A stretch of 36,898 bases of DNA from Treponema sp. (GTDB taxonomy: Bacteria > Spirochaetota > Spirochaetia > Treponematales > Breznakiellaceae): positions 1 through 36,898 of the forward strand of contig JAITNM010000145.1 of the NCBI GenBank assembly GCA_031290475.1, in the 5' to 3' direction. Below are positions 1-36,898 of this stretch, in pieces. The notes below the pieces were generated by a model. That model was not told the DNA's origin. It made no database searches and saw only the letters and a program-made list of their open reading frames with translations. Position numbers and translations under genes: made by a program. Each line of letters opens with the position of its first letter. Within the stretch, counting starts at the first letter, position 1.

Positions 1-25
1 CGGGCATTAGATACTCCTTTAAAGA

Positions 26-772
26 TTATTCCACAAGTTTGATTTTATTGTCTTGTATCGTACCTGTTGGATTTTCCATAAAATCCAGTATCTGTCCATT
101 TAACGCTCTTTTCGTTTCACGCCAATAAGGCATATACTTATCCATCAGGGATATAAAATATTCATTATGATGCTTCTCAATAAAATGAAGCAGCTCATGT
201 AAAATTACATACTCAAGGCAATCAAGTGTTTTTTTTGCCAATTGCAAATTTAACCATATTTTTCGTTTTGGGATATTGCATGTACCCCAGCGGGTGGTCA
301 TATATTTTGTTTGCCAGCCGTCACATTTAAGTCCGGTCTGATATTCCCATTTTGGGACCAGCCTCGTGATTTCACTTTTCAATATGCTTCGATACCATTC
401 CCGTACAAAGTTATCCCGCTGTAGAGCAGTACTTTCTTCTCGGATAGTGAGAATTGCCTTTTCCCTAGAAAGAACCAGTGAGTTCTTCCCAGTTCCGTAT
501 TCCACCTGGAGAAAATACTGCTTGCCCCATACATACAAAGTTTCACCGGATATATATTCGCGCTCGGACTGACGGGGCTGCGCCTCGAATTTTTTTACCT
601 GACGTTTAACCCAACTGGACTTGGTTCGCACAAACCTTTCGATGGCTTCATCACTCATATTCAAAGGAGCGGATACGGTAACTTTTCCATTTGGAGGTTT
701 CACATACAAATGCATATTCTTTATTCTTTTTTTGTATATAAAAACTGAAATATCAGAAATCATTATCCGCAT
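26..772 (-). CDS. YgjP/SprT-like M48-type zinc metallopeptidase
   Basis: Predicted zinc metallopeptidase of the YgjP family (DUF45), about 248 residues. The active-site helix HELLHF lies at residues 192-197 (His192, Glu193, His196), followed by a His-His pair at 201-202 that may give the third ligand. The TRWGTC stretch near residue 160 matches the family's RWGSC-like signature. I start it at 772 rather than at the longer ATG at 793, because this ATG overlaps the hsdR stop (TGATG) and has AGAGGA about 7 bases upstream. Translation is therefore probably coupled to hsdR. No signal peptide is visible, so it should be cytoplasmic. YgjP-type peptidases are often found beside type I restriction genes, but the substrate is unknown. 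Family call is firm, biological role is not. Confidence 0.85.
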   Translation of the reverse strand: MRIMISDISVFIYKKRIKNMHLYVKPPNGKVTVSAPLNMSDEAIERFVRTKSSWVKRQVKKFEAQPRQSEREYISGETLYVWGKQYFLQVEYGTGKNSLVLSREKAILTIREESTALQRDNFVREWYRSILKSEITRLVPKWEYQTGLKCDGWQTKYMTTRWGTCNIPKRKIWLNLQLAKKTLDCLEYVILHELLHFIEKHHNEYFISLMDKYMPYWRETKRALNGQILDFMENPTGTIQDNKIKLVE

Positions 773-3700
773 CAATATTCCTCTTGTTCGCAAATAATTT
801 TGAATATCCGTTCAACCTCTGATTCGTCATCAAGAATTTTAAACAACTCACGCTTAATATGATTTTCCTTAACCGGGTTGTGCCTGAATCTGTCCTGTTT
901 GCTTTGGATAACGGCTTCATGTAAACGCAGCGCTAATGCTTCATCTTCGCCGCAATTGTCATATAAGGAGCGAAGGGCGCCGCTTTTTCTGATGCTTTCC
1001 GGATAGGCATTGTTATCCTCGGGCCTTGTGACATTCCTGACAAGGCTGATGTATTTTTCAAGCAACTGCTCATAGGCAATTACGCCTTCACGGCGTTCTT
1101 TGATAAGTTGTTCCAGAATAGCCGACATCCGTTCGTAATATTTTGGATTGATAAGAATTTTCTCAACAACCTTCTTGCGAATATTGTTTTCAATTGCCTC
1201 GGCAGCGCTTTCTTTGCTCTCGCCTTTGCTTTTCAGTTTTTCTTCCTGGGCCATGATGAAATCAAGCAGTGTAAAATCATCGAATGCGCCAAGTTTGCGG
1301 CTGTCATCGGCAACGATGTAATTATCAATAAGATACCGCATTCCGGGTTCAAATGATTTCAGGTCAATAAAGTCGGCGCTTGCCCGCCCGATGGTATTTT
1401 TGAGTGCAATGTAGAAATTTACAGTTTTTGTGATTGCATCCTGCTCATCTGCCGAATACCCCGCAGCATCCATATCCGGTTTTATTTCTGAATATGCACG
1501 GATAAGACGATTTACAAGCCGATAAAGCCGTTCACGACTCCGTGCATAAGCCTCATCTTCATTTATATCAATGCCGTTTTCTCCGCAAAAGTAATGTATA
1601 TAGTCAAGTTCGTCACGAGGAAGATCTACGCCTTCGCAAAGATCTTCAAGTTCTTCAATGGTTTTATCCAGATACTTTTGAGCTTCTTCAAGGCGGTCTT
1701 TGATTAGCCCTTTGACATCTTCTTCTTCGTAGCCTTCAAAAGCGCCGGAGGTATATTTGTTCAGGGCATCGGTTAAATCACCAAACAACTGCTTGTAATC
1801 TACGATGTAGCCAAAATCTTTTTCTTCACCATCCAAACGGTTGACCCGGCAGATAGCCTGAAACAATCCATGATCGTGCATTGGCTTATCCACATATAGA
1901 TAGGTACAGTGTGGCGCGTCAAAACCGGTAAGCAGTTTATCGACAACGATGAGCAGCTTCATATTTGCGGGTTCTTCAAGAAATTTCCGTTTGGCCTCCT
2001 GCTCAAAGGCCTCTACCTCTTGCCCTCCAAGCATATTCCTATAAATTTCGTATTTCTCAAATGTTTCGGTGTCTTCGTCAGAGCTAACAGTGTCCGTCCG
2101 CAAATCGCCTTCACGTAGGATGAGTGATGAGATGATCGCACATTTCTTGAATCCCTTGTATTGAAATATTTCATAATACTTGCAAGCCGCATAGATGGAT
2201 TCAGCAACCAGAATTGCGTTGCCATTTCCATTCATCAAGCGGCCTTTTGTTTCCATGTCAAAAATAATGTCGCGGGCAATACTCTCAAGCCGCGTGCGTG
2301 AACTGAAAACCGTCTGCATATTGCCCCAGACCGATTTCAGTTTTGCCTTTGCGCGAGGTGTCAGCGCCGTGGTCTTTATTTCAAACCAAGCATCTATTTT
2401 CTCCTGGGATGTGATATTTTGCGGCACATCCCGGGCTTCATAACGCAGGTCAAGGACAATACCATCCTTCACTCCTTCATCGTATTTATAGGTGTGGATG
2501 TATCCGCCAAACACCTCAATACTGGTCGCTTTATCTTTTTTAAGCAGTGGTGTGCCCGTAAAACCAATAAATATAGCATTTGGCAAAATTGCTTTCATAG
2601 CTTTGTGTAACTTGCCGGATTGCGTCCGGTGACATTCGTCTACAAATACATGAAATTCACCCTTTGCGGAAAAATCCGGGGGAAAAGTCTTTTTTAATTC
2701 CTCAATGTATCTATCGTAATCAAGGCTGGTAATTTCACCTTCACGGTTACCAAATTTGAATATGAGCGAACAGATTAAGCGGTTTTCCCAGGAATTCAGG
2801 CGGGTGATTAAATCGGCGCAATCTTTTGTCCGTACAATTTTTTCATCAACGCCAATGTAGGTCTTTTCTATTTGATTGTCCAGTTCTTCACGGTCGGTAA
2901 TAATCAACACTCTTGATTCAGGATTATTCGCCAGAATCATTTTCGAGAGCCATACCATCGTCAGCGTTTTCCCGCTGCCTTGGGTGTGCCAAATGATGCC
3001 GCCCTTCTTACTGGTGATTTTCAGTTGTGCCGCTTTTGTTCCGAAGTATTGATTGTGGCGGCATACTTTCTTTTCCCCTTTATCGTAGATTATAAAGTTA
3101 TGAATTAAATCCAAAAGGCGGTTCTTCTGAAACATACTGAATAACTGCCAGTCCAGCTTATCAGGCAGTTCTTTACAGGTTTCCAGAATTTCAATCGAAT
3201 TGGAATCCAGAGAAGCCGGATCGTTTTTCCACTCCATGTAGTATTTCTCATCCGTGCCGATGGTACCATAACGAAGCCCCTCACTCGTATTGCCCGCCAT
3301 TGTAAACTGAACAGTTGAGAAAAAAGGCAGAATGAAATGTTCACGCTGATTGGTAAGGTTTTGTCTGATTCCGTTTGAAACTGATATGGTACTTTTTTTC
3401 AGTTCTATCACGGCAATGGCAATTCCATTGATGTACACCACAATATCGGGGCGCTTTTCACAACCGCCTATAGCCGTAACTTCTTCGGCAACGGCAAATT
3501 CATTTTTGTGCGGGTGCTGCCAATCAATAAACAAGACGGTCTTTTCCGGTTCACTGGGATTTTTGCGTACTTTCGCTCCGTATTTAAGGAGAGAATAGAC
3601 AGCTTTATTTGCGGCATACAGTCCGGACTGCAAGTTTACAGCCTCTTTACGTAGTTTCTCAATGGCGAGGGCTGCCAAGACTTCACTGTAGCCCGACCTG

Positions 3701-3852
3701 AGCAGAAAGGCTTTCAGGGTTTCTGTTTCAATGTTACTGTTTTCGTATGCTTTGCGATTACCGTAGTATTCATAACCCAATAATGTTTTGTCGCGGAACA
3801 GGGATATTACATGGTTTTGAGCGATTCTTTCAGCATCTCCAATTTTTGCCAT
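772..3852 (-). CDS. hsdR: Type I restriction enzyme, R subunit (HsdR)
   Basis: Restriction and translocation subunit of a type I restriction-modification complex: it cuts unmodified DNA after ATP-driven translocation. Residues counted from MAKIGD: an N-terminal PD-(D/E)xK nuclease with Asp136 in RPDIVVY and Glu150-x-Lys152 in VIELKK; Walker A at 289-296 (HTQGSGKT); DECH at 405-408; TGTP at 432-435; later helicase motifs TGFDAPH and QAICRVNR. The length of 1026 residues is normal for the family. I chose the ATG at 3852, 4 bases after the hsdS stop, because GGGGGA sits about 8 bases upstream; the longer ORF to 3894 would overlap hsdS and has no such site. All core motifs are intact, so the subunit looks functional. 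Confidence 0.95.
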   Translation of the reverse strand: MAKIGDAERIAQNHVISLFRDKTLLGYEYYGNRKAYENSNIETETLKAFLLRSGYSEVLAALAIEKLRKEAVNLQSGLYAANKAVYSLLKYGAKVRKNPSEPEKTVLFIDWQHPHKNEFAVAEEVTAIGGCEKRPDIVVYINGIAIAVIELKKSTISVSNGIRQNLTNQREHFILPFFSTVQFTMAGNTSEGLRYGTIGTDEKYYMEWKNDPASLDSNSIEILETCKELPDKLDWQLFSMFQKNRLLDLIHNFIIYDKGEKKVCRHNQYFGTKAAQLKITSKKGGIIWHTQGSGKTLTMVWLSKMILANNPESRVLIITDREELDNQIEKTYIGVDEKIVRTKDCADLITRLNSWENRLICSLIFKFGNREGEITSLDYDRYIEELKKTFPPDFSAKGEFHVFVDECHRTQSGKLHKAMKAILPNAIFIGFTGTPLLKKDKATSIEVFGGYIHTYKYDEGVKDGIVLDLRYEARDVPQNITSQEKIDAWFEIKTTALTPRAKAKLKSVWGNMQTVFSSRTRLESIARDIIFDMETKGRLMNGNGNAILVAESIYAACKYYEIFQYKGFKKCAIISSLILREGDLRTDTVSSDEDTETFEKYEIYRNMLGGQEVEAFEQEAKRKFLEEPANMKLLIVVDKLLTGFDAPHCTYLYVDKPMHDHGLFQAICRVNRLDGEEKDFGYIVDYKQLFGDLTDALNKYTSGAFEGYEEEDVKGLIKDRLEEAQKYLDKTIEELEDLCEGVDLPRDELDYIHYFCGENGIDINEDEAYARSRERLYRLVNRLIRAYSEIKPDMDAAGYSADEQDAITKTVNFYIALKNTIGRASADFIDLKSFEPGMRYLIDNYIVADDSRKLGAFDDFTLLDFIMAQEEKLKSKGESKESAAEAIENNIRKKVVEKILINPKYYERMSAILEQLIKERREGVIAYEQLLEKYISLVRNVTRPEDNNAYPESIRKSGALRSLYDNCGEDEALALRLHEAVIQSKQDRFRHNPVKENHIKRELFKILDDESEVERIFKIICEQEEY

Positions 3853-3856
3853 AGCG

Positions 3857-5509
3857 TTATTCCCCCTGTCCAAAGAGCGCAATGCCCCATTCAATGGCGC
3901 GGGTTATATTTGCGTCAGAGAATAGAGGTCTTGTGAGTTTATCCTTCCATGCGGGAGTCTTTTTTATTACTTCTTTAACCATGAGCATTGTTACAGGACT
4001 TCCGGCAAACCGTAACTCCATTATAGCTTTGTCAACGGTGGTCAGCAATTCCAATTCCTCTTTGCGGTTTTTTATATAGCGGAATTGCTCCATCCATTTG
4101 AGCGGTTCGTCACCATACCACTGTGCAAAATAGTTCAGAGCTTCCCCGGCATTTTCAGCCACGACGTCACCCTTATATAAACCTACACATTCACGAATAT
4201 ATCTTTTTTTAAGCGCTATCGGCCTGGCCGCCTTATATTTCAAGTCAGGATTATACGGCCCTGCCGCAAATTTCTTATAACCCTTTGCCACACCTTCAAT
4301 ATGGCGGTGGAAAAGATAGGGGAATTTTTGACGATCAAAAGCAGTAAACGGGTATTGCTCTGTACTAAAAGCATTCACAAGAGCAACGAGGATAACAGAT
4401 TCCCTATAGCCTCCTTTTATTACAGGACCAGTAGTCGCCTCCGGCTTAATCAGACGAATCCGCCCAGTTAAAAGTTCCTGCATCATGCCCCGCTTGATGG
4501 AAGTGGCCTTATTCAACTTAACAGTCAGAGCTTCGATTTCCGTGTCCATGTCGGATAGGACGGTAGTGATGGCGGTTTGTTCAGGTAATAGAGGAATTCT
4601 TACTTCTATCTCCCCAATAGTCTTACTAGATAAACTCGGCACACCTGAAGCTTCATTATATTTGTTCCAATCAATCATACAGAAGAGATAATATAGATAC
4701 TTAGCTAAGAAATTATCGTGGATAATTGTATAAAATAGAGTGTCAATTGTCCAAAATGGTTTATCAATGTATTGAGGATTGTCTATCGTACCTTTTCTGC
4801 CGACAAGGACAGATGGTCTATCATACAAGTAGCAATTGGTATGTCCCATTTCTCCTCCAGTCCCGAGGATTGGATATTTTCCATCTGGTTTTTCAATTCC
4901 TTTTTGATTTTGACCATGGCCTACATCAAGTATTTCTGATAGCTTCCGTTCTATCCACTCCCCATCAAACCCCGGCAATCGCCATTTGCCGGTGAACAGT
5001 TCCTGCATTGCGCCCTGTTTAATAGCCTTTTTCTTGGCAATCAGCTTTTCCTGTGCGGCAATGTAACCATCCATATTGGATAAAATTTCGACAATGGCAT
5101 GCTGTTCGGAAATTGGTGGAAGTAGTATTTCCATATCAGCGATCATATTTCTGCGAATAGAATCCACAGAAGATTTAGCTGTTTGCTTTATTACTTCGTT
5201 GATAAAACTGGTGCTAAAATTATAATAAAAGTATTTACCATCTATACCATCAAATTTCGACATGACATAAACACGTTGATGTGCATCGAATTTTCCATTG
5301 ACGTAATGAAACACTTTGCCTGTCCCAACACCATCACCTGCTGTGAGTACAGCTTCGCAATCATAGTGATAAGTATCAATATACTCAATTTTATGAGAAC
5401 GAACAAAGAATAAATACCGCCCACTGTCGTCTTTATGCTCTGTATTACGGCTTCCCGTTTCAATGTGCATTAGATTTTTGATTTTTTCTAGTCTCCATCC
5501 ACTCACCAT
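3857..5509 (-). CDS. hsdS: Type I restriction enzyme, specificity subunit (HsdS) with C-terminal extension
   Basis: DNA-recognition subunit that sets the target of the methylase and restriction complexes. Two half-subunits are visible, each a target-recognition domain followed by a conserved helix ending in the parallel sequences QELFTGKWRL (about residue 170) and QELLTGRIRL (about residue 345). Classical HsdS proteins end there at roughly 400 residues. This one continues to residue 550 with about 190 extra residues, including KFAAGPYNPDL and RPLFSDANITRAIEWG, which are not part of the usual fold and weakly recall Panacea/SocA-like (DUF4065) domains. The ATG overlaps the last 7 bases of hsdM (ATGGTGA), so the two are coupled. 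The specificity call is firm; the role of the extension is unknown. Confidence 0.92.
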   Translation of the reverse strand: MVSGWRLEKIKNLMHIETGSRNTEHKDDSGRYLFFVRSHKIEYIDTYHYDCEAVLTAGDGVGTGKVFHYVNGKFDAHQRVYVMSKFDGIDGKYFYYNFSTSFINEVIKQTAKSSVDSIRRNMIADMEILLPPISEQHAIVEILSNMDGYIAAQEKLIAKKKAIKQGAMQELFTGKWRLPGFDGEWIERKLSEILDVGHGQNQKGIEKPDGKYPILGTGGEMGHTNCYLYDRPSVLVGRKGTIDNPQYIDKPFWTIDTLFYTIIHDNFLAKYLYYLFCMIDWNKYNEASGVPSLSSKTIGEIEVRIPLLPEQTAITTVLSDMDTEIEALTVKLNKATSIKRGMMQELLTGRIRLIKPEATTGPVIKGGYRESVILVALVNAFSTEQYPFTAFDRQKFPYLFHRHIEGVAKGYKKFAAGPYNPDLKYKAARPIALKKRYIRECVGLYKGDVVAENAGEALNYFAQWYGDEPLKWMEQFRYIKNRKEELELLTTVDKAIMELRFAGSPVTMLMVKEVIKKTPAWKDKLTRPLFSDANITRAIEWGIALFGQGE

Positions 5510-8127
5510 ACAAACCCCATCCTTTCCAGGTGGGATTTCACCTTAACCTCATATTCAGCTGCTCGTTCTGCAACGGCAGGCAAGGTTTCCTCATAGCGTT
5601 CGGTCAGTTCAGTCACGCGGCTTGCAATACGGTGCGAAATTGCGCTATATAACGCATCAATGCTTTCGTAAATAGCATGATACCACTTTCTATTGACAAG
5701 CAGTTCGAGTATTTCTTTGTCCGTCAGCTTACAGTATTGTTCTTTTGTTTTTTGCTCCAATATCTCTTTTAGCTTTTTTAGCGTCTTTTTCTGTTCGTCA
5801 ATCTTTGCATTGAGTTCCGCGAGCACTGTCAGTGTTTTGTAGTCCTCGGAACGTCCAGCGGGGACAGGGGCGGTTGCGCGGATTTCCGCAATGCGCACTT
5901 TTATACTGCTGGCGTTTATGTTGCCTTTGTCATTTGTAGCCGAAGCACATAGCGGGTAGTCTGTTATATACTGTTCAAGGTCTTTCTTCTTCATCGGAAG
6001 CAGTTCAAGCAGCTGGACCAACACCTTGATTTCATCAGTCATGATACCTGCCTGGATTTCTGCAATAGCAGCCTTTAGGGCAGTCACATTTAGGCTTCCG
6101 TTGTCTTTCAGCACATCGTTAATAACCGAACCGTCCTCCGCATTCTCTATTATTTCATTCAGTTCGCTCTGCTTTTCCGAAACCAGCGCATCTATTTCAT
6201 TAATCGCTTTCTGCTCGTCATGGAAAAACGCTTCAACTATAATGCTACGAGGAATCAGCTTGCCCTCCCAGCCGGCAACCTTTTCCTTGCCTTTGTTTTT
6301 GCCGGATTCGACTATTTCAATACTATTTTCCGTTTCTCGCGCAGATTTGTAGCCGTCCTGGACAATAATAAACACATCGTCCGCCATTACATCCTGCCAA
6401 TAGGCAAGAAGTACCTGGTAAACGTCATATTTGTCCATCAGGGTGATATGCTGGAATTCTTCAAGAATTGTTTCGGCAAGGCAGCTTATTAACTCCTTGG
6501 TCTTCGTTTTTCCGGTTATTTTACGGAGTTTATCGTCTACACGGCTTTGCCATTTTTCAAATGCACTATCTACCCTGTCCGCATAGCGGCTAAATTGGCT
6601 ATCGGAATAAATGGTATGTCGTATCTTATCTTTACTGACAATGGGCTGGTAAAATCCATCGCGTAAAGGTACAAACAATGTAGATTTTAGATTGTCAAAA
6701 ACACTCCAGTATGTATTCATTCCATCAATATCATAATCAGGAACACCGCCATGAAGATGAGCTTCAATGCTTTGTAAATCATCAGGTTCGCTGCTATCAA
6801 TATATCGTGGAATGTTAAGGTTGTAGCTATTTTTGCCGCGTATTTCGTCCATTGGTACAAATCGGGAATATTTTTTATTTGTAGTAATCTGCTGCCTGAA
6901 CGTAGTAACAATTTTATAAATGTCACGCTCCCGCAGGCGGTTTTTATTCCCGTCTTTGATGAAATCGCGGCTGGCGTCAATCATGAAAATGCCGTCCCGT
7001 TCCGCAGCGCCTTCTTTGTCGATGACAATGATGCAGGCGGGGATGCCGGTTCCATAAAAGAGGTTGGCGGGCAGCCCGATAATTCCCTTGATATAACCCC
7101 TGTCGATAACGGACTGTCGAATTGCCGCTTCCGCGTTTCCCCGGAATAAAACACCATGCGGGAGTATAACGGCGGCCTTTCCATTGCGTTTGAGAGATTT
7201 TAATATATGAAGCAGCCATGCATAGTCGCCGTTTTTCTCCGGAGGCCGCTCTCCATAGCCGTCAAATCGCCCATAGTCTTTTAAGCCGTCAGTCCAGTTT
7301 TTTGTAGAAAATGGAGGATTGGCCACAACGAAGTCAAAACGGCGAAGGGTGGTTTTCTCGTCATCGTCCTCAAAATACTGTGGATCAGAAAAAGTGCTAT
7401 AATTGCCCGCAATTTCTCCTGCTGCCTTGTTATGTAAAACAAGGTTCATTTTTGCAAGACCCGCTGTGGCAATGTCTTTTTCCTGACCATACATGGCAAC
7501 CTCAAAGGGGGCTTCATCGGCGGCACGGATCAGCAATGAACTCGAACCGCATGCAGGATCGTAGACAGTAGTATCACGTTTCTTAGCCTGGTCTATTCCG
7601 ATAACTTTTGCCAGAATACGTGACACTTCTGCCGGTGTATAAAATTGTCCTTTGCTTTTGCCGCTTTCGGTTGCAAAGTTACGCATCAGATATTCGTAGG
7701 CATCGCCGATGATGTCATCGCCTCCGGCACGGTTATTCTTGAAATTCAGTTCAGGTCTGCGGAAGATGGCGATGAGGCCGCTGAGTTTATCGACCATTTC
7801 CTGGCCCTTGCCCAGTTTTGTCTCATCATTAAAGTGAGCGTTGTCAATCACACCCCGGAGATGGTTGGCTTCAGCAAGCTTGGCGATGACTTTATCCATC
7901 TTTTCGCCGATATTCTTATCTCCGATAAGGGCAACCATATCGTCAAAACTGCCGCCTTGGGGAACTTTTATATCGGCGTACTTTACCCCCTTGAACATAT
8001 CGGACACATATTTCACAAAGAGGAGGGTGAGGATATAGTCCTTATATTGGGAGGCATCCATGCCCCCGCGTAATTTATCGCAGCTTGCCCAAAGGGAGCT
8101 ATACAGTTCAGTTTTCTTTACAGCCAA
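5503..8127 (-). CDS. hsdM: Type I restriction enzyme, methylase subunit (HsdM), long form
   Basis: Adenine-N6 DNA methyltransferase subunit of the type I system. The HsdM N-terminal helical domain is at about 5-120. The SAM-binding motif is DPACGSSSLL at 190-199, and the catalytic NPPF is at 270-273. At 874 residues it is much longer than classical HsdM (about 500). The extra C-terminal 370 residues are helical and charged, with likely coiled coil around 620-790. Translation starts with TTG at 8127, supported by AAGGGGA 7 bases upstream. It is the first gene of the cassette. The leader between the likely promoter (8478-8506) and this start is occupied by a 145-bp repeat. Base composition from here to the left edge is more A+T-rich than the flagellar region, which suggests transfer. 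Confidence 0.94.
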   Translation of the reverse strand: MAVKKTELYSSLWASCDKLRGGMDASQYKDYILTLLFVKYVSDMFKGVKYADIKVPQGGSFDDMVALIGDKNIGEKMDKVIAKLAEANHLRGVIDNAHFNDETKLGKGQEMVDKLSGLIAIFRRPELNFKNNRAGGDDIIGDAYEYLMRNFATESGKSKGQFYTPAEVSRILAKVIGIDQAKKRDTTVYDPACGSSSLLIRAADEAPFEVAMYGQEKDIATAGLAKMNLVLHNKAAGEIAGNYSTFSDPQYFEDDDEKTTLRRFDFVVANPPFSTKNWTDGLKDYGRFDGYGERPPEKNGDYAWLLHILKSLKRNGKAAVILPHGVLFRGNAEAAIRQSVIDRGYIKGIIGLPANLFYGTGIPACIIVIDKEGAAERDGIFMIDASRDFIKDGNKNRLRERDIYKIVTTFRQQITTNKKYSRFVPMDEIRGKNSYNLNIPRYIDSSEPDDLQSIEAHLHGGVPDYDIDGMNTYWSVFDNLKSTLFVPLRDGFYQPIVSKDKIRHTIYSDSQFSRYADRVDSAFEKWQSRVDDKLRKITGKTKTKELISCLAETILEEFQHITLMDKYDVYQVLLAYWQDVMADDVFIIVQDGYKSARETENSIEIVESGKNKGKEKVAGWEGKLIPRSIIVEAFFHDEQKAINEIDALVSEKQSELNEIIENAEDGSVINDVLKDNGSLNVTALKAAIAEIQAGIMTDEIKVLVQLLELLPMKKKDLEQYITDYPLCASATNDKGNINASSIKVRIAEIRATAPVPAGRSEDYKTLTVLAELNAKIDEQKKTLKKLKEILEQKTKEQYCKLTDKEILELLVNRKWYHAIYESIDALYSAISHRIASRVTELTERYEETLPAVAERAAEYEVKVKSHLERMGFVW

Positions 8128-8170
8128 TCTTGTTCCCCTTTATCAGGCCTGCCTGCGGACAGCTCTGGCC

Positions 8171-8315
8171 TAGGAGTTTGTCGGGCTTTAGCCTATTCCA
8201 ACCCCAAAAACGTGCGTTTAGCACGTTTTTACTTCTCAAACTCCGTAAGGAGCCCATAAATCGGGATTTTTGCGTTAGTTTTGGTACAAAAATCCACAAG
8301 TCCGATAGGCTCCTA
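8171..8315 (+). repeat. 145-bp MITE-like element, copy A
   Basis: Short repeat with inverted ends TAGGAG...CTCCTA; near-identical copies lie at 11805-11949 and 24253-24399. Two lobes can fold. In lobe 1, GGAGTTTG (8173-8180) pairs with CAAACTCC (8237-8244) around a perfect 10-bp hairpin AAAAACGTGC-GTTTA-GCACGTTTTT (8206-8230). In lobe 2, GGAGCC (8249-8254) pairs with GGCTCC (8308-8313) around GGATTTTTG/CAAAAATCC (8264-8272/8287-8295). It encodes no protein of its own that I can support. The central hairpin with flanking A and T runs resembles a bidirectional terminator. It lies in the leader of hsdM, at the border between the restriction cassette and argS. Confidence 0.85.
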
Positions 8316-8329
8316 GGAACCTTTAAGAA

Positions 8330-8480
8330 TTCCAGCTTCCAGGGCTGTCTTGATCTACTCCTCGATCATGGTAAACAAGGTTTTGGCCTGTTTTTTACTT
8401 CGGCAAGGGCCTTCTGGTTATACCTTTCTTCCGGGTAAAGCGGGCAATCCACGTGTTCTCGAAAATTCTCACTAATAATT
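8330..8480 (-). pseudogene. Possible remnant of a small degraded gene
   Basis: Between the repeat and the likely hsd promoter, the minus strand shows coding-like peptide pieces in two frames: FREHVDCPLYPEERYNQKAL and AEVKN in one, then after an apparent one-base shift KTLFTMIEE, an in-frame TAG, and IKTALEAGI. The pieces read like one helical, charged protein broken by a frameshift and a stop. I do not recognise the family. This is weak evidence; a chance open stretch is possible. Confidence 0.25.
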
Positions 8481-8506
8481 ATACCGCTTAGAGGGGGTAA
8501 CGGCAA
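8478..8506 (-). promoter_or_regulatory. Candidate sigma-70-type promoter for the hsdMSR operon
   Basis: The minus strand reads TTGCCG (8506-8501), a 17-base spacer, then a perfect TATAAT (8483-8478). It points toward hsdM, whose start is about 350 bases downstream across the degraded stretch and the 145-bp repeat. No other promoter of this quality was seen before hsdM. Confidence 0.5.
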
Positions 8507-8542
8507 GGAGTCGCAAAAACGATATTAAAGAAGCACTGAATC

Positions 8543-10396
8543 CTACATGGTCTCCAAAAAGGGTATGCAGATGAGGTTCAGGGCGTCGCGGAGCACTTTT
8601 TCTACGGCGCGGGACAGGGCAAGCCGGGCCTTGGCCAACTCTGTTTCTTCGGCATTCAGAATGGGGCAGTCGTGGTAGAAACGGCTGAAACATTTGGAAA
8701 GCTCGTAAAGGTAGGCCGCGAGGACCGATGGGTCCATTCTGGCGGCGGCATCCGCCACTGCCTCAGGATACGCGGCGATGGCTTTGAGGAGCTCCCACTC
8801 GGCGTCGCCCGAGAGCAGGGCGGGGTTAAACGCAGCGTTACTGCCGCCGATGGCCGCCGGCGCTTTGCGCAGAAGGGCGCTGATCCGGGCGCCCATGTAC
8901 TGGAGGTAGGGGCCGGTGTTGCCGTTGAAAGAGAGGGATTCTTTCGGATCGAAGAGCATATCTTTTTGGGGGGTCACCTGCAAGAGGTAGTAATGCAATG
9001 CTCCCAGGGCGACCTTCTCCGCCACCTCCGCCGGATCGCCCACCGCCTCTTCGCGCTCCTTTTCCCGGATTTCCCCCAGCGCGTCATCCCGGAGGCTGTC
9101 GATAAGATCGTCGGCGTCTACCACCGTGCCTTCCCGGCTTTTCATCTTGCCCTCAGGGAGGTTCACCATACCGTAGGAAAGATGGTAGAGATTCTGCGCC
9201 CAGTCAAAGCCCAGCTTCTTGAGAATCGTGAAGAGCGCCTGAAAGTGGTACTGCTGCTCGGAACCGACAACATATACGAGCCGGTCAAAAGACCAGTCAT
9301 GGTGGCGGTAAATAGCGGTGCCGATGTCCTGGGTAATGTAAATTGAGGTGCCGTCTTTGCGGAGGAGCGCCTTTGTATCAAGCTTTTCCGCCGAAAGATC
9401 CACCATAACTGCCCCGTCTTCGGCTTTGTAAAAGAGGCCCTTTTCCAGCCCCTTAAGGACCTCGTCCTTTCCGAGGAGGTAGGTTTGGCTTTCAAAGTAA
9501 TACTGATCAAAGGAGATCCCGGTACGGGCGTAGGTTTCCTTCATGCCCTCTACGGTCCATTTGTTCATCTTCTTCCAGAGTTCTACCGTATCAGGGTCAC
9601 CGGCTTCCCATTTGCGGAGCATTTCCTGGGCCCGGTTCTGGAGTGGAGCCGCGGCTTCGGCCTCCTTCTTGTCCAGTCCTTTTTCCGTTATCAGCCTTTC
9701 TGTCTCTTTTTTAAGATCCCTGCTGAAGCGGACATACCAGTCCCCCACAAAGTGGTCGCTTTTAACGCCCTCAGATTCGGGGGTTTTACCCTCCCCCTGC
9801 TCCTTATAGGCCAGCATGGACTTGCAGATATGGATACCCCGATCGTTGATGATGCAAACTTTGCGGACATCCGCCCCGCAGGCCGCCAAAATACGGGAAA
9901 TACTCTCTCCCAGTACGTCATTCCTGAGGTGGCCCAGGTGGAGGGGCTTATTCGTATTGGGGCTGGAAAACTCCACCATGATCCGGGAACCTGACAGCGT
10001 TCCGGGGCGGCCGAAGAGGGGGCTGTCCAGGGCTTGCGAGAGAATTGAGGCCGCGGTTTCGGCGCGGTTGAGGAACACGTTGAGGTAGGGGCCTTTGGCG
10101 AGGCAGGTTCCATGGACCGCTTCCGCTTTTTGTATACCTACCGGTAGGTATACGCCGCCGGACTCATCCTCCCCGGTAAGCGCGTCCGCGACCATCTGCG
10201 CTATTTGGGGCGGACCCTTCCTGAGCAATTTGGCAAAGCCGAACATGGGGAAACCCAGATCGCCGAATTCACTTTGGGGGGGAGTTTCGGCAATTATCCG
10301 GGAAGGTTCGACACTTCCCTCCAGACCGGCTTCCCGTAAGATTTTAGTCAAAGCCCGGGCAACCCGGGCCTTCCAAGGGTCCTTGAAATCCTGCAT
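8543..10396 (-). CDS. argS: Arginyl-tRNA synthetase
   Basis: Class I aminoacyl-tRNA synthetase that charges tRNA-Arg with arginine in the cytoplasm; essential for translation. The additional N-terminal domain of ArgRS covers about residues 1-110 and ends with GPYLNVFLNR. The HIGH signature is HLGH at 153-156 within NTNKPLHLGHLRND. The KMSKS region is the variant GKMKSREGT near residue 410, and the C-terminal anticodon-binding DALR domain closes the protein. The length of 617 residues is on the large side but usual for the family. The ATG at 10396 is the only sensible start; the upstream Shine-Dalgarno sequence is poor. A perfect 22-bp palindrome lies in the part coding for residues 82-88. Confidence 0.96.
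   Translation of the reverse strand: MQDFKDPWKARVARALTKILREAGLEGSVEPSRIIAETPPQSEFGDLGFPMFGFAKLLRKGPPQIAQMVADALTGEDESGGVYLPVGIQKAEAVHGTCLAKGPYLNVFLNRAETAASILSQALDSPLFGRPGTLSGSRIMVEFSSPNTNKPLHLGHLRNDVLGESISRILAACGADVRKVCIINDRGIHICKSMLAYKEQGEGKTPESEGVKSDHFVGDWYVRFSRDLKKETERLITEKGLDKKEAEAAAPLQNRAQEMLRKWEAGDPDTVELWKKMNKWTVEGMKETYARTGISFDQYYFESQTYLLGKDEVLKGLEKGLFYKAEDGAVMVDLSAEKLDTKALLRKDGTSIYITQDIGTAIYRHHDWSFDRLVYVVGSEQQYHFQALFTILKKLGFDWAQNLYHLSYGMVNLPEGKMKSREGTVVDADDLIDSLRDDALGEIREKEREEAVGDPAEVAEKVALGALHYYLLQVTPQKDMLFDPKESLSFNGNTGPYLQYMGARISALLRKAPAAIGGSNAAFNPALLSGDAEWELLKAIAAYPEAVADAAARMDPSVLAAYLYELSKCFSRFYHDCPILNAEETELAKARLALSRAVEKVLRDALNLICIPFLETM
10132..10153. repeat. Perfect 22-bp palindrome inside argS
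   Basis: The half-site GTATACCTACC is followed directly by its exact reverse complement, with no loop. It codes for part of VYLPVGI in the ArgS N-terminal domain. A spacerless palindrome looks more like a protein-binding dyad than an RNA hairpin, but no partner is known and chance cannot be excluded. Confidence 0.6.
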
Positions 10397-10448
10397 GGGT
10401 GTTTCTTATCAAAATTAAGGCGTTTGGTCTATGGGACAATATCGGCAA

Positions 10449-10574
10449 TCAGCAATTCAAAGTTTCAACACAAACATTCAAATGACGCCTTAAAAAATTT
10501 ACTTGGGGTCTTGTGCAACCTTCGGTTGCTTGGCCGATAAAAAATAGACAGCTTTTTGAATTTGGAATTGCTGA
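10449..10574. repeat. 126-bp element with 10-bp terminal inverted repeats
   Basis: TCAGCAATTC at 10449-10458 is the exact inverse of GAATTGCTGA at 10565-10574. A further short hairpin GCAACC-TTC-GGTTGC lies inside (about 10515-10529). One similar end (AGCAATTCCAAATTCAAA) recurs alone at about 14938-14955, which suggests a dispersed family. The element fills most of the 216-base gap between the divergent genes argS and the AI-2E-family permease, so it may also carry their promoters. I found no convincing one. Confidence 0.5.
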
Positions 10575-10612
10575 AACCTTCCACCGGCGTGATGACAAGG
10601 CCGTTGTTATAG

Positions 10613-11755
10613 ATGATAATCCACATTATGAAAGATCGGTTCAGGAGTTTTAATTCAGGCCGGGCGAACTTCTTCCTGGTAGCCCTTATCACCAGTATGC
10701 TTGCCGGGGCGGTACTTAAAATCACCGCTCCGGTGCTGCTCCCCTTTACGATTGCCCTGCTTTTGGCCTTTGTCATGAACCCTATGGTCATTTCCCTGGA
10801 AAAACTCCGAATTCCCCGGATTTTTTCGATTTTTTTGGCGGTCGTTTTTATTGTGGCAGGGCTGTCTTTTCTGGGGGCGGTGCTTTTTTCTTCCGCCCGG
10901 ACCATCCTGACCCTCTATCCAAAATACGAAAACCGCCTGAGCGAGATTTATGCCTGGGTGGCCGGATTTTTTGATCTTTCCTATGATGAACACCTCAGCT
11001 TTATCGAAAATATCTGGGCCCAACTGGGTATACGGAGCCGAATCCGGTATATTACCATTTCCCTCTCCAATTCCTTTATCAGTTTTCTGAGGGACGCGAT
11101 CATGGTGGTCCTGTTTATGGTTTTTTTGCTTATTGAGACAGCGTATTTCAGGGAAAAAATCGATCTTGCCTTTGAGAGTAAACGATCCGAGCGGATCAAG
11201 AAGATCGGCGTCGATGTGATGCGCCAGGTAAGCCGGTATCTTTCCCTTAAATTTTTTATATCCCTGACGACCGGCGCCATCGTTGCCTTTGCCCTTGGGC
11301 TTGTGGGGCTTGAATTCGCGGTGGTATGGGGGGTTATTCAGTTTATTCTGAATTTTATTCCTAGTATCGGGAGTATCGCCGTCGGGGTGGGGGCCGGCGT
11401 GTTCGCCCTGCTTCAGTTTTGGCCGGACCCGGGCCCGGTTACCGTGGTGGTCATTATCATGCTGGGGATGAATATGATCATCGGCAATTTTCTTGAACCG
11501 AAGGTCATGGGGGATAACCTGGGGCTTTCCCCTATCGTGGTTCTCTTTGCCCTGATGATCTGGGGCTGGCTCTGGGGTTTTGCCGGGATGATCCTGGCGG
11601 TACCCATGATGGTGATCATCAAAATCCTCTGCGAAAATATCCCCTATCTGGAACCGATCTCCATCCTTCTGGGTTCCCGAAGGGCAATGCAGGCGGCCAG
11701 GGTGGAAACGGAACGGGAGGATAATCCCCTCAACCCTAAGGCCAAAGAGGAATAA
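10613..11755 (+). CDS. AI-2E family transporter (PerM/TqsA-like permease)
   Basis: Integral inner-membrane protein of the AI-2E transporter superfamily (DUF20), 380 residues, with about eight hydrophobic segments. Family features seen are the N-terminal pair of helices (PVLLPFTIALLLAFVMNPMV), the hydrophilic middle region around 90-190, and the C-terminal signature LSPIVVLFALMIWGWLWGFAG followed by VPMMVIIKI. Substrates differ across the family (autoinducer-2 export, Na+/H+ antiport and others), so no substrate is assigned. It is the only plus-strand gene in the window. The start could also be the ATG at 10628, since neither site has a strong ribosome-binding sequence. The hairpin of repeat copy B, 84 bases after its stop, can act as terminator. 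Confidence 0.88.
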   Translation: MIIHIMKDRFRSFNSGRANFFLVALITSMLAGAVLKITAPVLLPFTIALLLAFVMNPMVISLEKLRIPRIFSIFLAVVFIVAGLSFLGAVLFSSARTILTLYPKYENRLSEIYAWVAGFFDLSYDEHLSFIENIWAQLGIRSRIRYITISLSNSFISFLRDAIMVVLFMVFLLIETAYFREKIDLAFESKRSERIKKIGVDVMRQVSRYLSLKFFISLTTGAIVAFALGLVGLEFAVVWGVIQFILNFIPSIGSIAVGVGAGVFALLQFWPDPGPVTVVVIIMLGMNMIIGNFLEPKVMGDNLGLSPIVVLFALMIWGWLWGFAGMILAVPMMVIIKILCENIPYLEPISILLGSRRAMQAARVETEREDNPLNPKAKEE

Positions 11756-11804
11756 ACCGTATACTGAAGTTTTGGAACAGCCTCAATTCCCTTTAAAAAT
11801 GTCC

Positions 11805-11949
11805 TAGGAGTTTGTCAGGCTTTAGCCCTTCCAACCCCAAAAACGTGCGTTTAGCACGTTTTTTACCTTACAAACTCCCAAAGGAGCCCAATAATCGGGA
11901 TTTTTGCGTTAGTTTTGGTGCAAAAATCCACAAGTTTGAGAGGCTCCTA
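11805..11949 (+). repeat. 145-bp MITE-like element, copy B
   Basis: Same length, inverted ends and two-lobe fold as the copy at 8171-8315. It lies between the convergent genes for the AI-2E permease (+) and PgeF (-). Its right end overlaps the 3' end of pgeF and supplies that gene's last dozen or so codons and its TAA stop (11911-11909). Confidence 0.85.
11839..11864 (+). terminator. Intrinsic terminator-like hairpin within repeat copy B
   Basis: AAAAACGTGC, loop GTTTA, GCACGTTTTTT: a perfect 10-bp stem ending in a T run. It is placed to end transcription of the permease gene and, as the flanks are A-rich on the other side, also to stop minus-strand readthrough from pgeF. Confidence 0.6.
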
Positions 11950-12787
11950 ATAGAGCAACCATCCTGGTGTAACTTTGGGCGCCCTCCCGCCGGAAGGAGC
12001 CGAGCCGTTCATCGGTAAAGGTACAGTCCCGGCAGACGGCGATGTTCCGCACCCCGGCGTTGGCAAGGAGGCGGGCATTGGCGGCTTGCAGGTTGAGGGA
12101 AAAGCCCGGCCCGCCGGGGAGATCGGCCCGTTCGCGTATGACCGGCCCCAGGGGGAACCCGCCGTCTGAGCCACCGAACTCGGCCTCAAAGGAGCGGGCC
12201 CGTTCTTCGTCTACCCGGTAGCAGCAGCCCTGGATACAGGGGCCGAGTACGGCGGCCACTTCTTCCGGCCGGGTATGCCGGCGGGCTTGCATGAGGCCCA
12301 GGGCCTCAAGGACAATGCCGGTACCCTTCCAGCCCGAATGTACGAGGCCCGAAGCGCCGGTCCGGGTGTCGAAGAGGAACACTGGAAGACAATCCGCTAC
12401 GGTTACCGATAGGGTTAATCCGGCGTCAGCACCGGTCATACCATCCGCTTCAGGGCCGTTCCGGGGCGAGAGACGGTCAACTTCAACCACGGTACGGGAA
12501 TGAACCTGGGCGCAGGCGTATACAAGGGCGGGGTCCAGGCCGAGGCTGCGGAAGAGCCGCTCCCGATGGGAATTAGGTTTTTCACCGGAATAGGCATGAA
12601 ACGCAGTTTCATGTTCGATACACGGTGCGGCCTCCGGCCGCACGAGGTTCAGATTAGCCATGCTGCCCGCAGAACGGGAAGAAATGCCGCAAGAGACGCC
12701 GGGAACTTCCCGGCCATCGTAGATAAAGGGAAACCGGGCGAATTGGGGATTAGGGGTGAAATCAAGATTGAAAAAGGAAATGTCCAT
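11909..12787 (-). CDS. pgeF: PgeF/YfiH family protein (laccase-domain, multicopper polyphenol oxidoreductase fold), with repeat-derived segments
   Basis: Member of the YfiH/PgeF family, whose E. coli member removes misincorporated L-Ser from peptidoglycan precursors; other members act on nucleosides. The metal-site residues are present: His in QVHSRTV, Cys in ADCLPV and His in VHSGWKG, followed by GPCIQGCCYRVDE. At 292 residues it exceeds the usual 240-270 for two visible reasons. A palindromic element (12595-12643) codes for VRPEAAPCIEHETAFH, inserted where relatives pass directly from the LNL motif to the helix before RERLF. In addition, the tail after RMVALLG is encoded by the 145-bp repeat. 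The core motifs are intact, so activity may survive. The gene lies 35 bases after the DUF5312-like gene. Confidence 0.88.
   Translation of the reverse strand: MDISFFNLDFTPNPQFARFPFIYDGREVPGVSCGISSRSAGSMANLNLVRPEAAPCIEHETAFHAYSGEKPNSHRERLFRSLGLDPALVYACAQVHSRTVVEVDRLSPRNGPEADGMTGADAGLTLSVTVADCLPVFLFDTRTGASGLVHSGWKGTGIVLEALGLMQARRHTRPEEVAAVLGPCIQGCCYRVDEERARSFEAEFGGSDGGFPLGPVIRERADLPGGPGFSLNLQAANARLLANAGVRNIAVCRDCTFTDERLGSFRREGAQSYTRMVALLGASQTCGFLHQN
12595..12643. repeat. Two-hairpin palindromic element inside pgeF, copy 1
   Basis: Two perfect 8-bp hairpins: CATGAAAC-gca-GTTTCATG (12595-12613) and GTGCGGCC-tcc-GGCCGCAC (12625-12643), joined by a short TTCGAT-containing linker. On the complementary strand the order and linker (ATCGAACATGAAAC) match the intergenic copies at 32409-32461, 33258-33294 and 35575-35624. 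This copy is translated in frame as 16 residues of PgeF. Confidence 0.85.
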
Positions 12788-12822
12788 GGGCAGTACCTAA
12801 CGTCTCCGGGCAGCGCCGGGCC

Positions 12823-14538
12823 TCATTGCTTATCACCGGACGTTTCCAGTTCCTCAATAGTTTGCAGGATCCTCTGAGCCTTGTCCAATTTAAGGAGGAT
12901 GCTGGAAAGACCGTCGATAAATTCGGTCCCCTTTCCCGGCAGCTTAGACAGGTTGGAAAGGGAATCATACCTGCCGGAGGTATCTTTGCCCAAAATGCCG
13001 GTAAGGATATTCACCATGCTGACCAAGGCGTGGTGGGAACGGGTAACAATCTCCCCGGCGCTTTCATCAACTTCTTCCTGGATAAGCTGTATCTTGCGCC
13101 GCTTTACCGGCAGGGCGGTCATTTCCCCCTTTGCCTGGGTATAGCGTTTTCCCCATTCACCTTTGGGAGAAATGGCCTCGTCAAATTTTTTTATTACATC
13201 GTCCAATTTGATAAGTTCATTGTAATTTTCAGTAAATTCGATCTTGTTTTCTTTTTTGTAGAATTCACCGTCGATTAACAGGGGGCGTAAAAGTTGATTA
13301 CACTCCACCATAAAAGCCGCCCCATGAAAAGTGAGGAGGAAGCAAAGGCTGCTGATCCGGTTGACCGGGAACCCGGCGGGATTTTCCTCGGATTCGCCGT
13401 TTTCCAGGGACTTAAGGGGTGTGTCTTTAAAGAAATCCGCATAGGATCGTTCCAGTTCCCTGCGGCGGCGGTTTCCAAAATAGGCAAAAAAACGACTGTC
13501 GATAGCGTGCTTCCAGTATTCTTTGTAGAGGAGGTACCAGTCTTCGCCGCCGGAAAGGGACTTGGGGTTCAGGGAACAGTCCCGGGCGGCGCAACGGGTT
13601 ATGAGGGTAAGGGGAACCCGGCGGTTAAAATCCCTGATGGTGGCAATAGCGGTTTCCGCCCGGGTGAGGAGTTTTTGGATCTCAACATCAATATCCTTCT
13701 TGCCTCCCCCCCCCTCTTCCTGGAGGATAAAAACGAAAAGGGATTCCAGCAAGGTCATGGAGGGGATTTCTTTAAGGGAATAGAGGATATTGTTCAGGCT
13801 TATCAGGGCATCCCGTACAATTGCTACAGAACAGGCCATGCCGCCAAACTCATTATTCATGGTAAAGGCCAGGATCAGCCGATCGTACAAAAAAGAAGAA
13901 AGCTGTTTAAGGCAGAGCAATGCCCGGGCGTCAGCGTACATCACATTCCGCTTTTCCTCGCTTATTCCTGCGGTTACACTTTCCAGTGTCTGTTGGGCGG
14001 TCTGGCGCAGGAAAGATTCGGAAAATTCGGGATTATGTTCAAAAATATAATTAGGATCCGTTCCGGTGAATAACCTGGAATGGACATCTTCCATCTCCAA
14101 AGAACCCAGAAAGGCGTAGAAGGCGCCTTTATCACGGTTAAACCCCGATTCCAGGGCGGAATAGAAGAACCGGGAGCTCTCCTTAAGTTTGTTCAGGGCT
14201 TCGTAGAATTCCGGAAGCAGGAAGCCATGGGGCGCATTGTAAAAACCCGGGGCCTTAGCCGCTACTAACCTGCCGAGTTTCTCAACCTCCCGATCCTCAA
14301 AGACCTTTGCAGGGCTTTTAGATTTAAAAAGGGACACTATGTAGAGCCAAATGCGTATATACCAGGGCTGTTTGGCAAAACGCACCTCTATATCTTCAAC
14401 AACCCTGGAATGCTCGTTTTCCTCGTACAGAGGTTCCTTAGCAATAACCGAATGGCTTTCAAGTTTACTGAGAAGGCTTTTCCGCTCGTCCAGGGACAGG
14501 CTTGTAGTCAATTTATTAAAGGTATCGCCTTCTTTCAT
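12823..14538 (-). CDS. Hypothetical spirochaete protein (DUF5312-like)
   Basis: 571-residue protein of unknown function. It resembles spirochaete-restricted proteins grouped as DUF5312; that assignment is from memory and moderate. It is mostly helical and charged, with one short hydrophobic stretch near residues 57-75 (WYIRIWLYIVSLF) that could be a membrane anchor or amphipathic helix. No signal peptide, catalytic motif or nucleotide-binding motif was seen. It follows tRNA-Glu on the same strand with 95 bases between them and precedes pgeF by 35 bases, so it may be cotranscribed with both. The ATG at 14538 lacks a clear Shine-Dalgarno sequence. Confidence 0.75.
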   Translation of the reverse strand: MKEGDTFNKLTTSLSLDERKSLLSKLESHSVIAKEPLYEENEHSRVVEDIEVRFAKQPWYIRIWLYIVSLFKSKSPAKVFEDREVEKLGRLVAAKAPGFYNAPHGFLLPEFYEALNKLKESSRFFYSALESGFNRDKGAFYAFLGSLEMEDVHSRLFTGTDPNYIFEHNPEFSESFLRQTAQQTLESVTAGISEEKRNVMYADARALLCLKQLSSFLYDRLILAFTMNNEFGGMACSVAIVRDALISLNNILYSLKEIPSMTLLESLFVFILQEEGGGGKKDIDVEIQKLLTRAETAIATIRDFNRRVPLTLITRCAARDCSLNPKSLSGGEDWYLLYKEYWKHAIDSRFFAYFGNRRRRELERSYADFFKDTPLKSLENGESEENPAGFPVNRISSLCFLLTFHGAAFMVECNQLLRPLLIDGEFYKKENKIEFTENYNELIKLDDVIKKFDEAISPKGEWGKRYTQAKGEMTALPVKRRKIQLIQEEVDESAGEIVTRSHHALVSMVNILTGILGKDTSGRYDSLSNLSKLPGKGTEFIDGLSSILLKLDKAQRILQTIEELETSGDKQ

Positions 14539-14633
14539 AATCTAATAATAGGGCGCGGGACAAAGACGGTCAATGTGTCTCTATAGACCGGATCGTGACT
14601 TTAATGCGGTATTTGCGTTTAGAAAATCTGTTT

Positions 14634-14705
14634 TAGCCCCTAGGAGAATCGAACTCCTCTTTTAAGATTGAGAATCTCATGTCCTAACCGATAGACGAAG
14701 GGGCC
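14634..14705 (-). tRNA. tRNA-Glu (anticodon CUC)
   Basis: The 72-nt minus-strand sequence folds as a standard cloverleaf. Acceptor GGCCCCT pairs with AGGGGCT (one G-U), with discriminator A. The D arm begins GTCT and ends GGAC. The anticodon stem TGAGA/TCTTA carries loop TTCTCAA (anticodon CUC), and the T arm AGGAG-TTCGATT-CTCCT is perfect. The CCA end is not encoded. Confidence 0.95.
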
Positions 14706-14771
14706 TTAAAATTAAAACCCCTTAACAGGACGGGGTCTTAGTCCTATTGATACACGGCAAATTATCATCTT

Positions 14772-14842
14772 TTCCCCAGGGAGGATTCGAACCCCCACAA
14801 GCAGATCCAGAGTCTACCGTGCTACCATTACACAACCGGGGA
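14772..14842 (-). tRNA. tRNA-Gln (anticodon CUG)
   Basis: 71-nt minus-strand cloverleaf. Acceptor TCCCCGG pairs with CTGGGGA, with discriminator A. The anticodon stem GTAGA/TCTGC holds loop CTCTGGA (anticodon CUG), and the T loop is TTCGAAT on a GGGGG/CCTCC stem. The CCA end is not encoded. It lies 66 bases upstream of tRNA-Glu and probably shares its transcript. Confidence 0.95.
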
Positions 14843-14887
14843 GAGCATTCCAACTACCGAAGGTTATTGAACCCTTTCTAGATCCAA

Positions 14888-14916
14888 ATCCTAATAAATG
14901 AAGGGGTTTTTGTCAA
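14888..14916 (-). promoter_or_regulatory. Sigma-70-type promoter for the tRNA-Gln/tRNA-Glu unit
   Basis: On the minus strand there is a perfect TTGACA (14916-14911), a 17-base spacer and TAGGAT (14893-14888), about 45 bases upstream of tRNA-Gln. The rest of the gap from 14843 to 14996 holds only a lone repeat end (about 14938-14955) and the small hairpin AAGACA...TGTCTT (about 14957-14977); no gene is seen there. Confidence 0.65.
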
Positions 14917-14996
14917 GGTCCCGCTATAAAGCCTGTAGCAATTCCAAATTCAAACGAAGACATAGAAATTTTGTCTTATTGGTAAGGAAATCACCG

Positions 14997-15019
14997 AAAA
15001 AACGCCATCAAGCGTTTTT
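14997..15019 (-). terminator. Intrinsic terminator at the end of the flagellar operon
   Basis: Minus strand: AAAAACGC, loop TTGATG, GCGTTTTTT, an 8-bp stem running into a T run directly at the TGA stop of the last operon gene. The flanking sequence TTCAGCGTGTTCCTAG resembles the elements at the flhB and motB stops. Confidence 0.7.
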
Positions 15020-15825
15020 CAGCGTGTTCCTAGGGCAATGGCAAGTTCCACCTCGGTGACCGAGGCGCCCAGCCGGGAGGCGATAAGATTTGCGGAAAAG
15101 CCCGCCCGGTAAAGTTCGGCTACCTGTTCTGAAAAGGGCAGAGGCTTGGGCTTTACCGGGCGGGAAGAGCGGACGATACGGGGAGAGGCAGGACGGGAGG
15201 ACTCACCCTGGGGGATGGACCCGAGCCCTACGCCTTTATTGGCAAAGGGAGAGCGGTCCTGGGCCGGGACGGTCTCTTCGGCGGCGTCCGTTGGGGCGCC
15301 AACTAACGGCTCTCCGGGCCCGGTCTCCGGTATTACCCTGTTTTGGGTAAAGAGTTCTGCGGGAATGTAGACGGAATTCTCAGGCCCGTTATTGGCGCCG
15401 CCTGAGGGGGGGGCTTCTTCGGCGGAGGAGAGTTCCCGGATGGGGCGGGCCTTTCCCGGCCGCCGTCCGTCAGGGGCCAGATCGTTATAGGCGCCGGAAC
15501 TGCGGGAAGGCGGAGAAGATCCCCGGTCGTAGGCGGCAAAGACCTCTTCCTCGGATCGGCGGCGCTCCAATTCCCGGGCGTAGACAGCGATACGGCGATC
15601 GGCGTCTTCCAGAAGGGTACGCAGGGTTTTTACCCTGTCTTCAACCAGATCCACATCCCGGACCGTAGCCTGGTTTATTTCGAGTTTAATATTGTCCGCC
15701 TCTTCCCGGAATTCGGCGAGGATCCGTTCCGAACCGGTACGGCGCTTAATGTAGGAACGGAGAAATAAAAAAGAAAAAACAGAAAAAACGAGACTTACGG
15801 CAGAAAAAATTAAAGCCAAATTCAT
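15019..15825 (-). CDS. Membrane-anchored coiled-coil protein with C-terminal DUF6115/DUF2802-like helix-turn-helix
   Basis: About 268 residues, starting at the ATG at 15825, 10 bases after the preceding gene. The longer ORF to 15978 overlaps that gene and is not credible. One N-terminal membrane helix (NLALIFSAVSLVFSVFSFLF) is followed by a coiled coil (about 25-100), a Pro/Ser/Glu-rich linker, and a C-terminal module AELYRAGFSANLIASRLGAS with VTEVELAIAL. That last module looks like the short helix-turn-helix of DUF6115/DUF2802 proteins, which sit beside flagellar and chemotaxis genes in other bacteria. The function of those proteins is unknown. It is the last gene of the operon, and its final codons and TGA lie in a repeat-like sequence. 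Confidence 0.75.
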   Translation of the reverse strand: MNLALIFSAVSLVFSVFSFLFLRSYIKRRTGSERILAEFREEADNIKLEINQATVRDVDLVEDRVKTLRTLLEDADRRIAVYARELERRRSEEEVFAAYDRGSSPPSRSSGAYNDLAPDGRRPGKARPIRELSSAEEAPPSGGANNGPENSVYIPAELFTQNRVIPETGPGEPLVGAPTDAAEETVPAQDRSPFANKGVGLGSIPQGESSRPASPRIVRSSRPVKPKPLPFSEQVAELYRAGFSANLIASRLGASVTEVELAIALGTR

Positions 15826-15835
15826 AACAGCAATA

Positions 15836-16168
15836 CTACCCGGATACGTCCAGGTTCCTGCCCAGATAAGGATCCCGGATAACAGAAGGATCCTCATCCT
15901 CCCCTTCTTCGTTGTCCTCCCCTTCCTTCGTGAGAAATTCCTTCCCATTCCGCCTGCGGGAAGGGCGTTCATTGACACGACCGGCGCCGCCCTGTCCTGT
16001 ATCCTGGGTTTCGTTGACCGAATGGTCCCGTTGAAGTTCCCGCTGTTCTAAACGGGCGCTTTGTAATGCGGACTGGATCTGATGACCTTCCCGGAGAACG
16101 GACTGATCCTTCCCTACTTTATCAATTTGGGTAAACAGGGTCTGCAGATCAATCGGCTGAATTGCCAT
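15836..16168 (-). CDS. Small hypothetical protein in the flagellar operon
   Basis: 110-residue hydrophilic protein. Residues 1-45 (MAIQPIDLQTLFTQIDKVGK onward) look helical, and the rest is charged and probably disordered (RRRNGKEFLTKEGEDNEEGED). I recognise no domain. It is supported as a real gene by its position: its ATG overlaps the last 20 bases of fapA, and its stop is 10 bases before the next start. Its composition fits a small cytoplasmic adaptor, but this is only a guess. Confidence 0.65.
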   Translation of the reverse strand: MAIQPIDLQTLFTQIDKVGKDQSVLREGHQIQSALQSARLEQRELQRDHSVNETQDTGQGGAGRVNERPSRRRNGKEFLTKEGEDNEEGEDEDPSVIRDPYLGRNLDVSG

Positions 16169-18110
16169 TGGGCATCTCCAATCCGTCCTCTTCGGGCTCC
16201 TCGTATTTCGCCGCCCGAATGAGCCCTTCCTCCAGAACGAAAGTTACCGCCTTGTATTCCGTGCGTACATCTTCTCTCACATCCCGGATAAAAATCCTCA
16301 CCCCGGGATACACTTTAGAAGCCGCGGAAATCCGCCCGCCGTGATCCTGGCTCAGAATAAGCTCCAGTTTTTCAATCTCATTCCCCAGATTTTTAATGCT
16401 GGTCATGACGCCCTGCCGTTTTTCCATCATCTCCTTCATTTCGATTTCTTTTTCCGGGGGCAGGACCTTGCGCTGTTTTTTTATATTGATAAGCGTCTGG
16501 AGATCCCGTTGCAGAACCGTAAGTTCATCTTCCAGAGCGGTTCTTTTTCCCGTCAAATCGTCATGCCGCAGCTTGGCTTTAAGATCGTAACCTACTTCAC
16601 AGATAGTTTCAGTGCCGCTGGTAGGACTGCCAATACTATCCGCGCTGATCTCTTCGGTAGCCCGGAGGTGTCCGCCGACAACATTGGCCCGCTTGCCTTT
16701 AACCACAATCCGTTTAAAGGCATCCACCTGGGAGTTAACAATGCCGTCGGAAACCACGACCATATTACCGGCTTCCACATTGGTGTTTTCGATGAATCGG
16801 GCCCAGATGGAACGGCCCGCCTTCACTCTCCCTGAACTCTTACCGGCAATGCCCTGGTGCACCGTGATATCCCCTTCGGCTTCCAGGTTTGCCCTTTCCA
16901 CGAGCCCCCGGATTTCGATATTCCCCGCGGCTTTGACAAAAAAGCCGTCTTCCACATTTCCGCTGATCTCCACGGAGCCCAAAAAATCGATGTTTCCGGT
17001 CTTAAGATCCACATTGCCGTTCACCTGGTACACCGACTCTACGTTGATCTTGTCTCCCACGACAATTACCTGGCCGTTCATATCGGCGATGATGGTAACC
17101 CCGTCCTCCCCTACATGAACGTTCCTGCCCGTGGGCAGGGGGATGTCCTTGCCGTTGTTGGCGGGAAGGGGCTCCCCGACAAGATTTTTGCCCGGCGTCC
17201 CCTTTTCCGCAACGATCTTCTTCGCCAGGGGCTGGCTTTCCACCACGTTCTGAATGATGTTGAGATCCTTGAAATTCACCCTGCCGTTGGCCCCTTCCCG
17301 GATCTTCACCTTGGACTGGTTGTTTTCAAAATTGTACTGGATATACGCGTCCCGGCCGTTAATTGCCTTGAGCCCCTCGGCAACCAGCGCGGGTTCCCGG
17401 TAAACCGGATGATCCGCGAAATTGGTAATAAATTCCTCATCAATTCCGAAATAAACCCGGTTCTGCTTCAGCAAACTGAGGATCATTTCAGCGGTAATAT
17501 CAAAACCGCCCTGTCCCGGGGCCTTTATGATGATAAAGGCCTTCATATTCTGCTCGACCACATCCACCTGGGCCGAAACATCATTGGCTATATTATGTTC
17601 AAAGACCCCTACCCTGACATATTCCCCATCCATTTCTTTCACCACGTTGGCCGCCAGATCCTCCGGAACTTCTTTGACCATCTTGGCGTTCAAGGCTTTC
17701 ATGGCAAGGGGGAGGGTGACCCGTTTGCCTTTGCCCACCGGAGCAGTGACCTTGAGCATAGCGCCGTCACTGGTAAGTTTGACAAAAACCTCTCCGTCCT
17801 TATCTTCAATAACCGGCTTTTTCTCTTCTTCGAATTCCTCAAAGGATAAATCTTCGTCTTCTTCGTCTTCCTGATCCGCAATCCGCTGGTAGGCCCGGAT
17901 CTTCCAGTCTTTTTTACCGGTCCCCAAAAAGCCCGCCGAACCCCGTTCGAGCACTTCGTATTCCAAACGCCGGACAGGTACGTCCAAGAGGGTTGCCGCT
18001 TCCGCTACCACCGCTTCAATGGTGGGACCAGCAGTTTCTACCGATTGGATGGCTCTGTCCTGATCGAGCTGCTCCTTCATCCTGCGCTGAAGCTGGACAA
18101 AATCCACCAT
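16149..18110 (-). CDS. fapA: Flagellar assembly protein A family (FapA/DUF342) with N-terminal Jag-N-like domain
   Basis: 653-residue cytoplasmic protein of the DUF342/FapA family, linked to polar flagellation in Vibrio and common in spirochaete flagellar operons; the biochemical activity is not established. An N-terminal segment at about 28-75 (LLDVPVRRLEYEVLERGSAG then FLGTGKKDWKIRAY) matches the Jag-N type found in KhpB/Jag RNA-associated proteins. The centre (about 240-530) is a beta-rich repeat region with GNVDLKTGNIDFLGSVEISG and SGRVKAGRSI, typical of DUF342. A coiled coil follows at about 540-600. AAGAGG lies about 9 bases before the ATG. It is 21 bases downstream of fliA, in the same operon. 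Confidence 0.9.
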   Translation of the reverse strand: MVDFVQLQRRMKEQLDQDRAIQSVETAGPTIEAVVAEAATLLDVPVRRLEYEVLERGSAGFLGTGKKDWKIRAYQRIADQEDEEDEDLSFEEFEEEKKPVIEDKDGEVFVKLTSDGAMLKVTAPVGKGKRVTLPLAMKALNAKMVKEVPEDLAANVVKEMDGEYVRVGVFEHNIANDVSAQVDVVEQNMKAFIIIKAPGQGGFDITAEMILSLLKQNRVYFGIDEEFITNFADHPVYREPALVAEGLKAINGRDAYIQYNFENNQSKVKIREGANGRVNFKDLNIIQNVVESQPLAKKIVAEKGTPGKNLVGEPLPANNGKDIPLPTGRNVHVGEDGVTIIADMNGQVIVVGDKINVESVYQVNGNVDLKTGNIDFLGSVEISGNVEDGFFVKAAGNIEIRGLVERANLEAEGDITVHQGIAGKSSGRVKAGRSIWARFIENTNVEAGNMVVVSDGIVNSQVDAFKRIVVKGKRANVVGGHLRATEEISADSIGSPTSGTETICEVGYDLKAKLRHDDLTGKRTALEDELTVLQRDLQTLINIKKQRKVLPPEKEIEMKEMMEKRQGVMTSIKNLGNEIEKLELILSQDHGGRISAASKVYPGVRIFIRDVREDVRTEYKAVTFVLEEGLIRAAKYEEPEEDGLEMPNGNSAD

Positions 18111-18131
18111 AACTAACGGCCTCTTAGTCTA

Positions 18132-18944
18132 TCAGACTATTCCTTTACGGATATTGGTGAGCTTGGCCCGCAGACGGAGTATTGCCTTGGTGTGGAGCTG
18201 GGATACCCGGGATTCGGTTACCTCCAGCACCTGGCCGATTTCTTTAAGGGTTAAATCTTCATAGTAATACAAGACTAAAATTTTCTTTTCCTTATCCGGA
18301 AGTTCATTAATGGCATTGATGATAATCCGGCGGATCTCGTCTTTTTCAACGATAATATCCGGGTTGAGGCTCGCGGGGGACTCGATACTGGCCTCAATGG
18401 TAACCTTGTCGTTATCGTCCCCGGAAAACCACACATCGTTCAGGGACAGGATGGATGTACTGGAAATTTTTATCATGATTTTGGAGAATTCGTCTTCGTC
18501 CATGCCTAAGGATGCGGCGATTTCCTGATCCGTGGCCGTCCTGCCCAGTTGGGCTTCCAGGGAACCGATAGCCTCTTCCACTTCCTTGGTCTTCTGGCGA
18601 ACCGAACGGGGCACCCAGTCAATGGAACGGAGTTCGTCGAAGATCGCCCCCCGGATCCGGGTTACCGCGTATGTTTTGAATTTAACCCCCTTGTCGGGAT
18701 CAAATTTATCTATCGCATCCAGAAGACCAAAAACACCAAAGCCTACAAGATCGTCAAATTCCACGCTATGGGGCATACCCACCGCAACCTTCCCGGCTAC
18801 GTACTTAACCAGGGGGGCGTATTGCTTAACAAAGGCCTCCCGGATCTTGAGATCCCTGCTGCGGCGGTACTCAATCCAAAACTCCTCTTCTGTCTTCTGC
18901 TCCGGAGAAGAGTCCATTTGACTTTCCCCGAGGACCTTCGCCAT
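18132..18944 (-). CDS. fliA: RNA polymerase sigma-28 factor, flagellar (FliA/WhiG)
   Basis: Alternative sigma factor of the FliA/WhiG type, which directs RNA polymerase to late flagellar and chemotaxis promoters (consensus TAAAGTTT-N11-GCCGATAA). Region 2 is clear (VKYVAGKVAVGMP, FDDLVGFGVFGLLDAIDKFD, FKTYAVTRIRGAIFDELRSI with WVPRSVR). Region 3 follows, and region 4 (LTLKEIGQVLEVTESRVSQL) has its helix-turn-helix near residue 235. An ATG at 18950 overlaps the previous stop, but the AAAAGGA Shine-Dalgarno directly abuts it; the ATG at 18944 has 6-base spacing, so I use that. A promoter of the kind it should recognise is found at 31543-31569 in the same operon, which would give positive feedback. 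Confidence 0.95.
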   Translation of the reverse strand: MAKVLGESQMDSSPEQKTEEEFWIEYRRSRDLKIREAFVKQYAPLVKYVAGKVAVGMPHSVEFDDLVGFGVFGLLDAIDKFDPDKGVKFKTYAVTRIRGAIFDELRSIDWVPRSVRQKTKEVEEAIGSLEAQLGRTATDQEIAASLGMDEDEFSKIMIKISSTSILSLNDVWFSGDDNDKVTIEASIESPASLNPDIIVEKDEIRRIIINAINELPDKEKKILVLYYYEDLTLKEIGQVLEVTESRVSQLHTKAILRLRAKLTNIRKGIV

Positions 18945-18946
18945 AA

Positions 18947-19858
18947 TCATTCCTTTTCATCTCGTTTTAATATGGTCTGTATAGCCTGGGCTACCTGCTT
19001 GGGCTGATAATCCCCTTCCAAGCCGGAAGGTTTTTCATCCGGCGAAAAGATAGACGATTCCAGGCTTTGCCCGGAAACCGACAGGGAAAACACATCCTCC
19101 GTCGTGCCGCCCTCCGAATCATCCCCCCCATCTTCACCGCTCTGTTCCCGCTCCTGGGTAGATGCCAAAAACGCCTGTGACATGGCCTCAAAATCCGGCA
19201 AAACATCCATCGAATTGGAATCCGCCTCGGGAAGGGCGGCTATACCCAAAGAAACCTTAGGCGCCTGGACTTGGGGAGGATTAACTTCCGCGTCCCCATG
19301 TCTATTATATCCGGTTTCCTTAATCTGATCCAGAGCCGGGCCTGCAATAGGGAGTCCCGGACGGAACTCCCCACCCCCTGAGCCGCGGTTAAGGTTCCCC
19401 AGGCTTTCTCCTGAAAACGCCTCTTCCGAAGGCGCCCCTCCTAACCCGCCTCCGGCAAAAGCGCCGCCGGAACGGTCTTCCCCGTCTAAGCCGGCGGAAT
19501 AGCCGCTATCGCCAAACCGCTCGGGGCTGAAATCGGGCTGAGCTTCGCCTCCGCCGGAACTGCCCAGGTGTTCAAGCCCAGCCTCATCCCCGAGCAAATT
19601 GCCGCTCTCATCCCCTCCTTCGGATATATTTATCCGGGAACCGGGATGATTTTCATTTAAATCAGAACCCATATCCAAAAGTTCGGGAAGAAAACGCCGC
19701 ACTACCATAAGCAGTATGTTTGACAGAATAAAGAAAAAAATACCGAAGGTAAGGGCCCGGACAATGGCGAAAGCTCCGTTTTTAGTGATCAGTCCGATGA
19801 TAAGGGAAAGAGCAAAACCAAATACCGCCGCGATACCGCCTAGCTTAAAATTGAGCAA
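18947..19858 (-). CDS. Hypothetical membrane protein between flhG and fliA
   Basis: 303 residues. Two N-terminal membrane helices (about 5-25, AAVFGFALSLIIGLI; and 31-53, VRALTFGIFFFILSNILLMV) precede about 200 low-complexity residues rich in Gly, Ser and Glu. The tail QVAQAIQTILKRDE looks helical. No known domain was recognised. T. pallidum, as I recall, has a hypothetical gene in the same place. The start is TTG at 19858 with AAGGGA very close and AAAGGCGG slightly further upstream; no ATG is available. The stop overlaps the fliA start region. It could be a membrane tether or regulator connected with FlhF/FlhG or FliA, but this rests on position alone. Confidence 0.7.
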   Translation of the reverse strand: MLNFKLGGIAAVFGFALSLIIGLITKNGAFAIVRALTFGIFFFILSNILLMVVRRFLPELLDMGSDLNENHPGSRINISEGGDESGNLLGDEAGLEHLGSSGGGEAQPDFSPERFGDSGYSAGLDGEDRSGGAFAGGGLGGAPSEEAFSGESLGNLNRGSGGGEFRPGLPIAGPALDQIKETGYNRHGDAEVNPPQVQAPKVSLGIAALPEADSNSMDVLPDFEAMSQAFLASTQEREQSGEDGGDDSEGGTTEDVFSLSVSGQSLESSIFSPDEKPSGLEGDYQPKQVAQAIQTILKRDEKE

Positions 19859-19872
19859 ATCCCTTACCGCCT

Positions 19873-20760
19873 TTAATCATGACCGCGGCCGAATATCCGC
19901 TTAAACATATTGGAAAAACCTCCGGAATCCCGAAGATCGCTTTTTTCCATGCGGCCCACAATATGCTGAACGCAGAGAGACGCCTTGCACTTGGGATCAA
20001 TGACCATAAAGGGCTTTTGCCTGAGCACCGCATGGGATACGGTGATATCGTCATAGATAAAACCGAGGTACTCTACTTTGAGGTTCAAAAACTGTCCCGC
20101 GATACTGGTCATCCGGTCGGCCACCTTCTTTGCCTCCGCCACGGTCTTGGCCCGGTTCACCACCAGTTTCAGCCCCATGTTGAGATTGTCAATCTCGGTG
20201 GCGATAATCTTTATGATGCCGTACGCGTCGGTGATAGCGGTCGGTTCCGGCGTAGTTACAATTACCGCGTCGTCCGCGGCGGCGATAAAATCCAGAACAT
20301 TGCTGGAAACGCCTGCGGAAGTATCAATGATGATAATATCCGCATTGGAAAGGGTATTCAATTCTTCAATAAAATTCTGCCGCTCCTCTTCGGTAAGGTT
20401 GGCTATTTTGGAAAAACCTGAGGCGCCGGCAACAATGGAAATGCCGTATTCGGTGTCTACCATTATTTCCCGCATGGATTTCTGTTTCCGGATCACATGG
20501 TAGAGGTTAAACTTGGGGATCATATTGAGGATGACATTCACATTGGCAAGCCCTAAATCGGCGTCCATGACCACCACTTTTTTTCCAAGCCGGGCGTATG
20601 CCAAAGCCATGTTGACCGACATATTGGTCTTCCCAACTCCCCCCTTGCCGCTTGTGACGGTGATGATCCGGGTCTTCTTGCCATCGTTGGCCTTTTCTGT
20701 TTTTTCTACGGCATTTTTCTTTCTCATCATTTCCCGTAGTTTTTCTGCCTGATCTTCCAT
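19873..20760 (-). CDS. flhG: FlhG (YlxH/FleN), MinD-like ATPase controlling flagellar number
   Basis: ParA/MinD-family ATPase that works with FlhF to set flagellar number and site; ATP-dependent dimers bind the inner membrane. The deviant Walker A is TSGKGGVGKT at about 29-38, with VVVMDADLGLANV (Walker A') and DIIIIDTSAGVSS (Walker B region). The N-terminus reads MEDQAEKLREM: this is the DQAxxLR helix known to stimulate the FlhF GTPase. I start at 20760 because GGAG lies 6 bases upstream; the ATGs at 20772 and 20763 are badly spaced. flhF is directly upstream (50 bases). All key residues are present. Confidence 0.95.
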   Translation of the reverse strand: MEDQAEKLREMMRKKNAVEKTEKANDGKKTRIITVTSGKGGVGKTNMSVNMALAYARLGKKVVVMDADLGLANVNVILNMIPKFNLYHVIRKQKSMREIMVDTEYGISIVAGASGFSKIANLTEEERQNFIEELNTLSNADIIIIDTSAGVSSNVLDFIAAADDAVIVTTPEPTAITDAYGIIKIIATEIDNLNMGLKLVVNRAKTVAEAKKVADRMTSIAGQFLNLKVEYLGFIYDDITVSHAVLRQKPFMVIDPKCKASLCVQHIVGRMEKSDLRDSGGFSNMFKRIFGRGHD

Positions 20761-20810
20761 CATTATCTCCATCGGTTTAGTTATACGACGGTGAAACTAA
20801 TACTGACGAT

Positions 20811-22058
20811 TTAAGTCCATCGTATAAGCTCAGCTTCATCATTGGGAAAGCGTTCTTCGATTTTAAGCCGGTTAATTTTAAAGCCCTCCAGGTTTATAAG
20901 GAAACGGAGTACACTCGCCTTCTGGATGTCGTTGGGAACATGCTGCCCTTCGGTTATGTAGGAAAGCTGTTTTCCCCGTTCCGCCAGGGCGCTGATCACA
21001 TTGCCCAAGGCGAAGGTTTCGTCCATTTTAGTGATAATCACCGACCGGTAACCGAAGGGCTCGAACTGCTTGAGAATTTCCAGAATGTCGCCGGATTTGG
21101 TGCTCGCCGCCAGGGCAAGGTGATATTCCGCGGCAGAACCGCAGGCGTCCAGAAGTTCCTTCATCTCCGCCAATTCCACCGAAGCCCGGGGACTCCTTCC
21201 CATCGTATCAATAAGGATGAGGTCCGTGCTTTCCGAATTGAGGGCAATGGTTTCCTTGAGTTCCCGGTAGTTTTTTACGCTGGACACGGGAATCCCCATA
21301 ATGCCGCCGTAGGTCTCGATTTGGTGTTCCGCGCCGATCCGGTACCCGTCAATGGTGATCATCTGTACCGAAAGGGGACGGCGGCCGGAAAATTCGGTGC
21401 CGTAGATCGCCGCAAGTTTCGCGATGGTAGTAGTCTTACCCACCCCGGTAGGACCGATGAGGGTAACGATGCGGGGACGGCGCTGGAATTCCTCTTCTTT
21501 ATGAATACGGATGCTTTCGCCTATCCATTCCAGGACCGTTTCCTGTACCGTGTCGAAATCCTCCAGGGCTTCAAGGGAAAATTCTTTTTTTGCCCGGTCC
21601 AGGGTCTCTTTTCTGTAATTAGGGGTAAAATCATTCTGATTGAGGATCGCTTCAAGCCGGACCAGGGTAGGATGATCCTGAAGGACCTGTCTTGTCTTGG
21701 CGGGGGCATTGACCTCCTCCATCTGTTTCTTAATATCCTTAACAGTACTCAACACCAGTTCCAGGGTAGGATCGCTTTTCCCCGCGGCGGCGAGAAGCTT
21801 TTTCTTTTGTTCTTCAAGATCCTGTCCTTTGAGATCCACCGGCTTCCTGACGCCGGTCTGGTAATTGTAATTATATTTTGGTAAATCGCCGTTGGAAATA
21901 TAGCCTGAAAGCTCCACCCCTTCCCGGCCAAACAAACCGGGGAGGCCGCGCATACGTACGGTTTTCTGAATCAATACCCGTGCACGATCTCCGTATTTGG
22001 AACGGATCTTTTCATAACACTGCTGGTACGTCGGAGCTTCTTCTGTAAACTGTTCCAT
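20811..22058 (-). CDS. flhF: FlhF, SRP-type GTPase for flagellar placement
   Basis: SRP-family GTPase that marks where the flagellum is built and recruits early basal-body parts. The N-terminal B domain (about 1-130) is charged. The NG domain has the G1 loop GPTGVGKTT near residue 205, the DGYRIGAEHQ motif typical of SRP GTPases, DTMGRSPR (G3) and TKMDE (G4). 415 residues is normal. The start is the ATG at 22058, since AGGGG lies 8 bases upstream; the TTG at 22064 is too close to it. It is followed by flhG, its regulatory partner, and preceded by flhA 51 bases upstream. Confidence 0.95.
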   Translation of the reverse strand: MEQFTEEAPTYQQCYEKIRSKYGDRARVLIQKTVRMRGLPGLFGREGVELSGYISNGDLPKYNYNYQTGVRKPVDLKGQDLEEQKKKLLAAAGKSDPTLELVLSTVKDIKKQMEEVNAPAKTRQVLQDHPTLVRLEAILNQNDFTPNYRKETLDRAKKEFSLEALEDFDTVQETVLEWIGESIRIHKEEEFQRRPRIVTLIGPTGVGKTTTIAKLAAIYGTEFSGRRPLSVQMITIDGYRIGAEHQIETYGGIMGIPVSSVKNYRELKETIALNSESTDLILIDTMGRSPRASVELAEMKELLDACGSAAEYHLALAASTKSGDILEILKQFEPFGYRSVIITKMDETFALGNVISALAERGKQLSYITEGQHVPNDIQKASVLRFLINLEGFKINRLKIEERFPNDEAELIRWT

Positions 22059-22109
22059 TTTCAATACCCCTATTAAAGTAGCGGCGCCCTGCCGCGGACG
22101 TACATTTTT

Positions 22110-24233
22110 TCAACTCTCCAGCCGAATCTCACCCACCGCTTCTACGGTAATATCCGATACGATTTCCGGAACCGACAGCACGACCAGCTCAGGCAGCTCC
22201 CGTTCGGTAGAAGACTTCACAAGCCGCCGGGCCTGCTCGCTGGAGAGCACCACCGGGAGCCAGCCCTGATCGTGGACCGCCGCCACAGAACGGGACAGGG
22301 CCTTTATCCAGGCCCGCTGTAAAGACGGGTCCAGGGCGGAAATCAGCCCGGAGGAAGTTTCCACCCGGCTGTCAATTATTTTCTGCTCCAGGGACTGTTC
22401 CAGGGTAAGCACCCTGAGTATCCGGTCATCATCAGCATATTGCAGACAAAGCTGCCGGGCAAGCGCCTGCCGGGCCTTTTCGGTGAGGAAACCCGCATCC
22501 TTGGTGACAGGGCCGTAATCCGCCAGGGCTTCCAAAATGGCGACCATGTTACGGATTGACACCCGCTCTTTAAGCAGGGATTGGAGCACCTTTTGTATCT
22601 CCCCAAGACTTAAAGACTTCTGCGTCTCTTCAACAACAGCGGGGTATTCTTTCTTGAGGGTATCCAGAATACCCTGAGTATCCTGGCGGCCCAGGATTTC
22701 CGCGGCGCAGCGTTTTATGATTTCCGTAAGATGGGTGGCGATAATTGAGGGAGGATCGACCACGGTGTAACCCGCCCGTTCCGCCTGTTCCCGGCTGTCC
22801 TCGCCTATCCACACCGCAGGAAGCCCGAAAGCCGGATCCCTGGTCTTTTCCCCGGAGATCTCCTCGGTAACGCCGCCGGGGTTGATGCAGAGATAGTACC
22901 CCATGCGTATCTTTCCCCGGCCCACGTCTACACCCTTGATCTTGAAACAGTATTCCGACGGTTCAAGGCGCATATTATCAATAATCCTGATCCGGGGAAT
23001 CACGAGCCCCAGGTCCAGGGCGGATTCCCGCCGTATCATGTGCACCCGTTCCAGTAGTTCCGCTCCCTTGTCCTTGTCCACCAGGGGGATAAGACCGTAA
23101 CCCAATTCCAGGGACAGGGGATCCAGGGGCACCACCGGGGACATCTCCCCCGCTTCTTCCTTGGCCTTCTTTGCTTCCCCCGCCCTTGCCGCCGCATCGG
23201 CGTAGCTTAACTGTTTCCGCTTTGTCCGGCCGATTCTGAAGGCGGTATACCCCAGAAGGACCGCCATGGGGATAAGCACATACCAGGGGAAGCCCGGTAA
23301 AAGGGCAAACAGCGCCAGCACTACTGCGCCAATCCAGAAGATCCGTTCATCCTGCTTAAACTGACCGGCGATTTCTTCACCCATGGGCCCGCTTGTGGCG
23401 CTGCGGCTTACGATAATACCGGTGGCGGTGGACACAAGAAGCGCCGGAAACTGGGAGAGGAGCCCGTCGCCAATGGTAAATGAAATATAGGTGCCCAGGG
23501 CCTTAGCCATGGGCTCGTGGTGGATGGAAACCCCAACAATGATACCGCCCAGGACGTTGATCACGGTGATAAAGATACCGGCCTTGACGTTTCCGGATAC
23601 AAACTTGCTGGAACCGTCCATATTACCGTAGAAATCCAATTCCCGCCGGAGTTCCGCCTTTCTCTGCTGAGCCTCTTCTTCGGTAATAGATCCGGTGTTG
23701 AACTCGGTTTCAATAGCCATTTGTTTTATCTGCATGGCATCCAACGCAAACCGCGCCGCCACTTCGGCGATACGGGTAGAACCCTTGGTGATCACCAAAA
23801 GTTGTACCGCCAGAATTACGACAAAGATGATAGCCCCTACCACAAGCCCTTCGGTGCCTCCGGAACCGACAACAAAGGTTGCAAAGGCCTTGATCATGCG
23901 GCCATCAAAAGCCTCACCCTTGGTAAGGATGAGCCTGGTAGAAGAGACATTCAGCGCCAGGCCGAATACGGTTACTACCAGGAGGAGGGTAGGAAAACTG
24001 CTGAAATCCGTAGGCTTCTGTATATACATTACCCGGAGCAGGATGAGCAGGGCCAGGACCAGGTTCAGAGCCATGAGCATATCCAGGATTATCGTAGGAA
24101 GGGGGACGATCAACATCATCACTATCGCCACCACGCTGAAGGCAATGGCCATACTGATCTGATCCCCGAACATAGCGGTTATTCTGTTGCCGGCCGGGGC
24201 TCCTCCGGCCGCGGGCCGGGCAATGTCTGCCAT
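22110..24233 (-). CDS. flhA: FlhA, flagellar type III export gate protein
   Basis: Large membrane component of the flagellar export apparatus; its cytoplasmic nonamer docks chaperone-substrate complexes. The N-terminal half has about eight membrane helices (from AIAFSVVAIVMMLIVPLP) and the FHIPEP-type signature region (FALDAMQIKQMAIETEFNTG), with the conserved loop after TKGSTRIAEVAARF. The C-terminal half (about 360-707) is the soluble domain. 707 residues is the usual length. GGAGGGGAG lies 8 bases before the ATG. The upstream gap to flhB is unusually long for this operon (286 bases) and is filled by repeats. Confidence 0.97.
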   Translation of the reverse strand: MADIARPAAGGAPAGNRITAMFGDQISMAIAFSVVAIVMMLIVPLPTIILDMLMALNLVLALLILLRVMYIQKPTDFSSFPTLLLVVTVFGLALNVSSTRLILTKGEAFDGRMIKAFATFVVGSGGTEGLVVGAIIFVVILAVQLLVITKGSTRIAEVAARFALDAMQIKQMAIETEFNTGSITEEEAQQRKAELRRELDFYGNMDGSSKFVSGNVKAGIFITVINVLGGIIVGVSIHHEPMAKALGTYISFTIGDGLLSQFPALLVSTATGIIVSRSATSGPMGEEIAGQFKQDERIFWIGAVVLALFALLPGFPWYVLIPMAVLLGYTAFRIGRTKRKQLSYADAAARAGEAKKAKEEAGEMSPVVPLDPLSLELGYGLIPLVDKDKGAELLERVHMIRRESALDLGLVIPRIRIIDNMRLEPSEYCFKIKGVDVGRGKIRMGYYLCINPGGVTEEISGEKTRDPAFGLPAVWIGEDSREQAERAGYTVVDPPSIIATHLTEIIKRCAAEILGRQDTQGILDTLKKEYPAVVEETQKSLSLGEIQKVLQSLLKERVSIRNMVAILEALADYGPVTKDAGFLTEKARQALARQLCLQYADDDRILRVLTLEQSLEQKIIDSRVETSSGLISALDPSLQRAWIKALSRSVAAVHDQGWLPVVLSSEQARRLVKSSTERELPELVVLSVPEIVSDITVEAVGEIRLES

Positions 24234-24252
24234 ATACGTTACTCCCCTCCCT

Positions 24253-24399
24253 TGGGAGTTTATCGGGCTTTAGCCCAGTTTAACCCCAAAAACGTGCGTT
24301 TAGCACGTTTTTTACCTTGCAAACTCCATAAGGAGCCCATAAATCGGGGATTTTTGCGTCAGTTTTGGTGCAAAAATCCACAAGTCCGACAGGCTCCTA
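24253..24399 (+). repeat. 145-bp MITE-like element, copy C, within the flagellar operon
   Basis: 147-base copy of the element at 8171 and 11805; the left end is slightly changed (TGGGAG), the right end is intact (CTCCTA). The perfect central hairpin is kept (24288-24313). On the transcribed minus strand it reads as a GC-containing 10-bp stem followed by five T, which could reduce transcription into flhA. Confidence 0.85.
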
Positions 24400-24403
24400 G
24401 GGA

Positions 24404-24522
24404 AGCACTGCTTTATGCAATCGAGCATAAATCAGTGCTACTTTAATGTGGCATTTGCGCAATGAAATGAGCAAATGCATAGGGCAACGCTGATTAGCGT
24501 CAAGTTAATCAGCGTTGCCCTA
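24404..24522. repeat. Cluster of three hairpins ending on the flhB stop codon
   Basis: Hairpin 1: AGCACTG.TTTATGC/GCATAAA.CAGTGCT (24404-24439, one mismatch). Hairpin 2: GCATTTGC/GCAAATGC (24451-24478). Hairpin 3: 17 perfect pairs, 24480-24496 with 24506-24522, arm TAGGGCAACGCTGATTA. Read on the minus strand, the outer TAG of hairpin 3 is the flhB stop codon. Hairpin 3 shares its core with sequences at the motB stop and at the operon end. Confidence 0.8.
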
Positions 24523-25707
24523 GGCGCCCATCTTTTGGGCATTCCGGCGTTTTTCGTTCAAAGCCATCACCTTACTCAGGACCGTGGCCACCACTTCGTA
24601 AAACGCCGCCGGTATAATTTCGCCAATCTCGGTTTCCGCGTACAAGGCCCGGGCCAGGGGCTTGTTTTCCACAATGGGAACCTCGTTTTCCCGGGCAATC
24701 TCCTTGATACGCCGGGCCATTTCGTCCTGCCCCTTGGCGGTCACCCGGGGAGCGGGCATGGCTTCCCGGTTATATTCCAGAGCCACGGCGAAGTGGGTCG
24801 GGTTTGTCACAACCACATCCGCCTTAGGCACATTAACCATCATGTTTTTTGCCATGAGTTCCTGCATCCGCTGCCTTATCCGGTTGCGGATCTGGGGATC
24901 CCCTTCGTACATCTTCCGTTCTTCCTTCACCTCTTCCCGGCTCATCTTCAATGATTCCCGGTGACGCCATCGCTGGAACATATAGTCCGGTATGGAGAGG
25001 GCAAGCAGCAGCAGCGCGCAAATAATGAGCATACGGATCGCCAGGGAAGCTATCATCGAAAAAGCCATAAAAAGATCCGCAGTTTGCAGGTTTTTCAGTT
25101 CATCAAACCGGGAGCGGATTAGAAAAAAAGCCACGCCGCCTATTATGGCCATCTTGACCAGAGATTTTGCAAAATTGAAAAGTCCGTCTACGGAGAAGAG
25201 GGTGCGCTGAAAATACTGGCCGAAATGGGGCACGATTTTTGAGAAATTAGGAACGAGGGGTTTAGTGGTAAACATAAACCCTGTCTGTATCAGGTTGGCA
25301 AAGACGGCGGCAACCGTGGAAACCGCCACAATGGGCAGGGTCAGGCGCACAAAATACTCCATAAACGCCTGCATAATGATCCCGTCCTTTGCAGGGTCCA
25401 GCTCGACCGCCCGGGTAAAGAAAAAATTGATCATTTCGACAAAGGTCTTCAGTAAATACTGCGCCAGTATCAGTATCGCTACAGCCGGAAAGAGCAGCAC
25501 GAGCGCCCCTACCAGTTCCTGGCTCTTGGCGACCCGCCCTTCTTCACGGGCCTTGCGGATCTTGTATTCCGAAGGCTCTTCGGTGCGCCCCTCATCTTCC
25601 GCCGCAAACCACTGGAGGTCCATATCAAGGGCCGCCAGATATTCCGGCGCTCCGGTCCCGCCGCAAACACCAATTCTAGCAACAGGAAACGGAATTATCT
25701 TCTTCAC
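24520..25707 (-). CDS. flhB: FlhB, flagellar export switch protein
   Basis: Export-gate protein that switches substrate class from rod/hook to filament after autocleavage. Four membrane helices (from LVGALVLLFPAVAILILAQY) are followed by a cytoplasmic domain with the self-cleavage site NPTH (in VVTNPTHFAVALEYN, about residue 285). The start is GTG at 25707, overlapping the fliR TGA (GTGA), with AGGAGG 7 bases upstream. About 28 unusual residues come before the conserved MDLQWFAAEDEGRTE start region. The cleavage motif is intact. The TAG stop lies in a 17-bp hairpin shared with other genes in the operon. Confidence 0.96.
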   Translation of the reverse strand: MKKIIPFPVARIGVCGGTGAPEYLAALDMDLQWFAAEDEGRTEEPSEYKIRKAREEGRVAKSQELVGALVLLFPAVAILILAQYLLKTFVEMINFFFTRAVELDPAKDGIIMQAFMEYFVRLTLPIVAVSTVAAVFANLIQTGFMFTTKPLVPNFSKIVPHFGQYFQRTLFSVDGLFNFAKSLVKMAIIGGVAFFLIRSRFDELKNLQTADLFMAFSMIASLAIRMLIICALLLLALSIPDYMFQRWRHRESLKMSREEVKEERKMYEGDPQIRNRIRQRMQELMAKNMMVNVPKADVVVTNPTHFAVALEYNREAMPAPRVTAKGQDEMARRIKEIARENEVPIVENKPLARALYAETEIGEIIPAAFYEVVATVLSKVMALNEKRRNAQKMGA

Positions 25708-26519
25708 CCCTGGCCTCCTATGGGGAAACCTATCCTGGTGTACAGAATTTCTATACTGCGCCAGCCGAAGTTGACGGCCCGCTCAAAAGCCTCCACCATG
25801 AAGGGCATGGTGGAATAGATGAGAAAAAAAGCTATGGTGATGGAAATTGGGAAGCCTTCGGAGAGGATATTGATCTGGGGAGCGGCTTTTGAAATAAGCC
25901 CGGTGGTAAGGGAGGTGAGAAACAGGGTCCCCAGAATAGGAAGGCTGATGATAATGGCGTCCAGAAAGAGCCGGGAAAGCCCTCCCAACAGTAATTCTAT
26001 CACCGTCTCCCTGCCCGCAACCAGGTTCAGGATATTCATGGATTGAATGGAACGCCAGAAACCGCCCAGGAAGAGCATCCTAAAGCCGTCCATGGAGAGA
26101 AACACCAGCATTGCTACCAGGTTAAGGTACTGTCCCATGAGGGGGTTTTCCACCTGGGAGAGGGGATCAAAGGTTTCAGAAGCGCCGAACCCCATGGGCA
26201 GGGAGAAAAACTGTCCCGCCGTAGAGAAGGCTGAAAAGATGAGGGTAAGGTAGAAACCTAGAATAACGCCGATTAACGCCTCGCCTATCGCCAGAAACAC
26301 AAAGGAAAGACCGTAATAGCCCACGTTCCACCCCGCAGTAAGGGCGGTAGGAAAACTAGCGTATGCGGCGAAACCAGCCAGGGAAATTTTCGCCACCTGA
26401 GGAATGGATTCGGAAGAGAGGAGCGGCGCGGTTTCGATCAGGGCCAGGGCCCGCACGGCGATAAGTAAGAATATCGGCGCGTTTTTGAGAATTTCATTTA
26501 TGAAAGCGCTCTCTACCAT
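25704..26519 (-). CDS. fliR: FliR, flagellar export gate protein
   Basis: Membrane subunit of the FliP-FliQ-FliR export channel. 271 residues, with about six hydrophobic helices. Family features are LLIAVRALALIETAPLLSSE at the N-terminus, the GFGASETFDPLSQVENP loop, and LPILGTLFLTSLTTGLISKAAPQINI near the C-terminus. The ATG at 26519 is preceded by GGGGA at 6-base spacing and lies 19 bases after fliQ. The stop overlaps the flhB GTG. Confidence 0.95.
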   Translation of the reverse strand: MVESAFINEILKNAPIFLLIAVRALALIETAPLLSSESIPQVAKISLAGFAAYASFPTALTAGWNVGYYGLSFVFLAIGEALIGVILGFYLTLIFSAFSTAGQFFSLPMGFGASETFDPLSQVENPLMGQYLNLVAMLVFLSMDGFRMLFLGGFWRSIQSMNILNLVAGRETVIELLLGGLSRLFLDAIIISLPILGTLFLTSLTTGLISKAAPQINILSEGFPISITIAFFLIYSTMPFMVEAFERAVNFGWRSIEILYTRIGFPIGGQG

Positions 26520-26538
26520 CTAGAATCCCCAACTACCC

Positions 26539-26820
26539 TCAAGGATTTCGAATCCCCGCCATTTCCGGAATTCTTTCAAAAAGATTCACCGTATAGCCCC
26601 CGAGGGAGGTAAACATCCAGCCGCCCAGAAAACCCAACACCAACAGTATTGCGATGATCTTGGGCACAAAAGTCAGGGTCTGTTCCTGAATTGACGTGGT
26701 AGCCTGAAAAATCGCCACCACTAATCCTACTACCAGGGCGGAAAAAAGGAGGGGGGCCGCCAGCTTCAATACCTGAAAAATGCCCCCTTGCAGGAGGGTA
26801 GTCACTTCGCCAATACTCAT
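26539..26820 (-). CDS. fliQ: FliQ, flagellar export gate protein
   Basis: Small membrane subunit of the export channel, 93 residues with two membrane helices (LAAPLLFSALVVGLVVAIFQ and IIAILLVLGFLGGWMF) separated by the conserved TSIQEQTLTFVPKI loop. TAGGAG lies 8 bases before the ATG. Normal family length. Confidence 0.96.
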   Translation of the reverse strand: MSIGEVTTLLQGGIFQVLKLAAPLLFSALVVGLVVAIFQATTSIQEQTLTFVPKIIAILLVLGFLGGWMFTSLGGYTVNLFERIPEMAGIRNP

Positions 26821-26868
26821 CTGTTAAACTCCTATAAAAAGCTCATAAGATATTGCGCAAGCAACACC

Positions 26869-27708
26869 CTATCTGACAAAAGAACGGACCAGCTGTCCGG
26901 TCAAGAGCCCCCAGCCATCCACCAAAACAAAGAGGATAAGCTTGAAGGGCATGGAAATCATCACCGGCGGCAGCATGATCATGCCCATGGACATGAGGGC
27001 GCTGGCCACTACCATATCGATCACAATAAAGGGAATAAAGAGCAGTATCCCTATCTTAAAGGCCACCGTAAGTTCGTTCAGAATAAAAGCCGGGATGAGC
27101 ACATAAGTAGGCACATCCGCCAGGGTATTAGGCTGGGACAAATTCCGCATATTCATGAACATTATGATATTTTCAGGGTTATTGTGCATCTGGCTGTACA
27201 TAAACATCCGCATGGGTTTCTCGGCTTCCCGGTAAGCAGTCTCCACCGGGATCTGCCCGTCCGCCAGGGGGCGGAATGCCTGGTTATAAATAGTTTCGAA
27301 GGTGGGCCACATAACAAAAATCGTGAGAAAGAAGGATATCCCTAAAATCACCTGGTTAGGAGGAACCTGCTGCAGGGATAATGCCCGTTTAACAAAATCC
27401 AGAACAATAGAAATTCTGAGAAAACTGGTCATCAGTATGATGATGCTCGGCGCCAGGGAGAGGATGGTAACCAGGAGCAGGAGCTGTACGGAAAATGCAA
27501 CTTCCTTCCCCGATTCCGGGTTCCGTATTGTCAGATCGATAAAGGGGACCACCGGATCCGCCGGAGGGACGGGGATGTCCATGGTCCCCTGGGTTGACAT
27601 GTCGGGGAAGGGAAAGGTCTGGGCTTCCGCCGGAGTGGGAAAAACGGAGCATAACAGTACTATGAATGCCGCGGCCAAGGGCGCCGCCCGGAAGAGGGTT
27701 CTTTTCAT
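26869..27708 (-). CDS. fliP: FliP, flagellar export gate protein
   Basis: Core subunit of the export channel, 279 residues. A cleavable signal peptide (MKRTLFRAAPLAAAFIVLLC then TPAEA) is followed by four membrane helices. Family signatures are APSIIILMTSFLRISIVLDF and FIPFIVIDMVVASALMSMGM. The ATG at 27708 is 1 base after the fliO stop, with AAGAGG 7 bases upstream. The longer ORF to 27834 would run through fliO and add 42 residues before the signal peptide, so it is rejected. Confidence 0.97.
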   Translation of the reverse strand: MKRTLFRAAPLAAAFIVLLCSVFPTPAEAQTFPFPDMSTQGTMDIPVPPADPVVPFIDLTIRNPESGKEVAFSVQLLLLVTILSLAPSIIILMTSFLRISIVLDFVKRALSLQQVPPNQVILGISFFLTIFVMWPTFETIYNQAFRPLADGQIPVETAYREAEKPMRMFMYSQMHNNPENIIMFMNMRNLSQPNTLADVPTYVLIPAFILNELTVAFKIGILLFIPFIVIDMVVASALMSMGMIMLPPVMISMPFKLILFVLVDGWGLLTGQLVRSFVR

Positions 27709-27709
27709 C

Positions 27710-28432
27710 CTAGAGCCTCTTAAGCCTGTCCCGCTGTTTACGCAGGCTTTCCGCGGAGAAGGGCATTCCGCCGTTTCCCCCGCCGCCTGAAAACCTCCCC
27801 GTAAGGCGGCTGAGCATGGACCTGAAGTCCGCAAAACGGGCGACGGTCGCTGCGGCGCCCCGGCGGCTTTCTTCCAGGAGCATGGCGTCGATAGCCTCCT
27901 GGTCGGTTATTTCAGAAATAAGGGAAACCCCCCCCTCCCCGGCCCCTACAAGAAAGGCCTTGGTCCCCACGTTTACCACGTACACATAGCGGTTGGAGCC
28001 CAGATGGGCGCTGGTAAGTATCTTAAGATGGGGGTTCTTTTCGCTTTGGGGCCTCATAGAACGGCGCAGAAAGAAAACCAGCCCATAAACCGCGGCGGCT
28101 ACCAGGGCGAGCACCAGGACCATGCGGATCATCAAAAAGATCTGGCTCCCCGATGATTGGGGGGCAATGTCAGGCAAGGCTTCGCCCAGGAGGATCTCTG
28201 TTTCCGCGGAACGCTGGGGCGGGATTGCCCCGGTGAGGGCCGGCTCAGGCGCAGAAGGAGCATCCTGAACAGACAAAGCCTGATTTACGTCCCCAGGCGC
28301 AACAATTTGAACCCCTTCCTGGGAAACACCATTCCCCGACGAGGAGTCCGCTTCCTGTGCGGCCAAAGACCCTGAATTAAAGAATAGCAGGGCGGCAAAA
28401 AATACCGCCAGATTAGCAGTTATGCGATTCAG
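27710..28432 (-). CDS. fliO: FliO/FliZ family flagellar biosynthesis protein
   Basis: Membrane protein that aids assembly of the FliP ring. An N-terminal signal-like helix (NRITANLAVFFAALLFF then SLAAQ) is followed by an acidic/proline-rich region, one membrane helix at about 106-128 (MVLVLALVAAAVYGLVFFL), and the conserved cytoplasmic beta domain (LKILTSAHLGSNRYVYVVNV). The start is uncertain. The only clear Shine-Dalgarno, GGGAGGGG, is 5 bases before a CTG at 28432. The TTG codons at 28453 and 28447 lie upstream of or inside that site. CTG initiation gives a well-formed signal peptide, so I place the start there. No ATG or GTG is available. A candidate promoter lies at 28524-28552. Confidence 0.85.
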   Translation of the reverse strand: MNRITANLAVFFAALLFFNSGSLAAQEADSSSGNGVSQEGVQIVAPGDVNQALSVQDAPSAPEPALTGAIPPQRSAETEILLGEALPDIAPQSSGSQIFLMIRMVLVLALVAAAVYGLVFFLRRSMRPQSEKNPHLKILTSAHLGSNRYVYVVNVGTKAFLVGAGEGGVSLISEITDQEAIDAMLLEESRRGAAATVARFADFRSMLSRLTGRFSGGGGNGGMPFSAESLRKQRDRLKRL

Positions 28433-28523
28433 TTTTTCCCCTCCCAAGTACAAACTGATCCGTTTTACCGGTGATCCTGATAAGATCTGTTTTTATAAGA
28501 CTACATTAAAGTAACTCAAATTC

Positions 28524-28552
28524 ATTTTATATATACGTTTAAAAAATTGCAA
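28524..28552 (-). promoter_or_regulatory. Candidate internal sigma-70-type promoter before fliO
   Basis: Minus strand TTGCAA (28552-28547), 17-base spacer, TAAAAT (28529-28524), in a strongly A+T-rich 134-base gap between fliY and fliO. This gap differs sharply from the tight spacing of the neighbouring genes. No other feature was seen in it beyond the 10-bp palindrome CAAGTACTTG (28550-28559). Confidence 0.45.
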
Positions 28553-28587
28553 GTACTTGTTGAAAATTTGTTAGCAATTTACAGAAA

Positions 28588-29658
28588 TTAGTTCATATCG
28601 CTGAGTCTTTCGTTGGGGGAGACTATTTCCGTAACCCGGACGCCGAAATTTTCATCAATTACCACCACTTCTCCCTTGGCAATGAGCTTGTGGTTCACGA
28701 GAATATCCACCGGTTCACCGGCAAGTTTATCCAATTCGATGATCGTTCCTTCACCCATGGAGAGAATTTCCTTGATCAGCTTCCTGGTGCGGCCCAATTC
28801 GACGGTCATCTCCATGAAGACGTCCATGATAAGGCCGATATTCGCCTGCTCCTGGGCTGTCGGCGCAGGCGAATTCAGGCTGGGGAACTGAATACTCTGC
28901 ACATTTGTCGGCATTCCGCCGGGCATTCCACTGCCACCACCCATCATTCCTCCCATACCGGACATTCCGCCCATGGCTCCCATACCGGCGCTGGGCGCGG
29001 CTTGATGAACGGCGCCGCCTCCGGAAAGGGCCTTCGCGATATTACCGGTTACCTGGGAGCCGAAAATCTCCCATATTTTGTGAGCGGCCCCGTCTCCCAA
29101 ATTGAGATCGTAGGCGGCTTCCAGAAAATTACCCCCCGGTAAGGCTGCGGTGGCCTTAGGCACATTGGCCGCCTCCGGAGGACTGGACGCGATTGATTTA
29201 TTGCCGGTCTTGTTGGTCATATCGGTTATCTGGCTTCCCACGATCTGGGAAACCACTTCTCCGATTACCGACATGGCCATTTCATCAAGCTCAATGTTTT
29301 CTTCTTTGTTCATCAGGGCGGCAATGGCCTTAGCGGTAGCTTCCGGCATGAGGAAGAGGTGTTCCCCGGGGAAACCTGAAGTATAATCCGCCTTGATTAC
29401 GGTTACCGTATCCGGCAGGGTTCCTAAAAAGCCATCCCGGTCCGTCCAGCTCAGTTCCGGGCCCTTTACGGTTACCTGGGCGCCGGTCATGGTAGAAAGG
29501 TTGGAGGCTACGCCGCCGGAAGCGCCGGAAAGAAAGGTCTGCATGGCCTTACGATCATCTTCAGAGCCTCCGCCGCCGCCACCGCTGCCGGGACTTGGGG
29601 AATCTACACCTGCCAACAGGGCATCAATCTCATCCTGCGAAAGAGCGCCATCGCTCAT
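28588..29658 (-). CDS. fliY: FliY (FliN-type C-ring protein)
   Basis: Switch/C-ring protein, 356 residues. Its N-terminal LSQDEIDALL (6-15) matches the CheY-P-binding motif also found at the start of FliM. A CheC-like middle domain follows (about 35-210, with ELDEMAMSVIGEVVSQIVGS), then a Met/Gly-rich linker at 221-252, and the C-terminal FliN domain at about 272-350 (TVELGRTRKLIKEILSMGEG). This layout fits FliY of spirochaetes and Bacillus rather than short FliN. The ATG overlaps the fliM stop (ATGA), with GGGGAGG 8 bases upstream. CheC-type phosphatase activity toward CheY-P is possible but not shown. Confidence 0.93.
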   Translation of the reverse strand: MSDGALSQDEIDALLAGVDSPSPGSGGGGGGSEDDRKAMQTFLSGASGGVASNLSTMTGAQVTVKGPELSWTDRDGFLGTLPDTVTVIKADYTSGFPGEHLFLMPEATAKAIAALMNKEENIELDEMAMSVIGEVVSQIVGSQITDMTNKTGNKSIASSPPEAANVPKATAALPGGNFLEAAYDLNLGDGAAHKIWEIFGSQVTGNIAKALSGGGAVHQAAPSAGMGAMGGMSGMGGMMGGGSGMPGGMPTNVQSIQFPSLNSPAPTAQEQANIGLIMDVFMEMTVELGRTRKLIKEILSMGEGTIIELDKLAGEPVDILVNHKLIAKGEVVVIDENFGVRVTEIVSPNERLSDMN

Positions 29659-30686
29659 AATAAATCCTCCCCTTCGTTCGCAAGTTCCGCAAATTCATCC
29701 TGCTCAAGCTCCGCGGTTTTCTGTACTATCTGCACCGCTATTTTTTTACCCATTACGCCGGGCCGGCATAAATATTTCTTCTTATTTCCGATGTTCAGTG
29801 AGAAGGGATCCCCTACTTTAACGTTGTAGAGGCGTACTACATCCCCCGCCCTGAGGGACAGTACGTCCCGAATAGGCACCTGAATACGTCCAATCTCCGC
29901 TACTACACTTACATCGACGGTTGCGAGCTTTTCCTTGAGAATATTCAGGTTTTCCGTGGTAGTGCCCCGGCGTACCGAAGAATACCAGAACTGGGCCGAG
30001 AGCTTTCCGATGATTGGTTCTATAGTAAGATAGGGAATACAGAAGTTCATCATCCCTTCAACGTCCCCTACCTTGGTTTCCAGGGTTACGAGGACCACCA
30101 TTTCCGTGGGGGGCACGATTTGGGCAAATTGGGGGTTGGTATCGATCTGGCCGAGCCGGGGACGTAAGTCGATCACCTGGGCCCAGGCTTCCCGCATGTT
30201 CCCCAAAATCCGGACGATGATCCCCTCCATGACCGACTGCTCAATATCCGTAAGTTCGTGCTGGCTCTTGGTTCCCTCCCCGGTACCGCCAAAGAGACGG
30301 TCTATAATCGAAAAGGTGATGGCCGGGTCTATTTCCAGAATGGCATTCCCCTTGAGGGGGTCCATATTGATGATTGCCAGGGTGGTGGGGGTGGGTATGG
30401 AGCGGATGAACTCTTCGTAGGTGAGCTGATCCACCGACGCTACATGGACGTGAACCATGGAACGGAGATTCGCGGAAAGGGCTGTGGTGGTAAGCCGGGC
30501 AAAGGTCTCGTGCATTATGGAGACCGTACGGATCTGTTCTTTGGAGAATTTATCGGGCCGCTTGAAGTCGTAGATCTTGATCTTCCGGGTATCCGCCGCG
30601 GGCCTGAAGTCCTCGGGCTCGGTATCCCCGGCATTTATCGCGGTGAGCAGCTGGTCAATCTCATCCTGGGACAGAACTTCGGTCAA
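29655..30686 (-). CDS. fliM: FliM, flagellar motor switch protein
   Basis: C-ring switch protein that binds CheY-P and changes rotation direction. Residues 4-13 are LSQDEIDQLL (CheY-binding motif). The middle CheC-like domain starts with YDFKRPDKFSKEQIRTVSIM and contains RLFGGTGEG. The C-terminal SpoA/FliN-like domain has DVSVVAEIGRIQVPIRDVLS with LRAGDVVRL. 343 residues is normal. Translation begins at TTG (30686) with TAGGAG 7 bases upstream. It overlaps fliY at its 3' end. The 139-base gap to fliL upstream carries two strong hairpins. Confidence 0.96.
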   Translation of the reverse strand: MTEVLSQDEIDQLLTAINAGDTEPEDFRPAADTRKIKIYDFKRPDKFSKEQIRTVSIMHETFARLTTTALSANLRSMVHVHVASVDQLTYEEFIRSIPTPTTLAIINMDPLKGNAILEIDPAITFSIIDRLFGGTGEGTKSQHELTDIEQSVMEGIIVRILGNMREAWAQVIDLRPRLGQIDTNPQFAQIVPPTEMVVLVTLETKVGDVEGMMNFCIPYLTIEPIIGKLSAQFWYSSVRRGTTTENLNILKEKLATVDVSVVAEIGRIQVPIRDVLSLRAGDVVRLYNVKVGDPFSLNIGNKKKYLCRPGVMGKKIAVQIVQKTAELEQDEFAELANEGEDLL

Positions 30687-30760
30687 CCCAATCTCCTAAA
30701 AGATTTATTTGAGGGAAAACCTGTTCTGGGTCCAATTTTTCCCTGTTTATATTCATACAT

Positions 30761-30784
30761 GGAAAACCGCCCCGGCGGTTTTCC
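30761..30784. repeat. Hairpin in the fliL-fliM gap
   Basis: GGAAAACCGCC, CC, GGCGGTTTTCC: 11 perfect pairs (the innermost would leave a two-base loop, so about 10 form). It ends two bases before the longer hairpin at 30787. Confidence 0.75.
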
Positions 30785-30786
30785 TA

Positions 30787-30827
30787 GAGACTTTTGGTAC
30801 AAAACAAAGTTTTGTACCAAAAGTCTC
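30787..30827. repeat. 19-bp perfect hairpin over the fliL stop codon
   Basis: The arm GAGACTTTTGGTACAAAAC, loop AAA and the exact inverse arm form a 41-base hairpin. On the minus strand its first bases form part of the fliL TGA (30828-30826). The stretch TTTTGGTACAAAA also occurs in lobe 2 of the 145-bp element copy A, suggesting relatedness. Confidence 0.85.
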
Positions 30828-31389
30828 ACATTTCCATAACATCCAACTGCTTGAACAGGATGATCCGGGCGCTGGAAGTATCCAGAATCCTGGTGTTCAG
30901 AGCCTCCAGAATCTCCTGCTTGAGCCGGGCTTCATTCTCGGGCTGCAATTCCGCGGCATATTTGCCGCTGAAAAAACTCCGCACAAAATCCTGCAACTCA
31001 TAGAGCCTGCCGGTCAACTCGGTCTGGGCGTTCTTATCGTTCAAATCATATCCGATAATCATGTCTACCACAACCGAATAGGGGGTTGTATCCTTGGTCC
31101 GGGTCCGTACCGGACTAATAGAAGAAAATATCTGAAACTGGGGACGGGTACCCACATACGCCGACGCGGGATCCGCCACAGCGGTCTGACTCTTCCCCCC
31201 CTTGCTCATAATATTAAAGGTGATCACCGCCACAGTCACAATAAAAACCAGGGCGCCCAGGCCAATGGCCACAAATTTAAGCAAATTGGGCAATAAAGCG
31301 GCTAAGCCGGATGCTTTTTTCTTGGACGATCCTTCTAGTCCTTCTCCACCTTCGTCGCCGAGATCAACAATATCATCAGCGTCACCCAT
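30826..31389 (-). CDS. fliL: FliL, basal-body stator-associated protein
   Basis: Single-pass membrane protein next to the stator; in spirochaetes it helps stator recruitment and orientation of periplasmic flagella. 187 residues: an acidic cytoplasmic N-terminus, one membrane helix at about 35-60 (FVAIGLGALVFIVTVAVITF), and a periplasmic FliL domain (SVVVDMIIGYDLNDKNAQTE, RLYELQDFVRSFFSGK). GGAGG lies 7 bases before the ATG. It is preceded by the most elaborate intergenic region of the operon (31390-31661), with a sigma-28-type promoter, and followed by a hairpin that includes its stop. Confidence 0.94.
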   Translation of the reverse strand: MGDADDIVDLGDEGGEGLEGSSKKKASGLAALLPNLLKFVAIGLGALVFIVTVAVITFNIMSKGGKSQTAVADPASAYVGTRPQFQIFSSISPVRTRTKDTTPYSVVVDMIIGYDLNDKNAQTELTGRLYELQDFVRSFFSGKYAAELQPENEARLKQEILEALNTRILDTSSARIILFKQLDVMEM

Positions 31390-31411
31390 AGCAAAACCTC
31401 CGCACTCCTGA

Positions 31412-31443
31412 AGTCCTTCGGACTTCTAGTCCTTCGGACTTCT
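31412..31443. repeat. Tandem 16-bp palindromic repeat in the fliL leader
   Basis: Two adjacent units AGTCCTTCGGACTTCT (31412-31427, 31428-31443). Each contains the hairpin AGTCC-TTC-GGACT; the first extends to GAAGTCC/GGACTTC. They lie about 25-55 bases before the fliL start, upstream of the Shine-Dalgarno. Confidence 0.8.
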
Positions 31444-31495
31444 AATTTAATGTATATCAAATTCACTCTATTGTAAACAACCATTAATTTTCTAG

Positions 31496-31533
31496 GAGTT
31501 TGTCAATAATGTGTCTACATTATTAACAGACTC
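31496..31533. repeat. Stem-loop at the predicted 5' end of the fliL transcript
   Basis: GAGTTTGT c AATAATGT, loop GTCT, ACATTATT a ACAGACTC: 16 pairs with one internal mismatch, counting one G-T pair. The sequence CTAGGAGTTTGTCA at its left edge equals the left end of the 145-bp element, so it may be a decayed copy. Confidence 0.75.
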
Positions 31534-31542
31534 TATTTATAA

Positions 31543-31569
31543 TCATCGGCGAAAAAAAATTAAACATTA
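31543..31569 (-). promoter_or_regulatory. Sigma-28 (FliA)-type promoter upstream of fliL
   Basis: Minus strand TAATGTTT (31569-31562), an 11-base spacer and GCCGATGA (31550-31543). Against the consensus TAAAGTTT-N11-GCCGATAA it matches 7 of 8 in each box with exact spacing. The expected transcript start, about 31536, is only a few bases before the stem-loop at 31533-31496. It would drive fliL and the genes after it, including fliA. Confidence 0.7.
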
Positions 31570-31627
31570 CGGGAGGTTTTAGAGGGGGAGGCGGGCTAAA
31601 CAAGGTCTGGCTCATTAAAAAAGCGCT

Positions 31628-31648
31628 AAAAAAACGCTCCATGGCGTT
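31628..31648 (-). terminator. Terminator-like hairpin after motB
   Basis: Minus strand AACGC-CATGGA-GCGTT followed by five more T, 14 bases after the motB TAG. The stem is short, so strength is doubtful. Its upstream flank (TAGGGAAATGCTGATTA) matches the sequence at the flhB stop. Confidence 0.5.
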
Positions 31649-31661
31649 AATCAGCATTTCC

Positions 31662-32393
31662 CTAAAGGTGGCCGTCGTCCAGGATGACGATGTCTACCCG
31701 GCGGTTGTAGGACTGGCCTTCGGGGGTATCGTTTCGGCTTACCGGCATGGTGTGGGCAAAGCCCGCTACCTGGAAGCGGTTTTCATTTACCCCGATGTCG
31801 GTAAGGTAATGAAGCACGTTTATGGAACGCTGGGAAGAAAGCTCCCAGTTGGATTCCCAGGGACCGTTGGGGTCCACACCCACATCGTCGGTATGACCTT
31901 CGATACGGACCTTCCGGTTTTTAACATCATCCGATTCCAGGAGGGTCCCCAGCCGGAGCAGTATATCCCGGGTCTGTTCAATGTTTATCCGGGCGCTGGC
32001 GGGGTTGAAAAAGGCATCGGAAGCCAGGGAAATAACCAGGCCCCGTTCGTCGGAGGTAACCTTTACTTTATTTGAACGCATTTCGTTCTGGAAGAGACTT
32101 ACCGCCCGTTTCATGGCGGTTCCCATAACCCTGCCCTTGTCCATTGCAGGCAGGGACATGACGGTGTTCCCCAGATCGGCGCTTTTCCCAGCCGAGAGAG
32201 TATTACCGCCGGTATTGGCTCCCATACCGATATTGGCAAAGGAAGAGATCATAGCTTCCAGTTGAGAAGGGATAATATCGTCGGGGTTGAACAGGGCGAC
32301 AAAGAAACAGAGCATCAAGGTAACCATGTCCGAGTAGGTAACGATCCACTCGCCCCCTGCCCCGCCCGCGTCGGGCTTCTTCTTCTTCGCCAT
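31662..32393 (-). CDS. motB: MotB, flagellar stator protein
   Basis: Peptidoglycan-anchoring stator subunit. A short Lys-rich N-terminus is followed by one membrane helix (SDMVTLMLCFFVALF) with the proton-pathway Asp22 in TYSDMVTLM. The C-terminal OmpA-like domain contains RKVRIEGHTDDVGVDPNGPW and ELSSQRSINVL. 243 residues. AAAGG lies 5 bases before the ATG. It sits after motA with a 66-base gap filled by a two-hairpin element. Its TAG stop begins a short repeat shared with flhB. Confidence 0.95.
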   Translation of the reverse strand: MAKKKKPDAGGAGGEWIVTYSDMVTLMLCFFVALFNPDDIIPSQLEAMISSFANIGMGANTGGNTLSAGKSADLGNTVMSLPAMDKGRVMGTAMKRAVSLFQNEMRSNKVKVTSDERGLVISLASDAFFNPASARINIEQTRDILLRLGTLLESDDVKNRKVRIEGHTDDVGVDPNGPWESNWELSSQRSINVLHYLTDIGVNENRFQVAGFAHTMPVSRNDTPEGQSYNRRVDIVILDDGHL

Positions 32394-32408
32394 TGCAACC
32401 TTTACCTT

Positions 32409-32461
32409 GTGCGGCCATCAGGCCGCACTATTAAATCGAATATGAAACGAAGTTTCATATT
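32409..32461 (+). repeat. Two-hairpin palindromic element, copy 2 (motA-motB gap)
   Basis: GTGCGGCC-ATCA-GGCCGCAC (32409-32428), linker TATTAAATCG, then AATATGAAAC-GAA-GTTTCATATT (32439-32461). The right edge includes bases of the motA TAA stop (32462-32460). The element fills nearly the whole gap. Confidence 0.85.
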
Positions 32462-33242
32462 AGTCCTTCAGAACTTCCGCTTCAACGGACTTGCGGTCCG
32501 CGGGAGTTAAATACGAAAGCAGTTTCATTGCCAGGATACGGGGATTATCCCCCGCCTGGATAGAGAGTACGCCTTCAATTTCCATTTCTTTGACCCTGGA
32601 TTCCGCGCCGTCGAAGCTTTTCAACTTGCCGGCCCAGGGGATCATCATCAGGTTTGCAACCATGGACCCGTACAGCGTGGTGATAAGCGCGACGGCCATG
32701 TTCGGCCCCAGGGCGCTTTTATCTTCCAGGTTTTTCAACATACCGATAAGCCCGATAACCGTACCTAACATTCCCAACCCCGGCGCCAGGGTGCCCCACA
32801 TATTTACTACAGAAATTTTAGCCACATGCCGTTCCTGCATCTGGTTAAGCTCGGTTTCCATCAGATTACGGATAACTTCCGCGTCCGTTCCGTCAACCAC
32901 AAGGCGCAGTCCCTTTTTCATAAATTCATCGTCCAGGTCTTCCAATTCTTCTTCCAGCGCCAGAAGTCCTTCACGGCGGGCCTTTTCGGACATGGACATG
33001 AGCTTGGTGATGAGCCCCTTCTCGTTGAGCTGGGGGGTCTTCATGGTAAGGCCGATGGTGCCGAATATACCCAGCGCGTCGGACATACTACCAAAGGTAA
33101 ACAGGCCAAAGTACGACCCGGCCACAACGATGAGTACCGAGGGAATGTCAACATAGGTAAGGACTGAGTTACCCCCGGTCATGATCCCCATTAACACCAT
33201 GCCAAAACATCCGACCAATCCAATAATGGTTGATAGATTCAT
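32460..33242 (-). CDS. motA: MotA, flagellar stator protein
   Basis: Ion-channel stator subunit, 260 residues, four membrane helices. The conserved segments GTLAPGLGMLGTVIGLIGML (with the functionally important Pro) and YGSMVANLMMIPWAGKLKS are present, as is the cytoplasmic loop between helices 2 and 3 with charged residues. AGAGG lies 7 bases before the ATG. It pairs with motB downstream. Confidence 0.96.
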   Translation of the reverse strand: MNLSTIIGLVGCFGMVLMGIMTGGNSVLTYVDIPSVLIVVAGSYFGLFTFGSMSDALGIFGTIGLTMKTPQLNEKGLITKLMSMSEKARREGLLALEEELEDLDDEFMKKGLRLVVDGTDAEVIRNLMETELNQMQERHVAKISVVNMWGTLAPGLGMLGTVIGLIGMLKNLEDKSALGPNMAVALITTLYGSMVANLMMIPWAGKLKSFDGAESRVKEMEIEGVLSIQAGDNPRILAMKLLSYLTPADRKSVEAEVLKD

Positions 33243-33257
33243 GCCTAACCTCTATTC

Positions 33258-33294
33258 TGTGCGGCTTCTAGCCGCACACTTAAACCGAACATGC
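33258..33294 (+). repeat. Two-hairpin palindromic element, copy 3, truncated (flbD-motA gap)
   Basis: TGTGCGGC-TTCTA-GCCGCACA (33258-33278), then the linker TTAAACCGAACATG. The second hairpin is missing; the element ends directly at the flbD stop codon. Confidence 0.75.
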
Positions 33295-33492
33295 TTATTC
33301 CTCGTTTTTAAAACCGCCGATACACCGGCGGTATTCCACAATGCGATCAAGAACATCTTCTACTTTTTCCCGTACAATTACATGTTTCCCCGAAAGCATA
33401 AGCAGTGTTGTATCCGGCCTGAGTTCTATGGATTCTATCTGATGGGGATTGATGTAGTACTCTTTGCCGTCAAGGCGGGTTACTAATATCAT
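33295..33492 (-). CDS. flbD: FlbD family flagellar protein
   Basis: 65-residue protein of the FlbD family, commonly found between flgE and motA in spirochaetes and Firmicutes; small, probably cytoplasmic, precise function unknown. It carries the typical MILVTRLDGKEYYINPHQIE opening and a TLLMLSGKHVIVREKVEDVL core. AGAGGA lies about 6 bases before the ATG. Confidence 0.93.
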   Translation of the reverse strand: MILVTRLDGKEYYINPHQIESIELRPDTTLLMLSGKHVIVREKVEDVLDRIVEYRRCIGGFKNEE

Positions 33493-33517
33493 TAACGTCC
33501 TCTAAAATTATGTAAAG

Positions 33518-33583
33518 TGGAAAAATGTGCTCGGGGAATTTTCTTGGGGTCTCCGCAAGAAGTTTACTCAGCACATTTTTCCA
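33518..33583. repeat. 66-bp inverted-repeat element in the flgE-flbD gap
   Basis: The 14-base outer arms TGGAAAAATGTGCT and AGCACATTTTTCCA are perfect inverses. Inside, TTCTTG (33541-33546) pairs with CAAGAA (33556-33561). The inner TTCTTGGGGTCT resembles the core of the element at 10449. Confidence 0.75.
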
Positions 33584-33596
33584 AATTTACTTCCTT

Positions 33597-33630
33597 TTGA
33601 TACCTAGGGGTTTTAATACTTAGGTATCAA
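33597..33630. repeat. Hairpin downstream of flgE
   Basis: TTGATACCTA and TAGGTATCAA are perfect 10-base inverses around a 14-base loop, 17 bases after the flgE stop. It may protect the hook-gene transcript 3' end or attenuate transcription; this is inference. Confidence 0.7.
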
Positions 33631-33646
33631 TACAACATACATCCTA

Positions 33647-35047
33647 TTATCGTTTCAGGGTCAGCAGTTCCTGCAACAACTGGTCCGCTGTTTGGATAGT
33701 TCTGCTGTTTGCCTGGAAACCGCGCTGGGTGACGATCATGTCGGTAAACTGTTCGGCCATGTCCACGTTGGACATTTCCAGGGTGCCGGCAATGATCTTG
33801 CCCCGGCCCTGGGTGTTACAGGTTCCCACATTGGCGTTCCCCGAGTTGTTGGACACCACGTAGTTGTTGTCGCCGGATTTTTCCAAACCGCCCTGGTTGG
33901 CAAAACTTGCCAGGGCAATCTGGCCCAGGGTACGGGTATTACCGTTGCTGTACACCCCGGTAATAGTGCCGCTCTGGTCGATCTTGAAGTTTTCAAGGTA
34001 GCCCATGGTGTAGCCGTCCTGCTGAAAAGCCTTGGTGGTGCTGGATTCCGCGTACTGGGTGATGGTGTTGGTAAGAGCCCCCACCTGCCCCAGGTTGAGT
34101 TCGAATTCCTGCCGGACCATTGCGCCATCCGCGCCGGGGGTGGCGTTCTGCACATCAAAGGCTACCCGCATAATTACCGAGCCTTCCTCTGCCGAAGCGT
34201 TGCCGGCGGCGTCTACCACGCCGGCCAGGTTCCCCAGGTTGGAGAAGTTCACCGTAAAGGCGCTGCCGTCCCCTGCCGCAGGGGCTCCTTCGCCAAGACC
34301 GACGGTAGTGTTGGTGGGTTCGCCGTTTTCCGGGTCCACGATCACCGCGGCATTCCAGGAGTTCTGTTCGCCGGGGATCCTGTTGAATTCCACCCGCAGA
34401 GTATGGGTATCCCCAAAACTGTCGTAAACGTTGATCTCCGTGCCCCAGGTGCCTTGCAAAACTTCCGCCTGGTTCGCCCCTTCCGCGATGAAGGGGGTGC
34501 GCTTATCCAGGTTACAGGCGAAATTTACCGAAGCAGTGGCCCGGGCGGCGTCTTTGCCGCCTATGGGGATGATAAGGTCTTCGGTGTTCCGGGAGGTGTC
34601 CATAACCGGGACGCCGTTCATTTCCCGGGCCATCCAGCCCTGGACCTTCATGCCGTTGCCGGGGTTCACAAAGGTGCCTTCCCGGTCAACGGTAAAATCG
34701 CCAGCCCGGGTATAGAAAGCCTTTTCGCCATCCTTGAGGATGAAAAAGCCGGTTCCGGAAATAGCCAGGTCCGTTCCTACCCCGGTGGTCTGGAGGGACC
34801 CCTGGGTATGAATCGTGTCGATTGAGGCAATGGACATTCCGAGGCCCACTTCTTTCGGATTTACCCCGCCCACATTTTCCTGGGGCCTCGCAGCGGCATT
34901 GAGCTGCTGGTAGAGCATATCCTGAAAACTCACCCGTCCTTTCTTAAAGCCGGTAGTATTAATGTTGGATATATTATTACCGACCACATCCATCCTGGTC
35001 TGATGATTCTGCAACCCCGAAACTCCGGAGTATAATGATCGCATCAT
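33647..35047 (-). CDS. flgE: FlgE, flagellar hook protein
   Basis: Structural protein of the hook, 466 residues. The N-terminal rod-like motif [20 protein letters not shown] with [16 protein letters not shown] and the C-terminal [20 protein letters not shown] with [17 protein letters not shown] are both intact. Lys165 (PIGGK) and Cys178 (SVNFAC) occupy the same numbers as the T. denticola residues that form the lysinoalanine cross-link between hook subunits. AAGGAG lies about 11 bases before the first of two adjacent ATGs. There is no signal peptide, as expected for a type III substrate. It is exported after FlgD caps the hook. Confidence 0.97.
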
Positions 35048-35073
35048 AGCAGTTTTTCTCCTTATTCCCTAAT

Positions 35074-35556
35074 TTAGAAGGAATTATCGGACCGCAGGTC
35101 CGCAACTGTTGTTTTTAACGGTTCAAAAACTTTGATAACCTGTTCCCAGGAATAGTAATTCCCGTTCACCAGTACCTGGGGTACGCCTCCGCCCCGGGTC
35201 ACCGCGTTCACGGTACCTTGAATAAGATTTTCACCCTCGGTGAGTTCCACCGCCTTTCCCAACGCCGAAGCAGCTTCGCTGCCCTGGATCATATTGGTAA
35301 GCCGGTTGAAGTCATTGGCCATACTGGTCATCTGATCCAAGGTTGAAAACTGGGCCATCTGGGCTATGAATTCCTTATCCTCCATGGGAGCGGTAGGATC
35401 CTGATAAGAGAGCTGGGTGATCAAAAGTTTTAAAAAATCGTCTTTTCCCAAATTCTGCTGGGGATTTTTCCCCTGGTTAATTTTACTGTTGTGTTCTTTT
35501 ACGGTCTGGGTAAGATCAAACATATCCTGTGCGCTAAGAACCGATTCCAATGCCAT
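35074..35556 (-). CDS. flgD: FlgD, hook-capping protein
   Basis: Hook scaffold protein needed for FlgE assembly, 160 residues. The N-terminal FlgD domain contains LGKDDFLKLLITQLSYQDPT and APMEDKEFIAQMAQFSTLDQ. The C-terminal part is short (about 65 residues), as in other treponemes, without the full FLG_D/Ig-like domains of enterobacteria. AGGAG lies 8 bases before the ATG. Confidence 0.95.
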   Translation of the reverse strand: MALESVLSAQDMFDLTQTVKEHNSKINQGKNPQQNLGKDDFLKLLITQLSYQDPTAPMEDKEFIAQMAQFSTLDQMTSMANDFNRLTNMIQGSEAASALGKAVELTEGENLIQGTVNAVTRGGGVPQVLVNGNYYSWEQVIKVFEPLKTTVADLRSDNSF

Positions 35557-35574
35557 AATAATAACTCCTAACTA

Positions 35575-35624
35575 AGCGGCGATAGCCGCTACGTTAAATC
35601 GAACATTAACACGAAGTGTTAATG
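35575..35624 (+). repeat. Two-hairpin palindromic element, copy 4 (fliK-flgD gap)
   Basis: AGCGGC-GATA-GCCGCT (35575-35590), linker ACGTTAAATCGAA, CATTAACAC-GAA-GTGTTAATG (35604-35624). Both stems differ from the other copies by paired changes that keep the helices, while the linker is conserved. Confidence 0.8.
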
Positions 35625-35631
35625 ATTACTC

Positions 35632-36898
35632 CTAAACCAAAAAATTGATCTGAGACAGACTCTGACCATAGGCGCCGTTAAACCAGAAAAGCCCGTCAGC
35701 ATTACTGTTACCGCCATAAGACGCCGCCATCAGGCGTTCGGAAAAGTAGGGGCCCGGCTGCCGGCCGGACGCTTCCTCTCCTTCCCGCTGCCGGCCTTTG
35801 CCATCCTGGCCGCCGCCGGACGCTACGGACATCTCCAGGGACGCGCCGTCAAAACCCGAATCCCTAAAGGCCTGTTCCAATGATCCAATTTCCTGCTCAA
35901 ATGCCCGCAGGGCCTCGTTGCTTTCCACAATGATACGCCCTGCTATCTTGTTTTCGGTCATTTCCAAACGTATCTTTACATTTCCCAGGTGTTCCGGCCT
36001 CAGAGAAAGCCTGATGATCCCTTCTCCGCCGTCCTTGAGCATGATCGACGCGTGGCGCACAATGTCGCCGTTTAAATTTTCGTGGAGTTCCCGGGCGAGC
36101 ATGTTCCGGAAACTTACCTGGGGCCTGTTCTCCCGTTCAAAACTTATTTCCCCTTGGCTGCGGGCCTGGGACTTAAGATCCACGGTGATTTCCGTTTCCC
36201 GCCCAAACTTGGGTTCCCGGTCACCGCCGCTCCGGCTGTTTTCCAGAGCCTCCGGGGCGGCCTGTTCATTCCCCTTCCGGGTGGTCCTGAAATCCCGGAG
36301 CTCCAGGTTAAGCCTGTCCTTCCGGCGGTCCCCTTTCCTGGTTTCTCCGGTCCTTTCCCCTTCTTCCCGCCTGCCTTCCCCCGAAGGTTTATGACCCTGT
36401 TCCCGGGGCTTGGAGGCGAGTACGGCATTGGACGCGGCGGGATTCAGAGGCGCTTCCGCCCCTTCCCCTCCGGCCGGAGAGGCCCTCGGAGCCGGTTCTT
36501 CGGCCTTGTTTCCGGCTGATTCGGTTTTCGAAGGGGAGGAGCGGGACAGGGCTTCTTCAGCAGAACCGGCATGGGTTTCCTGAAGGGCCCTTGGGTCCCC
36601 GGTCTCTTCGCCGGTACGGGCAAGGAGGGCGCCGCCCTCCGAACCGGAACCTTCCCCGGCCCCGCTTTCCAGGGCCATTTCGTGGAAATCTTCGCCGGTA
36701 TTAGCCGCCTCGTCCGGACTTCCGGTAAGTACGGTTTTTTCGGGGATTTGAAGTTCCGCCGCAAGAAGAAGTTCAGCGGCTTCCGTTTCCGCTTCTTCTT
36801 CCTTGGCCCGGGCGTTTTCCTTTAGGCTTTTAAGTTCCCCGCTTTTTACGCCCTCCGCGTCTCCCCTTTCCCGGGCGTTTTCAGCCAGGGCCGGCGTT
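35632..36898 (-). CDS. fliK: FliK-type hook-length control protein (Tap1-like), 5' end outside the window
   Basis: The reading frame stays open from the stop at 35632 to the right edge, so the N-terminus is missing; the ATG at 36678 is internal. More than 420 residues are visible. The N-terminal part is low complexity, rich in Glu, Ala, Gly, Ser and Arg, with repeated ENAR motifs, as expected for the extended ruler of FliK. The C-terminal Flg_hook domain is clear: IRLSLRPEHLGNVKIRLEMT, then IIVESNEALRAFEQEIGSLE. FliK is secreted during hook growth and triggers the FlhB switch. Its place before flgD-flgE matches treponemal Tap1. Confidence in the family comes from the C-terminus and context. 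Confidence 0.88.
   Translation of the reverse strand, partial: TPALAENARERGDAEGVKSGELKSLKENARAKEEEAETEAAELLLAAELQIPEKTVLTGSPDEAANTGEDFHEMALESGAGEGSGSEGGALLARTGEETGDPRALQETHAGSAEEALSRSSPSKTESAGNKAEEPAPRASPAGGEGAEAPLNPAASNAVLASKPREQGHKPSGEGRREEGERTGETRKGDRRKDRLNLELRDFRTTRKGNEQAAPEALENSRSGGDREPKFGRETEITVDLKSQARSQGEISFERENRPQVSFRNMLARELHENLNGDIVRHASIMLKDGGEGIIRLSLRPEHLGNVKIRLEMTENKIAGRIIVESNEALRAFEQEIGSLEQAFRDSGFDGASLEMSVASGGGQDGKGRQREGEEASGRQPGPYFSERLMAASYGGNSNADGLFWFNGAYGQSLSQINFLV

Follow-up and report, generated by a model that had tools for sequence, protein, structure and literature searches.

A two-hairpin repeat family at start codons of Breznakiellaceae genes, with one copy in frame within pgeF

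Spirochaetes of the family Breznakiellaceae carry short repeats, each made of two small hairpins followed by a Shine-Dalgarno motif and an ATG, which lie mainly at the start codons of genes. In a Treponema sp. genome, one copy lies antisense within pgeF, the gene for the peptidoglycan editing factor, and adds 21 codons in frame. With its in-frame insertion, pgeF adds a further example of a phenomenon already known, while greater interest attaches to the nucleotide-precise placement of the family at start codons. The genome sequences document the family and its structure, its position at start codons, the insertion in frame and the existence of both filled and empty sites. The explanation favoured here, which is judged probable, is that of a non-autonomous mobile hairpin element that would insert between a Shine-Dalgarno sequence and a start codon and supply a replacement site, the pgeF copy being an antisense insertion at an internal ATG.

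The window, that is the whole stretch of 36,898 nucleotides that was analysed, is contig C291 of a 3.2-Mb, 306-contig, 87%-complete assembly, referred to below as the own genome (G000). Copies were searched with three covariance models: R1 and R2 included the pgeF copy, while R3 was built from other genomes only. The features of the window are collected in Table 1.

Table 1. Element copies in the window, parts of the pgeF copy and the pgeF gene
Feature	Position	Strand	Remarks
Two-hairpin element copy in pgeF	12595..12662	+ (sense; antisense to pgeF)	R3: 50.4 bits, E 2.2e-10; also R1/R2
Hairpin A, CATGAAAC GCA GTTTCATG	12595..12613	+	Perfect 8-bp stem, 3-nt loop; covarying helix 1
Linker TTCGATACACG (family TTCGRTTTAACN)	12614..12624	+	11 nt; minus strand reads CGTGTATCGAA
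Hairpin B, GTGCGGCC TCC GGCCGCAC	12625..12643	+	Perfect 8-bp stem, 3-nt loop; covarying helix 2
Right end GAGGTTCAGATTAGCCATG	12644..12662	+	Sequence; degenerate form of the family's Shine-Dalgarno and ATG end
Left flank TAGGCATG	12591..12598	+	Imperfect direct repeat of 12655-12662 (TAGCCATG)
Net insertion in pgeF, 21 codons ANLNLVRPEAAPCIEHETAFH, residues 44-64	~12596..12658	-	Absent from 47/47 orthologues
pgeF (YlmD/YfiH, peptidoglycan editing factor), 292 aa, open frame	11909..12787	-	Pfam Cu-oxidase_4, E 1.6e-42
Element copy ending at the motB ATG (motB 31662-32393)	32391..32459	-	R3 E 7e-17; Pfam MotB
Element copy, hairpin A largely deleted, ending at the motA ATG (motA 32460-33242)	33240..33293	-	R3 E 7.5e-8; Pfam MotA; polymorphic site
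Element copy ending at the flgD start (flgD 35074-35556)	35557..35624	-	R3 E 1.4e-11; Pfam FlgD

Architecture and covariation of the element family

The unit is normally ~65 bp long, a length not divisible by three, and the family covariance model comprises 69 positions with two separate 8-bp hairpins. On the strand opposite pgeF, the order is hairpin A (CATGAAAC..GTTTCATG and variants), a TTCGRTTTAA linker, hairpin B (GTGCGGCC..GGCCGCAC and variants) and the right end, AGAGGTTATC-ATG. In this right end, ~13 nt with AGAGG are followed by TTATC-ATG, that is, a Shine-Dalgarno motif and an ATG. The core motif TTAAAYCGAACAT has 27 matches in the own genome versus 2 for a reversed control, and the repeats far exceed chance.

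Both helices covary. In the 79 copies of the first searches, 185 two-sided changes were counted versus 38 in shuffles, with 94.6% of cells paired and all slid controls far lower. The result was repeated in 92 copies from other genomes, which gave 196 two-sided changes versus 40 in shuffles and 96.5% paired, again far above slid controls. The arms of hairpin A differ considerably between subfamilies (CATGGAGG, CAAGAGGC, AATTAACAC and GCCGAAC), with compensating changes. Units of ~65-72 bp also occur in tandem, up to four per array. One array (L124:1547-1752; G000 C258:3146-3417) consists of three strong units and a weak fourth of the AATTAACAC type before a start codon, and its loops differ slightly between copies.

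Unlike a MITE (non-autonomous DNA transposon), the element has no terminal inverted repeats, as its ends, hairpin A on one side and the Shine-Dalgarno/ATG motif on the other, are not mutual inverted copies. It matches no Rfam family, a scan of the window having returned only two tRNAs above the gathering score. A conserved leader peptide read in the sense direction (SD-ATG AAA CTT CGT ...) was considered and dropped on inspection: the hairpin A ATG is not constant across subfamilies, and the frame is broken by differing loop lengths.

Other repeats were noted alongside. Three identical 25-nt perfect hairpins, AAAAACGTGCGTTTAGCACGTTTTT, at 8206-8230, 11839-11863 and 24288-24312 form another palindromic, terminator-like repeat family. 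Downstream of a fliL-like gene, a 19-bp perfect stem with a 3-nt loop (30787-30827, GAGACTTTTGGTACAAAAC...) adjoins a 10-bp hairpin at 30761-30784. In the own genome, two unrelated loci (L013 and L021 at 1501; C32:9433 and C177:19284) share TGA-TTAAACCGAATATAATTAACCAC after an apparent stop, apparently another repeat.

Distribution

The own genome holds ~57 copies (R1, E <= 1e-3), a result that bears out the sequence-only reading, in which a genome-wide search for the repeat had been proposed. The element is carried by 128 of 200 genomes of the host family, with copy numbers ranging from none to dozens in relatives. In a sample of 394 genomes of the order, every genome listed as positive belongs to the host family, and none was seen elsewhere in the order. 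The named PgeF relatives are Treponema and Spirochaetaceae MAGs in GTDB. Within its order, the element appears confined to one family of mainly termite-gut spirochaetes, taken to be the Breznakiellaceae, a gut origin being suggested by the names of the MAGs. Breznakiellaceae is the group harbouring most termite-gut spirochaetes (PMC13067680). In the literature searched, which was not exhaustive, neither the element family nor a start-codon insertion with a supplied Shine-Dalgarno sequence was found described.

The copy in pgeF

Two perfect 8-bp hairpins inside an open, apparently functional pgeF had been picked out by the sequence-only reading, and both stems and the Pfam match confirm this. 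The ATCGAA linker that it described is present, within a linker that really spans 11 nt. The insert had been put at exactly 16 residues or 48 bp; this is the span of the hairpins and linker, whereas the element continues to the end of its right part and the net gain relative to 47 orthologues is 63 bp, or 21 residues. None of these 47 PgeF orthologues of the host family (47-68% identity) has ANLNLVRPEAAPCIEHETAFH, in agreement with the alignment check suggested beforehand, and in them AG(S/N/D)M runs straight into xYS. LNL, previously taken for a conserved anchor, is absent there from the family's orthologues and is part of the element's right end and of the insert.

At the DNA level, R3 gave no element match in five loci with orthologous pgeF, while it found the pgeF copy of the window. 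An empty site (L035) reads AGT ATG GCG TAT TCC, where the window reads AGC ATG GCT AAT CTG ... TTT CAT GCC TAT TCC. A clean target-site duplication was rejected for pgeF, as the flank repeats TAGGCATG and TAGCCATG are 64 bp apart versus a net gain of 63 bp, and because of this difference the exact junctions are uncertain by ~1 bp. The ATG in the right end of this copy opens a frame of only 20 codons.

The active-site residues H96, C133 and H150 (His-Cys-His) are invariant. An AlphaFold2 model of PgeF built with 44 sequences has a mean pLDDT of 87.8, with residues 46-68 below 50 and most of the rest above 90, and its fold is that of YlmD/YfiH (Foldseek to 6t0y). The 21 inserted residues probably form a flexible, disordered loop and leave the YlmD/YfiH fold intact, in line with the surface loop for which a structure model had been proposed, and pgeF with the insert looks functional. 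The modified PgeF is presumably made and active. In seven other genomes (G015, G066, G067, G068, G136, G176 and G222), the pgeF match contains one internal TGA, which suggests decay or an edge effect of the match.

The 21 residues might instead be an old functional segment of PgeF that was lost in relatives, the hairpins then being due to chance or coding constraint. Only the open frame speaks for this reading. It is refuted by the absence of the segment from all 47 orthologues and by the fit of the DNA to a family model built without the own genome; the segment is also predicted to be disordered. Practically no credence is left to it.

Other intragenic copies

A 609-codon gene for a comM/yifB-type ATPase (Mg_chelatase, E 1.9e-71) contains, antisense and in frame, a second copy of the own genome (C259:4853-4922; R3, E 2.4e-9). 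None was found in three loci with orthologous comM, an absence that rests on the DNA match and not on protein alignment because the length of the ComM loop varies among relatives. The end of its peptide, SIEHDTKYHA, is in the same frame as CIEHETAFHA in PgeF. Among relatives, a degenerate tandem pair lies antisense in a 935-codon open frame resembling two joined sensor histidine kinases (G006 C5, L116:1501-1633). It is read in another frame than the pgeF and comM copies, which themselves share the frame of the 3' half only (IEHET/DT..HA). The tandem copies of G006 may mark the place where two genes were fused.

Few copies are intragenic (2 of 57 in the own genome and 1 of 114 in relatives). 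A 48-base, frame-preserving size had been thought to let the element spread into genes; this does not hold for a unit of ~65 bp, whose length from CATG to ATG is divisible by three in only 18 of 95 relatives' copies. In each of the three intragenic cases, the element runs antisense to the gene. Stop codons were rejected as the cause of this bias, since 41 of 57 copies of the own genome are open in the sense direction and 46 of 57 in the antisense direction.

Placement at start codons

The three further copies that had been matched in the window belong to the same family by R3. Describing them as intergenic undersold them: copies sit exactly at start codons and carry a Shine-Dalgarno motif. In relatives, 90 of 114 copies (79%) end at a start codon in the sense direction versus 10% at random positions; 9 have an oppositely directed start at the end with hairpin A, 5 of them showing starts of both kinds, and 20 copies lack either. 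A start was scored when the frame that it opened ran for 80 codons or more or was still open at the end of the locus, an approximate assignment for which the null is 10-12%. Similarly, the 57 copies of the own genome comprise 29 with a sense-side start, 14 with an antisense-side start, 2 with both and 16 with neither (null 12%). Of 95 copies from relatives, 68 have a Shine-Dalgarno-like motif on the left side of hairpin A (null 9%), and 81 have one ahead of the right end.

Besides motB, motA and flgD in the window, a further copy precedes rplF, assigned by its N-terminus MSRIGKIPV. Genes on the antisense side include csrA (MLILSRK), an Rrf2 regulator, dtd and pcnB, and for csrA, Rrf2 and dtd the Pfam domain starts at residue 1-3 when counted from the antisense-side start. 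At these starts, hairpin A itself contains both motifs, AGGAG (or a variant) on its 5' arm and the ATG on its 3' arm.

The leader copies of the window fold as stable hairpins (z ~ -3.3 to -4.5), the motA copy retaining hairpin B only, and in the fold of the motB leader the Shine-Dalgarno sequence is mostly unpaired. These predicted leader hairpins are likely to affect translation. Just before the start of a fliL-like gene, small repeated hairpins at 31410-31440 (AGTCCGAAGGACT / GAAGTCCTTCGGACTTC) may represent a different start-proximal hairpin.

Such leaders could also be a conserved cis-regulatory 5'-UTR RNA, acting in translation control or mRNA processing and spread by ordinary duplication and recombination, in which case the element would not be mobile and the pgeF copy would be a stray. 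The strong covariation, by which pairing is kept at the RNA level, the stability of the window's leader hairpins and the contact with the Shine-Dalgarno sequence and ATG are all in its favour, but the downstream genes are unrelated (motA, motB, flgD, rplF, csrA, dtd, pcnB), copies occur in coding frames and in tandem arrays, copy number varies between relatives from 0 to dozens, and one site differs in presence or absence within one genus. This alternative is considered unlikely, though it deserves more weight than the other rivals.

Evidence for movement and the possible mover

The site that differs is that of motA. In most relatives it is empty, and nearly all of these have GAGGAGTA followed by the start codon 11-27 nt on. 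It is occupied in five (the own genome, L301, L304, L307 and L309), where the old GAGGAGTA or GAGGAATA is kept 61-98 nt upstream and the element's AGAGG or a similar motif stands just before the ATG. Occupancy is polymorphic within the genera g70 (G168 empty; G169 and G173 occupied) and g55 (G093 and G096 empty; G095 occupied). The placement at start codons may reflect targeting or else strong selection among insertions made at random; some targeting is favoured because different subfamilies have repeatedly and independently occupied the motA start. Dispersed copies with both occupied and empty orthologous sites, as expected of MITEs, were found at motA and pgeF. These observations suggest that the element moves as DNA.

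The left and right flanks of copies resemble each other more than those of shuffled pairs, both in relatives (5.99 versus 4.66 +/- 0.13, 0/300) and in the own genome (4.89 versus 4.12 +/- 0.16, 0/300). In part, these flank repeats reflect the likeness of both ends to Shine-Dalgarno sequences, and for this reason they do not count as clean target-site duplications.

REP and PATE elements are small hairpins in tandem or paired arrangement, and insertion by Y1 transposases makes no target duplication. The small hairpins and tandem arrangement of the present family recall these elements and would fit a REP- or PATE-like element mobilized by a Y1 (IS200/IS605, RAYT) transposase. Its repeated flanks do not, and over 200 genomes the presence of Y1_Tnp, the one transposase domain examined for association, was independent of that of the element (76/52/47/25 genomes, odds ratio 0.78, p 0.45). 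Moreover, no Y1 transposase was detected in the element-rich own genome, an 87%-complete assembly. The lack of association over 200 genomes disfavours Y1/IS605/RAYT transposases as the mover, and this explanation is regarded as improbable. An enzyme that could mobilize the element was not found, which counts against the mobile-element reading.

For the mobile hairpin element favoured here, insertion would typically take place between a gene's Shine-Dalgarno sequence and its start codon. The old Shine-Dalgarno sequence would be left on the far side of the element and a new one placed at normal spacing before the ATG, and because of this new sequence the gene would stay translatable, the supplied Shine-Dalgarno presumably being functional. 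In a reverse insertion, the outer end of hairpin A (AGGAG...CTC-ATG) would supply the start region. In pgeF, a copy would have entered an internal CATG antisense, small length differences giving a net 63 bp that are read as a tolerated 21-residue loop.

It is an even call whether this represents a new kind of bacterial mobile element that targets the translation start site. The ends of such an element would mimic the junction of Shine-Dalgarno sequence and start, a gene would be re-equipped in either orientation, each insertion would create a new target and lead to tandem arrays, and occasional hits on internal ATGs would lead to in-frame protein insertions. If true, repeated DNA could multiply in compact genomes rich in operons and yet leave the genes unsilenced, by landing at start codons with its own ribosome-binding site. 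In a major group of termite-gut symbionts, dozens of genes, among them flagellar, ribosomal and regulatory ones, would have had their 5' leaders remodelled at once, and palindromic DNA would have become protein sequence in a non-rickettsial case.

Comparison with known systems

Integron attC sites, known from treponeme integrons, are likewise hairpin repeats between genes. They were rejected by inspection, the element having two separate hairpins, no R/L box architecture and dispersed housekeeping neighbours. REP/BIME and PATE-type repeats share with the element short hairpins, many copies and tandem arrangement, but the element differs from them in its repeated flanks, its location at start codons and its lack of Y1 association.

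The enterobacterial MITEs ERIC/IRU (RU-1), YPAL (RU-2) and RU-3 are also small non-autonomous repeats with structured RNA and occasional in-frame fusion, ERIC-type repeats being occasionally fused in frame with genes (PMC2759123). Unlike the element, ERIC, YPAL and RU-3 are 103-168 bp long and generally intergenic, and in the literature searched neither start-codon precision nor a supplied Shine-Dalgarno sequence was found described for them.

Rickettsia palindromic elements (RPEs), which measure 105-146 bp and have one long stem-loop flanked by terminal inverted repeats, occur as peptide-coding in-frame fusions in many genes of Rickettsia (PMC2229807, PMC10969869). As with RPEs and the protein-coding palindromes of Wolbachia, repeated palindromic DNA is here read in frame in conserved, apparently functional genes that tolerate the inserts. 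This likeness is what could make the element a member or direct homologue of the RPEs. However, the spirochaete element is ~65 bp long, with two small hairpins and no terminal inverted repeats, and this length and architecture refute membership. It lies mainly at start codons, with a Shine-Dalgarno sequence at its end, and intragenic copies are rare, pgeF and comM holding the few in frame; no conserved peptide is encoded, and the hosts belong to different phyla, RPEs being found in Rickettsiales. Direct kinship is accordingly given very little probability. The sequence-only reading had seen in pgeF the same situation as in Rickettsia, and this stands only as far as translation goes; in length, architecture, encoded peptide and genomic habit the two differ.
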